Below are positions 1 to 64,000 of a DNA stretch of 64,000 bases, in pieces. A program made the translations under genes and the position numbers. The DNA is from Burkholderiales bacterium RIFCSPHIGHO2_12_FULL_63_20. GTDB lineage: Bacteria > Pseudomonadota > Gammaproteobacteria > Burkholderiales > Burkholderiaceae_C. Under the pieces are notes generated by a model. The model was not told the origin of the DNA. It saw only the letters and a program-made list of their open reading frames with translations, and did not search any database. The number at the start of each line of letters is the position of its first letter. Position 1 is the first letter of the stretch. The stretch covers positions 331,927 to 395,926 of the forward strand of contig MESA01000033.1 in assembly GCA_001770775.1 (NCBI GenBank), given 5' to 3'.

Positions 1-180
1 AACTTCAAGCACAGCATCTTCACGCTGTCGCGCCGCGCCAGTGGCGATTGTCAGTATCTGGATGCCGTCTCGCGACGGTGCACGGTGTACGAGCAGCGCC
101 CCAACACCTGCCGCAAACACCCCCAGGTCGGACCCCGGCCCGGTTACTGCCCGTACGGTGCGCGCGTGCAACGGCGCTGA
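1..180 (+). CDS. YkgJ-family cysteine-cluster protein, C-terminal fragment
   Basis: Frame 1 is open from the window edge to a TGA at 178-180, giving the last 59 residues of a protein whose start lies to the left. The fragment has spaced cysteines and the phrase CTVYEQRPNTCRKHP, which matches the C-terminal half of YkgJ/UPF0153 proteins, a family whose cysteine cluster (C..Y...RP..CR..P) is thought to bind zinc or iron-sulfur. No precise role is known for most members. The following gene is on the opposite strand, so this one ends its transcription unit here. The fragment is short, so the call rests on the cysteine pattern alone. Confidence 0.7.
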   Translation, partial: NFKHSIFTLSRRASGDCQYLDAVSRRCTVYEQRPNTCRKHPQVGPRPGYCPYGARVQRR

Positions 181-218
181 ACACGACGCGCCGTGCAAGG
201 CGTCGCCAAGGCGGGCCG

Positions 219-785
219 TCAGGGTTTTTCGTTCAGATACTGCTGCAGCAGGCTGAAGAAGCCGTCGTAGAACGACTCCTCCGAGATGGTCTCGACGCCG
301 ATCTTGACCATGGAGTCGCTGCTGGACATCAGCGGGATGGAGAGGGAGCCGATCGCGCTCAAACCCAGGCTGGCCGAGGTGTTGGCTTTCTTGAGGCCAT
401 AGCTTTCCTGCACGCCCGTGACGAAGGCCAGGCTCACCTGCCCCTGGGCATCTTCGGGCACACAGACCACGCGGATCAGCATCTTCAGATGCGACTCCAC
501 ATCGGGCTGGAAGTGCTTGGTGCCTTCCACCAGGTCCGGGCTGCTGCTGTTGACGATGTAGCCCTGGCTGAGCAGTGCCCGGCGGCCAGCCTCACAGGTC
601 TGAGCCGGGGTGGCGTCGATCAGGCGGGAGTAGGTTTCTGCGGCGCCAAATGCCTCGTGGCGCGCCGACGCGGGCTTGGGGACGCTGCCACAGCCGGACA
701 GCCACAGCACGCTCATCACCCCGCACCACCCTGCGCGGATCCACCTGGAGCGCCAAGGCTTGGAAAAATGAGAGAAGCGGATCAT
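219..785 (-). CDS. DUF2242-type lipoprotein
   Basis: This encodes a secreted lipoprotein of about 190 residues. A basic start (KPWRSRWIR) is followed by a hydrophobic stretch ending in the lipobox LSGC, so the mature protein should begin at that Cys and be lipid-anchored. The remainder (CEAGRRALLSQGY, EGTKHFQP, RVVCVP) resembles DUF2242 lipoproteins of beta-proteobacteria, which have no established function. The frame also allows a GTG at 821 and ATGs at 794, 791 and 785. None has a clear ribosome-binding site; I chose 785 because it gives a normal-length signal peptide. It lies about 70 bases downstream of the MFS transporter gene on the same strand and may share its transcript. Confidence 0.7.
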   Translation of the reverse strand: MIRFSHFSKPWRSRWIRAGWCGVMSVLWLSGCGSVPKPASARHEAFGAAETYSRLIDATPAQTCEAGRRALLSQGYIVNSSSPDLVEGTKHFQPDVESHLKMLIRVVCVPEDAQGQVSLAFVTGVQESYGLKKANTSASLGLSAIGSLSIPLMSSSDSMVKIGVETISEESFYDGFFSLLQQYLNEKP

Positions 786-854
786 GGGCATCATTGTCAG
801 CGTTGCGGGCCATCTTCGCACCGCATCGGGTATGGCCGTGTGTCAGACGCAGGC

Positions 855-2051
855 TCAGCGGGGCACGGTCGCATGCCTGGGGCGCCACCACAGCCCCAGC
901 AGCGTCACGCAGCAGAACGCGGCGCCGGCCAGAAAGGTGGACGAGGCGCCCCAGTGGTCCCACAACCAACCGGCCAGCACGCTGGCCACCAGCATGGCCA
1001 GGCCACTGACCAGGTTGAAGAAACCGTAGGCCGTGCCCCGCAGGTCCTTCGGTGCGGTGTCGGCCACCATGGTGGCCAGCAGGCCCTGCGTCATCCCCAT
1101 GTGGACACCCCACAGCGCCACGCCCACCAGCACGGTCGTCCAATGGTCGTTGTAGGCCAGGACCAGGTCGGCCATCAGCAGCACGACCAGCCCCGCGGCC
1201 AGCAGCGTCGTGTGGCTCACCCGGTCGGACAGGCGGCCGAAGGGGTAGGCGCTCAGGGCATAGACCACGTTCATGGCCACCATGACCAGCGGCACCCAGG
1301 CGATCGGGATACCGCCTTGCTGCGCGCGCAGCACGAGAAAGGCTTCGCTGAAGCGCGCCAGGGTGAACACGGCGCCGGTGCCCACCACCCACCAGTAAGC
1401 CGGGCCCAGGCGACGCAGGTTCTCGCGCCGGATGGGGTTGACGTTGCGCTCACCTTCATGGCGCGCGGGTTCTTGCACGCCGAAGCACAGCAGCAGCACG
1501 GCCAACACACCCGGGATGACGGCCACCCAGAACACTGCACGAAAATCATTGGCCCACCAGAGCATGAGGCCCACGGCCAGCAAAGGTCCGACAAAGGCCC
1601 CCACGGTGTCGAGCGACTGGCGCAATCCGAACGCCGCCCCGCGCATCTCAGGCGGGGCGATGTCGGCCACCAGGGCGTCGCGTGGCGCACCGCGCACGCC
1701 TTTGCCGACGCGGTCGAGCAGGCGTGCGGTCAGCACGATGCCCATGGTGGGCGCGAGAGCAAACAGGGGTTTGGTGAGGGCCCCCAGGGCGTAGCCGACC
1801 ACCGCGAGTGCCTTGCGCCGCCCCAGGTAGTCGCTGAGCGCCCCGGAGAAGACCTTGACGATCAAGGCCGTGGCCTCGGCCAGCCCTTCGATGAGGCCCA
1901 CGGTCAGGGCGCTGGCGCCCAGCACGCCCACCATGAACAGCGGCAGCAGGCTGTGGATCATCTCGGAGGAGATGTCCATCAACAGGCTGACAATGCCCAG
2001 CATCCAGACGCCGGACGGGATCTTGCGCAAGGGAGAGGGAGTGGAGGCCAT
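855..2051 (-). CDS. MFS transporter
   Basis: A polytopic inner-membrane protein with about 12 hydrophobic segments and major-facilitator motifs: DYLGRRKAL after helix 2 and GRLSDRVSHTTLL in the second half. The phrases DRVGKGVRGAPRDALVAD and APKDLRGTAYGFFNL are typical of a bacterial MFS subgroup with no defined substrate, sometimes annotated as drug or sugar exporters. The open frame runs upstream to 2246, but the first 65 codons are His/Thr/Pro-rich and do not look like protein. The ATG at 2051 (MASTPSPLRKIPSGVW) places the first membrane helix normally. The substrate cannot be told from sequence. Confidence 0.85.
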   Translation of the reverse strand: MASTPSPLRKIPSGVWMLGIVSLLMDISSEMIHSLLPLFMVGVLGASALTVGLIEGLAEATALIVKVFSGALSDYLGRRKALAVVGYALGALTKPLFALAPTMGIVLTARLLDRVGKGVRGAPRDALVADIAPPEMRGAAFGLRQSLDTVGAFVGPLLAVGLMLWWANDFRAVFWVAVIPGVLAVLLLCFGVQEPARHEGERNVNPIRRENLRRLGPAYWWVVGTGAVFTLARFSEAFLVLRAQQGGIPIAWVPLVMVAMNVVYALSAYPFGRLSDRVSHTTLLAAGLVVLLMADLVLAYNDHWTTVLVGVALWGVHMGMTQGLLATMVADTAPKDLRGTAYGFFNLVSGLAMLVASVLAGWLWDHWGASSTFLAGAAFCCVTLLGLWWRPRHATVPR

Positions 2052-2263
2052 GTGCGTGCCACAGAGATGCGTGCTGCAGATGGTATCCGGGCCGGTGTCC
2101 ACGTGGGTGTCTGAGCCGATGCCCGAGCAGGTGTCCGGATGCGTCATCAGGGTGATGGTGGGCTTAGGTAACATGTCGCCTCCGCACACACCTGCGCCTG
2201 GCGCCCGCTGAGTCACGGGCTGCCCCGCTGCCGCGCCCGCAGACACCCTGATCCCATCCCATC

Positions 2264-2887
2264 ATGAGCAAAGCCCCTCCTTCCCTGTCCCGCCGCATTT
2301 CGCTGGCGTTCGGCAGCTTCTTCGGCATCCTGTCGCGCCCGGAATTTGCAGCCGACGTGGACCGTTTGCGCACCGGCGGTGCGCCCGAAGCGCTCACGTC
2401 GCTGCCTCAGCCTGCGGCCCCCTCAGCGGCGCCGGCACCCGCGCCCGCCGCGAGCGCCCCGGCCGCCGCACCTGTGCCGCCGGTGGTCCCTGCGACGCTG
2501 AGGGAAGCCGACACCGCCGCCGCCCTGCAGTTGCTATCGTTGCTGCAGCGTGAGGCCCGTCTGGTCGACTTCGTTCAGGAAGATATCGCCGCCTACAGCG
2601 ATGCCGAAATCGGTGCCGCGGCCCGCGTGGTGCACGAAGGCTGCCGCAAGGTGCTGCGCGAGCATGTCAGCCTCGCCCCGGTCCGCGCCGAAAGCGAAGG
2701 CAGCCGCCTCACCCTGGCCGCCGGTTTTGACGCCGCGGCCGTGCGCCTGACCGGCAATGTGGTGGGCCAGGCACCGTTCACCGGCACGCTCGCCCACCGG
2801 GGCTGGCGCGCCACCGAGGTGCGCCTGCCGCAACTGGCCGAGGGGCATGACGCCCGCATCGTGGCGCAGGCCGAGGTGGAACTGTGA
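2264..2887 (+). CDS. DUF2760 domain protein, Hsp70-operon partner
   Basis: A 207-residue protein. The N-terminal 40 residues (RRISLAFGSFFGILSRPEF) look like an amphipathic or weakly hydrophobic segment. An Ala/Pro-rich linker of about 30 residues follows, then a compact C-terminal domain (ALQLLSLLQREARLVDFVQEDI through RIVAQAEVEL) matching DUF2760. Proteins with this domain are repeatedly found just upstream of atypical Hsp70 genes, as here. The stop codon overlaps the next start (2884) by 4 bases, so the two are translationally coupled. The function is unknown; the arrangement implies a cofactor or client-recruiting role for the two Hsp70-like proteins. Confidence 0.8.
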   Translation: MSKAPPSLSRRISLAFGSFFGILSRPEFAADVDRLRTGGAPEALTSLPQPAAPSAAPAPAPAASAPAAAPVPPVVPATLREADTAAALQLLSLLQREARLVDFVQEDIAAYSDAEIGAAARVVHEGCRKVLREHVSLAPVRAESEGSRLTLAAGFDAAAVRLTGNVVGQAPFTGTLAHRGWRATEVRLPQLAEGHDARIVAQAEVEL

Positions 2888-4755
2888 GCACCGCATCGCG
2901 CTACACCCTGGGCATCGACCTGGGCACCACGCACTGCGCCTTGTCGTGGGTGGACACGCAGGCCAGCGAGGGCGAGAAGGTGGTGCAAGGCGTCTTGCCC
3001 ATCCCGCAGTTGACCGCGCCGGGCGCTGTCGAGGCGCGTGACCTGTTGCCCTCGTTTCTGTATCTGCCGCATGCCAGCGAGTTCGCCCCGGGCGATCTGA
3101 ACCTGCCCTGGCCTGCAGAAGCGTCTTTTGCGGTGGGCGAGATGGCTCGTACGCGCGGCGCGGCCACGCCGATCCGCCTGGTCTCCAGTGCCAAGAGCTG
3201 GCTGTGCCACCCCGGAGTCGACCGTCGCGCCCCGATCCTGCCAGCCGATGCGCCGGCCGAGGTCGAGCGCGTGTCCCCACTGACCGCCTCGGTGCGCTAC
3301 CTGACGCATCTGCGCGATGCCTGGAACCAGGCGCACCCCGAAGCGCCGTTCGACGCGCAAGACATCACAGTCACCATCCCGGCCTCGTTCGACCCGGGCG
3401 CGCGTGAACTCACCGCCGAAGCGGCGCAGCAAGCGGGCTACCAGAATCTGACGCTGCTGGAGGAGCCGCAAGCGGCGCTGTACAGCTGGATCCAGCGCAG
3501 CCAAGGGCAGTGGCGCAAGGACGTGCAACGCGGCGACCTGATCCTGGTGATCGACGTGGGGGGCGGCACGACCGACCTGTCGCTGATTGCCGTGCTGGAG
3601 CGCGAAGGCAATCTGGAGCTGCAACGCGTGGCGGTGGGCGACCACATCCTGCTGGGCGGCGACAACATGGACCTGGCACTGGCCTATGGCGTGGCGCGCA
3701 AGCTGGCCGGCCAGGGCACGCAGCTGGACGCGTGGCAGACCCGGGCGCTGGCCCATGCCTGCCGCCAAGCCAAGGAGACGCTGCTGAGCGATGCCAGCGT
3801 GGCGTCGGTGCCGGTGGTGGTGCCCAGCCGCGGTTCCAAGCTGATCGGTGGCGCCATCCGCACCGAGGTCACGCGTGACGAGCTGACGCAAAGCCTGCTG
3901 GAAGGGTTCTTCCCGCAGGTGGCGGTGTCGGATGCGCCCCTCAGCCGTGCGCGTGGGGGCCTGACGCAGCTGGGCCTGCCCTATGCGCAGGATGCGGCCA
4001 TCACACGCCATCTGGGAGCTTTCCTGAGCCGCCAGCGTGATGCACTGGCCGAGATGAGTGGCTTCGAGGGCAGCTTGCCGGCCAGCGCCAGCTTCCTGCA
4101 CCCGACTGCGGTGCTGTTCAACGGCGGCGTGCTCAAGTCCAGCCTGTTGGCCGAGCGCGTGCTGAACACCCTCAATGGCTGGCTGAGCACCGAAGGGGCC
4201 GCCCCGGCGCGCCTGCTGGGTGGGGCCGATCTGGACCTGGCCGTGGCCCGCGGTGCCGCGTACTACGGCTATGTGCGGCGTGGGCGCGGCGTGCGCATCC
4301 GTGGCGGCACAGCGCAGGCGTACTACGTGGCGGTGGAATCGAACATGCCGGCCATCCCGGGCATGGAGCCGCCCATCCAGGCCCTGTGCCTGGCGCCCTT
4401 CGGCCTGGAAGAAGGCAGCGAGGCCGCCTTGCCCGAACAGGAATTCGGTCTGGTCGTGGGCGAGCCGGTGCGCTTTCGCTTCTTTGGCTCGTCGGTGCGG
4501 CGCCAGGACAGCGTGGGCACCCTGCTCGACTTCTGGGGGCCGGACGAGTTGCAGGAGTTGGCCGAGATCGAAGCCAGCCTGCCCGCTCAGGGTCGCACGG
4601 CGGGCGAGATCGTGCGCGTGCAATTGCATGCCCGGGTGACCGAAGCCGGTGTGCTGGAACTCGAAGCCCTGCCCGTGGGCAGCAGCGAGCGCTGGAAAAT
4701 CACCTTCGACGCACGCGCGGACAGCCGTTCTGACCAGCCCAGCACTGGCCTGTGA
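2884..4755 (+). CDS. Hsp70-family protein (first of a pair)
   Basis: A 623-residue actin-fold ATPase related to DnaK/HscC. The phosphate-1 motif GIDLGTTHCALSW lies at residues 9-21, the phosphate-2 motif DVGGGTTDLSL near 223, GGDNMDLALA near 259, and the adenosine-binding FNGGVLKSS near 414. The C-terminal part (from about residue 470) is a short beta-rich region and lacks the long helical lid and EEVD-like tail of DnaK, so substrate handling probably differs from the housekeeping chaperone. The GTG start at 2884 overlaps the DUF2760 stop, and the stop overlaps the next Hsp70 start by 4 bases. No J-domain protein or GrpE is nearby. Confidence 0.88.
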   Translation: MSTASRYTLGIDLGTTHCALSWVDTQASEGEKVVQGVLPIPQLTAPGAVEARDLLPSFLYLPHASEFAPGDLNLPWPAEASFAVGEMARTRGAATPIRLVSSAKSWLCHPGVDRRAPILPADAPAEVERVSPLTASVRYLTHLRDAWNQAHPEAPFDAQDITVTIPASFDPGARELTAEAAQQAGYQNLTLLEEPQAALYSWIQRSQGQWRKDVQRGDLILVIDVGGGTTDLSLIAVLEREGNLELQRVAVGDHILLGGDNMDLALAYGVARKLAGQGTQLDAWQTRALAHACRQAKETLLSDASVASVPVVVPSRGSKLIGGAIRTEVTRDELTQSLLEGFFPQVAVSDAPLSRARGGLTQLGLPYAQDAAITRHLGAFLSRQRDALAEMSGFEGSLPASASFLHPTAVLFNGGVLKSSLLAERVLNTLNGWLSTEGAAPARLLGGADLDLAVARGAAYYGYVRRGRGVRIRGGTAQAYYVAVESNMPAIPGMEPPIQALCLAPFGLEEGSEAALPEQEFGLVVGEPVRFRFFGSSVRRQDSVGTLLDFWGPDELQELAEIEASLPAQGRTAGEIVRVQLHARVTEAGVLELEALPVGSSERWKITFDARADSRSDQPSTGL

Positions 4756-7574
4756 GCGCACGCTACACCGTCGGGATCGACCTCGGCACCAGTCACACCG
4801 TGGTCGCGTACGCCGACCACGCGCAACTGGTATCGCAAGGGGATGACGCCATCCGTCTGTTCCCGATCCCGCAGCCGGTCGGGCCGGGCGAGGTGGCCGC
4901 ACGCGAGCTGCTGCCCTCGGTGCGTTACCACCCGGCGCCGGGTGAACTCGGGGCGGCCGATCTCGTCGCCTGCGCGGCCTCGTCCCCCGATGGGGTGCCT
5001 GCCGTGCTGGGCCATTACGCCCGCGAGCTGGGCGCCCAGGTGCCGGGACGTCTGGTCAGCAGCGCCAAGAGCTGGCTCTCGCACCCCGGTGTGGACCGCA
5101 CGGCGGCCATCCTGCCCTGGGGCGCGCCCGAGGACGTCCCCAAGGTCTCGCCCGTGGCGGCCAGCGCCAGCTATCTGGCCCATGTGCAAACGGCGTGGAA
5201 CACGCACTTCCCCGACGCGCCGCTGGCCGAACAGGACATCGTGCTCACCGTACCCGCCTCGTTCGACGAAGGCGCGCGCAGCCTCACCCTGGTTGCTGCG
5301 CAGCAGGCCGGCCTGAGCCTGAATCACCTTCGCCTGCTGGAAGAGCCCCAAGCCGCCTTCCACGACTGGCTGTTCCGCCACCGTGCCGACCTGAACAATG
5401 CGCTCGGCCCCGCCCGCCTGGTGCTGGTGTGCGACGTGGGCGGCGGCACCACGGACCTGACGCTGATCCAGGTGGCCCACGACGCGAATGGCCAGCCTCA
5501 GCTCACCCGCATCGGCGTGGGCGACCACCTGATGCTGGGTGGCGACAACATGGACCTGGCCCTGGCGCACCTGGTCGAGCGCCGCATGGGGCAACGCGCG
5601 CCCCTGTCGGCGGCTCGCCTGGCGCAACTGGTGCAACGCTGCCGCATCGCCAAGGAGCAGCTGCTGGCGGCCGACGCGCCCGAGCAGGTCAAGGTGACCT
5701 TGCTGGGCGGTGGCTCACAGTTGATCGGCGGCGCCAGCTCGGTGACGCTGCAGCGCGACGAGGTGCGGCAACTGATCGTCGACGGTTTCATGCCCCGCGA
5801 ACCCGCCACGACGCACCCGCGCCAACGCCGCGCCGGCATCGTCGAGTTCGGCCTGCCGTATCCCGCCGATGCCGCGATCACCCGTCATCTGGCGGCCTTT
5901 CTCAGCCGCCACGCCCAGGCCTCGCGGCAAGCGCTGGGGTCGGATCCGAACGACGCTGCGCCAGGCACCCTGCCCGTGCCCGACACCTTGCTGCTCAACG
6001 GCGGTGTCTTCCGCGCCCCGGTGCTGGCGCAGCGTCTGGTCGACACCTTGGGCGACTGGGCGGGCCACGCGGTGCAGGTGCTGCACAACGATGCGCCCGA
6101 TGTCGCCGTGGCACGCGGTGCCGTCGCCTACGCCCTGGTGCGCTCTGAGCGCGTGCCCGAGCTGGGCCGCGGCATTGGCGGCGGCTCGGCGCGCAGCTAC
6201 CTGCTGGTGCTGGACGATGCACAGGGCCAGCGGCGCGGCATCTGTGTGCTGCCACGCGGCACGCCAGAAAACACCGAGGTCGTCCTGCCCGAACGCACCT
6301 TTGCCCTGCGCCTGGGCCAGGCCGTGCGCTTCCACCTCGTCTCGTCGGTGGCCGACACACCCTGGCAAGCCGGCGAGCTGATCGACCTGGATGACGAGCG
6401 CTTCGTGCGCCTGCCCCCCATCACCACCGTGTTGCCCGCCCCGGCCGGCCAGCGCGCCCTGGATGTGCACGTGCAGCTGAGCGCCACCATGACCGAGGTG
6501 GGCACGCTGGAAGTGCACTGCGCCCGCACCGACGACCCCAGTCAACGCTGGCGGCTGGCCTTCGAGTTGCGTGGTGGCGCGGCGCAGCCCCAGCCTGAGG
6601 CTGCGGCATCGACCGACACACCGGTGCATCCACGCCTGCCCGAGGCGGTGGCCCTGATCGACCAGGTGTTCGGCACGCAATCCCAAGCGGTCGACGCCCG
6701 CACCGTGCGCCAACTGCGCGCACGCCTGGAACAGATGCTCGGCGCGCGTGACACTTGGGACCTGCCCCTGCTGCGCGCCCTGTTCGATGCCCTGTGGGCC
6801 CGCATGCGCCGACGCCGCCGCAGCGCCGAGCACGAACGGGTGTGGCTCAACCTGGCCGGCTACTGCCTGCGCCCCGGACTGGGCGCTCCGCTGGACAGCT
6901 GGCGCATCGAGCAAGTCTGGCCCCTGTTTGAACAAGGCATCCAGTACACGCAAGACAGCAACAACTGGTCTGAATGGTGGACGCTGTGGCGCCGTGCCGC
7001 CGGTGGGCTCGACTCGGCACAGCAACTGCAACTGCTGGAAGTGGTCGGCGAACACCTGATGTCTATCCAGCATGCCCGGCGTGACAAAGACCCTCTGCAG
7101 AGCAGCTACGACGACATGGTGCGCCTGGTGGCCTCGCTGGAACGTGTGCCGGCGGCCTATCGCGTGGAAGTCGGCAACTGGCTGGTGCAACGTCTGCAGA
7201 AGACGGGCGACAAGCCCCACACCTGGTGGGCCGTGGGGCGCCTGGGCGCACGCATCTCGCTCTACGGCAATGCGGAGAACGTGGTGCCGCCCGAGACAGC
7301 CAGCACCTGGCTGCAAGCGCTGCTGGACTTGGACTGGAAAGCCGTGGACCACGCGGCCTTTGCCGCCACCACCCTGGCACGCATGAGCGGCGACCGGGTG
7401 CGAGATGTGCCGGCGGAGTTGCGCGACACCGTGATCCAGCGCCTGCAGGCGATCCGTGCGCCTGAGACGTGGACGGCGATGGTGCGCGACGTCGTGGAGC
7501 TGGATGAGGCGGATCAGAAGCGAAGTTTTGGGGAGGCCCTGCCGGCGGGGTTGAGGTTGTTGGTGACGGCTTGA
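4752..7574 (+). CDS. Large Hsp70-family protein with DUF3731-like C-terminus
   Basis: A 940-residue protein. The first ~600 residues repeat the Hsp70 ATPase fold: GIDLGTSHTVVAYAD near residue 8, DVGGGTTDLTLI near 229, GGDNMDLALAHLVERRM near 266 and LNGGVFRAP near 416. Its wording closely parallels the preceding gene (SAKSWLSHPGVDR, EEPQAA), which suggests tandem duplication. The last ~320 residues (from PRLPEAVALIDQVFG) are helical and contain WNLPLLR-like and WARMRRRRRSAEHERVWLNLAGYCLRPG phrases seen in the DUF3731 extension of large Hsp70-like proteins. Third gene of a coupled operon. Its end converges with the glycosyltransferase at 7606 with only 31 bases between. Confidence 0.87.
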   Translation: MSARYTVGIDLGTSHTVVAYADHAQLVSQGDDAIRLFPIPQPVGPGEVAARELLPSVRYHPAPGELGAADLVACAASSPDGVPAVLGHYARELGAQVPGRLVSSAKSWLSHPGVDRTAAILPWGAPEDVPKVSPVAASASYLAHVQTAWNTHFPDAPLAEQDIVLTVPASFDEGARSLTLVAAQQAGLSLNHLRLLEEPQAAFHDWLFRHRADLNNALGPARLVLVCDVGGGTTDLTLIQVAHDANGQPQLTRIGVGDHLMLGGDNMDLALAHLVERRMGQRAPLSAARLAQLVQRCRIAKEQLLAADAPEQVKVTLLGGGSQLIGGASSVTLQRDEVRQLIVDGFMPREPATTHPRQRRAGIVEFGLPYPADAAITRHLAAFLSRHAQASRQALGSDPNDAAPGTLPVPDTLLLNGGVFRAPVLAQRLVDTLGDWAGHAVQVLHNDAPDVAVARGAVAYALVRSERVPELGRGIGGGSARSYLLVLDDAQGQRRGICVLPRGTPENTEVVLPERTFALRLGQAVRFHLVSSVADTPWQAGELIDLDDERFVRLPPITTVLPAPAGQRALDVHVQLSATMTEVGTLEVHCARTDDPSQRWRLAFELRGGAAQPQPEAAASTDTPVHPRLPEAVALIDQVFGTQSQAVDARTVRQLRARLEQMLGARDTWDLPLLRALFDALWARMRRRRRSAEHERVWLNLAGYCLRPGLGAPLDSWRIEQVWPLFEQGIQYTQDSNNWSEWWTLWRRAAGGLDSAQQLQLLEVVGEHLMSIQHARRDKDPLQSSYDDMVRLVASLERVPAAYRVEVGNWLVQRLQKTGDKPHTWWAVGRLGARISLYGNAENVVPPETASTWLQALLDLDWKAVDHAAFAATTLARMSGDRVRDVPAELRDTVIQRLQAIRAPETWTAMVRDVVELDEADQKRSFGEALPAGLRLLVTA

Positions 7575-7605
7575 TCAGCCCCGCACCACCCAACCCCGCT
7601 CAGCA

Positions 7606-8799
7606 TCAGGCCACAGGCCGCTCCGCCATATGCTTGGTGATGGACCGCAGGCAGTTGCCATATCGCTCGGCCATCACTGCCACGCCAAAATCGCGCAAAG
7701 CTCGCTCTCGGGCTTGTTGCGCCAGGGCTGATGCCCGCGAAGGATCACGCAGCAATTCCTCCAAGGCATGGGCCAGCGCCGCGGCATCGGCATGTGCCAC
7801 CAGTCTGCCATCCACGCCATCACGCAGCAATTCCTTGACACCCACCACGGCACTGCCCACCACCGCACAGCCAGCAGCCATCGCCTCGACCATCGCCAGG
7901 GGCATGCCCTCGTAATGCGTCGACAAGACGAAAACCTGATGTGACATCAGCAAGGCGGGCACGGTCGGGCAGTGCCCCAAAAACTGCACCTGCTGCGACA
8001 ACGCCAACTCCCGCACCAACTGCTCGGCGCGCTCCCGATACCGACGCTTGCCAACCCCTGCCAGCATCACGGGCGGCGTCAAACCGCGATCACGCAACAG
8101 CGCCACCGCACGAATCAAGGTCTCATGATCCTTCTGCCGAGCAAAGCGCGCTGACATCACGATGCCCGGCGTGCGATCTGCATAGGGCGTCGCATCAGCG
8201 GCCACAAAAGGCGCCAGCTTGATGCCGTTGGGAATTGCCATGGTGCGATCTGCAGGAAAACCCAATTCCAACAGGCGCTCCTTGACGCCCTCTGAGCAGC
8301 CGATGATTGCGGCCGTCCGCTGCGCCAGCCATTTCGCCTGCGCCAAGCGCCACCACGAATAGCGCTCGCGCGAATTGTGCTCAACATGAACCAAGGCTGG
8401 CACCTTGGCCCACAGCCCGGCATATCGCCCCCAAAGATGCTCGCTGAAGCCATGCGCCACCAGGACGTCAGGCTTGAACCTGCGACACACCCTCACCAAG
8501 TCCAGAACCGTCGCAATGTGCGACCAACCCTGGACCACCTCCACCGCCAAGCCCTCCTGCCGCAAGGCCTCCACACGCGCAGGATCCGCCTGACGCTTGC
8601 GCCGCAAGACCAGCAAGGCCTCCATGCCCGGGTCGGTCACGGCTGCTCGAACGAGCTCCACCGCCACCTGGGTGGCCCCAGAAAATCCACCCGTCACAAA
8701 ATGGATCACACGCAGCGGACGCCCTTCCGCACGAACGCCCACGCCGCTCTCCGAAGAATAGTTACCCACAGTCACAAGTCCATCAAGCCCAGCCGACAA
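7606..8799 (-). CDS. Glycosyltransferase, GT4/GT-B type
   Basis: A 397-residue GT-B glycosyltransferase. The N-terminal domain opens with LRVIHFVTGGFSGATQVAVEL, the usual acceptor-side Rossmann start with a Gly-rich loop. The C-terminal half carries the donor-binding pattern FVLSTHYEGMPLAMVEAMAAGCAVVGS, whose two glutamates match the EX7E motif of family GT4. The protein is cytoplasmic and probably transfers a sugar from a nucleotide donor to a lipid-linked glycan. Start choice is uncertain: 8799 (ATG) is the longest, while a GTG at 8742 has a GGAGAG four bases upstream and would trim a poorly conserved leader of 19 residues. It is divergently arranged to the heptosyltransferase-like gene at 8880. 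Confidence 0.88.
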   Translation of the reverse strand: MSAGLDGLVTVGNYSSESGVGVRAEGRPLRVIHFVTGGFSGATQVAVELVRAAVTDPGMEALLVLRRKRQADPARVEALRQEGLAVEVVQGWSHIATVLDLVRVCRRFKPDVLVAHGFSEHLWGRYAGLWAKVPALVHVEHNSRERYSWWRLAQAKWLAQRTAAIIGCSEGVKERLLELGFPADRTMAIPNGIKLAPFVAADATPYADRTPGIVMSARFARQKDHETLIRAVALLRDRGLTPPVMLAGVGKRRYRERAEQLVRELALSQQVQFLGHCPTVPALLMSHQVFVLSTHYEGMPLAMVEAMAAGCAVVGSAVVGVKELLRDGVDGRLVAHADAAALAHALEELLRDPSRASALAQQARERALRDFGVAVMAERYGNCLRSITKHMAERPVA

Positions 8800-8879
8800 G
8801 GATTGCCATCATGCGTCAAGATCGGCGCCAACGGCTGCTGGCTGATCTTTGAGCGCGGCATGCTGGCAAAATCTCGCCA

Positions 8880-9860
8880 ATGCAACCGTCTCCACCCGAT
8901 CGGGCGCCGCCCCCTGTGCGCCGCCCCCTGCTCATCAGACTCTGTAATTGGGTGGGTGAAGCTGTACTCTCCCTGCCCACCCTGAATCTGCTGGAACAGC
9001 AGGGCTACGAACTGCATCTGATCGGCAAACGCTGGGCCGTCAAGCTGTTTGAAGGACATGGCTGGACCATTCACGTCCGTCCCGCCAAACGCGCCGATGC
9101 CATCGCTCAACTCAGACACCTGCGGCAACAGTTGGCGCAGCAACATCCTGAGTTCACGCGACACCCCAACCTCGTGCTCTTCACCAACTCCTTCTCCAGT
9201 GCGCTCGAAGCCCGCCTGGCTGGACTCAAGCCCATCGGGTACAACCGAGAAGGACGCGGCCTTCTCCTCAGCCACAGCGTGCCCTATCAACCTGGCCTGC
9301 ATGCCGCCGATAACTACTGGCGCATTGGCAGCCACTTCGTCGGCAGCACGTCCCCACGCCCCAAAGCGCTGGGCCTGCGTCCCTCGGCCCAACACCTGGC
9401 ACAGGCACGGCAGTGCATGGCGGACCACCGTCTCTCACCCGGCTTCATCATCCTGTGCCCTTTCTCGGGCGCGGCCGACACCACTGGCAAGAAGCGATGG
9501 CCCGACTTTGGCCAACTCGCTCAGTCCCTGCAACAGCAGGGACGGCAAATTGTCTTGTGCCCGGGCCCTGATGAGGAGGCCGAGGCACACGCACACTACC
9601 CCGACGCCATCGTGCTCACCGGCGTCGACCTCGGCACCTATGCAGCGCTGGCTCAACAGGCAGACTGCACTGTCTCCAACGACACCGGCCCCGGCCATCT
9701 TGCCGCCGCTGCAGGCGGACGCGTGGTCAGCGTGCTCGGCCCGGACGGCGCGCCCATGTGGCACGTGCAGGGCGAGCACGTCACCATCCTTCGCCCTGAG
9801 CAGGGCTGGCCCAGCCTGGCCTCGGTGCTGTCGGCCGTCAATACGCGGCCCCCTCAATGA
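8880..9860 (+). CDS. Glycosyltransferase family 9 (heptosyltransferase-like)
   Basis: A 326-residue GT9 protein. The start region PLLIRLCNWVGEAVLSLPTLNLL matches the family opening (IR...IGD.V...P...L), with the usual Asp replaced by Glu. The C-terminal half has CPFSGAADTTGKKRWPDFGQLAQSL and VSNDTGPGHLAAAAG, the GT9 donor-site motif (DTG..H.AAA.G). WaaF/RfaF-type enzymes add heptose to LPS inner core, and a second GT9 gene (waaC) lies at 21816, so LPS core assembly is the likely context. It overlaps the next start by 4 bases and leads a run of co-directional glycan genes reaching 16232. Confidence 0.87.
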   Translation: MQPSPPDRAPPPVRRPLLIRLCNWVGEAVLSLPTLNLLEQQGYELHLIGKRWAVKLFEGHGWTIHVRPAKRADAIAQLRHLRQQLAQQHPEFTRHPNLVLFTNSFSSALEARLAGLKPIGYNREGRGLLLSHSVPYQPGLHAADNYWRIGSHFVGSTSPRPKALGLRPSAQHLAQARQCMADHRLSPGFIILCPFSGAADTTGKKRWPDFGQLAQSLQQQGRQIVLCPGPDEEAEAHAHYPDAIVLTGVDLGTYAALAQQADCTVSNDTGPGHLAAAAGGRVVSVLGPDGAPMWHVQGEHVTILRPEQGWPSLASVLSAVNTRPPQ

Positions 9861-10936
9861 GCGACGCCAAGCCCTTTCACATTGCCCTGCAATTCGGGCA
9901 CATCCGCCACTTCAACGAAGGGCTGAGCGAGGTCGCGCGCCAACTGGCCCTACAGTACGCCGCACAAGCGGCACAACTCAAGGCAGAGCGCCATGTGCAC
10001 TTCCACTTCATCCTGCCCAGTCAATGGCATGGGATGTTTGGACCGGACGTGACGTACCACGAGTTGCGCGACGCCATGCGCCTGCGTCATCGCTTCCCGG
10101 TGGACCTGGATGTCTGGCATGGCCTGCACCAGCACATGCGCTACCGCCCTCCCATCAACAGCAAGCGCAACATCATCACCGTTCATGACCTCAACCATGT
10201 GTATGCCAAAAAAGGGTTGAGCCTGTGGTGGCAGAACCTGCGGCTGACACGCCATCTGCGGCGCGCTCATCAACTGGTGGCGATCACACAGTTCGTCGCC
10301 GATGACATCCGTCGCTGCCTGCCCTGGGCACCACCCGCCGTGGTCATTCACAACGGTGCGGCCGACCTCACCCAGCACGCCCAGACACCCGTGCCGGAAC
10401 TCGTGGGGCAGAGCTACCTGCTGCACATCAGCCGCATGTCGGCGTCGAAGAATGTCGGTGCGCTGATCGACATGGCGGCAGGCTGGCCTGAACAAGGGCT
10501 CGTTCTGGTGGGCCCCGACAGCCCCGAAGTTGAGGCTCACCGCCTACGCGTCAAGAGCCTGGGCCTGCACAACGTCCGCTTCGTCACCGATGTCGATGAA
10601 GCGCAAAAGGCTTGGCTCTATGCACACTGCGAAGCCTTCTTGTTTCCATCCTTGATGGAGGGATTCGGCTTGCCGCCCATCGAGGCCATGTTCTTCGGCA
10701 AACCGGTGATCGTGGCCCGACGCACCTGCTTGCCAGAGGTGTGTGGTGAGGTCGCGGCCTATTGGGATGACTTCAGTGCGCCGGCCATGCGTAAAGTAGT
10801 GGAAGCCTGGCTGACCCAGCACCGACAAGATGGTGACCTGGCACAACGAGTGACCGCCCAGGCCCGACGCTACGCCTGGCCACGCGCGGCCCGTCAATAC
10901 CAAACCCTTTATGAGCAGGGCCTCACCGCATGCTGA
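9857..10936 (+). CDS. Glycosyltransferase, GT4 type
   Basis: A 359-residue GT-B protein. The middle of the protein has YLLHISRMSASKNVGALIDM (start of the donor-binding domain), followed by EAFLFPSLMEGFGLPPIEA and FGKPVIVARRTCLPEVCG, matching the GT4 EX7E signature (E in EGFGLPPIE). The N-terminal phrase IRHFNEGLSEVARQLALQY is unusual for GT4 but recurs in beta-proteobacterial LPS glycosyltransferases. The ATG overlaps the stop of the GT9 gene by 4 bases, and its own stop overlaps the next start by 7 bases, so it is tightly coupled on both sides. Donor and acceptor are unknown. Confidence 0.88.
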   Translation: MSDAKPFHIALQFGHIRHFNEGLSEVARQLALQYAAQAAQLKAERHVHFHFILPSQWHGMFGPDVTYHELRDAMRLRHRFPVDLDVWHGLHQHMRYRPPINSKRNIITVHDLNHVYAKKGLSLWWQNLRLTRHLRRAHQLVAITQFVADDIRRCLPWAPPAVVIHNGAADLTQHAQTPVPELVGQSYLLHISRMSASKNVGALIDMAAGWPEQGLVLVGPDSPEVEAHRLRVKSLGLHNVRFVTDVDEAQKAWLYAHCEAFLFPSLMEGFGLPPIEAMFFGKPVIVARRTCLPEVCGEVAAYWDDFSAPAMRKVVEAWLTQHRQDGDLAQRVTAQARRYAWPRAARQYQTLYEQGLTAC

Positions 10937-11739
10937 ACCTGCCGCAAGTGACACTGTGCTGCGTCGATACGCGACTGCCGCAAATGGCGCTGGACGCCAT
11001 GAAAATCTGCATGGCCCAGGTCGAATTTGGCGATGCCTTGTTCTTCACCTGCCCCAACCATGGCCTGACAGACGTGCCCCCGGGCGTCCGCGTGATCGAA
11101 CTCGACAGCATCAACTCTATCGAGGCCTACTCGCACTTCCTGCTCAAGGGCATGGGGCCCTACCTGCAGACCTCTCACATGCTCATCGTGCAGTGGGATG
11201 GCTATGTGCTTGACCCCAGCATGTGGCGTGATGACTACCTGACGGTGGACTACATCGGTGCCGTGTGGCCGCAGTACAAAGACGAACACCGCGTGGGCAA
11301 TGGCGGTTTCTCACTACGCTCTCGCAAACTGCTGGATGCTTTGACCAGCGATGTCATCGTGGCCCAGCACCCGGAAGATGTCTGCATTGCCCGTACCTAC
11401 CGCGCGCTGCTAGAACAACGCTGGGGCATCCGTTTTGCAGACGAGGCCATGGCACACCAGTTTGCATTTGAGCGTGAGCGTCAAGGCTTCTCCAATTTCG
11501 GTTTCCACGGGCTCTCCAACATGGGGCAGATCCTGAGCAACGCTCAACTGTCGACTTTCATGGCCAACGCACCCGCCACACTCTTCGGCAGCGTCGAAGC
11601 CCGTGGGCTCATCAAGCACCTCATTCGACGCAGAATGAAGCCACTGGCCCGACAAGCCCTGACCCAACGAAGAAAAGTCAAAGGACTGGACATCGCAGAT
11701 CTCCGTCTCTGGGCCAGACTCACTTTTGACATCACATGA
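10930..11739 (+). CDS. DUF5672 family protein, putative glycosyltransferase
   Basis: A 269-residue protein. LPQVTLCCVDTRLPQMALDAM at the N-terminus, MLIVQWDGYVLDPSMWRDDY in the middle and VGNGGFSLRSRKLLDAL further on are the characteristic phrases of DUF5672. That domain is found in glycan clusters and is predicted to have a GT-A-like fold. QWDGYV sits where a GT-A DXD-type metal site would be, and the NGGFSLRS segment is a common acceptor-side feature in GT-A enzymes. No biochemical role is established as far as I know. It is translationally coupled to its neighbours (7-base overlap upstream, 4-base overlap downstream). Confidence 0.8.
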   Translation: MLNLPQVTLCCVDTRLPQMALDAMKICMAQVEFGDALFFTCPNHGLTDVPPGVRVIELDSINSIEAYSHFLLKGMGPYLQTSHMLIVQWDGYVLDPSMWRDDYLTVDYIGAVWPQYKDEHRVGNGGFSLRSRKLLDALTSDVIVAQHPEDVCIARTYRALLEQRWGIRFADEAMAHQFAFERERQGFSNFGFHGLSNMGQILSNAQLSTFMANAPATLFGSVEARGLIKHLIRRRMKPLARQALTQRRKVKGLDIADLRLWARLTFDIT

Positions 11740-12584
11740 AAATCATTGACGCGTTTTGCTTCTTCAACGAACTGGACATGCTGGAATTGCGCCTGAATAT
11801 CCTGGCGCCTTATGTGGACCACTTCGTCATCGTTGAGGCAGATCACACCTTCTCGGGCAAACCCAAAGCGTCATGCTTCGCAGCGAATCAGGAACGTTTC
11901 AAACCCTTTGCTGACAAAATCGTCCACCACATCGCCCGCGTGGACACCAGCCAGTTCGATTTTTCCAAGAGACCGGAGCGTTTCGATCAAAGCACGGACT
12001 TCTGGAAGGTCGAGTTCCTGCAGCGCAATGCCATCGCCTACGCCCTGGCGCAGCATTTCGCCCCTGACGATCTGGCCATTGCCAGCGACGTCGACGAGAT
12101 CCCGTCACCTGCTGCCATAGAGCGCATCCGGCACTCGGCTTGGCGACGCTGGATGGTCAGTACGATCCCACACATCTTTCATCAAGAAGAGTTTTACTAC
12201 CACGCAGCCAACCTGCGTGACGAAGCCTGTCTCGGCTCCATCATCACATCCTGCGCCAACTTCAATCGCTACACGCCACAGAAAATCCGAAGCAAGCGCA
12301 AGCGTCTCCCCAAGATCCGGCAAGGCGGGTATCACTTCTCCTATTTCATGACGCCCGAGCAAATCGCCAACAAGATCAGCTCGTTCTCACATCAAGAGTT
12401 CAACACCGACAGCTACAAGGCACAAGACCGCATCAACCAGTGCATCAGTCAGGGCAAAGATCTTTTCAACAGACCGATCCCCTCCCAGCAGGTCGGGCTG
12501 GATCACTTCCCTCCCGAGGTCCGCGCCCAGCTCATCAAATACCCCAGCTTCTGCGGCCCCGCCTCGCCCCTCGCCAAGCCCTGA
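11736..12584 (+). CDS. Glycosyltransferase family 17-like protein
   Basis: A 282-residue protein opening with KIIDAFCFFNELDMLELRL and VDHFVIVEADHTFSGKPK. This matches GT17, the family of eukaryotic beta-1,4-mannosyl-glycoprotein GlcNAc transferase (MGAT3), which has bacterial members in LPS loci. The metal-binding region is probably IASDVDEIPSP (residues about 110-120). A Lys/Arg-rich tract KIRSKRKRLPKIRQGGYHFSYF lies towards the C-terminus; GGYHFSYF is also a GT17-like phrase. A GlcNAc or related donor is plausible but inferred only from family. ATGA overlap with the preceding gene. Confidence 0.82.
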   Translation: MKIIDAFCFFNELDMLELRLNILAPYVDHFVIVEADHTFSGKPKASCFAANQERFKPFADKIVHHIARVDTSQFDFSKRPERFDQSTDFWKVEFLQRNAIAYALAQHFAPDDLAIASDVDEIPSPAAIERIRHSAWRRWMVSTIPHIFHQEEFYYHAANLRDEACLGSIITSCANFNRYTPQKIRSKRKRLPKIRQGGYHFSYFMTPEQIANKISSFSHQEFNTDSYKAQDRINQCISQGKDLFNRPIPSQQVGLDHFPPEVRAQLIKYPSFCGPASPLAKP

Positions 12585-12585
12585 C

Positions 12586-13416
12586 ATGCGCCAGCGCCCC
12601 TCCGCATCCTCAACGCGTCGCTTCTGCTACGTGGCACAAGGCCGTGTCCCTGAAATTGACCAGTTGCACCAGATCTTTGCAGGACGCCAACTGGTGTCAC
12701 TCACCTGGGACGCACAGCGCGACGGCTCCATCTTCCTACCCAAATCAAGTTGGTCGGTCGGGCGTCGCACCCTCTGTCAGCACGCACTCGCAGATCAGAC
12801 CGTCGACTACATCGTGTTCATGGACGGTGATGCCATCACCACACCTGCAGAGCTGGATGTGTTCGAGCAAGTCGTGTCGGAGCTAGGCCCGGCCGTCGCG
12901 GTGCCTCGCGTTCCGAAAACAGAACGTTACACCCGCAAACTCAACCTTCAACGATATCCCTGGGTTCTCGCCTACGATTCGGACGAGCAATTTCAGTGCT
13001 TTGATGTCCGCGTTCTGCGCGACCATCTCGGCGGTAGCCCTTATGTGTCCGAGTATGACGAGGTGTCCTGGTGGTACCCCTGCGTTCTCAACCAGAAGCT
13101 GATCCGCAAGCACTACTGGCGCTCATTCATCCAGGTCAATGGCATTGAGGTGCGCAACGACAGCCACGGCAGTTATCCAAACAGTTTCGACCCTGCGTTC
13201 ATTTTTTCAGAGGTCAAGCGCCTGGGACTCAGTACGACACTGCCGTTGTCAGCGGGTGGTCGCTTTGCAGGCACAAGGCTGGACAAGCGTGCTGTGTCGA
13301 TCGACAAGCGTCTCTTTTCATTGCTGAGCTTCGCCTCACGCTGGCTCTACCAACCGTTCAATCCTCAAGCTTCCCGCCCCAGCCTGTCCCGTGCGCTGAA
13401 AGCCATGATCCGATGA
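12586..13416 (+). CDS. Putative GT-A glycosyltransferase, unassigned family
   Basis: A 276-residue protein I cannot place in a named family. It contains VDYIVFMDGDAITTPAELDVFEQV at about residues 65-88, where hydrophobic-strand-MDGDA strongly resembles the DXD metal site of GT-A enzymes. Later segments (YVSEYDEVSWWYPCVLNQKLIRKHYW) are aromatic-rich and may form the acceptor pocket. Its position, one base after the GT17-like stop and before another DXD-containing gene, supports a glycosyltransferase role. Opening phrase RFCYVAQGRVPEIDQLHQIF. There is no signal peptide or membrane segment, so it is probably cytosolic. Confidence 0.65.
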   Translation: MRQRPSASSTRRFCYVAQGRVPEIDQLHQIFAGRQLVSLTWDAQRDGSIFLPKSSWSVGRRTLCQHALADQTVDYIVFMDGDAITTPAELDVFEQVVSELGPAVAVPRVPKTERYTRKLNLQRYPWVLAYDSDEQFQCFDVRVLRDHLGGSPYVSEYDEVSWWYPCVLNQKLIRKHYWRSFIQVNGIEVRNDSHGSYPNSFDPAFIFSEVKRLGLSTTLPLSAGGRFAGTRLDKRAVSIDKRLFSLLSFASRWLYQPFNPQASRPSLSRALKAMIR

Positions 13417-13437
13417 CCTCCACGCAGTAAGCCGCAC

Positions 13438-14289
13438 ATGGAACAACGCAGGGCACCCGTCGACTCCAAAGTACTCATCACCGGCTTGATTCGAGACGGC
13501 GCACATTGCATTGAGCGGGACATTGAAAAGCTGTTGGATGCCGCCAGAATCTTCAAGGACGTCCACGTTCTGATCATCGAGAGCGACTCCAAAGATGCAA
13601 CGCTTGACCAGTTGGCCAAACTGGCAACACGTCATCCAAAAGTCAGATACCTGGCGCTCGGGCAACTCAAAAACAGTCTCCCTGAGCGCACCGATCGACT
13701 GGCATGCTGCCGCAACGCCTACCTCACGGAGCTACGAAAAAACCCCCTCTACACCGACGTCGACTACGTGATCGTCGCGGACCTGGATGGCATGAACGAT
13801 CTGCTCACCAGCGCGTCCCTTGCCAGCTGCTGGGATGTCACCGAAGACTGGGATGTCATCGCCGCCAATCAGGATGGGCCCTATTACGATATCTGGCCCC
13901 TGCGCCACCCGGACTGGAGCCCAGATGACTGCCTGGCATTGCTGGCTCGGCTGGAGCCTCTGTTTGGGCACGAGCTTGCACGTGACATCGCGGTGTATGC
14001 CAGACAGATCCGAATCCCGCGCAACACCCCCCTGATTCCGGTGCAATCGGCATTTGGCGGTCTGGCCATCTATCGACGAACGGCCCTGCTGAGCGGGCGC
14101 TATGCTGGCTGCAACGAGCAAGGACAAGAAGTCAGCGAGCACGTGCCGCTTCACCAGCAACTGGTCCAGGCCGGACATGCCATCTACATCAACCCCAAGC
14201 TGATCAACACAGGTTTGACCATCCACACCCGGAACAAGCGGACCAGCAAGGTCATCCGCAACGCCATCCGGACGCACTTCAAGCGCTGA
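13438..14289 (+). CDS. CAP59-like putative glycosyltransferase
   Basis: A 283-residue protein. VLITGLIRDGAHCIERDIEKL, HVLIIESDSKDATLDQL, RTDRLACCRNAYL and DYVIVADLDGMND are phrases shared by bacterial relatives of the cryptococcal CAP59/CMT1 mannosyltransferase group. ADLDG is the likely metal site. The segment PVQSAFGGLAIYRRTALL with its Gly-Gly loop is a typical GT-A acceptor element. The acceptor and donor are unknown, and mannose is only a guess from the eukaryotic relatives. It sits 21 bases after the preceding gene on the same strand and is followed by a 90-base gap before a membrane protein gene. Confidence 0.72.
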   Translation: MEQRRAPVDSKVLITGLIRDGAHCIERDIEKLLDAARIFKDVHVLIIESDSKDATLDQLAKLATRHPKVRYLALGQLKNSLPERTDRLACCRNAYLTELRKNPLYTDVDYVIVADLDGMNDLLTSASLASCWDVTEDWDVIAANQDGPYYDIWPLRHPDWSPDDCLALLARLEPLFGHELARDIAVYARQIRIPRNTPLIPVQSAFGGLAIYRRTALLSGRYAGCNEQGQEVSEHVPLHQQLVQAGHAIYINPKLINTGLTIHTRNKRTSKVIRNAIRTHFKR

Positions 14290-14379
14290 GGTGAGATCCG
14301 GCGCTCAAGCACGGATCAACTTGGGTGTTCTTCCAACCGAACCCACGCCAAACACAGTTGGGTCAATCCAGTTCACGCC

Positions 14380-15393
14380 ATGAACAGAGTTCAGCTTCAA
14401 GGCCTTGACTTCTCTGCGCAAGAAGATGTTCGCGAGGCTCGCATCCTTGTCATGATCAACATCTTGCTGGCTTATGTGCTCGCCCTTGCCCATACGTCCA
14501 AGAGTTTGCACTTCCTGGAATGGACGACATTCATTGCGTTTGAAGGCTGGCTACCCTTTCAGTCCAGAGTTCTACCCTTTCTGATTGCGCACGGACTCGA
14601 CGCCATCCAACACCTCAGCCCGCGCAGCATCGGTCGACTGTTTCTCGCGCTTGACTTTGCTGGGGCCTTGCTCGCCGCGACCTTTCTGCTGAAGTCGTTG
14701 CAAGCCATCGGAAGTACCCGAACCGGGATGCTGCTCGCACTGACAGTATTCTGGTGGCAGGTTTTCGCAACGTTTGTGGTCTCCCCGGTCCATAACTACT
14801 ATTACCCCTATGACCTTTTGTCGGTCGGGATCATGTCGCTGGGCACTTGGGCCATCCTGACTCAACAGCGCATCGGGGTGCTCGCGCTGATTGGCACGGT
14901 CGGCATGCTCAATCGCGAGACGGCCATCCTGCTTCCCATGCTCTATCTCGCCGCCAACTGGACCGGCGATCGCACTGTGCGTCTGAATTTCCTGATATTG
15001 CTGGCCATTTGTCTTCTGGTCAGGCTCAGCATTCATTTCGCACTGAACGCACCGGGTGGCGCGACCTCGCCGTATGTCAAAACCGGCGAGCTTCGCTTCT
15101 TTTACAACTTTGCCTTCATTTCGCTGAAATCCAGCGCCATGCATACATTCAATGTGTTGTTTGCATTCGGTGGCGCATGGCTCCTGCTGCTCTTGCGTGG
15201 GGCAACGCCCCCCAGGCTCAACCACATGGCGCTTTGCTTTATCCCCTACTTCATTGGCATGTCCGTCGTCGGCAATCTTTCGGAGATTCGGGTATTTGGG
15301 GAGTTCATCCCTCTGTTGAGCCTCATGCTCGGATGCAAATTAGTACCACATCCGGACACCTTTCACCCCACCCACATCAGTCAGCATGCGTGA
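14380..15393 (+). CDS. Polytopic membrane protein of unknown function
   Basis: A 337-residue integral membrane protein with roughly eight to nine hydrophobic segments (for example ILLAYVLALAHTSKS, GTWAILTQQRIGVLALIGTVG, MALCFIPYFIGMSVVG). Between the second and third segments lies WQVFATFVVSPVHNYYYPYDLL, and near the middle is NRETAILLPMLYL. The NRET phrase recurs in some bacterial glycan-associated membrane proteins. It could be a lipid-linked-sugar glycosyltransferase (GT-C), a polymerase or a ligase, but no catalytic motif is certain. The stop overlaps the next start by one base (TGATG), so it is coupled to the GT25-like gene. Confidence 0.6.
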   Translation: MNRVQLQGLDFSAQEDVREARILVMINILLAYVLALAHTSKSLHFLEWTTFIAFEGWLPFQSRVLPFLIAHGLDAIQHLSPRSIGRLFLALDFAGALLAATFLLKSLQAIGSTRTGMLLALTVFWWQVFATFVVSPVHNYYYPYDLLSVGIMSLGTWAILTQQRIGVLALIGTVGMLNRETAILLPMLYLAANWTGDRTVRLNFLILLAICLLVRLSIHFALNAPGGATSPYVKTGELRFFYNFAFISLKSSAMHTFNVLFAFGGAWLLLLLRGATPPRLNHMALCFIPYFIGMSVVGNLSEIRVFGEFIPLLSLMLGCKLVPHPDTFHPTHISQHA

Positions 15394-16232
15394 TGATCAC
15401 CAGACATGACGGGATTGCCATTGCCATCGTTCACAACAAGAACCCGGCGCGCAACAACTACATCTTTCCACATCTGGATCAGCTGGCTGACGCCTTGGCA
15501 CACACATGCCCCGTCACCCGACTCGAAGCCTGGGCCCAGCCTGACGTACGTCCTCATGGCACGCGCATGGCACTGATCCGCGATGCCATCTACGCTCAAC
15601 TGCAGCGTGAATGGGCACGTTACTGTCTACACGACGTCAAATCGTCTTGGCGAGCGATCCGCGTATTCATCAAGAACTCACGCCAAAAGTACTTACCCGC
15701 TGGCGATCAGGCCAAGCGCTGGATGCGCAATAGCCACATCGAAACCATCGTGACGGACAAGCACATCCGACTGTGGCAGCAGTTTCTCGACACCGACAAG
15801 CTCTACCTGCTGGTATTCGAAGATGACGCCGTTTTCAAAGACAACAGTGTTCAAGGCGTTCTGAGCCTGGAGGCACGCCTGGTCAGTCAGGCCCCGAGCC
15901 GGCCTGTCTACATCGATCTGGCAGGCGGCTGTGCCTTACCGGACCTGGCGATCGACACACTGCTGGCCGAACAAGATGAGCACTTCCGCCGTTACCGCAA
16001 GCCAGTCACCAATACCGCCTGCGTCTACATGCTCAACCGCGCCACGGTTGAACTCTTCGTCACCCACCTGGTCCGGCAACCATGGTTGCGCCTCCTCAGC
16101 ATTGACTGGCTGATGAACAAGCTCTTCATGCTGAGTGACCTGCGAGACGACCAAGCACTGTGCCTCCATGCCGACCCCAGCATTTTCCAGCATGGGTCAA
16201 CCACCGGACATTACGTCACCTGGCAGGCGTGA
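15393..16232 (+). CDS. GT25-like LPS glycosyltransferase
   Basis: A 279-residue protein starting at the ATG overlapping the previous stop (TGATG). A longer open frame reaches back to 14847, but that part is antiparallel in character to the membrane-protein gene and was not used. The phrase DKLYLLVFEDDAVF has the EDDA metal-binding pattern typical of family GT25, seen in LPS beta-galactosyltransferases such as LpsA/Lex2B-type proteins. LAGGCALPD and NTACVYMLNRATVELF further on fit the GT25 acceptor half. The 3' end runs 17 bases into the 3' end of the convergent gene at 16216. Confidence 0.75.
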   Translation: MITRHDGIAIAIVHNKNPARNNYIFPHLDQLADALAHTCPVTRLEAWAQPDVRPHGTRMALIRDAIYAQLQREWARYCLHDVKSSWRAIRVFIKNSRQKYLPAGDQAKRWMRNSHIETIVTDKHIRLWQQFLDTDKLYLLVFEDDAVFKDNSVQGVLSLEARLVSQAPSRPVYIDLAGGCALPDLAIDTLLAEQDEHFRRYRKPVTNTACVYMLNRATVELFVTHLVRQPWLRLLSIDWLMNKLFMLSDLRDDQALCLHADPSIFQHGSTTGHYVTWQA

Positions 16233-17283
16233 GGCGAAACCGCTCCAGCAATCGGCGCCCCATACTGCGCCTCGCCGCCCGAAGCCGACTGGCTTCAGCG
16301 GCATGCGCCGCGCGCGTTCGGGCATTGGACCCATCGGCCTCGCCTTGCGCCAATGCCTCCACCAACCCCTGACGATCGAGTTCGAGCAATCGAACCATCT
16401 CCTGACGCACTGCCTCCTTCTGGTCTGGTCCTATCCCCAGAAACGCTGGCGCCGTCTTCAGGCGTGAAAACGCCATGGCCGCCTGCTCTGCCATCACAGC
16501 CTCGATGAAGGCCTCATCCTGGGCAATCTGCGAGGCGCCGTCCAGGACGGGATCCTCCCACAGCGCGGCGGCATGGTCGTACCCACGACGCAGACGCTCC
16601 TTGCGTACATCGGGCAATTCGTGGAACACCTTGGCGTCATGGTGTGCGTGAACCGGCGTCCCGGCGCGCGCGAGCAGTTGGGCATGCTTGTAACAATAGC
16701 TTCTCATCACCCCATCGTCCGGCGCCATCACGCTGAGATAGGCCGAACGTCGGAACGCGACATTGTTTGAGGCATAGCAGCCCAGATGCCCTTGGGCATC
16801 GGGTTCAAACAAAAAGCCGAAGTCCATGACCGTCATCGCTTTGGATGTCACGTCATCGCCTTCATAAATGGTCAAACCGCCAACGGCATGAACGTGCGGC
16901 TGCGCGAACGGCGCCAGAATCACGTTCAGCCAGTCGTCAGACTGCGGCACACAATCGCCATCCAGAAAAACCAAAAATTCACCTTGAGCGACGCGTGCTG
17001 CGGCGTTCTTCTGGCCGTCATACGTCATCCCCGGCACATGCAAGGCTTTCAACTGCGGAAACCGCTCGGCCAGAATCGGCGCCGCGACATGTTCACGCGT
17101 CGGATCCAGCACGATCACTTCCACACTCGGATGACGCTGGCCAATCTGAAGCACCGTCTGCAAGGCGCGCAAAAACGACGCCTCGCTCTGACCCTCAGCC
17201 AGGTTGTAGGCCTCAGTGACCAACGTGACCGAAGGCTTGCCCATCTCGGTCGAGCGAGATGTCAGCGACATCGATTCAGACAT
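16216..17283 (-). CDS. Glycosyltransferase family 2
   Basis: A 355-residue GT2 protein. SVTLVTEAYNLAEGQSEASFLRAL opens the nucleotide-binding fold. YDGQKNAAARVAQGEFLVFLDGDCVPQSDDWL contains the DXD site (LDGDCVP), and YASNNVAFRRSAYL is the usual acceptor-side loop. The C-terminal 90 residues are helical and charged. The frame extends to 17328, but the ATG at 17283 has a GGGAG six bases upstream, so I start there. It lies 70 bases downstream of the gene at 17353 on the same strand, part of a UXS-GT-GT2 minus-strand unit. Confidence 0.88.
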   Translation of the reverse strand: MSESMSLTSRSTEMGKPSVTLVTEAYNLAEGQSEASFLRALQTVLQIGQRHPSVEVIVLDPTREHVAAPILAERFPQLKALHVPGMTYDGQKNAAARVAQGEFLVFLDGDCVPQSDDWLNVILAPFAQPHVHAVGGLTIYEGDDVTSKAMTVMDFGFLFEPDAQGHLGCYASNNVAFRRSAYLSVMAPDDGVMRSYCYKHAQLLARAGTPVHAHHDAKVFHELPDVRKERLRRGYDHAAALWEDPVLDGASQIAQDEAFIEAVMAEQAAMAFSRLKTAPAFLGIGPDQKEAVRQEMVRLLELDRQGLVEALAQGEADGSNARTRAAHAAEASRLRAARRSMGRRLLERFRLTPAR

Positions 17284-17352
17284 AGTTTCTCCCATTCGAA
17301 CAGCCAGATCTGTTCGCAACACGTGCAAGCCATATTCATGCCTGCTTGTAGC

Positions 17353-18297
17353 TCAAGCCGTGTCCCGCAGACCCAGCATCACCTTCAACCTCCGCCCCAG
17401 CACACGACGCAGCGAATAGCGGCGCAGGTTGAAGAAGCGCGCTGACTCCCATTGGTCTGCCGCCTTGTGTTGTGCAACCTCAGTCGGGTGCTGCAACGGC
17501 CAACGCAACTCACCCACGGGCATGCCTGCCAGTGGACTATCGACCTCAGTCGTGTGGGTCGCACGCGCGTCGAAGCCGATGTTCGAGATCAGATTCGCCC
17601 CCGGCACACAAGACAAACCACCATTCACCCAGCAATGATGATTCCACTGATAGTCCCACGTGTTGATCTTGCCTGCGGCCACGTTGCTGAAGGTTTCGCG
17701 CCATATACGCCGCATCGGACCATTGTCCGGAAAAACTTTCTTGAGCAACCGCTGGCCATGTGACGCATTCCACAAGCTCATCTTCACGTCGTAGCCCTTC
17801 CAGGCGCGGCGCCACGTTGCCCAGCCCCAGATGTGCCCAAACACGGAGAAATAGTAAGAACCGTCAAACTGCAGACTTGGCGCCTGTGACACGAAGTTAT
17901 CGCCGCTGACCAGCATCACCCGTGGGTCGTGTTGATAGCGCGCCAACATCTCGTCGCAGAAACGAAAAAAGTCAGGCACGGGCAGGCAATCGTCTTCCAA
18001 GATGATGCCTCGCTCCTCATGATCAAAGAACCAGGTGATCGCCTCCGAGACGGCCAGCTTGCAGCCTTTGTTCTCGTCGCGGAACAAAGTCTTGACTTCG
18101 CAATCCCAGTCGACTGCCGACGCAATGCGCCGTGTCTCAGCAGACAGGGTTGCCTCACCCTCGCGATTCAATCGTGGACCGTCGGCCGCCAGATAAAGCC
18201 GAGGCGGCCGAGCCTCGCGAATGGCCTCAAACACACGGGCAGTCGTGTCGGGGCGGTTGAAGACAAGAAAGAGAACAGGACTTTGCACGTCGATCAA
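17353..18297 (-). CDS. GNT-I-like nucleotide-sugar glycosyltransferase
   Basis: A 314-residue GT-A protein. [21 protein letters not shown] at the N-terminus, [19 protein letters not shown] (EDDCLP metal site near residue 100) and [21 protein letters not shown] are the signature phrases of a bacterial family often annotated as HlpA-like or GNT-I-like glycosyltransferase. The sugar and acceptor are unknown. Its ATG overlaps the stop of the UDP-glucuronate decarboxylase (18294-18297), so the two are translationally coupled. This makes UDP-xylose a reasonable, but unproven, donor candidate. Confidence 0.83.
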
Positions 18298-19226
18298 CCC
18301 ACCACTGTCTTGAAGTACGCGATGGTACGCTCCAGCCCATCCCGCAACGGGACCTGCGGCTCCCAGCCCAACTTCTCCTTGGCCACCGTGATATCCGGCT
18401 GACGCTGACGCGGGTCATCACTGGGCAGCGGCTGAAACACCAGCTTCGACTTGCTGCCCGTCAAGCTCAAAACCAGTTCAGCCAACTCCAGCATGGTGAA
18501 CTCGCCCGGATTACCGATATTCACGGGCCCCGTGAAACCTGCCTCGGTATCCATGAGGCGCAACATGCCTTCGATCAGGTCATCGACGTAACAGAAACTG
18601 CGTGTTTGCTGACCATCACCATAAATCGTGATGTCCTCTCCACGCAAAGCTTGAACGATGAAATTACTGACCACCCGACCATCACTGGGGTGCATGCGCG
18701 GCCCATACGTATTAAAAATACGCATGACTTTGATGTCCACATTGTGCTGTCGGTAATAATCGAAAAACAGGGTTTCCGCACAACGCTTCCCTTCGTCGTA
18801 GCAGCTGCGAATACCAATAGGGTTAACCCGCCCCCAATAACCCTCCGGCTGGGGATGCACATCCGGATCGCCATAGACCTCACTGGTGGACGCCTGCAAA
18901 ATGCGCGCCTTCACACGCTTGGCCAGTCCCAACATATTGATGGCACCGTGTACGCTTGTCTTCGTCGTCTGGACAGGATCGTGCTGGTAATGCACCGGGC
19001 TCGCAGGGCAGGCCAGGTTGAAGATCTGATCGGTCTCAACATAAAGAGGGAAGGTCACATCGTGCCGAGCCACCTCGAACATCGGATGGGCCAGCAGGTG
19101 TGCAATGTTGCGGCGACTGCCAGTGAAATAGTTGTCCACACACAGCACTTCATGACCTGCTGCAATCAGACGGTCGCACAGGTGCGACCCCAAGAAGCCA
19201 GCGCCTCCCGTCACGAGAACTTTCAC
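18294..19226 (-). CDS. UDP-glucuronate decarboxylase (UXS), SDR family
   Basis: An NAD-binding extended short-chain dehydrogenase of about 310 residues. It has the Gly motif [16 protein letters not shown] at the N-terminus, [21 protein letters not shown] with the catalytic Ser/Glu region, and [12 protein letters not shown], where Y..GK is the YXXXK dyad. [18 protein letters not shown] and [14 protein letters not shown] are diagnostic of UXS enzymes, which turn UDP-glucuronate into UDP-xylose. A frame extension to an ATG at 19247 exists. The GTG at 19226 gives the standard start (V)KVLVTGGAG and has GAGGGG six bases upstream, so I prefer it. It is coupled to the next glycosyltransferase and divergent from the GT2 gene at 19362. 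Confidence 0.9.
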
Positions 19227-19361
19227 TCTATACCCCTCAAAACTCATTGATCTTCAAGGCTACCACAAGCCCACCAGCCGTCATTTGGCACCCGCTGCAA
19301 GCGAAGGCATCACGGCCATGTGCATGCTAGCATTCAGCAAAACAACCCATACCTCTAGATC

Positions 19362-20282
19362 ATGCGATCTGTCTGCCTCATCAATAGTTACAACTATGAA
19401 ACATATTTAGAGGAGTGCGTTCGTTCGGCCCTCCGTCAAACCCACCCATTCGACGTCATTCATATTGTCGATGACGGCTCCACTGACAAATCAAGACCGA
19501 TTCTGGAGGCTCTTGCCTCTCAATTTCATAATATTGTTCTGCACTTCAAACAGAACGGTGGCCAACTCTCCTGCTTCAACACCGCAACGCAGTTCGTACA
19601 GCCCGACGACCTGATCTGCATGCTGGATGCCGATGACGTTTTGCCGGCAGATTACCTCGCCTTGTTGCTGCAAAAGCGTCAGCTGATGCCTGCGGATCTC
19701 TACTTCTGCGAGCCCACTTACTTCAAGAACACCGAGTCACCTCCGGCATCGGCCGCCCGCGCCACGTCCGACCTGGACTTCAATTGGCAGATATCCAGTC
19801 ACACCGCGCGAACACACCGCACCTGGACAGGAAGCCCCACTTCGTGCATCAGCCTCACGGGGGCCTTGTTCCTGCAACTGTTACCGTTCCCGCTCGAAGG
19901 CGACTGGCGCACCCGTGCAGACGACATCCTGATCTACGGCTCGGCCATCGCAGGCGCCTCCAAGTGCTACCTGCCCTCTCTCACCATTGGCTATCGCGTA
20001 CATGGCGCCAACAGCTTCTATGGCCGAACGGAGGATCCTGCAGCGAAGCTGAGGTATGAACTGAAAGTCGAGCGCCTCTTCAATACTTACTGCGCTCGCT
20101 TCAGCCTCAACCAAGCCTTTGAGTTGCTGGAAGCACCCGCACGGCGCGAAATTGAGTTGGTCCCTGATCAACTACGGGCTCGCTTTCACCTGCCAACGGA
20201 CCGAGCGATGACACTTCAGAAATACCGCGGCGCCCGACGCACCCTCAAAAAGCTGCGCATGATGCTGAAAGGCGAGTACTGA
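19362..20282 (+). CDS. Glycosyltransferase family 2
   Basis: A 306-residue GT2 protein. CLINSYNYETYLEECVRSALRQT and HIVDDGSTDKSR form the nucleotide-binding half, with the invariant DDGSTD. LICMLDADDVLPADYL supplies the DXD site (DADD). A long C-terminal portion carries an acceptor loop (RTWTGSPTSCISLTGALFLQLL) and ends in a basic tail KYRGARRTLKKLRMMLKGEY. Sugar specificity is unknown. It is followed 12 bases later by a methyltransferase, and both lead into the waaC-msbA group. Confidence 0.88.
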   Translation: MRSVCLINSYNYETYLEECVRSALRQTHPFDVIHIVDDGSTDKSRPILEALASQFHNIVLHFKQNGGQLSCFNTATQFVQPDDLICMLDADDVLPADYLALLLQKRQLMPADLYFCEPTYFKNTESPPASAARATSDLDFNWQISSHTARTHRTWTGSPTSCISLTGALFLQLLPFPLEGDWRTRADDILIYGSAIAGASKCYLPSLTIGYRVHGANSFYGRTEDPAAKLRYELKVERLFNTYCARFSLNQAFELLEAPARREIELVPDQLRARFHLPTDRAMTLQKYRGARRTLKKLRMMLKGEY

Positions 20283-20294
20283 ACAAGCCGCACC

Positions 20295-21107
20295 ATGACC
20301 ACAACCTGCCCAGTCTGCTCCACCGGCCAACTCCTCGCTGGCGCCGACGAACAATACTGGTGCTGCAGTCACTGCAGCACCGAAGTAGCCCGCTGCCTGA
20401 CCCCGCGTCCTGCAGAAGAGTACGACCTGATCGAATGGTACGGGCACCGCTGGGAGTTCGACCTAGTCGCTCAGACCATCCCAGACGGCAGCCGCGTGCT
20501 TGAACTTGGCTGCGGCGAGGGCTATTTCTGCAAAGCACTGCTCACCAAGTCAGTGACGTATCAGGGCGTTGACTTCAACGAGGAAGCCATCCTCTCCGCC
20601 CAGGCAAAGATTCACAAAGCGGGCACCACCTTCCTCTCGCGCCTTGAGGATGCCATTGCGCCATCTGACATTTTGTGCGCATTCCACGTCATCGAGCACA
20701 TTGCGCAGCCACAGACCGTGCTGCGAGAGTTGATCCACAAACATCAGATCAGCAAGATATACATCTCTGTGCCGAGTCCCATTCGCGCAACGGTACGTGC
20801 CGCCGTGCGTGAACACTGGGACCACCCTCCCCATCACCTCTATCGCTTCAGCGAGCATGGGTTAAGAGAAATGATGGAGCGCCTCGGTTTCCGAAGAACC
20901 ATGACGGCGTTCGAACCCCTGCGCTGCGAAGAAGTCAGTGCCATTGCACAAGCGCGGCTACCTTCATGGCTGCCACGTCGACAAGCATGCGCTCGGACGC
21001 TGACTCGGTGGCTCGGCCGCATCCCAGCCTCAAAGCGCCCCCGCCTTGGGCAAGCCATGCTGATGGGCTTTGAGAAAGCGTCATCATCCGACCAAGCCCG
21101 GGGATAA
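20295..21107 (+). CDS. SAM-dependent methyltransferase with N-terminal zinc-ribbon
   Basis: A 270-residue protein. The first 40 residues contain CPVC and CSHC pairs (TTCPVCSTGQLL, YWCCSHCSTEVARC), a probable zinc ribbon as in sugar-associated methyltransferases. A class I Rossmann methyltransferase domain follows: motif I SRVLELGCGEGYFCKALL, an acidic post-strand region QGVDFNEEAI, and ILCAFHVIEHIAQP, where HVIEH is typical of the Methyltransf_23 type. It probably O-methylates a sugar or glycan intermediate, but the substrate cannot be read from the sequence. Co-directional with the GT2 gene before it. Confidence 0.85.
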   Translation: MTTTCPVCSTGQLLAGADEQYWCCSHCSTEVARCLTPRPAEEYDLIEWYGHRWEFDLVAQTIPDGSRVLELGCGEGYFCKALLTKSVTYQGVDFNEEAILSAQAKIHKAGTTFLSRLEDAIAPSDILCAFHVIEHIAQPQTVLRELIHKHQISKIYISVPSPIRATVRAAVREHWDHPPHHLYRFSEHGLREMMERLGFRRTMTAFEPLRCEEVSAIAQARLPSWLPRRQACARTLTRWLGRIPASKRPRLGQAMLMGFEKASSSDQARG

Positions 21108-21144
21108 TCGCGCCTTGCGCACACATTGAGACAAGGACCGTGCC

Positions 21145-21816
21145 ATGAGCATGCTGCACCAACTTGGCGAACAAGTCAGTCGCCTCCATGACACCACATT
21201 GAACGCTGCAGAAGGCCCCCCCGTTGCCCAACCTGCATCGGCCATCGACACAGACCGCGCCGCCCAACTCTGGTACTGGATCCACACCAACCACTTCTTC
21301 AACAGCTCCCTCTGGGCTGAAGAAGACCTGGCACGTCGCACCACCGTCAGCGCAGAAGAAATCGCGCAGAACAAGCGTGCCATTGACAAGTTCAACCAGG
21401 CCCGCAACGACGCCACCGAACGCGTCGACGAAATCCTGCTGACCGAACTCGGCTTGGTCGACGCCGCCTCGGCTCAAACCGACGCTCCCGTCTCCAAAGT
21501 GCCCGCCAACGCCCGTCTCAACAGCGAGACCGCCGGCAGCATCATCGACCGCATGTCCATCATGGCGCTCAAGATCCACGCCATGCGCGCCCAGACCCTG
21601 CGCACCGACGTGGACGACGCACACCGCAGCGGCAGCCAGGTCAAGCTCGACAAGTTGTTGCAGCAGCGCGCCGACCTGGGCGCCTGCCTGGACGAACTCC
21701 TTGCCGACACGCAGGCCGGCAATGCCTACTTCAAGGTCTACCGTCAGTTCAAGATGTACAACGACCCCCGCTTCAACCCAGCTCTGGTGGCCGAACGCGC
21801 CAAACAGCAAGGCTGA
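21145..21816 (+). CDS. DUF4254 domain protein
   Basis: A 223-residue, highly charged helical protein of the DUF4254 family. WYWIHTNHFFNSSLWAEEDLAR, IDKFNQARNDATERVDEIL, NSETAGSIIDRMSIMALKIHAM and FKVYRQFKMYNDPRFNP are its conserved phrases. DUF4254 genes regularly sit next to LPS heptosyltransferase genes in beta- and gamma-proteobacteria, and the next gene, waaC, overlaps its stop. It has no signal peptide or membrane segment. No enzymatic activity is established, so I give none. It starts 17 bases after an AAGGA box at about 21133; no other nearby ATG fits better. Confidence 0.82.
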   Translation: MSMLHQLGEQVSRLHDTTLNAAEGPPVAQPASAIDTDRAAQLWYWIHTNHFFNSSLWAEEDLARRTTVSAEEIAQNKRAIDKFNQARNDATERVDEILLTELGLVDAASAQTDAPVSKVPANARLNSETAGSIIDRMSIMALKIHAMRAQTLRTDVDDAHRSGSQVKLDKLLQQRADLGACLDELLADTQAGNAYFKVYRQFKMYNDPRFNPALVAERAKQQG

Positions 21817-22772
21817 TGCGGGTTCTGATCATCAAAACCAGCTCCATGGGCGACGTCGTCCATGCGCTGCCCGCCATCAGCGACATGGCGCGGGCCATAC
21901 CGGGCATCCAGATCGACTGGCTGGTTGAAAAGAGCTTTGCCGCGATGCCCCAACAGCATCGCGCCGTTCAACGCGTCATCACCTTGCAGTGGCGCAAGTG
22001 GCGTAAAAGCCTGCGCACGCCCGACACGCAAGCCGCCATCCGCAGCTGGCGTGCAGAGATGGGCCAGCACCACTATGACCTGATCATCGACTTGCAAGGC
22101 TTGCTCAAAAGCGCTGCCTTCGCTTGTTTTGCCCAGGGCCCCCGTGCTGGCTACGACTGGCACAGCATCCGCGAGCCCCTGGCCTCGCTGTTTTACAGCC
22201 GCAAAGGCCATGTCGCGCGCAACCTGCACGCCGTCGATCGATGCCGCCAGCTGGTCGCCCAAGTCCTGAGCTACCCCCTGCCCACCACCCCACCTGATTT
22301 CGGCCTGCAGGCGTCACCCGACGCTTGGCGCCCCGCCGGCAGTCGTCCCTATGCCGCCCTGATCCCCTGCGCCAGCCGCCCTGAAAAGCTCTGGCCACAA
22401 CAGGATTGGATCGACATCGGCCAACAACTGCGCGCAAAAGGCATGGATGTGGCCGTGATGTGGGGTAGCCCCGATGAAGAGCAACGTGCCCAGGACATTG
22501 CCCAGGACATCGATGGCGCCGTGCCTCCCTTCCTCACTGTGGCCCAAGTCGGCGACACCCTGGCCCATGCCAGCCTCGTGATCGGTCTGGACACGGGCAT
22601 GACCCATCTGGCAGCGGCACACGGCCGCCCAACCCTCGGTATTTACTGCGACCATGAACCCGGGCTGGCGGGTGTCACCGGGCCCGGGCAAGTCATCAGC
22701 TTGGGCGGCAAAGGCCAGGTTCCATCGTTAGCCGCTGTGACGCAGGCCCTGCGCACACTTCAGCCCCTTTGA
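21816..22772 (+). CDS. waaC: Lipopolysaccharide heptosyltransferase I
   Basis: A 318-residue GT9 enzyme that adds the first L-glycero-D-manno-heptose to Kdo of LPS, using ADP-heptose, at the cytoplasmic face of the inner membrane. MRVLIIKTSSMGDVVHALPAISD is the textbook WaaC start, with the catalytic Asp in SMGDV. DLIIDLQGLLKSA, ASRPEKLWPQQDWI and VIGLDTGMTHLAAAHGRPTLGIY complete the family pattern. The ATG overlaps the DUF4254 stop, and the stop is only 4 bases before the msbA start. It places the upstream glycosyltransferase block in the LPS core context. Confidence 0.95.
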   Translation: MRVLIIKTSSMGDVVHALPAISDMARAIPGIQIDWLVEKSFAAMPQQHRAVQRVITLQWRKWRKSLRTPDTQAAIRSWRAEMGQHHYDLIIDLQGLLKSAAFACFAQGPRAGYDWHSIREPLASLFYSRKGHVARNLHAVDRCRQLVAQVLSYPLPTTPPDFGLQASPDAWRPAGSRPYAALIPCASRPEKLWPQQDWIDIGQQLRAKGMDVAVMWGSPDEEQRAQDIAQDIDGAVPPFLTVAQVGDTLAHASLVIGLDTGMTHLAAAHGRPTLGIYCDHEPGLAGVTGPGQVISLGGKGQVPSLAAVTQALRTLQPL

Positions 22773-22776
22773 ATCC

Positions 22777-24507
22777 ATGGACTACAAAGCCACCTTCAAC
22801 AAGCTCCTCGCCTACATGCGCCCTCAGTGGCGCACCTTTGCGGTGGGCGTGTTGTGCTTTCTGCTCAGCTCGGCCGTCGAGCCGCTGGTGCCCGCCCTGT
22901 TCAAGCAACTGATTGACTCTGGGTTCAAGGAAGGACTGAAGTACCCCCTGTGGATCGTGCCCATCGTCGTCATCGGCCTGTTTGCGGTGCGTGGCATCTT
23001 CAACTTTGCGGGCACCTATGTGATGAACCACGGTTCATCCATGATGGTCCTGAACCTGCGGCGCGACCTGATGCGGGCCTTGCTGAGGGCCGACGCCAAG
23101 CTCTTCACCACCATCAGCCCGGGCGTGGCGGTGGCCAAGGTCATCAACGACCCCCAGGCGGCATCGGGTGCGCTCAGCAGCTCGGTCATCTCCGTCATCC
23201 GCGACGCCACCACCCTGCTCTTCCTGGTCGGCTACCTGCTTTACCTCAACCCACAATTGACCTTGCTGGCCTTTGTCTCCATGCCTTTACTGGGCATGAG
23301 CGTCAAGGTCATCCGCAAGCGACTCACCAAGGTGGGCGAAGCGGCGTACCAAGCGCAAATGAGCCTGGTGACCACCGTCGATGACAACGCACGGGCTTGG
23401 CGTGTGGTGCGCACCTTCGATGCCGTGGACTTCGAGTTGCAGCGCTTCGAAGAAGCCGCTGTGCATCACCGTCGCATGGCCATGAAACAGGTGGTCGCCA
23501 GCGCCCTGGTCACACCGGTCACCCAGGTCGTTGCCGCCATTGGTGTGTCCATCATCTTGACCCTGGCCATCTGGCAAGCCAGCCAAGGTTCGGCCACCGT
23601 GGGCGAGTTCGTCTCCTTCATCACGGCCTTGTTGATGACGATTTCGCCCATGCGCCACCTCACCGACATCACCACCCCAATCAGCGGCGCGCTCATCACC
23701 ATGAATGGCGCCTTCCAACTCATCGACGCGCCGATCGAGCCCGATAACGGCACACAGACCTTGCCCGCCTGCCGAGGCAACATCGCCTTCCAGCACGTGA
23801 GCTTGCAATATGAAGGCGCCTCGGTCCCCGCCCTCAACGACCTCAACCTGAACATCAAGGCAGGAGAAACCATCGCACTGGTGGGCTCCTCCGGCGCGGG
23901 CAAAAGCACCGTCGTCAGCACGCTCCTGCGCTTTGCCTACCCCAACGCGGGCGAGATCACGCTCGATGGCATCCCCATCGATCAGCTCAAACTCGCCAGC
24001 CTGCGGCGCCACTTTGCCGTCGTCTCGCAAGACATCATCCTGTTCGAAGGCTCGATTGCCGCCAACGTGGCCTACGCCAGCCCCAGCGGACTGGATCGCG
24101 ACAAGGTCGAAAAATGCCTGCGTGCCGCCAACCTGTGGAACCACGTGGAAACCTTGCCCGACGGCATGGACACCAACGTCGGCACCAATGGCAGCAAGCT
24201 GTCAGGCGGACAGCGCCAACGACTGGCGATTGCCCGCGCCCTGTACCGCGACGCCGCCATCTGGATCTTCGACGAAGCCACCTCCGCCCTCGATTCCGAA
24301 TCTGAAGCCGTCGTGCAGCGCTCCATCGAAGACCTGCGCGGCAGCAAAACGCTGATTTTGATCGCCCACCGCTTGAGCACCATCCGCAACGCTGACCGCA
24401 TTTATGTGATGTCAGAAGGCAAAGTGGTCGAGGAAGGCTCTCATACCGAACTGCTCTCGCAAGGGGGAATGTATGCCGGCATGGTCAAGATTCAGTCTGC
24501 CAATTAA
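22777..24507 (+). CDS. msbA: Lipid A export ABC transporter/permease MsbA
   Basis: A 576-residue half-transporter that flips lipid A-core from the inner to the outer leaflet of the inner membrane. Six hydrophobic segments span residues about 15-300. The nucleotide-binding domain carries Walker A GSSGAGKST (near 369), the signature LSGGQRQRLAIARAL, Walker B WIFDEATSALD and the switch His in LIAHRLSTI. The length is the usual one for MsbA. It directly follows waaC by 4 bases, an arrangement common in beta-proteobacteria. The last gene of the LPS block; a 112-base gap follows before pilB. Confidence 0.93.
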   Translation: MDYKATFNKLLAYMRPQWRTFAVGVLCFLLSSAVEPLVPALFKQLIDSGFKEGLKYPLWIVPIVVIGLFAVRGIFNFAGTYVMNHGSSMMVLNLRRDLMRALLRADAKLFTTISPGVAVAKVINDPQAASGALSSSVISVIRDATTLLFLVGYLLYLNPQLTLLAFVSMPLLGMSVKVIRKRLTKVGEAAYQAQMSLVTTVDDNARAWRVVRTFDAVDFELQRFEEAAVHHRRMAMKQVVASALVTPVTQVVAAIGVSIILTLAIWQASQGSATVGEFVSFITALLMTISPMRHLTDITTPISGALITMNGAFQLIDAPIEPDNGTQTLPACRGNIAFQHVSLQYEGASVPALNDLNLNIKAGETIALVGSSGAGKSTVVSTLLRFAYPNAGEITLDGIPIDQLKLASLRRHFAVVSQDIILFEGSIAANVAYASPSGLDRDKVEKCLRAANLWNHVETLPDGMDTNVGTNGSKLSGGQRQRLAIARALYRDAAIWIFDEATSALDSESEAVVQRSIEDLRGSKTLILIAHRLSTIRNADRIYVMSEGKVVEEGSHTELLSQGGMYAGMVKIQSAN

Positions 24508-24619
24508 TACGGTGACGGCATAATCAGTGCTCAATACTGGCATTCGCCCGATTTACAGCACCCACTGAATACGGGAAGATTGTTTTCGCTTTCCGCTGCT
24601 TTCGCATCACGCTGATTCC

Positions 24620-26344
24620 ATGGCCGACTCCATCCTCGCAGAATCCCCTGGACACCTCACTGGTGTGGCCCGCGTGCTGGTCAATGCTGGCAAGCTCGAC
24701 ACCACCGAGGCAGACGCTCTGGCCCGCACGGCCAAAGAACAGAAAAGCAGTTTCGTTCATGCCGTGGTGAGCAGTGGCACCCTCACGGCCAGCGCGCTGG
24801 CCCAAACGCTCTCCAAGGCCCTGTCGGTGCCCGTGTTGGACCTGGCCGCAGTCGATGTGCAGCGCCTGCCCAAAGGCATCATCGACAACAAGCTCTCATC
24901 GCAATATCAGGTGCTCGCGCTGTCCAAGCGCGGCAACCGGCTGTTTGTGGGGGCCTCCGACCCCACCAATCAGGAGGCTGTCGAGCGCATCAAGTTCGCC
25001 ACGCAGCTCAACCCTGAATGGGTCATCGTCGAACACGACAAGTTGCTGAAGCTACTCGAAGGTCAAACCGCCAGCGCGCAAGAGCAACTGTCGGCACTCA
25101 CCTCCAGCGATTTCGAGTTCGAAGTCACCGAAGACACAGGATCAACGCAGCAAGAATCGGCTGACGCGGCCTCTGATGTGGAAGACGCCCCCGTGGTGCG
25201 CTTCCTGCAGAAAATGCTGATCGACGCGATCAACGCCCGCGCCTCCGACCTGCACTTCGAACCCTATGAGTACAACTACCGCGTGCGCTTCCGTGTCGAC
25301 GGCGAACTGCGCGAGGTCACGCAGCCCCCCGTGGCCATCAAGGAAAAGCTGGCCTCCCGCATCAAGGTCATCTCCAAGCTGGACATTGCTGAAAAGCGTG
25401 TGCCGCAAGACGGCCGCATGAAGCTCAAGTTCGGCAACAAGGCCATTGACTTCCGGGTCAGCACCCTGCCCACGTTGTTTGGCGAAAAGATCGTGATCCG
25501 TATTCTCGATCCGTCCAGCGCCAAGCTCGGCATCGAGGCCCTGGGCTACGAGCCGGCTGAAAAAGAGCGCCTGCTCAAAGCTATCGAACGCCCCTACGGC
25601 ATGGTGCTGGTCACGGGCCCCACGGGCTCCGGTAAAACGGTGTCGCTCTACACCTGCCTGAACATCCTCAATCAGCCGGGCGTGAACATCTCCACCGTTG
25701 AAGACCCGGCCGAAATCAACTTGCCCGGCATCAACCAGGTCAACGTCAACGACCGGGCGGGCATGAACTTCTCGGTGGCCCTCAAGGCCTTCCTACGTCA
25801 GGATCCCGACATCATCATGGTCGGTGAAATCCGCGACCTGGACACCGCCGACATCGCCATCAAGGCCGCGCAAACCGGCCACATGGTGATGTCCACCCTG
25901 CACACCAACGATGCCCCCGGCACCCTCACCCGCCTCATGAACATGGGCGTGGCGCCGTTCAACATCGCCTCCAGCGTGATCCTGATCACCGCACAGCGAC
26001 TGGCGCGCAAACTGTGCGAAAACTGCAAAGCCCCGGCCGACTATCCGCGTGAAGCCCTGCTGCGCGCCGGCTACAAAGAGGCCGATCTCGACGGCAGTTG
26101 GAAACCTTACAAGGCCGTGGGCTGCTCATCTTGTAACAACGGTTACAAAGGGCGGGTTGGCATTTACCAGGTCATGCCCATTAGTGAGGAAATACAACGA
26201 ATCATTCTCTCGCAAGGCACAGCTATGGATATTGCCAAGCAAGCCAAGGCAGAAGGCGTGCGAGACTTGCGGGAATCGGGCCTGGTCAAAGTGCGCGTCG
26301 GCGTCACCTCTCTGGAAGAGGTGATCGCGGTCACCAACGAATAA
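24620..26344 (+). CDS. pilB: Type IV pilus assembly ATPase PilB
   Basis: A 574-residue cytoplasmic extension ATPase that powers pilin polymerisation. The N-terminal ~150 residues form the MshE-like/T2SSE_N domain. The ATPase core has Walker A GPTGSGKTVSLYT (near residue 330), an Asp box, Walker B DPDIIMVGEIRD and the His box TGHMVMSTLHTNDA. A tetracysteine zinc site follows as CENCKAP and CSSCNNGYKGR. The full length matches PilB. It is first in pilB-pilC-pilD, with pilC starting 33 bases later. The 112-base upstream gap probably holds its promoter, but I see no clear -35/-10 pair. Confidence 0.96.
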   Translation: MADSILAESPGHLTGVARVLVNAGKLDTTEADALARTAKEQKSSFVHAVVSSGTLTASALAQTLSKALSVPVLDLAAVDVQRLPKGIIDNKLSSQYQVLALSKRGNRLFVGASDPTNQEAVERIKFATQLNPEWVIVEHDKLLKLLEGQTASAQEQLSALTSSDFEFEVTEDTGSTQQESADAASDVEDAPVVRFLQKMLIDAINARASDLHFEPYEYNYRVRFRVDGELREVTQPPVAIKEKLASRIKVISKLDIAEKRVPQDGRMKLKFGNKAIDFRVSTLPTLFGEKIVIRILDPSSAKLGIEALGYEPAEKERLLKAIERPYGMVLVTGPTGSGKTVSLYTCLNILNQPGVNISTVEDPAEINLPGINQVNVNDRAGMNFSVALKAFLRQDPDIIMVGEIRDLDTADIAIKAAQTGHMVMSTLHTNDAPGTLTRLMNMGVAPFNIASSVILITAQRLARKLCENCKAPADYPREALLRAGYKEADLDGSWKPYKAVGCSSCNNGYKGRVGIYQVMPISEEIQRIILSQGTAMDIAKQAKAEGVRDLRESGLVKVRVGVTSLEEVIAVTNE

Positions 26345-26376
26345 GCCTCCCGGAAACAGACACGGAGTTCTGACAC

Positions 26377-27594
26377 ATGGCCACGGCACCTGCCAAGAAA
26401 CCGCAAGAGTTCGTCTTCGAATGGGAAGGCAAAGATCGCAACGGCAAAATCGTGCGGGGCGAAATGCGCGCGGGCGGTGAGGCCCTGGTCGGAGCCACCC
26501 TGCGCCGCCAGGGCATCCTGGTTCAAAAGGTCAAAAAGCGCCGCACCGCGGGTGGCAGCTCCATCAAACCAAAAGACATCGCCATCTTCACGCGCCAGTT
26601 GGCCACGATGATGAAGGCCGGTGTCCCCCTGCTGCAGGCCTTCGACATCGTGGGGCGCGGTAGCACCAACCCGCGCGTGACCAAATTGCTGGCTGACATC
26701 CGGGGCGACGTCGAAACCGGTACCAGTCTGTCGGCGTCGTTCCGCAAGCACCCGCTGTACTTCGATGCGCTGTATTGCAACCTTGTCGAAGCCGGTGAAG
26801 CAGCGGGTATCTTGGAGACCCTGCTAGAGCGCCTGGCCAGCTATCAGGAAAAAACCATCGCCATCAAGCAGAAGATCAAGTCTGCGCTCACCTACCCCAT
26901 TGCCGTGCTGGTCGTGGCCTTTGTGGTGGTGGCGGTCATCATGATCTTCGTGGTCCCTGCGTTCAAGGAAGTGTTCACCTCCTTCGGGGCTGACCTGCCA
27001 GCCCCTACGCTGTTCGTGATGGCGATGTCCGAGTTCTTCGTAGCCTACTGGTGGGCCATTTTTGGTGTCATCGGAGGCGGGGTTTACTTCTTTCTGGAGA
27101 GTTGGAAACGCTCCGAGGCTATGCAAAAAACCATGGACCGGCTGCTACTCAAGATGCCCGTCTTTGGCAGCCTGATGTTCAAGTCGGCCGTCGCCCGCTG
27201 GACGCGCACCCTCTCCACCATGTTCGCCGCCGGCGTACCGCTGGTCGAAGCGCTCGACTCGGTGGGCGGTGCCTCGGGCAATGCCGTCTTCACGGAAGCC
27301 ACCGAGAAGATTCAGAAAGACGTCTCCACCGGCACCAGCCTCACCACCGCCATGCAGAACGTCAACCTGTTCCCCGTGATGGTGATGCAGATGAGCTCCA
27401 TTGGCGAAGAATCGGGCTCACTCGATCACATGCTGGGCAAGGCGGCTGACTTTTACGAAGAAGAAGTGGACGAAGCCGTCAAGGCGTTGTCCAGCCTGAT
27501 GGAGCCCTTCATCATCGTGATCCTGGGCACCATCATCGGTGGCATCGTCGTGGCGATGTACCTGCCCATCTTCAAGCTCGGCCAGGTGGTTTGA
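26377..27594 (+). CDS. pilC: Type IV pilus inner-membrane platform protein PilC
   Basis: A 405-residue inner-membrane protein on which PilB acts. It has two T2SSF domains. The first (IAIFTRQLATMMKAGVPLLQAF) precedes a hydrophobic segment near residue 170-195 (TYPIAVLVVAFVVVAVIMIF). The second (ARWTRTLSTMFAAGVPLVEAL) precedes the C-terminal segment (PFIIVILGTIIGGIVVAMYLP). Length and layout are standard for PilC. The stop is 7 bases before the pilD start. Confidence 0.95.
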   Translation: MATAPAKKPQEFVFEWEGKDRNGKIVRGEMRAGGEALVGATLRRQGILVQKVKKRRTAGGSSIKPKDIAIFTRQLATMMKAGVPLLQAFDIVGRGSTNPRVTKLLADIRGDVETGTSLSASFRKHPLYFDALYCNLVEAGEAAGILETLLERLASYQEKTIAIKQKIKSALTYPIAVLVVAFVVVAVIMIFVVPAFKEVFTSFGADLPAPTLFVMAMSEFFVAYWWAIFGVIGGGVYFFLESWKRSEAMQKTMDRLLLKMPVFGSLMFKSAVARWTRTLSTMFAAGVPLVEALDSVGGASGNAVFTEATEKIQKDVSTGTSLTTAMQNVNLFPVMVMQMSSIGEESGSLDHMLGKAADFYEEEVDEAVKALSSLMEPFIIVILGTIIGGIVVAMYLPIFKLGQVV

Positions 27595-27600
27595 TCGACC

Positions 27601-28509
27601 ATGGATCTTGAGTCGCTGCGGTCGGCGCTGACCGACATCGTGCTCACGCCCTGGGGGCTGGGCATCCTGGGCCTGTGCGTGGGCAGCTTCCTCAATGTGG
27701 TCATCCACCGCGTGCCCAAGATGATGGAGCAGCAGTGGCAAGCCGAAGCCCGCTCGGTGCTCGGCTTGCCGGACGCCACGCACAGCGATCCTGTCGCCCA
27801 GGCTGAGCCGCCCCAAGGCGAGGCCAAGACCCTCAGCCTGTCCAAGCCCGCTTCACGCTGCCCCTCGTGCGGCCATGCCATCCGCTGGTATGAAAACATC
27901 CCCGTGCTGAGTTGGCTCGCACTGCGTGGCAAGTGCTCGTCGTGCGGCACACGCATCTCCCTGCGCTATCCGTTCATCGAGCTGGCCACTGCCGCGCTCT
28001 TTGCGGCCTGCGCCTGGCGTTTCGGCAACCAACCCACCACCTTGCTGTGGTGCGGATTCGTGGCCGCGCTGGTGGCCGCCTCGGCCATCGACTGGGACAC
28101 CACCATCCTGCCCGACGACATCACGCTGCCCCTCCTGTGGGCTGGGCTGGTCATCGCAGGCCTGGGCTGGAACCTGCCTTTGAGCGAGTCCCTGTGGGGC
28201 GCGGTCGCTGGCTACCTGTCCCTGTGGTCGGTGTACTGGCTGTTCAAGCTCACCACCGGTAAAGAAGGCATGGGCTATGGCGACTTCAAGCTGCTCGCCG
28301 CACTCGGGGCCTGGTTGGGCTGGCAAATGGTGCTGCCCATCGTGCTGGGCTCGTCCATCATCGGCGCCGTCGTCGGCATCGGCATGAAGCTCAGCAGCCA
28401 GCTGCGCGAAGGCGTGTACGTGCCCTACGGCCCCTTCCTTGCCGGTGCGGGCCTCGTGGTCACCCTGGCAGGGTCGGCTCGCGTGCTGGGCTGGCTCGGC
28501 TGGGCCTGA
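27601..28509 (+). CDS. pilD: Prepilin peptidase / N-methyltransferase PilD
   Basis: A 302-residue integral membrane aspartyl protease (family A24) that cleaves type IV prepilins after Gly and methylates the new N-terminus. The cytoplasmic loop has the four-cysteine zinc site [19 protein letters not shown] plus [16 protein letters not shown], expected for the bifunctional enzyme. The catalytic aspartates are in [14 protein letters not shown] and [17 protein letters not shown]. Seven or eight hydrophobic segments follow. coaE starts 18 bases downstream, the usual beta-proteobacterial order. Confidence 0.95.
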
Positions 28510-28526
28510 GCAAGGCGGCAGCAGCA

Positions 28527-29156
28527 GTGCCCGCGAACACGCCCCCGCGCCTCACCATCGGTCTCACCGGTGGCATCGGCAGCGGCAAATCCACCGTCAG
28601 CCAGATACTGGTGGAGCTGGGCGCCCACCTGGTCGACACCGACGCCATCTCGCGCGCACTCACTGCACCCGGTGGTGCGGCCATCCTGCACATCGCGCAA
28701 CAGTTTGGGGAGGACTTCATCGACCCCACCGGTGCGATGGACCGCGTCCGCATGCGCGAATTGGCCTTCACCGACCCGTCTGCCATGGCGCGGCTGGAAG
28801 CCATCCTCCACCCTCTGATCGGCCTGCACGCCGACCAGCACGCCCGCCTGGCTCTGCCCAACCAACACATCATCTACGACGTGCCCCTGCTGGCCGAGTC
28901 GGGCCGCAAATGGAAAGACAAGGTCGACCGCATCCTCGTCGTCGACTGCGAGCCTGAAACCCAGGTCGCCCGCGTCATGGCGCGCTCGGGTTGGCCACGC
29001 GAAGCGGTTGAAGCCGTGCTGGCCAAACAAGCCCAGCGTGAAACCCGCCGCGCCCTGGCCGACCACGTCATCCTCAATGAGGGGCTCAGCCTGGAAGAAC
29101 TCCGCACAAAGGTCACGAAACTCTGGGGTATGTGGAACAATCAGGCCCCATCGTGA
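28527..29156 (+). CDS. coaE: Dephospho-CoA kinase
   Basis: A 209-residue cytosolic P-loop kinase that makes the last step of coenzyme A synthesis, phosphorylating the 3'-hydroxyl of dephospho-CoA. [20 protein letters not shown] contains the Walker A GGIGSGKS, and [16 protein letters not shown] is the CoaE lid/acceptor phrase. [11 protein letters not shown] is another strongly conserved phrase. The start is a GTG at 28527 ([12 protein letters not shown]). It lies in the usual pilD-coaE-zapD series. Confidence 0.95.
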
Positions 29157-29178
29157 CAGAACAGCTTCAGGTGACGCG

Positions 29179-29937
29179 TTGATCCTCTACGAATACCCAT
29201 TCGGTGAAAGCATCCGCACCATGCTGCGGCTGGAGCACCTGTTTGACCGCCTGGGCCTGCTGATGCGCCGCGAAGACCCGGTGGATCACCACTATGCGCT
29301 GTCAACGATTTTCGAGGTGATGGACGTGGCCTCGCGCGCTGACCTCAAAACCGACCTGCTGCGCGACCTCGACCGCTACAAAAGCCAGTTCATGGGCTAC
29401 CGGGGCAACCCCGCCATCGAAGAGGCAATTCTGGACGAGGTGCTGGCCCGCATTGAGCGTGCCCACACCGGGCTCAGTCAGTTGCAAGGCAAGGCCGGCC
29501 AATCACTGGCCGCCAACGACTGGCTCATGAGCATCCGCAGTCGGGTCAGCATTCCCGGCGGCACCTGCGAGTTTGACCTGCCCGCCTACTACGCCTGGCA
29601 GCACGAACCCGCCACCAAGCGCCAGGCCGACATCCAGCGCTGGGTCAGCACCCTCACCCCGCTCGCCGACGCCCTCAAGGTGATGCTGGGCCTGCTGCGC
29701 GATGCCGGGCACCCCCACATGGTGGCCGCACCCTGCGGGCAATACCAGCAAAGCCTCAAAGAAAATCGCAGCTACCAGTTGCTGCGCCTGCGCATTGACC
29801 CCTCCCTGGGTCTGATTCCAGAAATCAGCGCCAACCGCCTGCTTGTGTCCATTCGCTTGATGCGACCCGATGCCGACGGAAAGCTGAAAATCGCCGCAGA
29901 TACCGACGCCGGCTTTGAACTCACCTTGTGTGCCTGA
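29179..29937 (+). CDS. zapD: Cell division protein ZapD
   Basis: A 252-residue cytosolic Z-ring-associated protein (DUF1342) that bundles FtsZ filaments. The start is LILYEYPFGESIRTMLRLEHLF, the family's usual N-terminus. The only start codon at that point is the TTG at 29179, with AGGTGA about five bases upstream. The longer frame back to 29008 overlaps coaE in another frame and is not real. CEFDLPAYYAWQH and NRSYQLLRLRI are typical later phrases. Located 22 bases after coaE and 5 bases before yacG. Confidence 0.94.
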   Translation: MILYEYPFGESIRTMLRLEHLFDRLGLLMRREDPVDHHYALSTIFEVMDVASRADLKTDLLRDLDRYKSQFMGYRGNPAIEEAILDEVLARIERAHTGLSQLQGKAGQSLAANDWLMSIRSRVSIPGGTCEFDLPAYYAWQHEPATKRQADIQRWVSTLTPLADALKVMLGLLRDAGHPHMVAAPCGQYQQSLKENRSYQLLRLRIDPSLGLIPEISANRLLVSIRLMRPDADGKLKIAADTDAGFELTLCA

Positions 29938-29942
29938 CACCC

Positions 29943-30182
29943 ATGGCCCAGCCCCCTGCCTCCCACACGACTGCCGAACCGGCAGCCGACGCGAACACCC
30001 CCGCCAAGACCTTGACGGTGCGTTGCCCCTCGTGCGGCCTCATGCACCCGTACCGCACCGACAACCCATACCGCCCTTTTTGCGGCAAAGGTTGCAAGGC
30101 CATCGACCTGGGCGCATGGGCCAGCGAGGCTTACCGTGTCGAGGCCAAACCCAGCTCTGAAGACCTGCCTGACGACCTCTGA
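29943..30182 (+). CDS. yacG: DNA gyrase inhibitor YacG
   Basis: A 79-residue zinc-binding protein. TVRCPSCGLMHPYRTDNPYRPF and CGKGCKAIDLGAWASEAYR hold the two Cys pairs (CPSC and CGKGC) and the DLG.W..E.Y phrase that define the YacG family, which inhibits DNA gyrase in E. coli. The ATG at 29943 is used; an in-frame codon at 29928 overlaps the zapD stop. It ends the conserved pilB-to-yacG block. A 131-base gap containing a TAGAAT box (about 30280) then precedes the polysaccharide locus. Confidence 0.93.
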   Translation: MAQPPASHTTAEPAADANTPAKTLTVRCPSCGLMHPYRTDNPYRPFCGKGCKAIDLGAWASEAYRVEAKPSSEDLPDDL

Positions 30183-30313
30183 CAGGCCCCGTGATATCGG
30201 CATGACAAGGTCATGACAGGGGCTTTTGCAACCTGTGGTCGCTTGCTAACCTTAGGCGAATAGGACGCGGCGCCCTAGAATGGTGAACAAATCGTTGTCA
30301 TCACTGTTCTTCC

Positions 30314-31429
30314 ATGCCCACGTTCGACCCCCTGCTCTTTGAGCGACTTCTCATGATTGTGGGCGCCAGTTTCGCTGCCTGCTTGCTCGTGGTCCTCACT
30401 CAAACTTGGCATGGCAAGCACTCGCTGGATCACGACTTGAACGGCGCCCAGAAGCTACACGCCAAGCCCGTGCCCCGCGTGGGTGGTTTGGGTTTGATTG
30501 TGGGCTTGCTCATGGCAGGTTTGGCCAGTTTCATGACCCACGGCAACAGCTACCCCACGACGTTGACGCTGCTGGTCTGCGCCCTGCCGGTGTTTTTGGC
30601 GGGCTTCGCGGAAGACCTCACCAAACGGATTTCCGTGCGCATGCGCCTTTTCAGCTCATTTGTATCGGCCGCGCTGGCCATCTGGTTGCTTGGTGCGCAA
30701 ATGCCCGATTCCGACACACCAGGGTTAGATACGCTGCTAGAGCACATCCCGATACTGACGATGGCGTTGACCATTGTGGTGGTGGCGGGCATCACCCATT
30801 CCGTCAACATCATCGATGGTCTCAATGGTTTAGCCGGCGGCGCCGTGTGCATCATGCTGGCCGGTCTGGCCACCTTGGCTTGGCTTCATGGCGACTCGGT
30901 GGTAATGAAACTCTGTCTGTGGGGCATTGCCGGGTTGCTAGGATTCATGCTGCTCAACTACCCCTTCGGAAAGATCTTCCTAGGTGATGGGGGGGCCTAC
31001 CTGGCGGGCTTCTGGCTGGCCGAATGCGCTGTGCTGCTTGTGGCGCGCCATCCCAAGCTGTCCAACTGGACTGTGTTGCTGTGCTGCCTCTACCCCGTGC
31101 TGGAAACCTGTTACTCCATGTTCCGCCGCCACGTGATTTACAAGGTGCCCAGCGGCCTGCCAGACATGGGACACATGCACCAACTGCTCTTCAAATGGCT
31201 GCAAGAAAAGGTGCCCCATAACCGTTTGCCCCACTGGCTCAGTCACGGCATCACCAGCATGAAGATCTGGGGCATTGTTGCCGTTTGCCAACTGATTGCG
31301 ATCACGACCCCTCGTCAAGCGTGGCTGCACGTCACGACCATTGTCATCACGGTCACACTCTATGTGGTACTGCACCGCGCCCTGCGGGCAGACGATCAGA
31401 CGACCAGCACTACGCTGGCCGCTCGCTGA
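30314..31429 (+). CDS. WecA/MraY-family initiating glycosyltransferase
   Basis: A 371-residue polytopic membrane enzyme (about 10-11 hydrophobic segments) of the MraY/WecA family. These transfer a HexNAc-1-phosphate to undecaprenyl phosphate, the first step of glycan assembly. KLHAKPVPRVGGLGLI is the conserved cytoplasmic loop, NIIDGLNGLAGG holds the catalytic/Mg-binding region, and FLGDGGAYLAGF is the next metal-binding loop. PHNRLPHW near the end is the HXH-type region. It starts the exopolysaccharide locus and, with TviB/TviC downstream, points to a HexNAc or HexNAcA-containing first sugar. Confidence 0.9.
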   Translation: MPTFDPLLFERLLMIVGASFAACLLVVLTQTWHGKHSLDHDLNGAQKLHAKPVPRVGGLGLIVGLLMAGLASFMTHGNSYPTTLTLLVCALPVFLAGFAEDLTKRISVRMRLFSSFVSAALAIWLLGAQMPDSDTPGLDTLLEHIPILTMALTIVVVAGITHSVNIIDGLNGLAGGAVCIMLAGLATLAWLHGDSVVMKLCLWGIAGLLGFMLLNYPFGKIFLGDGGAYLAGFWLAECAVLLVARHPKLSNWTVLLCCLYPVLETCYSMFRRHVIYKVPSGLPDMGHMHQLLFKWLQEKVPHNRLPHWLSHGITSMKIWGIVAVCQLIAITTPRQAWLHVTTIVITVTLYVVLHRALRADDQTTSTTLAAR

Positions 31430-31572
31430 GGTTGCGTCGCGACATGCGTCACGCCGCAGCAGGCAGGTTGAACCACCACCCTGCGCGGTAGAGCCGTTCG
31501 CCTCATGCCTTGCGCTTAAGATATCCCATCATGGTGCGCAATGCACTGCCACACATCGATCCTGCGTCCGTC

Positions 31573-32688
31573 ATGTCACACATCGCTCTCAAACGTATCC
31601 TTCATGTTCGGCGTTGGACCGCACTGCTTGCCGGCATGGCCGTGCTGGCCTTGAGTGGCTGCGCCTTCTCCCCTGGTGTCTACATGACCGCTGCACGCCC
31701 AGTCACGCAGCCGGAACCTGCTGCCCCTGAAGGCATCACGCTCATCAGCATCACCCCCAATCTGATTCGCGAACAACGTACAACCCGCCCTCAAAACAGT
31801 GCCGAGCAGGTCGCGCATTTGTTTGATGCGCCTCGCCCTTACAGGATCGGCGCCAGCGATGTGCTTCACATCATGGTGTGGGGGCATCCTGACCTGAGCC
31901 CTGCGGCAACGACCAACACCGACACCACGGGCTATGCCGTCAACAGTGACGGGTTCATTCAGTTCCCATTCGTTGGTCAACTCAAGGTTGCAGGCCTGAG
32001 CGAAACGCAGGTCCGCCAAAACCTTGCCAAGCAACTCAGCAAGTACATCAAAAACCCGGAACTCACCGTCAAGATTCAGTCCTATCGAGCAGGACGCGTC
32101 TACATCGACGGCGAGGTGGGCACCCCAGGGCTACAGATCATCAACGACATCCCGATGACCTTGCCCGAGGCCCTTGCCCGCGCAGGTGGCCTGGGTCCCA
32201 AGGCCGATCGATCGGCCATTGCGATCACTCGCAACAACTTGACCACACGTGTCAACCTGCCGCAACTTACCGCAGAAGGCATCAACCCCAACCGGATCAT
32301 GCTGCGAAGCGGCGACCTGGTCCGCGTGCACAGCGCCGAAGATGCCAAAGTGTTCGTCATGGGTGAGGTCTTGCAACCCCGCGCCACGCCATTGCACTAC
32401 GGCCGCCTGAATCTCAACGAAGCCCTGGGTGAAAGCGGCGGCATCAACCCTGCCTCCGCCGACCCCAAGCAAATTTATGTGTTGCGCAGTGACGGCGGCG
32501 AAAACCCACAGCTCTATCACCTCAATGGCAGCAACCCAGCCGCCTACGCACTGGCGGAAGGCTTCGAGCTCCGGGCTCGGGACGTCATCTATGTCGATCC
32601 TGTGCCGCTGGTGCGCTGGAACCGCGTCATCACCTTGCTGCTCCCCAGCAGCCAAGCCATCACGACCACGCGCACCCTCTCGAACTGA
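31573..32688 (+). CDS. Polysaccharide export outer-membrane lipoprotein (Wza-like)
   Basis: An outer-membrane exporter of about 370 residues that forms the polysaccharide exit channel. The signal peptide has a basic start (KRILHVRRW), a hydrophobic core and lipobox LSGC, with the mature Cys near residue 30. The poly-export domain follows: RPYRIGASDVLHIMVWGHPDL, DSDGFIQFPFVGQLKVAG (as VNSDGFIQFP), and SLBB repeats (RVYIDGEVGTPG, KVFVMGEVLQP). PETXTER-like length is normal for Wza. The frame allows starts at 31510 and 31531; 31573 gives the most normal signal peptide. It is followed immediately by the phosphatase and tyrosine kinase genes. Confidence 0.88.
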   Translation: MSHIALKRILHVRRWTALLAGMAVLALSGCAFSPGVYMTAARPVTQPEPAAPEGITLISITPNLIREQRTTRPQNSAEQVAHLFDAPRPYRIGASDVLHIMVWGHPDLSPAATTNTDTTGYAVNSDGFIQFPFVGQLKVAGLSETQVRQNLAKQLSKYIKNPELTVKIQSYRAGRVYIDGEVGTPGLQIINDIPMTLPEALARAGGLGPKADRSAIAITRNNLTTRVNLPQLTAEGINPNRIMLRSGDLVRVHSAEDAKVFVMGEVLQPRATPLHYGRLNLNEALGESGGINPASADPKQIYVLRSDGGENPQLYHLNGSNPAAYALAEGFELRARDVIYVDPVPLVRWNRVITLLLPSSQAITTTRTLSN

Positions 32689-32690
32689 CC

Positions 32691-33122
32691 ATGCGCATCT
32701 TGACCCTTTGCGTGGGTAACATCTGCCGCAGCCCCATTGCTGAGGCCCTGCTGGTGCGTGACTTGCCGGCTCACACGGTTGCATCAGCGGGCTTGGGTGC
32801 GCTCGTTGGCCAACCTGCCGACGCATTGGCGCAAGCGGTGGCCGCCGAACATGGCCTGGACCTGAGCCCCCACCGGGCACAACAGGTCACCGGCTGGCTG
32901 TGCCAGCAAAGCGACCTCATCCTGGTCATGGAGCAGGCACACCAGACCGAGCTGGAGCGTCAGTTTCCCGTCATCCGCGGCAAGGTCTACCGCCTTGGCC
33001 ATCTCGGTCAATTTGATGTGGCCGACCCCTACAGACAGCCTCGCTCCGCATTCGACGAGGCCTATGCCGCCATTGCCCAAGGCGTCGCGGACTGGGTGCC
33101 GCGCATCCAACAATTGAGCTGA
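32691..33122 (+). CDS. Low-molecular-weight protein tyrosine phosphatase (Wzb-like)
   Basis: A 143-residue cytosolic phosphatase. The P-loop LCVGNICRSPIAEAL gives the CX5R(S) active site (Cys7 to Arg13), and DPYRQP supplies the general-acid Asp. It removes phosphate from the tyrosine cluster of the adjacent Wzc-type kinase, which controls polymer export and chain length. The gene starts 3 bases after the wza-like stop and ends 12 bases before the kinase, the usual wza-wzb-wzc order. Confidence 0.93.
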   Translation: MRILTLCVGNICRSPIAEALLVRDLPAHTVASAGLGALVGQPADALAQAVAAEHGLDLSPHRAQQVTGWLCQQSDLILVMEQAHQTELERQFPVIRGKVYRLGHLGQFDVADPYRQPRSAFDEAYAAIAQGVADWVPRIQQLS

Positions 33123-33133
33123 ACCCCTTATTC

Positions 33134-35371
33134 ATGAACGCCAACACCACGCCACTGCCTACATTGCCTGCGCCTCATCGTGACGATGAGGACGGCATCA
33201 ACCTGCTGGGCCTGCTCAATACCATCCTCGACCAACGCTTGTTGATTGGTGGCGCCACAGCCATCGGTCTTGCGCTGGGTGGTTTGTACGCCAAGCTGGC
33301 CACCCCCATCTTCCAAGCTGACACCGTCATCCAGGTTGAAAGTGGCCAAGGTAACGCGATGAACGCGGTGTTGAGCGGCGCTGGCAGCGACTTCAACATG
33401 AAGTCGTCCACCAACGCGGAAATTGAAATTCTTCGCTCCCGCTTGGTCGTTGGGCAAACAGTGGAACAGCTGCAGCTTGATGTTCAAGTGCGGCCCAAGT
33501 ACCTCCCTATTTTGGGAGAGTGGCTGGCCCGTGGTGCCACGACCCCCTCAACGCCTGGGTTCATGGGTGCTGCTGGCTATGTGCATGGCAATGAGGCGCT
33601 GACCGTTCAAAAGCTTGTGGTGCCAGCACCGCTTCAAGGTCATGGCTTGACAGTACGCATTCAAAAGGGTGGTTACGCCGTGTTCACGGCACAAGGTCAG
33701 CCCTTGGTTGAAGGCCGGGTGGGCACCCCTGCGCCCTTCACCTACCAAGGTCAAACCGGCGAGATCCTGATTTCCTCTGCCACTGGACTGCCCGGAGCCG
33801 AGTTCACCCTTCGACGCAGTTCCGCGTTGGCCAGCACCCGGTCTTTGCAGAACAGGCTGGACATCAACGAAATGGGGCGCGCATCGGGCGTGATCCGGGT
33901 CAGCCTGGAAGACAGCAACCCTGAGCGCGCAGCGCAAATCCTCAACCGACTGGGCACGCTGTACGTTCAGCAAAACACCGACCGCAAATCAGCCGAAGCT
34001 GAAAAGACGCTCTCGTTCCTGGAAAAGCAACTCCCGCAAGTGCGGAAGGACGTTGACACGGCGGAGAACCGCTTCAATCAGTTCCGGATGAAGCAGGGTA
34101 CCTTCGACCTCGGTGCCGAAGCCAGCGCCATGCTGACCGAGGCCTCGGGCCTGCGCGTGAAGTTGCTGACCTTGCAACAACAGCGCAAGGAACTTGGTGC
34201 TCGCTATACCGGGGAACACCCCGTCATGATGGGGCTGGATGCCCAAATCAGTGACCTCAGCGCACAGATCAAGTCCATGGAAAGCACGGTCAAGACCCTG
34301 CCCGCGTTGGAGCAAGACTTGCTGAACCTCACGCGCGACGTGAAGGTAAGCAACCATCTATACGACAGCCTGCTCAACAGTTACCAGCAGATGCGACTGC
34401 TCAAAGAGGGCAAGGTCGGCAATGTGCGAATCATTGACGCGGCCACCGTGCCCGAGCGCCCCATCCGCCCTCAGCAATTCAAAGTCATCACCATTGGCCT
34501 GTTCGCTGGCTTGTTTGTAGGCCTGATCCTGGCCTTCCTGCGCCAGAGCATGCGCGCCGGCATCACCGAGCCCTCAGAGATTGAACAGCATCTGGGCCTG
34601 CACGTGTTTGCCACCGTGCCTCACAGTGCCAGCCAAGCCAAGCTCGCCCAAGCCGTCAATGCCAAGCAGCCCGGCACCCATTTGCTGTCGCTCACCCACC
34701 CGGATGACACCGCGGTGGAAAGCCTGCGCAGCCTGCGCACCGCCTTGCAATTTGCAATGCTGGATGCCCCCAACCGCATCGTGCTGATCACCGGCGCCAC
34801 ACCTGGCATTGGCAAATCGTTCACCAGCGCCAACTTTGCTGCCGTCCTGGCGGCAGCCGGCAAACGGGTGCTGCTGATCGACGCCGACATGCGCAAAGGC
34901 CACATTCACCAATTCTTCGGCATTGAGCGGGGCATGGGCTTGAGTGAATTGATCGCCGGCACCCAGACGCTGAGCCAAGTGGTGCGTCAAGGCTTGGCGC
35001 CCGGCCTGGACTTCGTGTCCACTGGCTTCGTCCCGCCTAACCCTGCTGAACTGCTGATGTCTCCCCACACCAGCCAGTTGCTGAAAGATGTGGCCTCAGC
35101 TTACGACATTGTGCTGATTGACACCCCACCCGTGCTGGCCGTGGCCGACACCTCGGTACTGGCCCCGCAGGTGGGCACGGTCTTCGTTGTTGCCCGTGCA
35201 GATGTATCGACGCTGGGCGAAGTGGAAGAGGCAACCAAGCGCCTGACCCAGGTCGGCGTGAAGGTCAATGGCGTGATCTTCAACGGCATCAACACCAACA
35301 AGCGACGCATTGGCGACAAGTACGGCAGCTACCGCTACCGCGCCTACAACTACACCTCTGACACGAAGTAA
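33134..35371 (+). CDS. Polysaccharide co-polymerase / tyrosine autokinase (Wzc-like)
   Basis: A 745-residue inner-membrane BY-kinase. The N-terminal Wzz domain begins after a first membrane segment (LLIGGATAIGLALGGLYA), and a second segment (VITIGLFAGLFVGLILAFL) lies near residue 455. The cytoplasmic kinase has Walker A GATPGIGKSF (near 554), A' VLLIDADMRKG and B VLIDTPPVLAVAD. The C-terminal Tyr cluster YGSYRYRAYNYTSD is the autophosphorylation tail. It regulates polymer length and export with the phosphatase next to it. The stop overlaps the tviB start by one base (TAATGATG). Confidence 0.93.
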   Translation: MNANTTPLPTLPAPHRDDEDGINLLGLLNTILDQRLLIGGATAIGLALGGLYAKLATPIFQADTVIQVESGQGNAMNAVLSGAGSDFNMKSSTNAEIEILRSRLVVGQTVEQLQLDVQVRPKYLPILGEWLARGATTPSTPGFMGAAGYVHGNEALTVQKLVVPAPLQGHGLTVRIQKGGYAVFTAQGQPLVEGRVGTPAPFTYQGQTGEILISSATGLPGAEFTLRRSSALASTRSLQNRLDINEMGRASGVIRVSLEDSNPERAAQILNRLGTLYVQQNTDRKSAEAEKTLSFLEKQLPQVRKDVDTAENRFNQFRMKQGTFDLGAEASAMLTEASGLRVKLLTLQQQRKELGARYTGEHPVMMGLDAQISDLSAQIKSMESTVKTLPALEQDLLNLTRDVKVSNHLYDSLLNSYQQMRLLKEGKVGNVRIIDAATVPERPIRPQQFKVITIGLFAGLFVGLILAFLRQSMRAGITEPSEIEQHLGLHVFATVPHSASQAKLAQAVNAKQPGTHLLSLTHPDDTAVESLRSLRTALQFAMLDAPNRIVLITGATPGIGKSFTSANFAAVLAAAGKRVLLIDADMRKGHIHQFFGIERGMGLSELIAGTQTLSQVVRQGLAPGLDFVSTGFVPPNPAELLMSPHTSQLLKDVASAYDIVLIDTPPVLAVADTSVLAPQVGTVFVVARADVSTLGEVEEATKRLTQVGVKVNGVIFNGINTNKRRIGDKYGSYRYRAYNYTSDTK

Positions 35372-36651
35372 TGATGCGCCTCCAAGATCGCACTGTCGCC
35401 ATCATTGGCCTGGGTTACGTCGGCCTGCCCTTGGCCGTTGAGTTTGGCAAACAACGGCCTGTCATCGGCTTTGACATCAACCCTGCGCGCATTGCCGAGC
35501 TGCAAAATGGGCAGGACCATACCCTGGAATGCAGTACGGCCGAGTTGCGACAAGCCACTCACCTGCGCTACAGCTGCCAAACGGAAGACCTGCGCCAGGC
35601 TCAAGTCTTCATCGTCACGGTCCCCACCCCTGTTGACCAAGCCAACCGCCCTGACATGACCCCGCTGGTCAAGGCCAGTGAAACGGTCGGCAAGGTGCTC
35701 AAAGCCGGTGACGTCGTCATTTACGAATCCACCGTGTACCCCGGCGCCACCGAAGAGGTGTGCGTGCCCGTGCTGGAACGCGTCAGCGGTTTGAAATTCA
35801 ATGTTGACTTTTACTGCGGCTACAGCCCCGAGCGCATCAACCCCGGCGACAAAGAACACCGCCTGCCCACCATCAAGAAGGTGACCAGCGGCAGCACCCC
35901 GGCGGTGGCCGATGCGGTAGACGCCCTCTACAGCCAGATCATCACCGCCGGCACCCACAAGGCCAGCAGCATCAAGGTGGCAGAAGCCGCCAAGGTGATC
36001 GAAAACACCCAGCGCGACGTGAACATCGCCCTGATGAACGAGCTGAGCCTGATTTTTCACAAGCTGGGCATCGACACGCTGGAGGTGCTGCAAGCTGCCG
36101 GCACCAAATGGAACTTCTTGCCCTTCCGCCCCGGTTTGGTGGGGGGCCACTGCATTGGTGTCGACCCCTACTACCTCACGCACAAAGCACAAGAGGTGGG
36201 CTACCACCCTGAAGTGATTCTGGCCGGACGCCGCATCAACGACAGCATGGCCTCGCACGTGGCCGATGAAACCGTGAAGCTGATGCTGCGCAAAGGCTTG
36301 CCCGTGCTGAACGGCAAGGTGCTGGTATTGGGGCTGACCTTCAAAGAAAACTGCCCTGACGTGCGGAACACCAAGGTGGTTGACATTGTGAAAGCCCTGC
36401 AGGGCTACAACACCCAGGTGGATGTTTTTGACCCCTGGATTGACGTGGCTGAAGCCGAACATGAGTACGGCCTGCATTGCCTCACCGACATGCCGCAGCC
36501 GGGCCAGTATGCCGCCGTGATTCTGGCGGTGGGACACCACCAGTTCATGGAGCTGGGTGAAAGCGGCATCAAGGCCTTGGGCCAACCCAACGCCGTGTTG
36601 TTTGACGTCAAAAGCATTCTGCCCCTTGGCGCCGCCGATGGCCGCCTGTGA
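35371..36651 (+). CDS. tviB: Nucleotide-sugar 6-dehydrogenase, TviB/WbpO type
   Basis: A 426-residue UDP-HexNAc dehydrogenase that oxidises C6 twice to give a UDP-HexNAc uronate, using [22 protein letters not shown] is the nucleotide-binding start. [14 protein letters not shown] and [14 protein letters not shown] are typical of the TviB/WbpO group, and [14 protein letters not shown] contains the catalytic Cys. The length is standard. It is followed by a TviC-type epimerase, so together they would make UDP-GalNAcA from UDP-GlcNAc. It sits directly after the autokinase. Confidence 0.92.
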
Positions 36652-36661
36652 AAGCCACACC

Positions 36662-37687
36662 GTGACCCGCTACGAAGAACTTTGCCAAAACCTACCCAGC
36701 AACCCCAAGACCTGGTTGATTACCGGTGTGGCGGGCTTCATTGGCAGCAACCTGCTGGAAACCTTGCTGAAATTGGACCAGCATGTTGTGGGCTTGGACA
36801 ACTTTGCCACCGGTCACCAACGCAATCTGGACGAAGTGCAGCGCTTGGTAAGCGCGGAGCAGTGGAGCCGCTTTCGCTTCATCAAGGGCGACATCAGAGA
36901 GCTGTCAGACTGCCAGCATGCCTGCGAAGGCGTGGACTACGTGCTGCACCAGGCCGCACTGGGCAGCGTGCCGCGCAGCCTGGCTGACCCCATCACCACC
37001 AATGCCACCAACATCAGTGGTTTTTTGAACATGCTGGTGGCAGCACGCGATGCCAAGGTGAAAAGCTTTACCTATGCTGCCAGCAGCTCTACTTACGGTG
37101 ACCACCCTGCCTTGCCCAAGGTGGAAGAAAACATTGGCAACCCGCTGAGCCCTTATGCGGTGACCAAGTACGTGAACGAGCTCTATGCCGACGTGTTTGC
37201 GCGCTGCTATGGGTTTCAGGCGATTGGGTTGCGCTACTTCAACGTGTTCGGACCACGGCAAGACCCGGATGGTGCCTACGCCGCGGTGATTCCTAAATGG
37301 ACGGCGTCTTTGCTGAAGGGTGAAACCGTTTTCATCAACGGTGACGGTGAAACTAGCCGAGACTTTTGCTTTGTGGCCAATGCGGTGCAAGCGAATTTGC
37401 TGGCGGCGAGCACGGCCAATCCCGAGGCCTTGGCCCAGGTCTACAACGTGGCCGTGGGTGACCGTACAACGCTCAATGACCTGTTCATGCTCTTGCGTGA
37501 CAACCTGGTGGCGCATGGCGTAAAGAGAGATGTGCAGCCGACATACCGTGATTTCCGGGCTGGGGATGTGCGACATAGTCAGGCAAACATTGCCAAAGTA
37601 CAGCAGCGTTTGGGCTATGCCCCCACCCACCGTTTGGCCGAAGGTGTATCAGTAGCTATGCCTTGGTATGTGGGACTGCAGGCGTGA
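36662..37687 (+). CDS. tviC: UDP-N-acetylglucosamine(-uronate) 4-epimerase, TviC/WbpP type
   Basis: A 341-residue extended SDR epimerase. The family opening [20 protein letters not shown] is followed by the Gly motif [12 protein letters not shown] and [29 protein letters not shown] and [17 protein letters not shown] give the catalytic Ser/Tyr/Lys, and [17 protein letters not shown] is characteristic of TviC/WbpP enzymes acting on N-acetylated hexoses. The frame extends to 36557, but the GTG at 36662 gives the conserved start and lies 10 bases after the tviB stop. A 180-base gap with a weak hairpin follows before the flippase. Confidence 0.92.
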
Positions 37688-37833
37688 CGATGTTCTACAA
37701 CGCTCTCTCTCTGCACATTGCGGCTTCAGATATGTTGGGCGCAGTGATCCGCCACGCATCAATGTGAGCGACTGAAACCATGACATACACAGCGGCTGCC
37801 ACATGCCCGCGCCTGTGTGTGCGTAGCCTTTTT

Positions 37834-37854
37834 GCTTGTAGCAAGCTTCATTTT
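37834..37854 (+). terminator. Weak hairpin between tviC and the flippase gene
   Basis: A 5-bp stem GCTTG-TAG-CAAGC (37834-37846) is followed by TTCATTTT, so a weak intrinsic terminator or attenuator is possible upstream of the flippase start at 37867. The stem is short and the T run imperfect. The rest of the 180-base gap holds no convincing gene. Confidence 0.3.
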
Positions 37855-37866
37855 GTAGCGTGAACC

Positions 37867-39252
37867 ATGCTGCAACGCTTGCGCGCCTATTTCTCCCATG
37901 ATGGCTTCGGCCCGACTCTGGTCAGGGCCTTGGCCGGCAGCGCAGGCATTCGCATTGTGGGCATGGGGCTCGGTTTTCTTGTGGGTGTGCAGTTGGCGCG
38001 AGGCCTAGGTTCAGCCGGATACGGCATCTATGGGTTGGCCATGTCGATCATCTCAATGGTGTCCATCCCCGCTGAATTCGGCCTTCCGCAACTTGTGACA
38101 CGTGAAGTAGCCGCAGCGCACGCTCGTAATGATTGGGCCTCGGTTCGAATGGTGTTGCGCTGGGCCTGTCGCACCGCCGCTGCGCTGTCATGTGCAGCAA
38201 TGGCTATCGGAGCTGTGGTGGTGACGTGGAAATTCGAGGATCTACAGACACCGCTGGCATATGCTTTGGCCGCTGGCGCTTTAGCGGTATTTCTCATGCC
38301 ACTTGGAAACATTTATGGCGCGGGGCTTCGCGGCCTCCATCAGATGATGAGCGGCCAAGCACCAGAAATCCTGCTACGACCCGCATGCTATTCTGCATTA
38401 CTACTGTTTGGCAGCCTCGCACTACCTAACGGTCTGAGCCCACACGCTGCAATGGCTTTGCAGGTTTTGGCCATCGGATGCTCTGTCGGAGTTGCCTACT
38501 TACTGCTAAGTAAGAAATTACCCCACCATGTCGGCTCTCTGATTTCACCGTCAGTTGCGCAATCAAGACGATGGCTGCACAGCTCATGGTCCATGGCATT
38601 GACTGAGGCCATGCGCGTCTTACATGGCAATATTTCGATATTGATGCTGGGGGCTATGCTCACCCCTGCCTTGGTAGGTACCTTCCGGGTGGGAAGTTCC
38701 ACCAGTGCCTTGCTCACGATGCCCATTTCGTTGATTCACATCGTCTTGGCGCCGACGTTCACCAAGTTATATACCTCACATGACATTGCGAAGCTGCAGC
38801 GACTAGCAGGTTTATCAAGTTTAGCGATGGTGGCAGGCGTCACACTATTGACACTCCCTTTTTTAATTGGTGGCGAGCAACTTTTGGGTAGCGTGTTCGG
38901 ACAAGACTTCAAAGATGCCAACACCGCTTTACTGCTTCTCAGCCTAGGATCTGTCGCAGGTTCTATATTTGGACCGGGAGCAACGCTCCTCAATATGACA
39001 GGCCACGAAAGGAGGGTTGCGCGAAGTTTCGCAACATCTTTAATCGTTTTGTGCATATTGACACCTTGCCTAATCATTATCATGGGGATCAATGGTGCCG
39101 CCTTGGCAAACGCCATTACGTTTGTCATTTGGAGTGCCATGATGTGGCAAGACGCTCGAAATATTTTAGGTGTCGACGCATCCATTGCCAGCGCATTGAA
39201 AAACCAAAAATGGCGAGCAAGTAAACATCAACCCAACGCCAATGATGATTGA
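37867..39252 (+). CDS. Oligosaccharide flippase (Wzx-like)
   Basis: A 461-residue membrane protein with about 12-14 hydrophobic segments. The N-terminal pattern RIVGMGLGFLVGVQLARGLGSAGYGIYGLAMS is typical of the MATE-like/polysaccharide-biosynthesis (Wzx) fold, which flips undecaprenyl-linked repeat units to the periplasmic side. EFGLPQLVTREVA is another Wzx phrase. Base composition becomes less GC-rich from about 38.4 kb, with more TTA/ATA-type codons than the wza-tviC genes. That is usual for the variable middle of a polysaccharide locus. The stop lies 11 bases inside the next gene's start. Confidence 0.9.
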   Translation: MLQRLRAYFSHDGFGPTLVRALAGSAGIRIVGMGLGFLVGVQLARGLGSAGYGIYGLAMSIISMVSIPAEFGLPQLVTREVAAAHARNDWASVRMVLRWACRTAAALSCAAMAIGAVVVTWKFEDLQTPLAYALAAGALAVFLMPLGNIYGAGLRGLHQMMSGQAPEILLRPACYSALLLFGSLALPNGLSPHAAMALQVLAIGCSVGVAYLLLSKKLPHHVGSLISPSVAQSRRWLHSSWSMALTEAMRVLHGNISILMLGAMLTPALVGTFRVGSSTSALLTMPISLIHIVLAPTFTKLYTSHDIAKLQRLAGLSSLAMVAGVTLLTLPFLIGGEQLLGSVFGQDFKDANTALLLLSLGSVAGSIFGPGATLLNMTGHERRVARSFATSLIVLCILTPCLIIIMGINGAALANAITFVIWSAMMWQDARNILGVDASIASALKNQKWRASKHQPNANDD

Positions 39253-39826
39253 CAGACACCTCATCACACGCAAGCTAGGCTCACTGATATCCAGGGCTAG
39301 CCAGTACAAAGCCACGCTTACGTGTCGCCTACTTTCCATATTGAACCCAAACATTCAAATCAGTCCAGAATGCAAATTCGGACATCAGACCATATTGCGC
39401 GCAACAGACGGTGGATCTATAACATTGGGCGAAAGAACATCAATTGGACGCAATGCTCAGATCATTGCCCAATCCGGTCATGTTTTCGTGGGAAAAAATG
39501 TACATATTGGAGACGGTGTCATCATCACCTGTCGCGAAAGCATTCACATTGGCACTGACTCGCTTATCGCAGAGTACGTGGTCATTCGCGATCAAGATCA
39601 CGAGACGCATTCACGGCCTATACGTCTGGCAGGCTTTCGCACGTCACCCATTCGCATAGGCCGTGACGTTTGGATTGGCAGCAAGGCCTCCATTCTTCGC
39701 GGAGTTAATGTGGGCGACGGCGCTGTCGTTGGCGCGCACGCCCTTGTCAGATTAGACGTGCCTGCCGGTCACTTGGCAGTCGGCGTTCCGGCTCGTGTGA
39801 CGAAGTTAATGGACGGTACAGAGTGA
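39242..39826 (+). CDS. Left-handed beta-helix acyltransferase (hexapeptide family)
   Basis: A 194-residue protein made mainly of hexapeptide repeats (for example IGRNAQIIAQSGHVFVGKNVHIGDGVIIT), which fold as a left-handed beta-helix trimer, as in WcaF/NodL-type O-acetyltransferases. The catalytic His is likely in DQDHETHSRP, and WIGSKASILRGVNVGDGAVVGAHALV is the usual C-terminal coil. It probably O-acetylates a sugar of the repeat unit using acetyl-CoA. It overlaps the flippase gene by 11 bases and the next glycosyltransferase by 4 bases. Confidence 0.87.
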   Translation: MMIDRHLITRKLGSLISRASQYKATLTCRLLSILNPNIQISPECKFGHQTILRATDGGSITLGERTSIGRNAQIIAQSGHVFVGKNVHIGDGVIITCRESIHIGTDSLIAEYVVIRDQDHETHSRPIRLAGFRTSPIRIGRDVWIGSKASILRGVNVGDGAVVGAHALVRLDVPAGHLAVGVPARVTKLMDGTE

Positions 39827-40941
39827 ACAGAAACCGAGTTGCATTAATCCTGCCGGACCTCCGGGGCGGGGGCGCTGAGCGTGTCGCGGTCAATCTAGCC
39901 AACAGTTTGGCCCGACGTGGTCACAGTGTGGACGTTGTTTTGCTCATGGCTACAGGAGAACTGCTGACCGACCTGCAACCCGGCATTCGCGTGATGGACT
40001 TGAAGGCCCAACGCTTACGCTGGGCTCTGCCAGCGCTGGTGCGCTATTTGCGTAAGGTAAGACCGGCATCGGTCCTTGCCTTCATGTGGCCATTGACAGT
40101 TATTGCACTCTGGGCTCGCACAATATCTCGCGTGCCCACGCGTTTGGTGGTAGCCGAGCACACGACCTGGTCCCGATCAGAGTTACTCAAACGGTGCTCA
40201 GTAGGCTGGCAAATCCGAACCAGCATGCGCTTGTTCTTCCCAAAATCAGATGGAATTGTCGCCGTTTCGCAGGGAGCTGCTGACGATCTCGCACACTTTG
40301 CAAGCTTAAATCCACAATCAATTACCACCATTTATAACCCTGTCGTCGATAACGAGCATGAAACGGAATACACATCCGCCCCGTCGGAGCCCGCAGGCTG
40401 GTGCGTCGGAGCGCATCGTCGGGTACTAGCGGTAGGCACGCTCAAGGAGATCAAGGACTACAGCACGTTACTGGATGCCTTTGCAGCGTTGCGCCAGCAG
40501 GTTAATGCCAAGCTGTTGATTCTGGGTGAAGGAGAGTACAGATCAACGTTGGAAACGCAGGCAGGGCGTCTGGGCATCACTGACAGTGTTTTTATGCCGG
40601 GGTTCGTTAAGGATACTGCCCCGTACTATTGTCACGCAGATTTGCATGTTCTGTCGTCCACAGGTGAGGGTTTTGGCAATGTGATCGTCGAAGCACTGGC
40701 CGCAGGCACGCCAGTGGTCAGTACGGACTGCCCCTCCGGCCCCCAAGAAATTCTGTGCGGAGGTAAATTCGGGCTTCTAGTCCCCGTTGGTGATGCCAAA
40801 GCACTGGCCTCGGCCATGCATCAATCGCTGACTTCAAAGCATGATCAAGGAGCATTGATAGCCAGAGCGCAAGATTTTTCCATCGAAAAGGCTGCAGACA
40901 AATACCAGAAACTCCTTTTCCCTGGAATTGAAAAGCAATGA
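39823..40941 (+). CDS. Glycosyltransferase, GT4 type
   Basis: A 372-residue GT-B enzyme. VALILPDLRGGGAERVAVNLANSLARRGH is the classical GT4 opening, with the Gly-rich GGGAERV loop. The donor half has VLAVGTLKEIKDYSTLLDAF, GFVKDTAPYYCHADLHVLSSTGEGFGNVIVEALAAGTPVVSTDCPSG (EX7E with E in EGFGNVIVE). The start is the GTG at 39823, overlapping the previous stop. Coupled to the next GT4 gene by a 4-base overlap. Sugar specificity is unknown. Confidence 0.9.
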   Translation: MNRNRVALILPDLRGGGAERVAVNLANSLARRGHSVDVVLLMATGELLTDLQPGIRVMDLKAQRLRWALPALVRYLRKVRPASVLAFMWPLTVIALWARTISRVPTRLVVAEHTTWSRSELLKRCSVGWQIRTSMRLFFPKSDGIVAVSQGAADDLAHFASLNPQSITTIYNPVVDNEHETEYTSAPSEPAGWCVGAHRRVLAVGTLKEIKDYSTLLDAFAALRQQVNAKLLILGEGEYRSTLETQAGRLGITDSVFMPGFVKDTAPYYCHADLHVLSSTGEGFGNVIVEALAAGTPVVSTDCPSGPQEILCGGKFGLLVPVGDAKALASAMHQSLTSKHDQGALIARAQDFSIEKAADKYQKLLFPGIEKQ

Positions 40942-42170
40942 ACAACTCAACCCTTTTCATCACCTACGACGGTTTACTAGATCCTCTGGGCGGCAGCCAG
41001 ATTCTTCCGTACCTATACAATATTGCTGCGCATCCACGACCGCTTCATATTTTAAGCTTCGAGAAAGCTGAACGTTTCTCTCAAGGCGCCGATAAGTTGC
41101 GCGCAGATTTGAATGCCAGAGGCATTTCGTGGACACCGCTGTCATTCACAACACGGCATGGGAAGCTCGGAAAATTTTGGGACTTGCTTCGCATGTATGT
41201 GACAGCGCTGACACTTCAGCGCAAACATCGATTTGGCATTATTCATTGCCGCAGTTACCAGGCCATGCAGGTGGGCTGCATGCTCAAGCAGTTGTTCGGC
41301 GTCAAGACCTTGTTCGACATGCGGGGACTTTGGGTGGATGAACGTGTAGACGGTGGAATCTGGCGCTCAGAAAAACCTGTAGATCACTTGGCTTACAAAA
41401 CATACAAAATAATTGAACGCAACCTGCTTAGCTGTGCCACTTATGTTATTGCGCTGACAGAACGTGTCATTCCTGAGCTTCACCGCCTATCACCCAGCAT
41501 GGCCGCCCCCGTCGCGGTCATACCTTGCTGCGCTGATTTCGACCATTTTGCAGTATCTAGCGAATCAGAAAAGGCCCAGACAAGAGCTGCAGTTGGCATA
41601 CCATCAGGTGCACGTGTCATCTCCTACCTCGGGTCTCTGGGCACTTGGTACATGCTGGACGATATGCTTCGTTTATTTGCCGAGGCCCACCAAAAATGGG
41701 GCAATGTACATCTGTTGCTCATAACCCGAGACTGGAAGCCAGAGCATGAGGCCTTAATTATGAGTATGGGGCTTGCTTCACTGCGCGATCAAATACACAT
41801 TCAGCCAGCCACCCGCACAGAGGTTCCGGGTCTACTGGGATGCTCCGATGTCATGCTGAGTTTTATCAAACCGGCTTATTCTAAAATTGCCAGCTCACCG
41901 ACCAAGCTAGCAGAAGCCTTTGCTGTGGGAGTACCTGCCATCAGCAATAAGGGCATCGGCGATGTAGATGAATTGACAAAGAGACTTGATGCTGGGGCTA
42001 TTGTTGACCTGAATAACACCCAATCTGTGACGGACATCGTGAATCGCTTAGACGACATCGCGGCCAAAGGTGGTGAAGATCTACGCCAACGATCCCGCCC
42101 CCTACTTGGACTGGAGGTGGCCACGGACACTTATCGTCGCGTTTATCAGGACCTGGAGTTCACGGAGTGA
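40938..42170 (+). CDS. Glycosyltransferase, GT4 type
   Basis: A 410-residue GT-B protein. The N-terminal half has FITYDGLLDPLGGSQILPYLYN and CRSYQAMQVGCMLKQLFGVKTLFDMRGLWVDERV, where D.RG.W..ER is a phrase of a GT4 subgroup. The donor half has VISYLGSLGTWYMLDDMLRLF and SDVMLSFIKPAYSKIASSPTKLAEAFAVGVPAISNKGIGD, with the second Glu of EX7E in LAEAFA. The AT-richer codon use continues from the flippase gene. The stop overlaps the GTG start of the HAD gene (42167). Confidence 0.87.
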   Translation: MNNSTLFITYDGLLDPLGGSQILPYLYNIAAHPRPLHILSFEKAERFSQGADKLRADLNARGISWTPLSFTTRHGKLGKFWDLLRMYVTALTLQRKHRFGIIHCRSYQAMQVGCMLKQLFGVKTLFDMRGLWVDERVDGGIWRSEKPVDHLAYKTYKIIERNLLSCATYVIALTERVIPELHRLSPSMAAPVAVIPCCADFDHFAVSSESEKAQTRAAVGIPSGARVISYLGSLGTWYMLDDMLRLFAEAHQKWGNVHLLLITRDWKPEHEALIMSMGLASLRDQIHIQPATRTEVPGLLGCSDVMLSFIKPAYSKIASSPTKLAEAFAVGVPAISNKGIGDVDELTKRLDAGAIVDLNNTQSVTDIVNRLDDIAAKGGEDLRQRSRPLLGLEVATDTYRRVYQDLEFTE

Positions 42171-42850
42171 GCACAAATCCCCTCCCATGCCCGTACATTG
42201 TGGATGTATGCGGCACGCTAGTACGCGACGACACGACTTTAGGGTTGCTACGCCACCATTTTGCACGCATGGGGCAACGTCGCATGCGTTTATACATACT
42301 CACAGTCCTGACTGCCAAGGCAAGCCCGCTGAGAATCGCATGCATTGTGCTAGAAAAGCTACTCGGACGTCATTTGCTGAAGCATCTCTTGGTAAGCATG
42401 CTGGCGGGTGACCGTGATGTCGATCTCGACATATCGGCGATAGAGTATGCGAAATATCTCGTTGAGCACCGCCGCGTCGCGAATGTGTGGGAAAAATTAT
42501 GTGTCACATCGCGGCACGAACAAATCATATTAGCCTCAGCAAGCCTTGAGCCCGTGGTGAAAGCCTTGGCAAAAGAGATCAAATCCCGGTATGTATCAAG
42601 CACCTTAGAGTCCAGAAATGGAACTCTGACCGGCCGATACCAAGAGGATCTCACAGGCAATAAAGTAGAGGGCATATCAAAGAAATATGGCCCCGAAGTT
42701 CTGACGGGCTCATACATCGCCTTCAGTGACAACCTCACAGACTTCAACCTACTACGCCAAGCGTCGAAAGCGTATGTAATACTACATCAAAGCAATCATC
42801 GCAAGCGCTGGTGCAATTTGAATGCAGAATTTGTGAGCTTGGACGAATGA
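42167..42850 (+). CDS. HAD-family hydrolase
   Basis: A 227-residue HAD-superfamily protein. YIVDVCGTLVRDDTT is motif I (DXXGT with the nucleophile Asp; the usual second Asp is Cys here). IILASASLEPVVKALAKEI is motif II region (S/T), and YIAFSDNLTDFNLL matches the C-terminal acidic motif (usually GD..ND). HAD-IB phosphatases of this kind pair with UbiA-like membrane proteins, and here the next gene overlaps the stop by 4 bases. A polyprenyl-phosphate sugar phosphatase role is a reasonable guess, not shown. Confidence 0.8.
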   Translation: MSTNPLPCPYIVDVCGTLVRDDTTLGLLRHHFARMGQRRMRLYILTVLTAKASPLRIACIVLEKLLGRHLLKHLLVSMLAGDRDVDLDISAIEYAKYLVEHRRVANVWEKLCVTSRHEQIILASASLEPVVKALAKEIKSRYVSSTLESRNGTLTGRYQEDLTGNKVEGISKKYGPEVLTGSYIAFSDNLTDFNLLRQASKAYVILHQSNHRKRWCNLNAEFVSLDE

Positions 42851-43605
42851 ATTTTATTTTATTATTCCCCTTCTCATATTTCTACACCACACGACTGAAG
42901 GAAGGGTCGCTGGCATTCCATGTCATATTTGAGTGGTTAGCGGCAGCACTGCTTGTCACATGCGTAGGCGCTACCGATGCAACGCACGATCTCATCAAGG
43001 CCGCACTGAGTTACCTTGCGTTCATCAGTGTCTATGAGCTCGGCTACATGGCCAATGATTTGCATGCGGCACGCAAAGAGGTGGACGGACGACATCGTGG
43101 ACCTCAAAAGGCAACCCAGACATGGATAGCACTTTGGGTGCTTGCACGAGTTGGCGCGTTCTTGTTGAGCACCACACTTCTGGAACAATGGCGCAATCCC
43201 GGCTGGTGGCTGTTCTTCGTCGCGCTGGGGGGCGTGTTCACCCTTCATAACTGGCTGGACGACCGTGAGCTGAAGGTCTCCACGTTCGCATGGCTGGCAT
43301 GGTTCCGACTGATGGCACCTATGTTTTTTGTTGTTCAAGACTCACAGCGCATGGGCATTGGTCTAGCCGCAGCATTGGGTTACGTTGCTTTTCGACAGTT
43401 GGGCTACATGGACAGCAAGAGCTTATTGAAGATGCCCGGCAGGCAACGACCAACCTTCAGGCAGTTCTTTTTTTTAATGCCGATTGCAGGGGTTTTCGCC
43501 CTTTTTCCATACAAAGAGTCATACGGATTCGTCATACTTTGTTGCTATTGGGGCGCGATGGCAACTGTGGGCGCCCTGTTTGTTCAGCAGCAAGCTAAAA
43601 ACTAA
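42847..43605 (+). CDS. UbiA-like polytopic membrane protein
   Basis: A 252-residue protein with about seven hydrophobic segments. VYELGYMANDLHAARKEVDGRHRGPQ lies in a cytoplasmic loop, where the ND..........D phrase partly resembles the NDXXDXXXD prenyl-diphosphate motif of UbiA prenyltransferases. FRQLGYMDSKSLLKMPGRQRP is a second polar loop. HAD plus UbiA-like pairs occur in some polysaccharide loci and, in mycobacteria, in polyprenyl-phosphoryl-pentose synthesis. The match is imperfect, so the activity is uncertain. It starts at 42847 (ATGA overlap); a longer frame to 42811 lies within the HAD gene. Confidence 0.55.
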   Translation: MNFILLFPFSYFYTTRLKEGSLAFHVIFEWLAAALLVTCVGATDATHDLIKAALSYLAFISVYELGYMANDLHAARKEVDGRHRGPQKATQTWIALWVLARVGAFLLSTTLLEQWRNPGWWLFFVALGGVFTLHNWLDDRELKVSTFAWLAWFRLMAPMFFVVQDSQRMGIGLAAALGYVAFRQLGYMDSKSLLKMPGRQRPTFRQFFFLMPIAGVFALFPYKESYGFVILCCYWGAMATVGALFVQQQAKN

Positions 43606-43622
43606 AATCATTCGGGCTCAAC

Positions 43623-45572
43623 ATGTGTGGAATCAACGGACTGATGACAGTCCAATCAGTGAGCTGCGACCAGTTGCATCTGCGTGCCAAGAAAATGGCA
43701 GATGCCATTGGCCACCGTGGGCCAGACAGCTTTGGCACTTGGGCTGATGAGTCAGCAGGTATCGCCCTGGGACATCGTCGTTTGGCCATCGTGGACCTGT
43801 CCCCGGCAGGCCACCAACCCATGGCATCACCAGACGGGCGCTATGTCCTGGCATTCAACGGCGAGATCTACAACCATCTTGTGTTGAGGGCCGAGCTTGA
43901 GGCCTCGTCGCACGCCCCCGCGTGGCGCGGCCACTCAGACACCGAGACCTTGCTGGCGGGCTTTACTGCCTGGGGTATCAAGGAAACATTGCAGCGCGCA
44001 GTGGGTATGTTTGCCATTGCCCTGTGGGACCGACAAGATCGTCGCTTGACACTCGCCCGTGATCGCCTGGGGGAAAAGCCTCTGTTTTACGGATGGGTGC
44101 ACGGCTCCTTTGTGTTCGGCTCTGAGCTCAAAGCCCTGCGCGCCTACCCCGGCTTTGACAACCCCATCAACCGCGATGCTCTGGCCCTGTACCTTCAGCA
44201 TTGCGCAGTCCCGGCGCCCTACTCCATCTACCAAGATATTTTCAAGCTAGAGCCAGGCTGCCTGTTGACTCTGGACGCGGTCGGTTTGGCCCATCAACGC
44301 TGCCAAAGCTCACATTACTGGCGCTTTTCCGATGTCGTTCAACAGGGCCTAGCCAATCCCATTCAGAGCGAAGCCGAGGCGCTTAGCGTTTTGGAGTCGA
44401 CGTTAAGCCAAGCGGTGGCGCAGCAGGCCGTGGCCGATGTTCCTTTGGGCGCCTTCTTGTCGGGTGGCATTGATTCGTCACTCATCGTGGCGCTGATGCA
44501 GGCCCAATCCAGGCGGCCTGTGCAAACGTTCACCGTAGGGTTTGAAGAGGCCGGATTTGACGAGTCACCTCATGCTTTGGCCGTGGCGAAGCACCTGGGC
44601 ACCTCGCACCACGAACTGCGCGTGTCAGCCGCCGATGCCCGAGCCGTCATCCCCATGTTGCCGGCCATGTACGACGAGCCATTTGCAGACAGCTCCCAGA
44701 TTCCCACCCACCTGGTCTCCAAGGCAGCCCGACAGCATGTCACCGTAGCACTGTCCGGCGATGCTGGCGATGAGCTGTTTGGTGGCTACAACCGCTATTT
44801 TTGGGGCAAGCGGGTCTGGAATCGTGTTGGCTGGATGCCGCCCCTGGCTCGGCAAGCGCTGGGGACAGGCATCCAACAGCTGCCTGTGCAAACGTGGGAC
44901 AGCCTTGGTCGAGCCATGCCCGGCAAACATGGCATTGCCCGCCTTGGAGACAAGGCACACAAAATGGCCCAACGGATGCAGACCGTGGGCAACACCGATG
45001 AGTTATATCGCAGCTTGGTGACTGAATGGCCCGACGCTGTCAAGCTGGTACGAGGCGCACACTGCGTGACCACCAAGCTGGATGACATGACGCTGGTAGC
45101 CGGTGTGACCGACGTTGAACACCGCATGATGCTGTGGGACACGGTGACCTATCTGCCCGACGACATCCTGACCAAAGTCGATCGCGCGGCTATGAGTGTG
45201 AGCTTGGAGACCCGCGTACCGTTCCTGGATCACCACGTGGTAGAGCTGGCTTGGCGCTTACCGCTGCACATGAAAATCCGTGGCGGCCAAGGCAAGTGGG
45301 CGTTACGCCAAGTTTTATACAAGCACGTCCCGCGTGAACTGATTGAGCGGCCTAAAGCCGGCTTTGGCATTCCGGTCGGCCAGTGGTTGTGTGGCCCGTT
45401 GCGAGAGTGGGCGGAAAGCCTGCTGAATGAAGCCCGCTTGCAGCGCGAGGGCTATTTTGACCCCGCCCCTGTCAGGAAGGCTTGGGCAGAGCACTTGAGC
45501 GGCAGACGCGACTGGACACCACGCTTGTGGGCCATTCTGATGTTCCAAGCATGGCTGGAGGCCACATGCTGA
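43623..45572 (+). CDS. asnB: Glutamine-hydrolysing asparagine synthase-type amidotransferase
   Basis: A 649-residue class II amidotransferase. It starts MCGINGLMT, so the catalytic Cys2 is intact. The glutaminase domain has GHRGPDSFGTW and LAFNGEIYNH, and the synthetase domain has the PP-loop FLSGGIDSSLIVALM near residue 280 and KVDRAAMSVSLETRVPFLD later. In polysaccharide loci such proteins may amidate uronic acids, which fits the TviB/TviC-derived uronate here, though true asparagine synthesis is possible. It contrasts with the two lasso cyclases at 50472 and 62276, which lack Cys2. The stop overlaps the EpsG start by 7 bases. Confidence 0.9.
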   Translation: MCGINGLMTVQSVSCDQLHLRAKKMADAIGHRGPDSFGTWADESAGIALGHRRLAIVDLSPAGHQPMASPDGRYVLAFNGEIYNHLVLRAELEASSHAPAWRGHSDTETLLAGFTAWGIKETLQRAVGMFAIALWDRQDRRLTLARDRLGEKPLFYGWVHGSFVFGSELKALRAYPGFDNPINRDALALYLQHCAVPAPYSIYQDIFKLEPGCLLTLDAVGLAHQRCQSSHYWRFSDVVQQGLANPIQSEAEALSVLESTLSQAVAQQAVADVPLGAFLSGGIDSSLIVALMQAQSRRPVQTFTVGFEEAGFDESPHALAVAKHLGTSHHELRVSAADARAVIPMLPAMYDEPFADSSQIPTHLVSKAARQHVTVALSGDAGDELFGGYNRYFWGKRVWNRVGWMPPLARQALGTGIQQLPVQTWDSLGRAMPGKHGIARLGDKAHKMAQRMQTVGNTDELYRSLVTEWPDAVKLVRGAHCVTTKLDDMTLVAGVTDVEHRMMLWDTVTYLPDDILTKVDRAAMSVSLETRVPFLDHHVVELAWRLPLHMKIRGGQGKWALRQVLYKHVPRELIERPKAGFGIPVGQWLCGPLREWAESLLNEARLQREGYFDPAPVRKAWAEHLSGRRDWTPRLWAILMFQAWLEATC

Positions 45573-46636
45573 CGTATTGGTTGCTGTTCTTGGTGCCAGC
45601 CTGGATGGCCCTCTCAGAGTCCTCACGCACACAATCGGTACGCAGCAGGTACTGGGGCGCACAGTGGGTGCTGGCTTGGGTGTTGTTGACCTGCATCGTA
45701 GGTTGGCGCCACGACGTTGGAGGTGACTGGCTCAACTATCTTGGCCACTATGAAGAGGCCCTGGACACTCCGCTGCCTCTGGCCTTCGCGAAGGACGACC
45801 CCGGCTACCACCTCTTGCTGTGGGCTGTCACCCGAGGGGATTGGGGTGTCTATTGCGTGAACTTGTTCAGTGCAGCGGTCTTCAGTGCGGGTTTGATCGC
45901 ATTTTGCCGCCAACAGCCACGACCATGGTTGGCCTTGACCGTGGCCATTCCCTACACCGTCATCGTTTTGGGCATGGGCTACACGCGACAGGGCGTGGCG
46001 CTGGGGTTCGCACTGTTGGGCTTGGTCAGTTTGAAACAGGGGCGCTTGTTGCCCTTCGTGGCTTGGGTAGCACTGGGGGCGACATTCCACAAATCCGCGG
46101 TTTTGCTGGTCCCCCTGGCAGTGCTGGCCACCCCACGGAACCGTCTGTGGACAGTTGTGTGGGTAGGCTTGTCAGCCTTCGCACTCTACAAGGGCCTTCT
46201 GGCAGACAGTGTCGATCGACTCGTCACCAACTACATTGACGCTGGCTACCAATCGGAAGGCGCGGCCATTCGGGTCATGATGAACGTGGTGCCCGCCGCG
46301 CTGCTGCTCTGGTGGCGCAAGCGCTTCCATTGGACGGTGCCGGAACGCAACTTGTGGACCATGCTGTCGGTACTGGCTTTGCTCAGTGTGGCCTGGCTGA
46401 TGGCATCACCATCATCCACGGCCGTAGACCGTGTGGCGCTGTACCTGATCCCTCTGCAAATGTACGTATTCAGCAGATTGCCGGAGTTGCTGAGCCGACG
46501 GGGTGACGAACGGATGTGGGTCGGCGTGATCGTCACTTACTACGCAGCCGTCGAGGCGGTGTGGTTGTTCTTCGCAACCCATGCGTTTGCTTGGTTGCCT
46601 TATCAGTTCTACCCTTGGATCTGGTTGTGGGAGTAA
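45566..46636 (+). CDS. EpsG-family membrane protein, putative polymerase (Wzy-like)
   Basis: A 356-residue polytopic protein with about nine to ten hydrophobic segments. LLTCIVGWRHDVGGDWLNYLGHYEEAL is the EpsG signature (R..vG.DW..Y...y). FHKSAVLLVPLAVL in a later loop is also typical. EpsG-type proteins are the usual candidates for the polymerase that joins repeat units at the periplasmic face. The frame extends to 45482 inside asnB; the ATG at 45566 is the sensible start. GGAG at 46630-46633, overlapping its end, probably serves the next gene. Confidence 0.88.
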   Translation: MLTYWLLFLVPAWMALSESSRTQSVRSRYWGAQWVLAWVLLTCIVGWRHDVGGDWLNYLGHYEEALDTPLPLAFAKDDPGYHLLLWAVTRGDWGVYCVNLFSAAVFSAGLIAFCRQQPRPWLALTVAIPYTVIVLGMGYTRQGVALGFALLGLVSLKQGRLLPFVAWVALGATFHKSAVLLVPLAVLATPRNRLWTVVWVGLSAFALYKGLLADSVDRLVTNYIDAGYQSEGAAIRVMMNVVPAALLLWWRKRFHWTVPERNLWTMLSVLALLSVAWLMASPSSTAVDRVALYLIPLQMYVFSRLPELLSRRGDERMWVGVIVTYYAAVEAVWLFFATHAFAWLPYQFYPWIWLWE

Positions 46637-46642
46637 TGCGTT

Positions 46643-47773
46643 CTGAGAGTTCTTTTGTTCGCCAACACCGATTGGTATCTGTATAACTTTCGCCGGTCAC
46701 TGGCCTTGGCGTTGCGCGATGCCGGGCACGAGGTCATTCTGCTCTCCCCTCCTGGGCCCTATGGCGCCAAGCTGCAGTCACTGGGCTTGGAGTGGCACGC
46801 TGCCCCCATGGACCGACGTAGCTTGAACCCTCTGAGAGAGATCAAGCTGCTGCGTTGGCTGACCCAGTTCATGCGCGCCCAACAGATTGATGTGGTTCAT
46901 GGCTTCACAATCAAGTGCGCCGTCTACGGCTCGCTGGCCGCCCGTTGGGCGGGTGTCCCGGCTCGCGTCAATGCAGTCGCCGGCATGGGGTATGTGTTCA
47001 CCAGCAACGACGCGAAGGCACTCATCTTGCGTCCCGTGGTGCGCAGTTTGTTGCGTCTGGCCTTGGGCGGTAAGGGTGCACGTCTGATTCTGCAAAATCC
47101 AGACGATGTCCGCTTGTTTCAACAGGCAGGCTTGGTCGATGACACCACCATCCGACTGATTCCCGGCTCTGGGGTGGACTGCAGTCGTTTTGCACCGACA
47201 GATTCAAACCTTCGCCAACCTGGTGCACGCATGCGTGTCGTACTCCCGGCACGCCTGCTGTGGGACAAAGGCTTGGCCGAATTCATTGACGCTGCTCGTC
47301 AGCTGAAAGCAGCGAACAAGCCCATTGATTTGCTCTTGGCGGGCGACCCTGACCCCGGCAACCCAGCCGCCGTACCCGAGGCAACGGTGCAGCAATGGGT
47401 CAGGGAAGGCTTGGTCGGATGGCTGGGCCATGTGGATGACATGCCCGCATTGTTCCGGTCGGTTGACGTCGTGGCCTTGCCCAGCTACCGCGAAGGGCTG
47501 CCAAAGGGCTTGATTGAAGCTGGTGCCAGTGGCCTACCCCTGGTCACGACAGATGTACCGGGTTGCCGAGAAGTGGTCACAAACAATGTGGATGGCCTGC
47601 TCGTGCCCGTCAAGAACGCCAGCGCACTCGCCGATGCACTGGCCCGCCTGTGTGACGACCCGCCCCTGCGTGCTCGCTTGGGCGCCGCCGCTCGCACCAA
47701 GGCTTTAACAGAGTTTGATGAGCGCATAGTGATTGAGCGCACCGCTGCAGTATACAAAGAGCTACGTCATTAA
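46643..47773 (+). CDS. Glycosyltransferase, GT4 type
   Basis: A 376-residue GT-B protein. The normal family start is RVLLFANTDWYLYNFRRSLAL, but no ATG or GTG begins it. A CTG at 46643 (LRVLLFANTD) lies nine bases after a GGAG box and a TTG at 46655 is the alternative, so this gene probably uses a rare start codon. VVHGFTIKCAVYGSLAARWAG and RVNAVAGMGYVFTS are PelF/Wbp-type phrases. The donor half has VVLPARLLWDKGLAEFIDAA and DVVALPSYREGLPKGLIEAGASGLPLVTTDVPG, with the EX7E glutamates in REGLPKGLIEA. A sugar-specific role is unknown. Confidence 0.87.
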   Translation: MRVLLFANTDWYLYNFRRSLALALRDAGHEVILLSPPGPYGAKLQSLGLEWHAAPMDRRSLNPLREIKLLRWLTQFMRAQQIDVVHGFTIKCAVYGSLAARWAGVPARVNAVAGMGYVFTSNDAKALILRPVVRSLLRLALGGKGARLILQNPDDVRLFQQAGLVDDTTIRLIPGSGVDCSRFAPTDSNLRQPGARMRVVLPARLLWDKGLAEFIDAARQLKAANKPIDLLLAGDPDPGNPAAVPEATVQQWVREGLVGWLGHVDDMPALFRSVDVVALPSYREGLPKGLIEAGASGLPLVTTDVPGCREVVTNNVDGLLVPVKNASALADALARLCDDPPLRARLGAAARTKALTEFDERIVIERTAAVYKELRH

Positions 47774-47805
47774 CTGCCTAACCACCCAACAATATCAGTT
47801 TACCC

Positions 47806-49689
47806 ATGGGCAATCAAATTGGTTACAGATCTGACATTGATGGACTCAGAGCCATCGCCGTTATATCTGTTTTGATATTTCACATCAATGAAAAATGGCT
47901 GCCAGGCGGGTTCGTCGGCGTTGACATTTTCTTTGTAATCAGCGGCTTCTTGATTACATCCCAGATCATCAAGCAAGCATCAACCAACAACTTCACATAC
48001 GCTGATTTTTACTTGCGCCGTGTCAGGCGAATCGCCCCTGCCCTATTGACCGTTCTGGTAGCCACAACCATTGCCGCCTTTGCTCTGCTTAAGCCAGAAA
48101 AAATTTCGGCGTTCGCCAACTCTCTGGCGCTTCAATCTCTAGCTCTTCAAAATTTCGTCTTCTTGGCAGAAGGCGATTACTTTCTCGGCGGAGCAAGCAA
48201 ACCTTTGCTGCACACGTGGAGTCTTGCTGTAGAAGAGCAGTTCTATCTATTCTGGCCAATCCTGATCATCTTGTTCACAAGAAAACTGGGAAAGCATGCA
48301 TTCGCCGCCGTCTGCGCCCTCATCGCAGCATCATTTTTGCTAAATATTTTACTGATCAACATCTCACCCAAGTCTTCTTTTTTCCTTCTCCCTACAAGAG
48401 GATGGGAAATGGCCATAGGGGGAGCGGCCGCGCTTCAAATTGAAAACCCTTACGTCAAAATTATTTACAAAAGCAAGATTGGACGCCACCTTTCAATGGC
48501 AGGCACAGTGATGTTGATAGCATCGCTATTTTTTATATCCCAGAAAATGGCTTTCCCTGGTTGGGTCGCGATTATCCCGGTGGCTGCAACCGCTTTGGTT
48601 TTGCTTGGTGGATCGAACGGTCAGGGGGCAACCTACGCATTGCTGTCCCTTCGCCCCCTCACTCTGATCGGTTTGATTTCCTACTCTCTCTACCTTTGGC
48701 ATTGGCCAATCTTGGTGTACGCACATGAAATCAAACTGGACCTGACGAAGTTCTCGCAACTCGCCCCCCTCATTGGCTTGATGCTAGCCGCGTCCTACGT
48801 CAGTTACGCACTTATCGAAAAACCAGCACGTCAGAGAAAGATTTTAAAGACGCCTAAGCAACTGCTCACTGCGGTCGGTTGCTGCTTCCTCTTGCTCACG
48901 GCCATTGGTATTCACATTCGCGAAACCAACGGCGCAGCCTACCGTTATAGTGAAAACTCACGGCCGTACTTGACAGCCAGCTTCGAATCCCAGAGCAATC
49001 GATGCGGGATTGCATTCCGCGCCCTCAACCCTAGGGCTGAAGTCTGCCCCCTTCAAAAAGGCGCGAACGGAAGGAAAGTTTTGCTTTGGGGGAACAGTCA
49101 TGCTGACATGTGGTCAAAAATGCTGACCGAGTTGGCTGCCGATAAAAAAGCCAGCCTTTATTTGAATGCAAAAAATTGCAGACCAACTCGCGATTCGGCG
49201 TTTTGTAACCACGCCGTTCAGCAATCGATAATTGAAGCCATCAAACGTGATGGTTACACAGATGTCGTTCTTGCGGCGACTTGGCACGACTCATACGACA
49301 TCCCAAATGAGGTCTTTGAAGAAGAAATGATTTCTCTCGTCAAGCAGTTGCCTTCCGACGGCCTCAAAATTTGGTTTGTCATTGACCCGCCCAAATCCAA
49401 CAATTTCGACCCGTCAGTCGCGTACGCCAAAAACCCCACAACACCATCACCCGGCACACTGCCTATGGACGATTTTGAATCCTCCATGCGCAGTAAGGCC
49501 ATTGAGTTGAGCAGCAAGTTGAGTGCATTGAATTCAAATGTGCATGTCATTGACCCAACTGAAGCCTATTGCACAGAAGGCACATGCCGATCAGGATCCA
49601 ACAGCGAGGTGTGGTGGCGAGATGCAAATCATTTGACAAATACTGGGGCCCGCAGAGCAAAGCCTTTCTTCGAACGAATATTTGAATGA
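47806..49689 (+). CDS. OafA-type acyltransferase with C-terminal SGNH domain
   Basis: A 627-residue integral membrane O-acyltransferase. The N-terminal half (acyltransferase-3 domain, about 10 hydrophobic segments) starts YRSDIDGLRAIAVISVLIFHIN, with HINEKWLPGGFVGVDIFFVISGFLIT as the conserved region. LLHTWSLAVEEQFYLFWP is the second signature. The C-terminal ~240 residues form a periplasmic SGNH domain: KVLLWGNSHADMWSKML has the catalytic Ser region, and VWWRDANHLTN the DXXH. Such proteins acetylate O-antigen or exopolysaccharide. Base composition is clearly less GC-rich than the flanks, suggesting separate acquisition. It is 12 bases before the YdcF gene. Confidence 0.9.
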   Translation: MGNQIGYRSDIDGLRAIAVISVLIFHINEKWLPGGFVGVDIFFVISGFLITSQIIKQASTNNFTYADFYLRRVRRIAPALLTVLVATTIAAFALLKPEKISAFANSLALQSLALQNFVFLAEGDYFLGGASKPLLHTWSLAVEEQFYLFWPILIILFTRKLGKHAFAAVCALIAASFLLNILLINISPKSSFFLLPTRGWEMAIGGAAALQIENPYVKIIYKSKIGRHLSMAGTVMLIASLFFISQKMAFPGWVAIIPVAATALVLLGGSNGQGATYALLSLRPLTLIGLISYSLYLWHWPILVYAHEIKLDLTKFSQLAPLIGLMLAASYVSYALIEKPARQRKILKTPKQLLTAVGCCFLLLTAIGIHIRETNGAAYRYSENSRPYLTASFESQSNRCGIAFRALNPRAEVCPLQKGANGRKVLLWGNSHADMWSKMLTELAADKKASLYLNAKNCRPTRDSAFCNHAVQQSIIEAIKRDGYTDVVLAATWHDSYDIPNEVFEEEMISLVKQLPSDGLKIWFVIDPPKSNNFDPSVAYAKNPTTPSPGTLPMDDFESSMRSKAIELSSKLSALNSNVHVIDPTEAYCTEGTCRSGSNSEVWWRDANHLTNTGARRAKPFFERIFE

Positions 49690-49701
49690 CTGAGCGCGCC
49701 C

Positions 49702-50475
49702 GTGCTTCACAAACTACTCTCCGCCATCATCTCGCCACTAGGCACATCGTTGCTATTGGGCTTGTGCGCCTTGGCAGTGGGCCTCGTCGCGTCCACACCT
49801 CAACGGCGGCGTTTATCCGGCATCGTGGCAAGCTGTTCGCTCGCATGGCTGTGGCTCTGGTCTACCCCGCTGGCCAGCGAGGCCCTGCGCGGCCACATTG
49901 AGAGCCAAGCCGGCCCACGCAACTTGGTTGACGTTCCGGTAGCCCCGGTCGTTGTGGTCCTGGGTGGAGGAATCAGCGGGCCGCGGCCGCCCTTGCGCTC
50001 CACTCCCGACCTGGGCGCTTCAGCAGACAGAATGTGGCACGCAGCACGTCTATATCACGCCGGCAAAGCCACCAAGTTGTTGCTGTCTGGCGGTGTTGTG
50101 CGAACGGGTGATGGCAGTGAAGCGGAGGCCATGAAGCGCTTCTTGCTGGACCTGGGGGTGCCAAGCAGTGACATGTGGTTGGAGCAAAGCAGCGACAACA
50201 CCCGGAGCAACGCTCAACGCACAGCCGACTTGTTGCACGCCAAGGGCATCCACGAAATTACCTTGGTGACCTCTGCCCTGCACATGCCGCGTGCGAACAA
50301 GGAATTTGAAGCGGTGGGCCTCAAGGTGCAGCCAGCGCCAACAGACTTTGAGATCATTGACATGCCGTTTGACCTGTTGCGCATCGTGCCAGATACCGCG
50401 GCACTGCACGGCACCGCGCGTGCTTTCAAGGAATGGCTCGGTTTGCTCATGACAACTCCACGGACAAGCACATGA
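49702..50475 (+). CDS. YdcF/ElyC-like DUF218 protein
   Basis: A 257-residue protein with two N-terminal hydrophobic segments (SLLLGLCALAVGLVAS and GIVASCSLAWLWLWSTP) and a DUF218 domain. VVVVLGGGISGPRPP, ARLYHAGKATKLLLSGG, WLEQSSDNTRSNAQRTADLL and VTSALHMPRANKEF are the conserved phrases. ElyC/SanA-type proteins influence undecaprenyl-phosphate use and envelope polymer assembly. The GTG at 49702 is the start. Its stop overlaps the lasso cyclase start by 4 bases (50472-50475), linking the polysaccharide operon to the lasso cluster. Confidence 0.87.
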   Translation: MLHKLLSAIISPLGTSLLLGLCALAVGLVASTPQRRRLSGIVASCSLAWLWLWSTPLASEALRGHIESQAGPRNLVDVPVAPVVVVLGGGISGPRPPLRSTPDLGASADRMWHAARLYHAGKATKLLLSGGVVRTGDGSEAEAMKRFLLDLGVPSSDMWLEQSSDNTRSNAQRTADLLHAKGIHEITLVTSALHMPRANKEFEAVGLKVQPAPTDFEIIDMPFDLLRIVPDTAALHGTARAFKEWLGLLMTTPRTST

Positions 50476-52358
50476 GTGGGATTTACGGCCTCATCAGCCT
50501 GAACGAGCAAGCACCTGATGCCCAGGCATGGGTGCGCATGCAAGAGGCCATGCGCCTTTGGGGCACTGATGGCAATACCACTTGGCAGAGCCACCAAGGT
50601 GGCCTGGGGCAAGCACGCCTGCTCAATACACCAGAGGCGCGGTTTGACCAGATGCCCCGATGGGTAGAAGGCCCCAGCCTGGCCATCACTGTGGAAGCCC
50701 GCCTAGACAACCGTGACGAACTGTGCCGCGCCTTGCATATTCCATTGAGCGAGCAGGCACAGTTGCCCGACAGTGAATTGATCCTGCAGGCTTACTTGAA
50801 ATGGGGGGAGGCTTGCCCTGACCGCTTGTTGGGAGACTGGTCTTTCGCCATTTGGCACCCTGCAGCGCGCAAGCTGTTCATGGCTCGTGACCACCATGGC
50901 AACACCAGCTTGTGTTTCTGGCGCCATGGGCATCAGTGGGCATTCGCATCAGACCCGCTGGCCCTGTATGCGGCGGGCGCCCCCCGACGGCTCAATGAGC
51001 TGTTCTTGGGTCAATTGCTGATCACATGGCCGGCGTATCACGGTAAACAAACCATTGACCTGGACATTGAGCGACTCCCCCCCGCGCACGCCATGAGCGT
51101 GACGCCAGAGGGTGTGCGCAGTTGGCGCTATTGGGCGCTGGAAGACACGCCCGTTGAGCACCGCCGGGACCCCAGGGAATATGTGGAAGGCTTTTTGAGC
51201 ATCTACAGGCAAGCCACGGAAGCGCGCATGCGCAGCCTGCGACCGATCGGCGTCACCCTCAGTGGCGGACTGGATTCTGGCTCGGTGACAGCACTGGCCG
51301 CCAGCGCCCTGGCCGACCGCAACGAGCGACTGACCGCCTTCACCGCAGTGCCTCGGTACGACGCACAACCCGGAGTGGGCGCACGCCACTTTGGTGACGA
51401 AACCCAATTGGCATCTGCCACGGCAGCACGCTTCAACAACATAGATCACGTCTTTCTGAGCAGCGAGCACATCTCACCGCTGCAGGGGTTTCGACAGCAG
51501 TTGGCCAAGATGGCCGAGCCTGTGCATGCAGCCAGCAACCAGTTTTGGATGGAGGACGTGCTGCAGCAAGCACGCGAACGAGGACTGGGCACGCTTCTGA
51601 CAGGGCAAGGAGGCAACGCCACCGTCAGTTGGACGGGCGCACCTGCGCTGCGTTCTGTGGTGCAGGCTTGGCAACATGGCGGCGCCAAGGCGGTGGCTTT
51701 GCAAAAGCTGCCTTTTGCTACGCTCCGAGCAGCACACCATTTGCGAACGAGTTGGCTGGGATATCGGGTGGGCGATGGCACGGCCATCCATCCAGATTTT
51801 GAACGCCGCTTAGGCCTGACGGAGCAGCGCATCCAGGCCCTTGGCCGCGATTTGAGTGTGTCAGGCAGCATCCGAACACCACGAGACCAACGATTGGCCA
51901 CCGTCAAGCCCGGTGCGTCTCGATTGGGGGATCTGTGGGCTCGGCAAGGGGCCTCTGCCCACCTGGAGGTACGCGACCCCACTGTTGACAAACGTGTGAT
52001 GACCTTCACCATGTCGGTACCTGACGAAGTGTTCACCCCCACCCCCGACTGTGACCGTTGGCTCATCCGGGAGCCCATGCAGGGACTGATGCCAGACGAA
52101 GTCAGGCTCAACAATCGTAGGGGACGTCAGTCTGCGGATCTGGGCTTTCGCATGTTGGCGTGTGCACCAGAGGTGGAAGTCGCCCTGCAAGCTCTGGACG
52201 GCAGCATTGCGGCGCAATATGTGGATGTGGGCAAAATGCGCCAAGCTTGGACTGACTTGCAGAACAGTATCACCCCCACGAGCACCCATCGAGCCGGCAG
52301 CATTTTGCTCAGAGGTTTGATGGCGGCAGAGTTCATCAATGGCCTTGCAATCAGCTAG
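50472..52358 (+). CDS. Lasso peptide macrolactam synthetase (C protein), cluster 1
   Basis: A 628-residue member of the asparagine synthetase family that closes the macrolactam ring by adenylating an Asp/Glu side chain of the core peptide. It begins MSGIYGLISLN: Ser replaces the usual catalytic Cys2, so it cannot use the standard glutaminase site, as expected for lasso cyclases. The PP-loop LSGGLDSGSVTAL is near residue 263, and ARDHHGNTSLCFW, GDWSFAIW and NNRRGRQSADLGFRM are typical of the group. The ATG at 50472 overlaps the YdcF stop; an upstream in-frame ATG at 50433 lies inside YdcF and is unlikely. The precursor follows 50 bases later. Confidence 0.9.
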   Translation: MSGIYGLISLNEQAPDAQAWVRMQEAMRLWGTDGNTTWQSHQGGLGQARLLNTPEARFDQMPRWVEGPSLAITVEARLDNRDELCRALHIPLSEQAQLPDSELILQAYLKWGEACPDRLLGDWSFAIWHPAARKLFMARDHHGNTSLCFWRHGHQWAFASDPLALYAAGAPRRLNELFLGQLLITWPAYHGKQTIDLDIERLPPAHAMSVTPEGVRSWRYWALEDTPVEHRRDPREYVEGFLSIYRQATEARMRSLRPIGVTLSGGLDSGSVTALAASALADRNERLTAFTAVPRYDAQPGVGARHFGDETQLASATAARFNNIDHVFLSSEHISPLQGFRQQLAKMAEPVHAASNQFWMEDVLQQARERGLGTLLTGQGGNATVSWTGAPALRSVVQAWQHGGAKAVALQKLPFATLRAAHHLRTSWLGYRVGDGTAIHPDFERRLGLTEQRIQALGRDLSVSGSIRTPRDQRLATVKPGASRLGDLWARQGASAHLEVRDPTVDKRVMTFTMSVPDEVFTPTPDCDRWLIREPMQGLMPDEVRLNNRRGRQSADLGFRMLACAPEVEVALQALDGSIAAQYVDVGKMRQAWTDLQNSITPTSTHRAGSILLRGLMAAEFINGLAIS

Positions 52359-52397
52359 ACTCTACACTGTTCATACCTTTTTCTATCTCATTTACTC

Positions 52398-52404
52398 AAG
52401 GAAG
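52398..52404 (+). promoter_or_regulatory. Ribosome-binding site of lasso precursor 1
   Basis: AAGGAAG lies four bases upstream of the ATG at 52409. It is the strongest Shine-Dalgarno box near this short gene and supports the choice of start. The gap from the cyclase stop (52358) has no clear terminator or promoter. Confidence 0.7.
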
Positions 52405-52408
52405 CGTT

Positions 52409-52579
52409 ATGCAAAGCACTCAAGTCACGACTCCCTCGATGGGCCAAGATTCGACCGTGTCAACGGACGCGCGCTTGGTATGGGAAAGCCCCAAGCTGGA
52501 AAAACTGCATGTGAGTTTGGATACAGCGAACACCCTCGGATCTGGCGCCGATGGTGGCACCGGCGCAGTCACTCCTTGA
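52409..52579 (+). CDS. Lasso peptide precursor (A), cluster 1
   Basis: A 56-residue peptide gene with a perfect AAGGAAG four bases upstream. The leader (residues 1-40) contains WESPKLEKLHV, resembling the W..PKLE.L.V leader of paeninodin-type precursors. The predicted core is residues 41-56, NTLGSGADGGTGAVTP. Thr39 then sits at -2, the conserved leader-peptidase position, and the only downstream acid, Asp48, is residue 8 of the core, giving an 8-residue ring and an 8-residue tail. The alternative start at Gly44 would leave a 5-residue ring, too small. Asn at position 1 is unusual (Gly is common), so the cleavage site is tentative. Unlike paeninodin it ends in Thr-Pro rather than Ser. Found between the cyclase and kinase genes. 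Confidence 0.85.
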   Translation: MQSTQVTTPSMGQDSTVSTDARLVWESPKLEKLHVSLDTANTLGSGADGGTGAVTP

Positions 52580-52607
52580 TCGACTGACTCTGCCTCTCAC
52601 AAGAACA

Positions 52608-53582
52608 GTGTTTGATCACACACACACGCCAGCCGCCTCAGGCTCGCCTCAAACCCACCTCCATCGCGCATACGGACTGGTATGGTCGACACCGTTTCCT
52701 ATGCCGGAGTGGCCGCAGGCGAATCCAGGTATGCAAGCGGATGTGACGGTTCGGACGGCGGAGCTCTTTCTTGCCGGTAATAGCCTGCAATCCGCCGGTC
52801 CCTTGCGGCAAGTCAACTCGGAAGAAGCCCGTTTGGGCCTGCCCAATGTGGGCAAGATGTTGGTGCGCCAGGGACAAGAGGTCTTGTTCGACCGGTACCC
52901 AGGTGCCGACGACACCTTGGTGCGCTTGATGTTGGTCGGCCCCGCCGCTGCGCTGGTGCTGCACCAACGTGGCGTCTTGCCCTTGCACGCGAGTGGCATT
53001 CAGACCCCTGCCGGCGCCGTGTTGTTCATGGGGAACTCGGGAGCGGGCAAGTCCACGCTGCTGAACGCCTTCGTGCGACGCGGCTACCGCATGGTGTCCG
53101 AAGACTTGGCCGCCGTGCACCTGGATGACCAGGGGCACCCGTGGGTCTCGCCGGGCGTGCAGGTCACAAAGCTGTGGGCTGACAGTGCGGCGGCACTGGG
53201 GCAACACACGGACAGTTTGAGTCGCGTGCGCCCAGAACTGGAAAAGTTCATCGTCCCCGTCCCAACATCACAATTGGCGCAAAGGCAACTCCCGGTGCTG
53301 GCTGTGTACGCCCTGTCCACACATCAGAAACCCGACCTGCTGATCGAAGAACGACGAGACGTTCGAAAGTTCAACGCCTTGCTGGATCACACCTGGCAAA
53401 AACTGGTGGTGAAACGCATGGGGCTGCACGCCCACCACTTCAAGCTGGCTGCATCCGTGGCCAACAAGGTGCCCATTGTGCGAGTGTGCAGGCCTGAAGG
53501 TCAGTTTGCGCTCGACGCCATGCTGGACGCCCTGGAAGCGGATTTCCAGCAGCGCCAGGGGCCAGCACTAGAGTCTGCCTGA
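52608..53582 (+). CDS. HPr-kinase-like peptide kinase (K), cluster 1
   Basis: A P-loop kinase of about 324 residues related to the C-terminal domain of HPr kinase/phosphorylase. VLFMGNSGAGKSTLLNAF is the Walker A motif, and GYRMVSEDLAAVHLDDQGHPW is the following acidic Mg/catalytic segment typical of PadeK/ThcoK-type kinases. Those phosphorylate the C-terminal Ser of paeninodin-type precursors. This precursor has no C-terminal Ser, so Thr55, Thr51 or Ser45 is the likely target if the kinase is active. The longest frame starts at 52551 inside the precursor gene; the GTG at 52608 clears it and is my choice, with moderate certainty. The stop is coupled to the sulfotransferase ATG. Confidence 0.85.
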   Translation: MFDHTHTPAASGSPQTHLHRAYGLVWSTPFPMPEWPQANPGMQADVTVRTAELFLAGNSLQSAGPLRQVNSEEARLGLPNVGKMLVRQGQEVLFDRYPGADDTLVRLMLVGPAAALVLHQRGVLPLHASGIQTPAGAVLFMGNSGAGKSTLLNAFVRRGYRMVSEDLAAVHLDDQGHPWVSPGVQVTKLWADSAAALGQHTDSLSRVRPELEKFIVPVPTSQLAQRQLPVLAVYALSTHQKPDLLIEERRDVRKFNALLDHTWQKLVVKRMGLHAHHFKLAASVANKVPIVRVCRPEGQFALDAMLDALEADFQQRQGPALESA

Positions 53583-54418
53583 TGCACAAGCTGGTCTGGC
53601 TGTCGTCTTACCCAAAATCAGGCAACACATGGGTCAGGCTGTTTCTGGCCGCTTACACCAAGCCTGAGCGCCCCGGGGTCGACATCAACAACATCGACAT
53701 GAGCCTTCATGCTGGTAACCGGGATATGGTTGACAGGGTCATTGGCGTGCAGTCTTCAGACCTGACCGCAGCCGAGATTGAGCGCTACCGCCCCGAGGTG
53801 TATCGGCAACTTGCCGCTGAAGCCGACGAGCCCTTGTTCATCAAGGTGCACGACCGGTGGCGACAGCACGCAGAAGGATCCGCCATTTTCCCAGCGGATG
53901 CCACTTTGGCCACGATCTACATCGTACGAGACCCTCGTGCCGTGGCTCCGTCGTATGCCAATCACTACGGGCTGAGTGTGGATGCCGCCATTGAACGCAT
54001 GAGCGACCCTGGCAACGACATTCACCCGCAAACCGACCGGCTTCGACGCCAACTTCATCAGCCCATGGGCTCGTGGAGCCAGCATGTGCTTAGTTGGCTA
54101 GACCAAACCGAATTGCCCGTTCTGCTCTTGCGGTACGAGGACATGCACGCCGACCCCGAGAGCAGCTTCGCCAAGATTGTGGCGGCATCCGGTTTGACGT
54201 TGGACTCCGCTCGCCTGTCCAAAGCCTTGGCTGAGACGCGTTTTGATCGTCTTCAGCAGCAAGAGAGTGAAGCAGGCTTCAAGGAACGCCCTCGCGCCTC
54301 AACCCGTTTTTTCCGGCGCGGCGAGGTCGAGAGCTGGCGCGAGGAGTTGACGCCAGCCCAATGCGAACGCATTGTGAATGAGCATGGCCTGGTCATGCGA
54401 CGCCTTGGCTATTTGTAA
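53582..54418 (+). CDS. PAPS-dependent sulfotransferase, cluster 1
   Basis: A 278-residue cytosolic sulfotransferase. LVWLSSYPKSGNTWVRLFLAA contains the 5'-phosphosulfate loop (YPKSGNTW), and TIYIVRDPRAVAPSYANHYG contains the 3'-phosphate-binding region (RDPR..A.S...H). FYRRGEVESW-like phrase FFRRGEVESWREEL at the end is the usual GXXGXXK-type region, weakly conserved. Its place between the kinase and B1 genes, one base overlap with the kinase stop, argues that it sulfates the lasso peptide rather than the polysaccharide, most likely on a Ser/Thr hydroxyl. There is no Tyr in the predicted core. Confidence 0.87.
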   Translation: MHKLVWLSSYPKSGNTWVRLFLAAYTKPERPGVDINNIDMSLHAGNRDMVDRVIGVQSSDLTAAEIERYRPEVYRQLAAEADEPLFIKVHDRWRQHAEGSAIFPADATLATIYIVRDPRAVAPSYANHYGLSVDAAIERMSDPGNDIHPQTDRLRRQLHQPMGSWSQHVLSWLDQTELPVLLLRYEDMHADPESSFAKIVAASGLTLDSARLSKALAETRFDRLQQQESEAGFKERPRASTRFFRRGEVESWREELTPAQCERIVNEHGLVMRRLGYL

Positions 54419-54444
54419 AACGCTTTGATTTCCCGACTTGCACC

Positions 54445-54729
54445 ATGACTGACATCACCTTGGCCACACGAGTGGTACGTTCCAGCGATATCTTGACGAA
54501 CACCATCGACGATGCGCTGGTGATGATGGACATGGAGGGCGGGCACTATTTCAGCCTGAACCGCATTGGGTCTGACATTTGGGAGCGCATTGCGGAGCCC
54601 ACCCCAGTCGCCGATTTGTGTGCGCAATTGGTCAAGGCATATCAGGTAGAGCCAGATACCTGCCAAGCCGAGGTATTGGCTTTGCTCAAGGACATGGCCC
54701 AAGGTGGGCTGATCACGGCGCAGGGCTGA
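54445..54729 (+). CDS. PqqD-like leader recognition protein (B1), cluster 1
   Basis: A 94-residue RiPP recognition element of the PqqD fold. It binds the precursor leader and brings it to the B2 peptidase. The pattern MMDMEGGHYFSLNRIGSDIWERI is the core of lasso B1 proteins (G.Y..LN..G..IW), and VADLCAQLVKAYQVEPDTCQ plus VLALLKDMAQGGLI completes the winged helix. It ends 4 bases before the B2 start; no strong Shine-Dalgarno is visible, so translation may be coupled. A second copy lies at 62001. Confidence 0.9.
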   Translation: MTDITLATRVVRSSDILTNTIDDALVMMDMEGGHYFSLNRIGSDIWERIAEPTPVADLCAQLVKAYQVEPDTCQAEVLALLKDMAQGGLITAQG

Positions 54730-54733
54730 AACC

Positions 54734-55207
54734 GTGTGGCGCACCGGATTGCGCAAGGCTCACACATTGAGCCGCCAGCCAGCATTTGTCTGGCTCTGGT
54801 TGCCGCCAGTCTGGTGCTTGCTGGGCCTGAGCAAGGCCCTGATCATGCTCGTGGCTTTTCGACGTTTGTCCAACGTGCTTGGGCAAAACATGGGGGTCAC
54901 GTCGTGGGTGCCCCTGCTGTCTGAGCCGCAAATTGCACACGCGCGGCACATCGGTCAAACCATCAAAATCGCGTCAAGGTACACGCCTTGGGAGTCGAAC
55001 TGCTTTCCCCAAGCCCTGGTTGCCAGGCTGCTACTGGGGTGGTTCGGGGTACCTTATGCTTTGTCATTCGGCTTGATGCGAGACACGGTGAGCACAGATT
55101 TGAAGGCACACGCGTGGGTTACGGCAGGCCCCATTCCTGTCACGGGTGGACGCAATGATGGACAGTACGCTGTGGTCGGGGTGTTTGTCTCACCTGGCTT
55201 GCTCTGA
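54734..55207 (+). CDS. Lasso leader peptidase (B2), transglutaminase-like, cluster 1
   Basis: A 157-residue Cys protease of the lasso B2 family, which removes the leader peptide. The likely catalytic residues are Cys90 in PWESNCFPQALVARLLL, His126 in KAHAWV and Asp142 in GGRND, matching the Cys-His-Asp triad of McjB-type peptidases. A hydrophobic segment (VWLWLPPVWCLLGLSKALIML) near residues 19-40 is usual in proteobacterial B2 proteins. The GTG at 54734 follows the B1 stop by 4 bases, and the ABC exporter starts 2 bases after its stop. Confidence 0.88.
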   Translation: MWRTGLRKAHTLSRQPAFVWLWLPPVWCLLGLSKALIMLVAFRRLSNVLGQNMGVTSWVPLLSEPQIAHARHIGQTIKIASRYTPWESNCFPQALVARLLLGWFGVPYALSFGLMRDTVSTDLKAHAWVTAGPIPVTGGRNDGQYAVVGVFVSPGLL

Positions 55208-55209
55208 CC

Positions 55210-56967
55210 ATGAAGGCCGTCAAAGCATTCGGCTGGTTGCTCCGGCAAGCCCCCACTCAGCTGACGCTGGGTTTGTTTGTGACGTCGATTTTGTCGGCCC
55301 TGACAGAAGGCATTGGGCTGCTGCTGCTACCGTCTTTGTTGCAGGCACTGCAAGCGGCTGAAGCGGGCACCCAGGACATCGCGCGCGCATTGATCAACGG
55401 CTTGCAGCAATTCGGCTTCAAGTCGCCTACCGAAGCGCTATTGATCGCGTTTGTGGCATTGATGGGATTGCGCAGTGCAGTGGTGTTTGCGCGCGATCAG
55501 CTGGGCATGCGTCTCCAACATCAGTTGGTGGACAAGTTGCGTGCCCAGTGCTTTGAGGGCCTGCTCTCCGCAGAGTGGCGTTGGCTGAGTGGTAACAAGC
55601 AGTCCACGCACGAAAGTGTCTTGCTGACGGACATCAATCGCGTGGGCATGGGGCTGCACTTTGGCATTGGATTGGTCAGCAGCCTCGTCACGCTGACCGC
55701 GTATGTCCTGACGGCGTTGGCCTTGTCTTGGAGCTTGACCGCGCTGGCTTTGCTGTCAGGTGGTTTGTTGATGGGCATGTTGGCCCGGCAACAAGGTGCG
55801 GCAATCCGACTGGGTCAGAACTTGAGCGCAGCACACCGCGGGCTGCACGACGTCACGCGCGAAGGACTGTCAGGCGTGAAGCTCGCCAAGATTTTGGGCG
55901 TGACACATGAGTTGATCAGACGCATGAGCCTGACCTTGGGAAACATGCGCTCGCAACAGTTGGCTCATACCCGCAGCAACGGTTTGTCCAGAGCATGGTT
56001 TCAGACAGGCGGTGCCGCTCTGCTGGCTGCATACGTTTATGTGGGCTTGCATACATGGCACACACCTGTTCCCGTGTTGCTGACCCTTGTACTCATTTTC
56101 GGCCGTGTGATCCCCATGCTGGGCACATGTCACCAGCAGGCACACCAATGGCTGCACAGTTTGCCTGCCCTGAGAGGCGTGCAGGAGTTGCTGCATGACT
56201 GCAAGACCCATGCAGAGCCCGTTGCTGAACCTGCCGCAACGGACATGGAGCACGCTCCCCTGACACTGGACCATCAACTGTGCCTTCAGGATGTGACGAT
56301 ACGGCACACGGGGCGCTCCGAAGCGGCACTGGGCAAGGTCAACGCTTGCTTCAAGGCCCGTACGACAACGGCCATCATGGGGCCCTCCGGAGCAGGTAAA
56401 AGCACATTGGCAGATGTGCTGATGGGGTTGCTTGCGCCTGACGAAGGCACGGTTTTGCTGAATGGCAAGCCACTGACGGCAGCGCACCGCGCTGCTTGGC
56501 GACGGCAGGTCAGCTATGTACCTCAAGAGGTTTTTCTGTTCCATGACAGCATCCGAGCCAACCTGCGCTGGGGCAAGCAAAACGCCACGGATGCTGAAAT
56601 GCGAGAAGCCTTGCAATGCGCATCTGCAGATTTTGTTTTCGCGCTGCCGCGCGGGCTGGACACGCAGGTAGGTGACGGGGGCGTGCGTTTGTCAGGCGGT
56701 GAACGGCAACGCATCGCATTGGCCAGAGCGTTGTTGCAGCGACCAACCTTGCTGATTCTGGATGAGGCAACGAGTGCCCTGGACCTTGAGAATGAACAAC
56801 GCGTACGCGATGCCATTGAGCGCCTTCACGGCGACTTGACCGTCGTGATCATCGGGCATCGCCTGCCGACCTTGGAACATGCCGATCAGGTCCTGGTTTT
56901 GCAGGCAGGGCAAGTGCATGCGCAAGGGACCTGGGACCAAATACGTCAGATGCAGATCAAGACATGA
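55210..56967 (+). CDS. ABC exporter (D), cluster 1
   Basis: A 585-residue half-size ABC exporter: six membrane segments in the first ~320 residues, then an ATPase domain with Walker A GPSGAGKSTLADVL, signature LSGGERQRIALARALLQ, Walker B LLILDEATSALD and VIIGHRLPTLEHAD as the switch region. It has no N-terminal C39 protease domain, as expected where B2 handles leader removal. In lasso clusters D exports the mature peptide and gives immunity. Its stop overlaps the nucleotidyltransferase start by 4 bases. Confidence 0.92.
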   Translation: MKAVKAFGWLLRQAPTQLTLGLFVTSILSALTEGIGLLLLPSLLQALQAAEAGTQDIARALINGLQQFGFKSPTEALLIAFVALMGLRSAVVFARDQLGMRLQHQLVDKLRAQCFEGLLSAEWRWLSGNKQSTHESVLLTDINRVGMGLHFGIGLVSSLVTLTAYVLTALALSWSLTALALLSGGLLMGMLARQQGAAIRLGQNLSAAHRGLHDVTREGLSGVKLAKILGVTHELIRRMSLTLGNMRSQQLAHTRSNGLSRAWFQTGGAALLAAYVYVGLHTWHTPVPVLLTLVLIFGRVIPMLGTCHQQAHQWLHSLPALRGVQELLHDCKTHAEPVAEPAATDMEHAPLTLDHQLCLQDVTIRHTGRSEAALGKVNACFKARTTTAIMGPSGAGKSTLADVLMGLLAPDEGTVLLNGKPLTAAHRAAWRRQVSYVPQEVFLFHDSIRANLRWGKQNATDAEMREALQCASADFVFALPRGLDTQVGDGGVRLSGGERQRIALARALLQRPTLLILDEATSALDLENEQRVRDAIERLHGDLTVVIIGHRLPTLEHADQVLVLQAGQVHAQGTWDQIRQMQIKT

Positions 56968-58205
56968 CCGACAAAACACATTTGCAAAACCTGTTGTTGA
57001 ATTTGCTGTCGCCGTCTGCCTCGGTGACACAAGATCAACTGGAGGCGTTGAAAGAAGCAGATTGGGAGAACATGTTGGTGATGGTTCGCCAACATCGTCT
57101 CGCACCTTTGATGCATTGGCAACTGAGCCATGCGCACCCTGCGCTGAAGGTGCCTGAGCGCATCGCGCTTGCGCTGTCCACCGCGTTCAAGAACGCCTCG
57201 TTTCGCAGCTTGACTTGGCAAACAGCATTGGTGCGTCTCCATCAACTGTTAGATGCAGCCGGCATTCCTTATGCAGCGCTGAAGGGCAGCTACCTTGCGT
57301 ACCATGTGTACCCACACCCTGCACTGCGGCCCATGCGCGATGTGGACATCGTCACGCCCAAAGAACACGTGCTTGAAGCGTACCGAGTGCTCCAGCGGGG
57401 TGGCCTGACCCGCCTGGATGAATACCCGGGAGAGCCAGAAGCGGCCATGTTGGTACACAAGCACCTGCCCCCACTCAAAATGCCAGGTGCGCCCATTCAA
57501 GTTGAATTGCATGCGCGCTTGCTGGAGTCGCCCGAGGGCAACTCAGTAAGCTGCGATTTGTCGGAGGAGCCAGGCTTTTGGTCGCGCTGCGTGACAGGCA
57601 ACATCGGCACGACACCCGTGAGATTCGAGCCCACCACAGACCTGCTGTTTCACTTGATTGTGCACTCCGTGTACGAGCACCAACTCAACAATGGCCCCTT
57701 GCTCCTCAGCGACATGGCGTATTTGGTGAACACGCACGAGATCGATTGGCCACTTTTTTGGCGGTTGGCTGCAGATCGCCAGCAGACGCGTGGATGTGTA
57801 TTGGCGCTGATGCTGACGCAACGGTACTGGCCACTGCGGCACGTGGCATGGGGTGACGCTCAGACAATGTGTGATGACCTGACAGATAGCACGCTGGATG
57901 CAACTGCAGCGCTGATACTCAGAAACACGCAAGCTCGCAGTTCAGTGGCGATGAACAGCCGCTTGCAATTGGCCGGTGGCTGGAGCAACAAGGCTCGCGT
58001 CTTGGCCAGCAAGTTGATGCCATCCAGAACACGAATCGCAGCCACGTACCCACCGACTCAGCGGGCGTGGCATCTGTATGCGTATTACCCTGCCGAATGG
58101 CTGCGCTTGTTCAGGGTCTGGCGAGAAGAATCAAAACGCGTCGCACCGACGGATCAACACGAAGAGGTGCGGCAGATGACCTCTTTGTCTCAATGGCTCA
58201 ACTAA
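56964..58205 (+). CDS. NTP_transf_5-type nucleotidyltransferase (N), cluster 1
   Basis: A 413-residue protein. AGIPYAALKGSYLAYHVYP and HPALRPMRDVDIVTPKEHVLEA form the nucleotidyltransferase core: the LKG phrase and the DVD metal site are typical of the NTP_transf_5 family. Relatives occur in kinase-containing lasso clusters. In pseudomycoidin biosynthesis the homologous protein is reported to add hexose to the phosphate, so a post-phosphorylation step is plausible here too. A long C-terminal region (WPLFWRLAADRQQTRG, AWHLYAYYPAEWLRLFRVW) is also family-typical. The last gene of cluster 1, ending just before a two-way hairpin terminator. Confidence 0.85.
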   Translation: MTDKTHLQNLLLNLLSPSASVTQDQLEALKEADWENMLVMVRQHRLAPLMHWQLSHAHPALKVPERIALALSTAFKNASFRSLTWQTALVRLHQLLDAAGIPYAALKGSYLAYHVYPHPALRPMRDVDIVTPKEHVLEAYRVLQRGGLTRLDEYPGEPEAAMLVHKHLPPLKMPGAPIQVELHARLLESPEGNSVSCDLSEEPGFWSRCVTGNIGTTPVRFEPTTDLLFHLIVHSVYEHQLNNGPLLLSDMAYLVNTHEIDWPLFWRLAADRQQTRGCVLALMLTQRYWPLRHVAWGDAQTMCDDLTDSTLDATAALILRNTQARSSVAMNSRLQLAGGWSNKARVLASKLMPSRTRIAATYPPTQRAWHLYAYYPAEWLRLFRVWREESKRVAPTDQHEEVRQMTSLSQWLN

Positions 58206-58244
58206 ACTGAGTGCGATCGGGGTCGCCGCGTATGGAGTACGCAC

Positions 58245-58266
58245 TTAGTTTCTAGCAGGAAACTAA
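58245..58266. terminator. Bidirectional hairpin terminator between the two lasso clusters
   Basis: An 8-bp perfect stem TTAGTTTC (58245-58252) with loop TAGCAG and GAAACTAA (58259-58266) lies between convergent gene ends. It overlaps the stop codon of the JmjC gene. A second imperfect inverted repeat (CTGAGTGCG near 58207-58215 with CGCACTTAG near 58240-58248) encloses the region. No long T run is visible, so it may be factor-assisted. Confidence 0.6.
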
Positions 58267-59423
58267 CACTCAAAGTCGATCTCCCAAGTGCGTTCGCCAT
58301 AGTCTGATGAACTCAGCGCGAACAGCAGGCTCTTTTGGATCAGGCTATTAACTGCGTCCCATGCGCCAACCTCTGGGAGCGCTGTAGTCAATTGTCGCAG
58401 CGTCATTGACCCGACAGTGTGCAGAAGGTCTATGACCGCCCACTCCCCCGCCGAGAGAATGAAGGGCCAGCCGGCAGGCGTGATTCGATAACGGCCATCT
58501 TCTAATCGCTCTGCCGGAATGCGCCGTCGAAGAGTAGATGCGAGCAGTGTGTCATCACATGCAACGATGCCCAAATTGTTAGGCTGATAAGGAGGGCGTG
58601 CATGATCTAGTTGACTCAACAATTCGGTTGGATCACACGCATCCACCATGCCACGTAACCATGCTAAGTGAGCAGTAAAATCAGCATCAGATTGGACTGG
58701 CATATCGCGACGGGTGAACTCATTTTTCGGATCGGTTTGCAGCAATGCTGGCAATTCACGAACCTGCGGCGGCCTGAGGGCCACGGTGAGATGCAGCGAT
58801 GAAGGTCCTCGAAGCTCAGCAGCGTGAACATCTCCCCTAGGCACAAACAGGATATCGCCTGGTTGCATAACGCAACTCCACTCAGGCTTTGGCAGCTTGT
58901 CCGGGGTATAAGCTCGGCTTTTGGTAGGAAATGGATCCAATGCACCCCAGCATCGCCATTCTTTGGTACCGTAGACCTGCAGCACCAAGACATCGTGATT
59001 GTCGGCATGGGGATTGAACGCACTGGCGCTTCCATGACTCCAATAGGCATTCGTCCAAGACTCCATGCGCCAACGCCGCTCAATGGCGGCGTTTAACGCC
59101 CCGATGGCTGGCACAGCCTCATCTATCGCGTTGATCACGAAGCTGAGCCCTCGCTCGCACATAGCCGGCAAAACATCGGTACGGAGTCGCCAATTCTCTC
59201 CGGTGCGCACCAACAACATATCCAGCGGCACTTCGCGGCCCATTTGACAGACCTTTGTTACCCCTCTCAGCAGACGTTCAGCCGAAATCAAATGAGGAAT
59301 CAGCAACGACGGCAGAAAATTCGGGAAACGGTCGGCATCTCCAGATAAGTGGCAACGTGTATTGGTTTGCCGGGCAGCAACCAACCGGGCATCCTCAGCG
59401 ACGCCTATAATCCGATTCAACAT
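58263..59423 (-). CDS. JmjC-type 2-oxoglutarate/Fe(II) oxygenase, ROXA-like
   Basis: A 386-residue cupin hydroxylase. The Fe(II)-binding triad is visible as His139-Ala-Asp141 in FNPHADNHDVLVLQVYGTKEW and His200 in FVPRGDVHAAELRG, the arrangement of RoxA/YcfD and MINA53-type JmjC enzymes, which hydroxylate amino-acid side chains. A C-terminal winged-helix-like part (EWAVIDLLHTVGSMTLRQL) is also RoxA-like. The start is ATG 59423, with AGAGGA nine bases upstream; the frame extends to 59477 inside the carbamoyltransferase. It lies 16 bases after that gene, likely in one transcript. Probable substrate: the second lasso peptide or another partner; not shown. Confidence 0.88.
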   Translation of the reverse strand: MLNRIIGVAEDARLVAARQTNTRCHLSGDADRFPNFLPSLLIPHLISAERLLRGVTKVCQMGREVPLDMLLVRTGENWRLRTDVLPAMCERGLSFVINAIDEAVPAIGALNAAIERRWRMESWTNAYWSHGSASAFNPHADNHDVLVLQVYGTKEWRCWGALDPFPTKSRAYTPDKLPKPEWSCVMQPGDILFVPRGDVHAAELRGPSSLHLTVALRPPQVRELPALLQTDPKNEFTRRDMPVQSDADFTAHLAWLRGMVDACDPTELLSQLDHARPPYQPNNLGIVACDDTLLASTLRRRIPAERLEDGRYRITPAGWPFILSAGEWAVIDLLHTVGSMTLRQLTTALPEVGAWDAVNSLIQKSLLFALSSSDYGERTWEIDFEC

Positions 59424-59432
59424 ATTTACCAA

Positions 59433-59438
59433 TCCTCT
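59433..59438 (-). promoter_or_regulatory. Ribosome-binding site deciding the JmjC start
   Basis: The minus-strand box AGAGGA (59433-59438) lies nine bases upstream of the ATG at 59423 and just after the carbamoyltransferase stop (59440-59442). It decides for 59423 over the longer frame from 59477. Confidence 0.7.
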
Positions 59439-59439
59439 G

Positions 59440-61173
59440 TCAAGTTGCGGAGGGGGATGATGTTGCAGGACTCCCAATGGTTGCCCCAGTTTTGGTCACC
59501 AGCCAGTCCCCTATGGCCATCGCATGCAGCCCAGTTTCGTTAAACATGGTAACTGCTTGGGTCGGTGTTTCGATCATTGGTTTCCCTCGGCGGTTCAGCG
59601 ATGTGTTGAGCAACATACTAATTCCTGTCCGGCGGCCAAATTCGGTCAGCAGGGCATGAAAGCGGGCATCGGTTTGTCGTGTGACAGTCTGTACGCGGGC
59701 AGTTCCATCAACATGGGTCACCGCAGGTATTCGAGACCGCCATTCTTCACGAACCCTTACCACCAGCAGCATATAAGGACTTTCACCTTCCAGCTCAAAA
59801 AAGCGATTCGCATCTTCAGCCAAAACAGACGGGGCGAAGGGTCGAAAATCCTCACGGAACTTGACCTCAAGATTGATGAAATCTCTCAACTCGGACCGGC
59901 GGGGGTCGCCCAGAATACTTCTGTGACCCAGCGCTCTGGGGCCGAACTCAGCCCCCCCCTGGAACCATGCAACCGCTTTCCCAGCCACCAGTAAATCAGC
60001 CACCTCACCAACCAAGTCGACTGGACGTTTTACCAAAACTCCGTCAACAAGTCCGGAAAATGCACGCAGAATGTCTTCCTCACCATAAACTCGGCCAAAA
60101 AAAGTGCCCCCGCCATGGGGCATCCGGGGGTGCCCCAGAACGCGAGTCCAACCATGGAAAGCACAGCCAATGGCCAACCCGGAATCATCTGCAGCAGGCG
60201 GGACGAAAAGGCGCGTAAATGCAGTTTCCTCAAGAATGCGCCGATTGGCCACTGCATTTAGAGCCACCCCGCCCGAAAAACATAGGTCTGAATACTTGGC
60301 TAGCTTTTGCCGGTGCCGGACCAACTCAAGCAACGCCTCCTCCACCTGGGTCTGTACGCGGCGTGCAAGATTGGCAAAATAGGGAAAGCGGGCTTTGAAA
60401 TCATCCTCCCCAAGGCAGGGGGATTGATGATCATTGACCCATTCATGATTGACCAAGCTTTGTCCATCAATAAAATTGAAAATCGGACCATCGGCCGGAT
60501 TTAATCTGCCGTATGGCGCCAGCCCCATGAGTTTACCCATGTCAGAGGTGCTGGCAAAACAGTACTGGCTAGCACTCATGTACTGCCCACCGATTGAATG
60601 CCAGGTAATGGGTGGATGCAAAGGATGGCGCGACCCATCATGACGCCCTAGGGGCGAAAAGTCCTTGTGCACTGTCTGAACATGGCCATCACCGGCCGAA
60701 TAAAAGCTGTCTTTTTCACACCAAAGCCAAGGAACACTGATGGGCGGGCGCTCGGCGATAAAGGCTCCATCCAGATCGGAACATTCATCGTAAGGGCTCC
60801 CACATCCGTCCGCTACAAGGATGGATGCGTGATCGAAAGGGCTGAGGAAAAACGCCGCAGTGGCATGGGCAAGATGATGCGAAATGGTTACAACAGGGAC
60901 ACCTTCCGGCAAATATCGCCGGCCTTTGTACCAAGTATTTCCGTATTTAAAATTACCAAAATTGGCATTCTGTACGATGAGATCCAAATCATTCGCACGA
61001 ATACCGGCCGTATCCAGACAATGACTGATCGTAAAGAGGTCATTCCCACCGTCATTTTTCTTTGCGGTGATCCTTTCCTTCTCCACGCCAGCAATGATCT
61101 GACCATCCCGCAGCAAACAGGCTGACCCGTTGTGCGAGAGTCCGGTTCCGAGAACATAAATGGGTTTTGACAT
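59440..61173 (-). CDS. NodU/TobZ-type O-carbamoyltransferase
   Basis: A 577-residue carbamoyltransferase that would move a carbamoyl group from carbamoyl phosphate, through carbamoyl-AMP, to a hydroxyl. The N-terminal Kae1-like domain has the metal motif HHLAHATAAFF at residues 99-109 and LVADGCGSPYDE. The C-terminal domain has WFQGGAEFGPRALGHRSILG and a following NTSLNRRGKPMIETP, both signature phrases of NodU, CmcH and TobZ. The gene is in a probable two-gene unit with the JmjC oxygenase. Its neighbours are lasso genes rather than sugar genes, although the polysaccharide locus lies 8-30 kb away and carbamoylated sugars are known. The start ATG at 61173 has only a weak upstream box. Confidence 0.9.
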   Translation of the reverse strand: MSKPIYVLGTGLSHNGSACLLRDGQIIAGVEKERITAKKNDGGNDLFTISHCLDTAGIRANDLDLIVQNANFGNFKYGNTWYKGRRYLPEGVPVVTISHHLAHATAAFFLSPFDHASILVADGCGSPYDECSDLDGAFIAERPPISVPWLWCEKDSFYSAGDGHVQTVHKDFSPLGRHDGSRHPLHPPITWHSIGGQYMSASQYCFASTSDMGKLMGLAPYGRLNPADGPIFNFIDGQSLVNHEWVNDHQSPCLGEDDFKARFPYFANLARRVQTQVEEALLELVRHRQKLAKYSDLCFSGGVALNAVANRRILEETAFTRLFVPPAADDSGLAIGCAFHGWTRVLGHPRMPHGGGTFFGRVYGEEDILRAFSGLVDGVLVKRPVDLVGEVADLLVAGKAVAWFQGGAEFGPRALGHRSILGDPRRSELRDFINLEVKFREDFRPFAPSVLAEDANRFFELEGESPYMLLVVRVREEWRSRIPAVTHVDGTARVQTVTRQTDARFHALLTEFGRRTGISMLLNTSLNRRGKPMIETPTQAVTMFNETGLHAMAIGDWLVTKTGATIGSPATSSPSAT

Positions 61174-61299
61174 CCGTGCATCTTAAGGCAACGCTGAAAA
61201 CATAGGGTTGTTCAGCGCTGTGCTCTGGGTGCGTTTCGCGCTCATTTCCAGATGTTGAGTCGCACTCATGGCAGGCTACCGCGCACACGTCCACACAAA

Positions 61300-61498
61300 T
61301 CCGCATTAGCGAATCTTCAAATGAACGAACTGACGCTGGGATTCGATCGGCCAGGTTGTGCGTCTCAAGCACGTGACGGAGGCGTAAGACGGTACTCAAG
61401 TCAGACAGTCGGTCATCCCAACAACCCGGGCCCGCTAAGTAGCGGAACAACGGCATGCGGTCTCTGGCCAAGTCGCTCCGCGTGACCCACTGCTGCAT
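61300..61498 (-). pseudogene. Degraded IS5-family transposase fragment
   Basis: On the minus strand, MQQWVTRSDLARDRMPLFRYL, CWDDRLSDLSTVLRLRHVLETH and NLADRIPASVRS match, with many changes, the N-terminal DUF772/IS5 transposase phrases (MQQW..LSDPAMEEAL, DDRLPDETTILRFRHLLEKH.LA..I). The C-terminal DDE catalytic part is absent: the frame continues into unrelated sequence towards the carbamoyltransferase gene. The upstream part (about 61499-61700) is also degraded. No terminal inverted repeats or target duplication could be identified. It marks a past insertion between the two arms of the second lasso region. Confidence 0.75.
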
Positions 61499-61737
61499 GA
61501 TGGGAATGCCAGCAGCGCCCCCTGGACTCGCGGGTGCTGACGCACCACCGCGCTGTCGACGCCCTCTAGCAACCAGTGCATCTGCTCGAACGCCTGTGTG
61601 GAGACCACCGCCTCACGCGATCAGCTGAAGCGGTCCTGCTCAAGCAGCTCGAGCAGCAGCCAAAAATCGTTGCGGTCCGCCTCAAAAAAAGTCGGTTGAA
61701 CTGACACTTCCAGCCTTGTCCGATTTACACTAATAGA
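61499..61737. other. Non-coding stretch left of precursor 2 with degraded reading frames
   Basis: This stretch, with 61174-61299, belongs to the 625-base gap between the carbamoyltransferase start and the second precursor. On the minus strand a frame reads QPTFFEADRNDFWLLLELL, then a stop, then EAVVSTQAFEQMHWLLEGVD. It looks like coding sequence broken by a stop, possibly another mobile-element remnant, but I could not name a family. No RNA gene is visible. Confidence 0.4.
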
Positions 61738-61763
61738 GCAGTCAGCAATCAATTATTGACTGC
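61738..61763. repeat. Inverted repeat upstream of precursor 2
   Basis: GCAGTCA (61738-61744) and TGACTGC (61757-61763) form a perfect 7-bp inverted repeat with a 12-base AT-rich spacer; the arms can be extended with mismatches. It lies 35-61 bases before the precursor ATG. It could be an operator for a dimeric regulator or part of a stem-loop in the leader RNA. No regulator gene is in the visible part of the cluster. Confidence 0.45.
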
Positions 61764-61788
61764 GCCGCACTCATTCACCCTAACGCTC

Positions 61789-61792
61789 GGAG
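61789..61792 (+). promoter_or_regulatory. Ribosome-binding site of lasso precursor 2
   Basis: GGAG lies six bases before the ATG at 61799 and supports that start. Confidence 0.6.
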
Positions 61793-61798
61793 TCACTA

Positions 61799-61957
61799 AT
61801 GACACCTCATGATCCTGCATTCAAGAACGTGGACCACCAACAACCGCTTGACGAGCGACTGCCCTATGAAGCGCCGCAACTGGTCGACCGCGGCGTGGTA
61901 TCAGAGCTCACTCAATCTAACGGCAACAACAATGGAGCAGATGCAGCCTATTCTTGA
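61799..61957 (+). CDS. Lasso peptide precursor (A), cluster 2
   Basis: A 52-residue peptide gene with GGAG six bases before its ATG. The leader carries the classical lasso motif Y23-E-A-P26-Q-L28-V-D-R-G32, i.e. YxxPxLxxxG, read by the B1 protein. ELTQ (36-39) precedes the core, putting Thr38 at the conserved -2 position. The predicted core is residues 40-52, SNGNNNGADAAYS. Its only acid, Asp48, is core residue 9, so a 9-residue Ser1-Asp9 macrolactam with the tail AAYS is predicted. Asn-rich ring (Asn2, 4, 5, 6) and C-terminal Tyr-Ser offer many sites for the neighbouring JmjC and carbamoyltransferase enzymes. Ser at position 1 is less common than Gly. The B1 gene follows 43 bases later. Confidence 0.9.
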   Translation: MTPHDPAFKNVDHQQPLDERLPYEAPQLVDRGVVSELTQSNGNNNGADAAYS

Positions 61958-61987
61958 TTCCATATTTTGAGAATTGCCAAAAAATTT

Positions 61988-61992
61988 AGGGA
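61988..61992 (+). promoter_or_regulatory. Ribosome-binding site deciding the second B1 start
   Basis: AGGGA lies eight bases before the ATG at 62001 and favours that codon over the in-frame TTG at 61974, which has no clear box. Confidence 0.65.
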
Positions 61993-62000
61993 TTAACTCC

Positions 62001-62273
62001 ATGCTGAAGCGAAATCCTTCTGCGCTATGGACCGAACTAGGTTCCGCAGTAGCTATACTTAACATCACCTCTGGTCGCTACTTCGAAATTCAGGGAACCG
62101 GCACGGATCTCTGGCGCTGGTTGGAGCAGCCCTGCGATATAGAGAGTTTGATTGCGCGCCTGATTCTAAAATACAGCGTCGAACCCGAACAAGCCCACCG
62201 AGATATTTTGGTCTTTCTCAATCAATTGCGCAGTAATGAGTTGCTTGAAGATGCCACCGCATCTTCTTTCTAA
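62001..62273 (+). CDS. PqqD-like leader recognition protein (B1), cluster 2
   Basis: A 90-residue PqqD-fold protein, the recognition element for the adjacent lasso precursor. LWTELGSAVAILNITSGRYFEIQGTGTDLWRWLEQP contains the B1 pattern (A.LN..SGRYFE....G..LW..L), followed by IESLIARLILKYSVEPEQAHRDI and FLNQLRSNELL. It differs strongly from the B1 at 54445, consistent with a separate system reading a YxxP-type leader. The start is ATG 62001, with AGGGA at 61988-61992. The cyclase starts 2 bases after its stop. Confidence 0.9.
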   Translation: MLKRNPSALWTELGSAVAILNITSGRYFEIQGTGTDLWRWLEQPCDIESLIARLILKYSVEPEQAHRDILVFLNQLRSNELLEDATASSF

Positions 62274-62275
62274 CG

Positions 62276-64000
62276 ATGCGCGCGCAGGCCTTTGCTGGAT
62301 GGGTCGCATTATCCGGCTCTCTGCCTGATATCGAACGTCTCGATTTTTGGCGGCATTGGCTCAATTCGCACAACCACGATGCTGAATTAGTTTCAGTCAG
62401 TCACGGCTGGCTGCTGCATTGGAATACAACACCGGCACACAATTCTGGAGCCACTGTTAACGGCAATCTCGGAAAGGATGCGTCCGAAAGTGACATCCTG
62501 ACCGGGGACTGGTGTTGCGAAGCAGGCCCCGCTACTGGCGCACACCTGGCTGTTGCCTCCGCGCTCATGCCCGCCGGAGGCAGGCCCCCTAATTATCCTC
62601 AAATTGCAAATGGCTTTGCTTTCTGCCACTGGCAAGCAGAGGGTCGAATTCTGACGCTTGCCACTGATCATTTGGGATGTCGTCCAATTTATTTAATACG
62701 GCAAGACGACCAGATATTGTTTTCAACAGACTTGCCGCTACTACTCGAAGCGCCGGGAATAAGTTGCCGACTGAACATGCGGAGCATTGTGAATCGGCTG
62801 TTGGCGGCTGATGCTGGCCGCCCTGACGATACCCTCTTCAGTGAAGTACAGCGCATCTCAGCTGGGCACCTCTTGAGACTGACAGCGACAGAAACCTCAT
62901 GCGTGCCACTTCCTGATGCGTCCACGTCGGATTCCGGTCCTCGCCTAAGCGAATCAAAAGATGCATCCCAGACCCTGAGGGAATGCCTGATTGCCTCCGT
63001 GCACGGCAGCTTGGACGGCGCTGAGACACCGGCAGTTCATCTCAGCGGCGGGCTGGATTCCGCAGCTCTGGCCTGTATCGCAGCGCGAGCGTTGAGGCAG
63101 CAGGGCCGTACGCTGCTCGCGCTGTGCTCTGTTCTGCCTGATGGCGCCGAGCGAACCTCTCAAGAAACAGATGAACGCGAATACATTGCACATGTACTGG
63201 AACAAGAGCCGAACATCAAGCCTATCTGGGTCATTATGCCGGCCGACGAGCATCCTTTCGCAGCGTTACCGCAGTGGTTCTCGATCGGGGGGCAAGCGCC
63301 ATACAATACCGTGACCCATGCGCTCACTCGGCTCGGCGAGGCGGGCCGAGCCCATGGCGTAGATGTTGTGCTTAACGGATTTGGAGGCGATCTTTTCGCC
63401 TCAGCTAAGTTTTATGGCACGACTTTTTCGCTCTTTCAGCAACAGCGCTGGTTCTCAGCATTTGTCCAACTGCTCTCGGCGGTCGTAAAGAGTCCGCGAG
63501 CAATCGGTGCTGAATTACACCCGTTGTTTCGGCGACTAGTCATGCCTCAGGCTCCAAAAGGTCGCCCGAAGCTTTTAACCGAAGTAGCATGGCAGGGCTT
63601 CTTGGCTGAAACCAGCGCGCCATATCAGCATGCCGGTGCTGCGAGGCGGCGGCTTAATATTTTAAGCGAACAGCAGAGAATGGCCGAGATACTCAAGCCG
63701 GGCCACCTAGATTTACCCGTGAGCGGGATGTGCCATTTCATGTCCAGGGCCTACGGACAGACGTTGAGTCTGCCGCTACTGGATCCCCGCGTACTGAAGG
63801 TGGCCCTCCACGCCGATCCACGCGAATTTACACGGGACGGTCTCGACCGCAGCCTCTTTCGCCGCGCGATGATCGGAATACTGCCGGAAGCTAACCGCTT
63901 GCGACCCAACAAGGGCTCACCCTTTGACCCGGCCCTGATGTCCCATCTTGTTGCCAACCGCCCGACCCTCAGAGAGTGGGCTCTGGATGACACACGGCCC
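62276..64000 (+). CDS. Lasso peptide macrolactam synthetase (C), cluster 2, truncated by window edge
   Basis: An asparagine-synthetase-family protein open from the ATG at 62276 to the window end (575 residues visible). It starts MRAQAFAGWVALSG, with no Cys2, so it has lost the glutaminase nucleophile like other lasso cyclases. The N-terminal half (TLATDHLGCRPIYLIRQDDQILFSTDLP) is the degenerate glutaminase-like domain. The PP-loop PAVHLSGGLDSAALACIAA is near residue 256. LNGFGGDLFASAKFYG and NRLRPNKGSPFDPALM are later conserved phrases. It follows B1 by 2 bases. B2 and an exporter would be expected just to the right. Confidence 0.9.
   Translation, partial: MRAQAFAGWVALSGSLPDIERLDFWRHWLNSHNHDAELVSVSHGWLLHWNTTPAHNSGATVNGNLGKDASESDILTGDWCCEAGPATGAHLAVASALMPAGGRPPNYPQIANGFAFCHWQAEGRILTLATDHLGCRPIYLIRQDDQILFSTDLPLLLEAPGISCRLNMRSIVNRLLAADAGRPDDTLFSEVQRISAGHLLRLTATETSCVPLPDASTSDSGPRLSESKDASQTLRECLIASVHGSLDGAETPAVHLSGGLDSAALACIAARALRQQGRTLLALCSVLPDGAERTSQETDEREYIAHVLEQEPNIKPIWVIMPADEHPFAALPQWFSIGGQAPYNTVTHALTRLGEAGRAHGVDVVLNGFGGDLFASAKFYGTTFSLFQQQRWFSAFVQLLSAVVKSPRAIGAELHPLFRRLVMPQAPKGRPKLLTEVAWQGFLAETSAPYQHAGAARRRLNILSEQQRMAEILKPGHLDLPVSGMCHFMSRAYGQTLSLPLLDPRVLKVALHADPREFTRDGLDRSLFRRAMIGILPEANRLRPNKGSPFDPALMSHLVANRPTLREWALDDTRP

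Follow-up and report, generated by a model that had tools for sequence, protein, structure and literature searches.

A JmjC oxygenase and a carbamoyltransferase linked to a lasso peptide operon: a candidate pair for hydroxylation and carbamoylation

Two adjacent genes lying between two lasso peptide systems in a Burkholderiales bacterium raise the question of what their products modify. Within the 64,000-nucleotide stretch analysed here (the window), the JmjC gene (58263..59423, reverse strand; 386 aa, ATG at 59423, stop at 58263) encodes an Fe/2OG oxygenase of the PF08007 family (E 4.2e-21, with an HxD...H motif), proposed to be a peptidyl-Asn hydroxylase, and 16 bases separate its ATG from the stop codon of a NodU/TobZ-type carbamoyltransferase gene (CarbT; 59440..61173, reverse strand; 577 aa, PF16861 E 8e-70, PF02543 E 2e-30). 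Gene coordinates, Pfam and NCBIfam bear out the initial annotation, which had placed the two side by side on one strand with a lasso system on either flank. The model we favour, to which we give a probability of roughly 0.55 on sequence evidence, is that they serve lasso system 2 as tailoring enzymes, the JmjC enzyme hydroxylating an Asn of the ring and CarbT O-carbamoylating the new hydroxyl. The pair thus probably decorates a lasso peptide in a way that we have not found described for the class.

Two lasso systems and a repeat-bounded block

Lasso system 1 (50433-58205) comprises a cyclase, a precursor without an NCBIfam match at E <= 0.1, an HprK-like kinase, a sulfotransferase, a PqqD protein, a B2 leader protease, an ABC transporter and a nucleotidyltransferase; its cyclase, PqqD protein and transporter were named by eye and similarity, not by Pfam. 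Exopolysaccharide-like genes, also named by eye, are present upstream in the window. System 2 is a predicted lasso peptide cluster, recognised from its genes rather than from an observed threaded lariat. Precursor 2 (61799..61957, forward strand), the proposed substrate, has the core SNGNNNGADAAYS, scores 23.7 bits against the NF033521 lasso leader model (cut-off 19) and carries both the YxxP leader motif and a Thr at -2 (YEAPQLV...LTQ-SNGN). It is followed on the same strand by a PqqD-type B1 leader-binding protein (61974..62273; PF05402 E 4e-16, NF033536 56.9 bits, below the cut-off of 80) and an Asn-synthase-like lasso cyclase (62276..64000 and on past the window's edge, 626 aa in full; PF00733 E 6.8e-23, NF033535 E 2.8e-43, below cut-off). 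Beyond the window the system extends for about 6 kb with an HprK-like kinase, an SQHop_cyclase-like protein, a P450, a methyltransferase and a second P450. A B2 leader protease was not found within the system 2 cluster; that of system 1 (54734..55207, forward strand; NF033537 over cut-off) is the single B2 match in the genome assembly, which is 97.49% complete, and may serve system 2 in trans.

The proximity of the pair to precursor 2 in the window alone weighs little because an IS66 TnpB-like remnant (61530..61678) lies between them, its DNA 74.5% identical to that under an annotated IS66 tnpB of a Variovorax plasmid. There is also a 39-bp direct repeat (95%; E 5e-11 when the extended window locus is compared with itself by blastn), whose left copy (58168..58206) falls where the lasso-1 nucleotidyltransferase gene ends and whose right copy stands at 70648-70686 in window numbering. 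The 12.4-kb block that the copies bound runs from the JmjC gene to the last P450 and takes in both the pair and the operon of lasso 2; lasso 1 is left out apart from the tail of its final gene.

Just one further close pair was found, in Niveispirillum, of a different class from the window's host (JmjC 63% and CarbT 79% identity), so that the full pair is known at two loci only. The lasso-2 operon there is orthologous to the window's and collinear with it, at 27-46% identity for its genes and 50% for its precursor, and has the pair on its other flank; the two B2 genes of that genome are both on contigs other than the pair's. A small protein of the Niveispirillum locus (L085) has relatives only in the window's locus (E 8e-5) and in locus L095 (E 0.006). 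The SQHop_cyclase label is weak: the window's piece matches it at E 5.5e-11 and the Niveispirillum protein at 0.01, and the protein of L095 has no Pfam match. The cluster type carried with the pair is rare. As to whether such pairs also occur in lasso-free genomes or beside sugar genes only, the sole other close pair found is this one, at an orthologous lasso-2 locus. Judged from the genomes, then, two distant bacteria link the pair to lasso 2, each with its own arrangement, and in the window one repeat-bounded block encloses both. The block and the Niveispirillum locus together uphold the proposed connection with a lasso peptide, precursor 2 in particular, and action of the pair on the lasso-2 product is very likely.

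The two enzymes and their relatives

The JmjC enzyme shows HAD at 139-141 and RGDVH ending in His200, and the metal triad His139, Asp141 and His200 is invariant in all four aligned sequences. Its identity as the housekeeping RoxA/YcfD (L16 arginyl hydroxylase) ortholog was considered and rejected, the genome having a separate RoxA-like copy: solved L16 arginine hydroxylases align with this copy along about 300 residues, most of its length, at E 7e-41, but with the window enzyme along only about 110, at E 8e-7 to 4e-6. Weak matches only (best E 1.1e-11) were obtained in 276 of the 298 other genomes of the family, and none of 13 pattern matches in a viral scan was confirmed as a further relative. 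Closer to the present question, relatives on plasmids of Azospirillum TSH100 (34%) and Tistrella (pTM3, 32%) come immediately after a WxxP lasso precursor, among cyclase, PqqD and kinase genes and without CarbT. Among 385 genomes of Alphaproteobacteria, Tistrella's class, six of the seven matches at E <= 1e-30 are lasso-unlinked, that is, without lasso genes in stretches of roughly 20 kb around each match. The full structure model is poor (mean pLDDT 45.7), and its Foldseek matches to YcfD and NO66 count for little as a result. RRE-fused JmjC enzymes with an RRE-like C-terminal domain have been described (PMC12710340). For the C-terminal domain of the window enzyme, two-sequence models predict strands and then three helices, a Foldseek search gave no match at E <= 0.001, and RRE homology was not found in a profile comparison with PqqD (probability 0.8%, from shallow profiles).

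CarbT bears the marks of the NodU/TobZ family, namely both Pfam domains and an HxxxH motif that we take to be metal-binding (HHLAH at 99-103), together with EFGPRALG at 409 and NTSLN at 523. It falls short of the NCBIfam NodU equivalog (177 bits against a cut-off of 1000) and matches the solved 7xb6, TobZ and GdmN at E 1e-67 to 4e-71, from query residue 192 (GdmN), 206 (7xb6) or 262 (TobZ) to 560-561. A search of plasmids returned 309 records, all below 60% identity, with the best-ranked at 37.3%, and an order-wide search of 399 genomes yielded no second orthologue. In its clade (support 99/98) an iron oxygenase is a neighbour in 9 of 10 loci, against 0 of 13 loci outside, a count that favours the clade in that the oxygenase queries were taken from it. 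Both close CarbT copies found, in the window and in Niveispirillum, have an adjacent JmjC gene. Since the oxygenases beside clade members belong to different families, the proposed order of hydroxylation followed by carbamoylation gains indirect support from sequence comparison. Regions near close Bacteroidota relatives gave no match to the lasso queries used, and the clade is therefore not lasso-specific; these relatives adjoin tail-collar and hydroxylase genes.

The core peptide, a proposed pathway and its rivals

Three natural cores can be compared: SNGNNNGADAAYS of the window, SNGNDDGSDSMYS of Niveispirillum and SGGSGPGSDNNYS of a Tistrella lasso-2 locus without the pair. The window and Niveispirillum cores are identical at 8 of 13 residues. 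Six of these recur in the Tistrella core, which lacks Asn2 and Asn4, the only residues common to both pair-bearing cores yet missing from it. Asn is accordingly the better candidate of the targets suggested by the initial annotation, as Asn2 and Asn4 track the pair among the three cores. Their assignment is made less likely by the same Tistrella genome, which, though free of CarbT, has two JmjC relatives elsewhere (on a plasmid and 2.4 Mb away), and at pTM3 a JmjC gene is present yet the core has no Asn at position 2 or 4. Direct carbamoylation of Ser1, Tyr12 or Ser13, the other suggestion, is disfavoured because all three are conserved in the core whose locus is without the pair; moreover, a C-terminal Ser is a known target of lasso kinases, according to the available part of PMC9266682. 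The earlier interpretation is thus supported in part, in its link to a lasso peptide and indirectly in hydroxylation followed by carbamoylation, and not in direct modification of Ser1, Tyr12 or Ser13.

It can be envisaged that PqqD, as the leader-binding protein, would guide the JmjC enzyme to the linear precursor, where side-chain hydroxylation at Asn2 and/or Asn4 of the ring would use Fe(II), O2 and 2-oxoglutarate. CarbT would then convert carbamoyl phosphate to carbamoyl-AMP, the intermediate of the TobZ mechanism, and transfer the carbamoyl group to the new hydroxyl; B2 would remove the leader in trans, the cyclase would join Ser1 to Asp9, and the kinase would act on Ser13. Hydroxylation of the peptide by the JmjC enzyme is likely, action of CarbT on its product is somewhat favoured, and the choice of Asn2 or Asn4 is a tentative one, with the odds slightly against it.

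It is also conceivable, if unlikely, that the two enzymes act separately on the lasso-2 product, with the JmjC enzyme hydroxylating one residue and CarbT capping a hydroxyl that is either encoded (Ser1, Tyr12 or Ser13) or put in place by a P450. Two lasso clusters do have a JmjC gene without CarbT, the two P450s of the operon could install other hydroxyls, and the NodU-like StdF works on an encoded Lys ahead of any hydroxylation (available part of PMC13174530). Weighing on the other side are the conservation of Ser1, Tyr12 and Ser13 where the pair is absent, the JmjC gene beside both close CarbT copies and the oxygenases near most clade members.

A non-lasso substrate, be it a polysaccharide, a terpenoid from the SQHop_cyclase-like protein and P450s, or a housekeeping protein, with lasso proximity due to chance or hitchhiking cargo, appears improbable. 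NodU/TobZ enzymes classically modify small molecules, the Bacteroidota relatives stand near tail-collar and hydroxylase genes with no lasso match, exopolysaccharide-like genes lie upstream in the window, and a mobile-element remnant is next to the pair; but a rearranged pair and operon with a closely similar core in another class is unlikely to arise by chance, and JmjC relatives elsewhere come straight after lasso precursors. That the pair serves system 1 is very improbable: only 57 bases separate the JmjC stop from the end of that system's last gene, but the 39-bp repeat places a boundary between them, for which this assignment was rejected, and the Niveispirillum pair accompanies a lasso-2 operon.

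Returning to sequential hydroxylation and carbamoylation of the lasso-2 peptide, a speculative extension would be a cassette family in which one CarbT clade is combined with interchangeable iron oxygenases (JmjC, Asp/Asn beta-hydroxylase, TauD) to give O-carbamoylated hydroxy-amino acids in peptides, here carbamoylated hydroxy-Asn in a lasso ring. Hydroxylation is already known in lasso peptides; carbamoylation, if true, would be a new side-chain modification, and the two-enzyme cassette might be moved to other peptides. Related natural cores with and without the pair offer a direct and cheap prediction of the modified residues.

Comparison with known tailoring enzymes

The solved carbamoyltransferases TobZ, GdmN and 7xb6 match CarbT in sequence and act on small molecules such as antibiotics. 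RoxA/YcfD, NO66 and MINA53, the best solved matches of the window JmjC enzyme, have its PF08007 domain but hydroxylate ribosomal proteins; the window genome has its separate RoxA-like gene. In agreement with the initial annotation, no described lasso peptide with a JmjC-carbamoyltransferase pair was found in print, nor was one with carbamoylation: a 2026 review (PMC13352647) contains neither 'carbam' nor 'JmjC', and the available part of a 2022 review (PMC9266682) neither 'carbamoyl' nor 'JmjC'. The paeninodin and pseudomycoidin clusters resemble system 2 in their kinase and C-terminal Ser, but the available text of PMC9266682 mentions no JmjC, carbamoyltransferase or P450 (0 occurrences each).

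CanE of canucin A is an Fe/2OG oxygenase that hydroxylates the linear lasso precursor with the help of B1; likened here by description and not by PF08007 membership, it differs in making beta-hydroxy-Asp at the C-terminus, with no carbamoyl step mentioned in the accessible portion of PMC9266682. Compared likewise by description only, BipG/BpmG are JmjC-domain hydroxylases of a ribosomal peptide, but biphenomycin is not a lasso peptide and the target is Orn (PMC12707348, PMC12257519, each available in part). StdF, a NodU-like enzyme fused to a peptidase, carbamoylates a ribosomal peptide and has a hydroxylation step in its pathway, but as far as the available sections of PMC13174530 describe, it N-carbamoylates Lys before hydroxylation by an MNIO, and so differs from the route proposed here in its reverse order, its oxygenase and its peptide class.

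Setting of the gene pair

Between the two lasso peptide clusters of the window, two adjacent genes on the minus strand encode a PF08007 (E 4.2e-21) iron/2-oxoglutarate oxygenase of 386 aa (JmjC; 58263-59423) and a NodU/TobZ-type carbamoyltransferase of 577 aa (CarbT; 59440-61173; PF16861, E 8e-70; PF02543, E 2e-30). The CarbT stop is 16 bases from the JmjC ATG, and the pair is flanked by lasso system 1 (50433-58205) and lasso system 2 (61799 onward); the Pfam matches, coordinates and gap thus bear out the initial annotation, which had placed adjacent JmjC and carbamoyltransferase genes on one strand between two lasso systems. The metal-binding motifs of both enzymes seem intact: JmjC has HAD at 139 and RGDVH at 196, and CarbT has HHLAH at 99, motifs which we take to supply the catalytic residues.

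On sequence grounds, the pair is assigned to lasso system 2. A 39-bp direct repeat (copies 95% identical, E 5e-11) has its left copy at 58168-58206, at the end of the system 1 nucleotidyltransferase gene, and its right copy 12.4 kb further on, at 14575-14613 of L003, the contig stretch spanning the window end and the sequence beyond. Between the copies lie the pair and the complete lasso-2 operon, with no part of system 1, and this repeat-bounded block looks inserted behind system 1. The pair has a lower G+C content (0.535) than window positions 1-43000 (0.607), and an IS66 TnpB-like remnant separates CarbT from precursor 2. A sulfotransferase of system 1 (53582-54418) and an APS kinase gene just outside the inserted block (L003:14605-15246) may belong to a single sulfation pathway that the insertion has divided.

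The contig extends 23.8 kb beyond the window, and lasso system 2 also runs past the window end; its gene order is precursor 2, PqqD, cyclase, HprK-like kinase, SQHop_cyclase-like protein, P450, methyltransferase and second P450. The set from kinase to second P450 occupies L003:8080-14064 (window numbering 64153-70137), its SQHop_cyclase-like gene being broken by a 31-base run of N; related kinase/SQHop_cyclase-like/P450 sets occur in Niveispirillum, Tistrella and the G768 genome. No B2 leader protease was found in the operon or at the corresponding Niveispirillum locus, the sole B2 match of the window's assembly being that of system 1, and the lasso-2 leader may be removed in trans by the B2 of another cluster. 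A small minus-strand protein at L003:14056-14268 (window numbering 70129-70341), judged Nif11-like by eye (the copies tested matched no Pfam family), also adjoins the related operon of L085 (E 8e-5) and, with a weaker match (E 0.006), that of L095; it was not recovered in Niveispirillum.

Relatives of the pair

Apart from the Niveispirillum pair described below, these searches brought up no further orthologue. JmjC matched 277 of 299 genomes of the family at E <= 0.001, only the window's own match being strong (next best E 1.1e-11), and 5 of 398 genomes of the phylum at E <= 1e-18, including its own; the other four are 30-34% identical over part of the length and fall in a single family (3.4-3.7 kb read around each). 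At L061 and L062 at least, JmjC relatives of one alphaproteobacterial family (L061-L064) are accompanied by small proteins that, by eye, carry a Tat-like signal and an Asp-rich tail. For CarbT, the only match at E <= 1e-120 among 399 genomes of the order was the window's own.

A CarbT pattern scan of genome contigs (84,980 species by database description) yielded 22 loci. One is close, that of the alphaproteobacterium Niveispirillum sp. SYP-B3756 (CarbT 79%; all others <=47%), where JmjC (63%) directly follows CarbT. The co-occurrence of JmjC, NodU-type and lasso precursor genes, a check raised in the initial annotation, is seen here too, as this only other close pair found sits with a lasso-2 operon collinear with that of the window. 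The operon is less conserved (precursor 50%, PqqD 35%, cyclase 38%, kinase 37%, SQHop_cyclase-like protein 36-44%, P450 27%, methyltransferase 46%, second P450 45%), so the pair may travel independently from one related operon to another. Further, in Niveispirillum the pair occupies the other end of the operon and is convergent with it, whereas that of the window is divergent; that the linkage is seen in two arrangements speaks for function and not passive synteny.

Neither enzyme appears confined to lasso clusters. In a CarbT tree of 21 rows, leaving out L021, whose frame is broken, and L026, which matches only in part, the window CarbT falls in a 10-row clade (support 99/98), in which an iron-oxygenase gene is adjacent or one gene away in nine loci: two JmjC, one TauD and six Asp_Arg_Hydrox (Pfam-confirmed in the three tested, the others by similarity). 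The Yersinia locus of the clade has no such neighbour, and the same queries found none at 13 loci outside it, where Pfam also revealed no oxygenase among eight neighbours from six loci. Fisher's test gives p = 3.4e-5 (9/10 clade against 0/11 outside tree rows), with queries drawn from the clade and three rows being close Pedobacter relatives. Queries with lasso cyclase, PqqD, B2 and precursor found no counterpart at the six Bacteroidota loci of the clade, so the substrates of this clade would extend beyond lasso peptides. Tail-collar-like genes lie near CarbT and the Asp/Asn hydroxylase in five Bacteroidota loci (L006, L007, L010, L011, L057; PF07484 confirmed for one gene in L006), and a protein that combines an FeS_assembly_P with a PqqD domain (L023:11952-12590) adjoins a distant CarbT relative in a Nitrosopumilus genome.

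JmjC, for its part, occurs in lasso clusters without CarbT. A tblastn search of plasmids returned 118 records, six covering at least 80% of JmjC, of which four were examined. On Azospirillum sp. TSH100 p1 (34% identity) and Tistrella mobilis pTM3 (32%), JmjC comes directly after a lasso precursor of the WxxP type, and cyclase, PqqD and kinase genes lie close by; B2 was found in the TSH100 p1 stretch and not in that of pTM3. CarbT is absent from both stretches, and at E <= 1e-30 from the whole TSH100 plasmid and the Tistrella genome. Three genes annotated 'tail fiber protein' adjoin the TSH100 cluster. In the two Streptomyces matches, JmjC is preceded by an ORF of 43-45 residues and followed by an aldo/keto reductase, with no lasso genes annotated in the stretches shown. 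Among 385 genomes of Tistrella's class, only one of seven JmjC matches at E <= 1e-30, that of pTM3, was lasso-linked by the queries used, which argues against lasso-specificity of JmjC.

The candidate residue

Eight residues are common to the cores of the window and of Niveispirillum: S1, N2, G3, N4, G7, D9, Y12 and S13. Related operons lacking the pair were reached by following the SQHop_cyclase-like gene. The one on a Tistrella mobilis chromosome (L085; species inferred), with core SGGSGPGSDNNYS, retains all shared residues except N2 and N4; besides PqqD, cyclase and kinase it encodes a SQHop_cyclase-like protein and P450s, of which the second is divided between two frames, and its stretch shows no methyltransferase, JmjC or CarbT. 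Its genome holds two JmjC relatives elsewhere and no CarbT at E <= 1e-30. A G768 locus (C7) combines PqqD with the kinase-to-P450 set and has a core ending DYS; the 19.9 kb read there contained no lasso cyclase. Together, these comparisons suggest that the C-terminal Tyr-Ser accompanies the kinase/P450 set, and that Asn2/Asn4 accompany the pair.

Across nine precursors (L098, with no identified precursor, was left out), Asn4 occurs in 3/4 JmjC-bearing clusters against 0/5 without JmjC in the stretch (p = 0.048, from a hand alignment with the position picked after looking; only L085 and L096 of the five have a lasso cyclase), an association that is only suggestive. Both L096, which has Asn2 without the pair, and pTM3, which has JmjC without Asn2 or Asn4, count against a simple rule. 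Asn2 or Asn4 as the modified residue is a tentative proposal, with chances somewhat short of even.

Proposed chemistry and precedents

The association of the pair with lasso genes is well supported. As for the chemistry, we infer that JmjC most likely hydroxylates a ring Asn of the lasso-2 peptide and that CarbT would then carbamoylate the resulting hydroxyl, both before leader removal. The initial annotation recognised no described lasso peptide with this pair, and likewise full-text searches of open-licence PubMed Central papers brought up no evident description of a JmjC-carbamoyltransferase pair in a lasso cluster.

Precedents exist for parts of this scheme. In the available portions of PMC9266682, CanE works on the linear lasso precursor with the assistance of B1, the PqqD-type leader-binding protein, and PadeK phosphorylates a C-terminal Ser. 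BipG/BpmG is a JmjC hydroxylase of a RiPP (excerpts of PMC12707348 and PMC12257519), and StdF a NodU-like carbamoyltransferase of a RiPP, in an article whose excerpts call such enzymes exceedingly rare in RiPPs, with crocagin as the only other well-characterised case (PMC13174530). The C-terminal domain of the window's JmjC was compared with RiPP recognition elements: against PqqD, shallow profiles gave a probability of 0.8%, two-sequence models show strands followed by three helices, and Foldseek returned nothing for the domain at E <= 0.001. Such elements are reported as fusions with JmjC (PF08007) proteins from fish and algae, whose bacterial homologues lie in RiPP-like contexts, and with carbamoyltransferases (PMC12710340).
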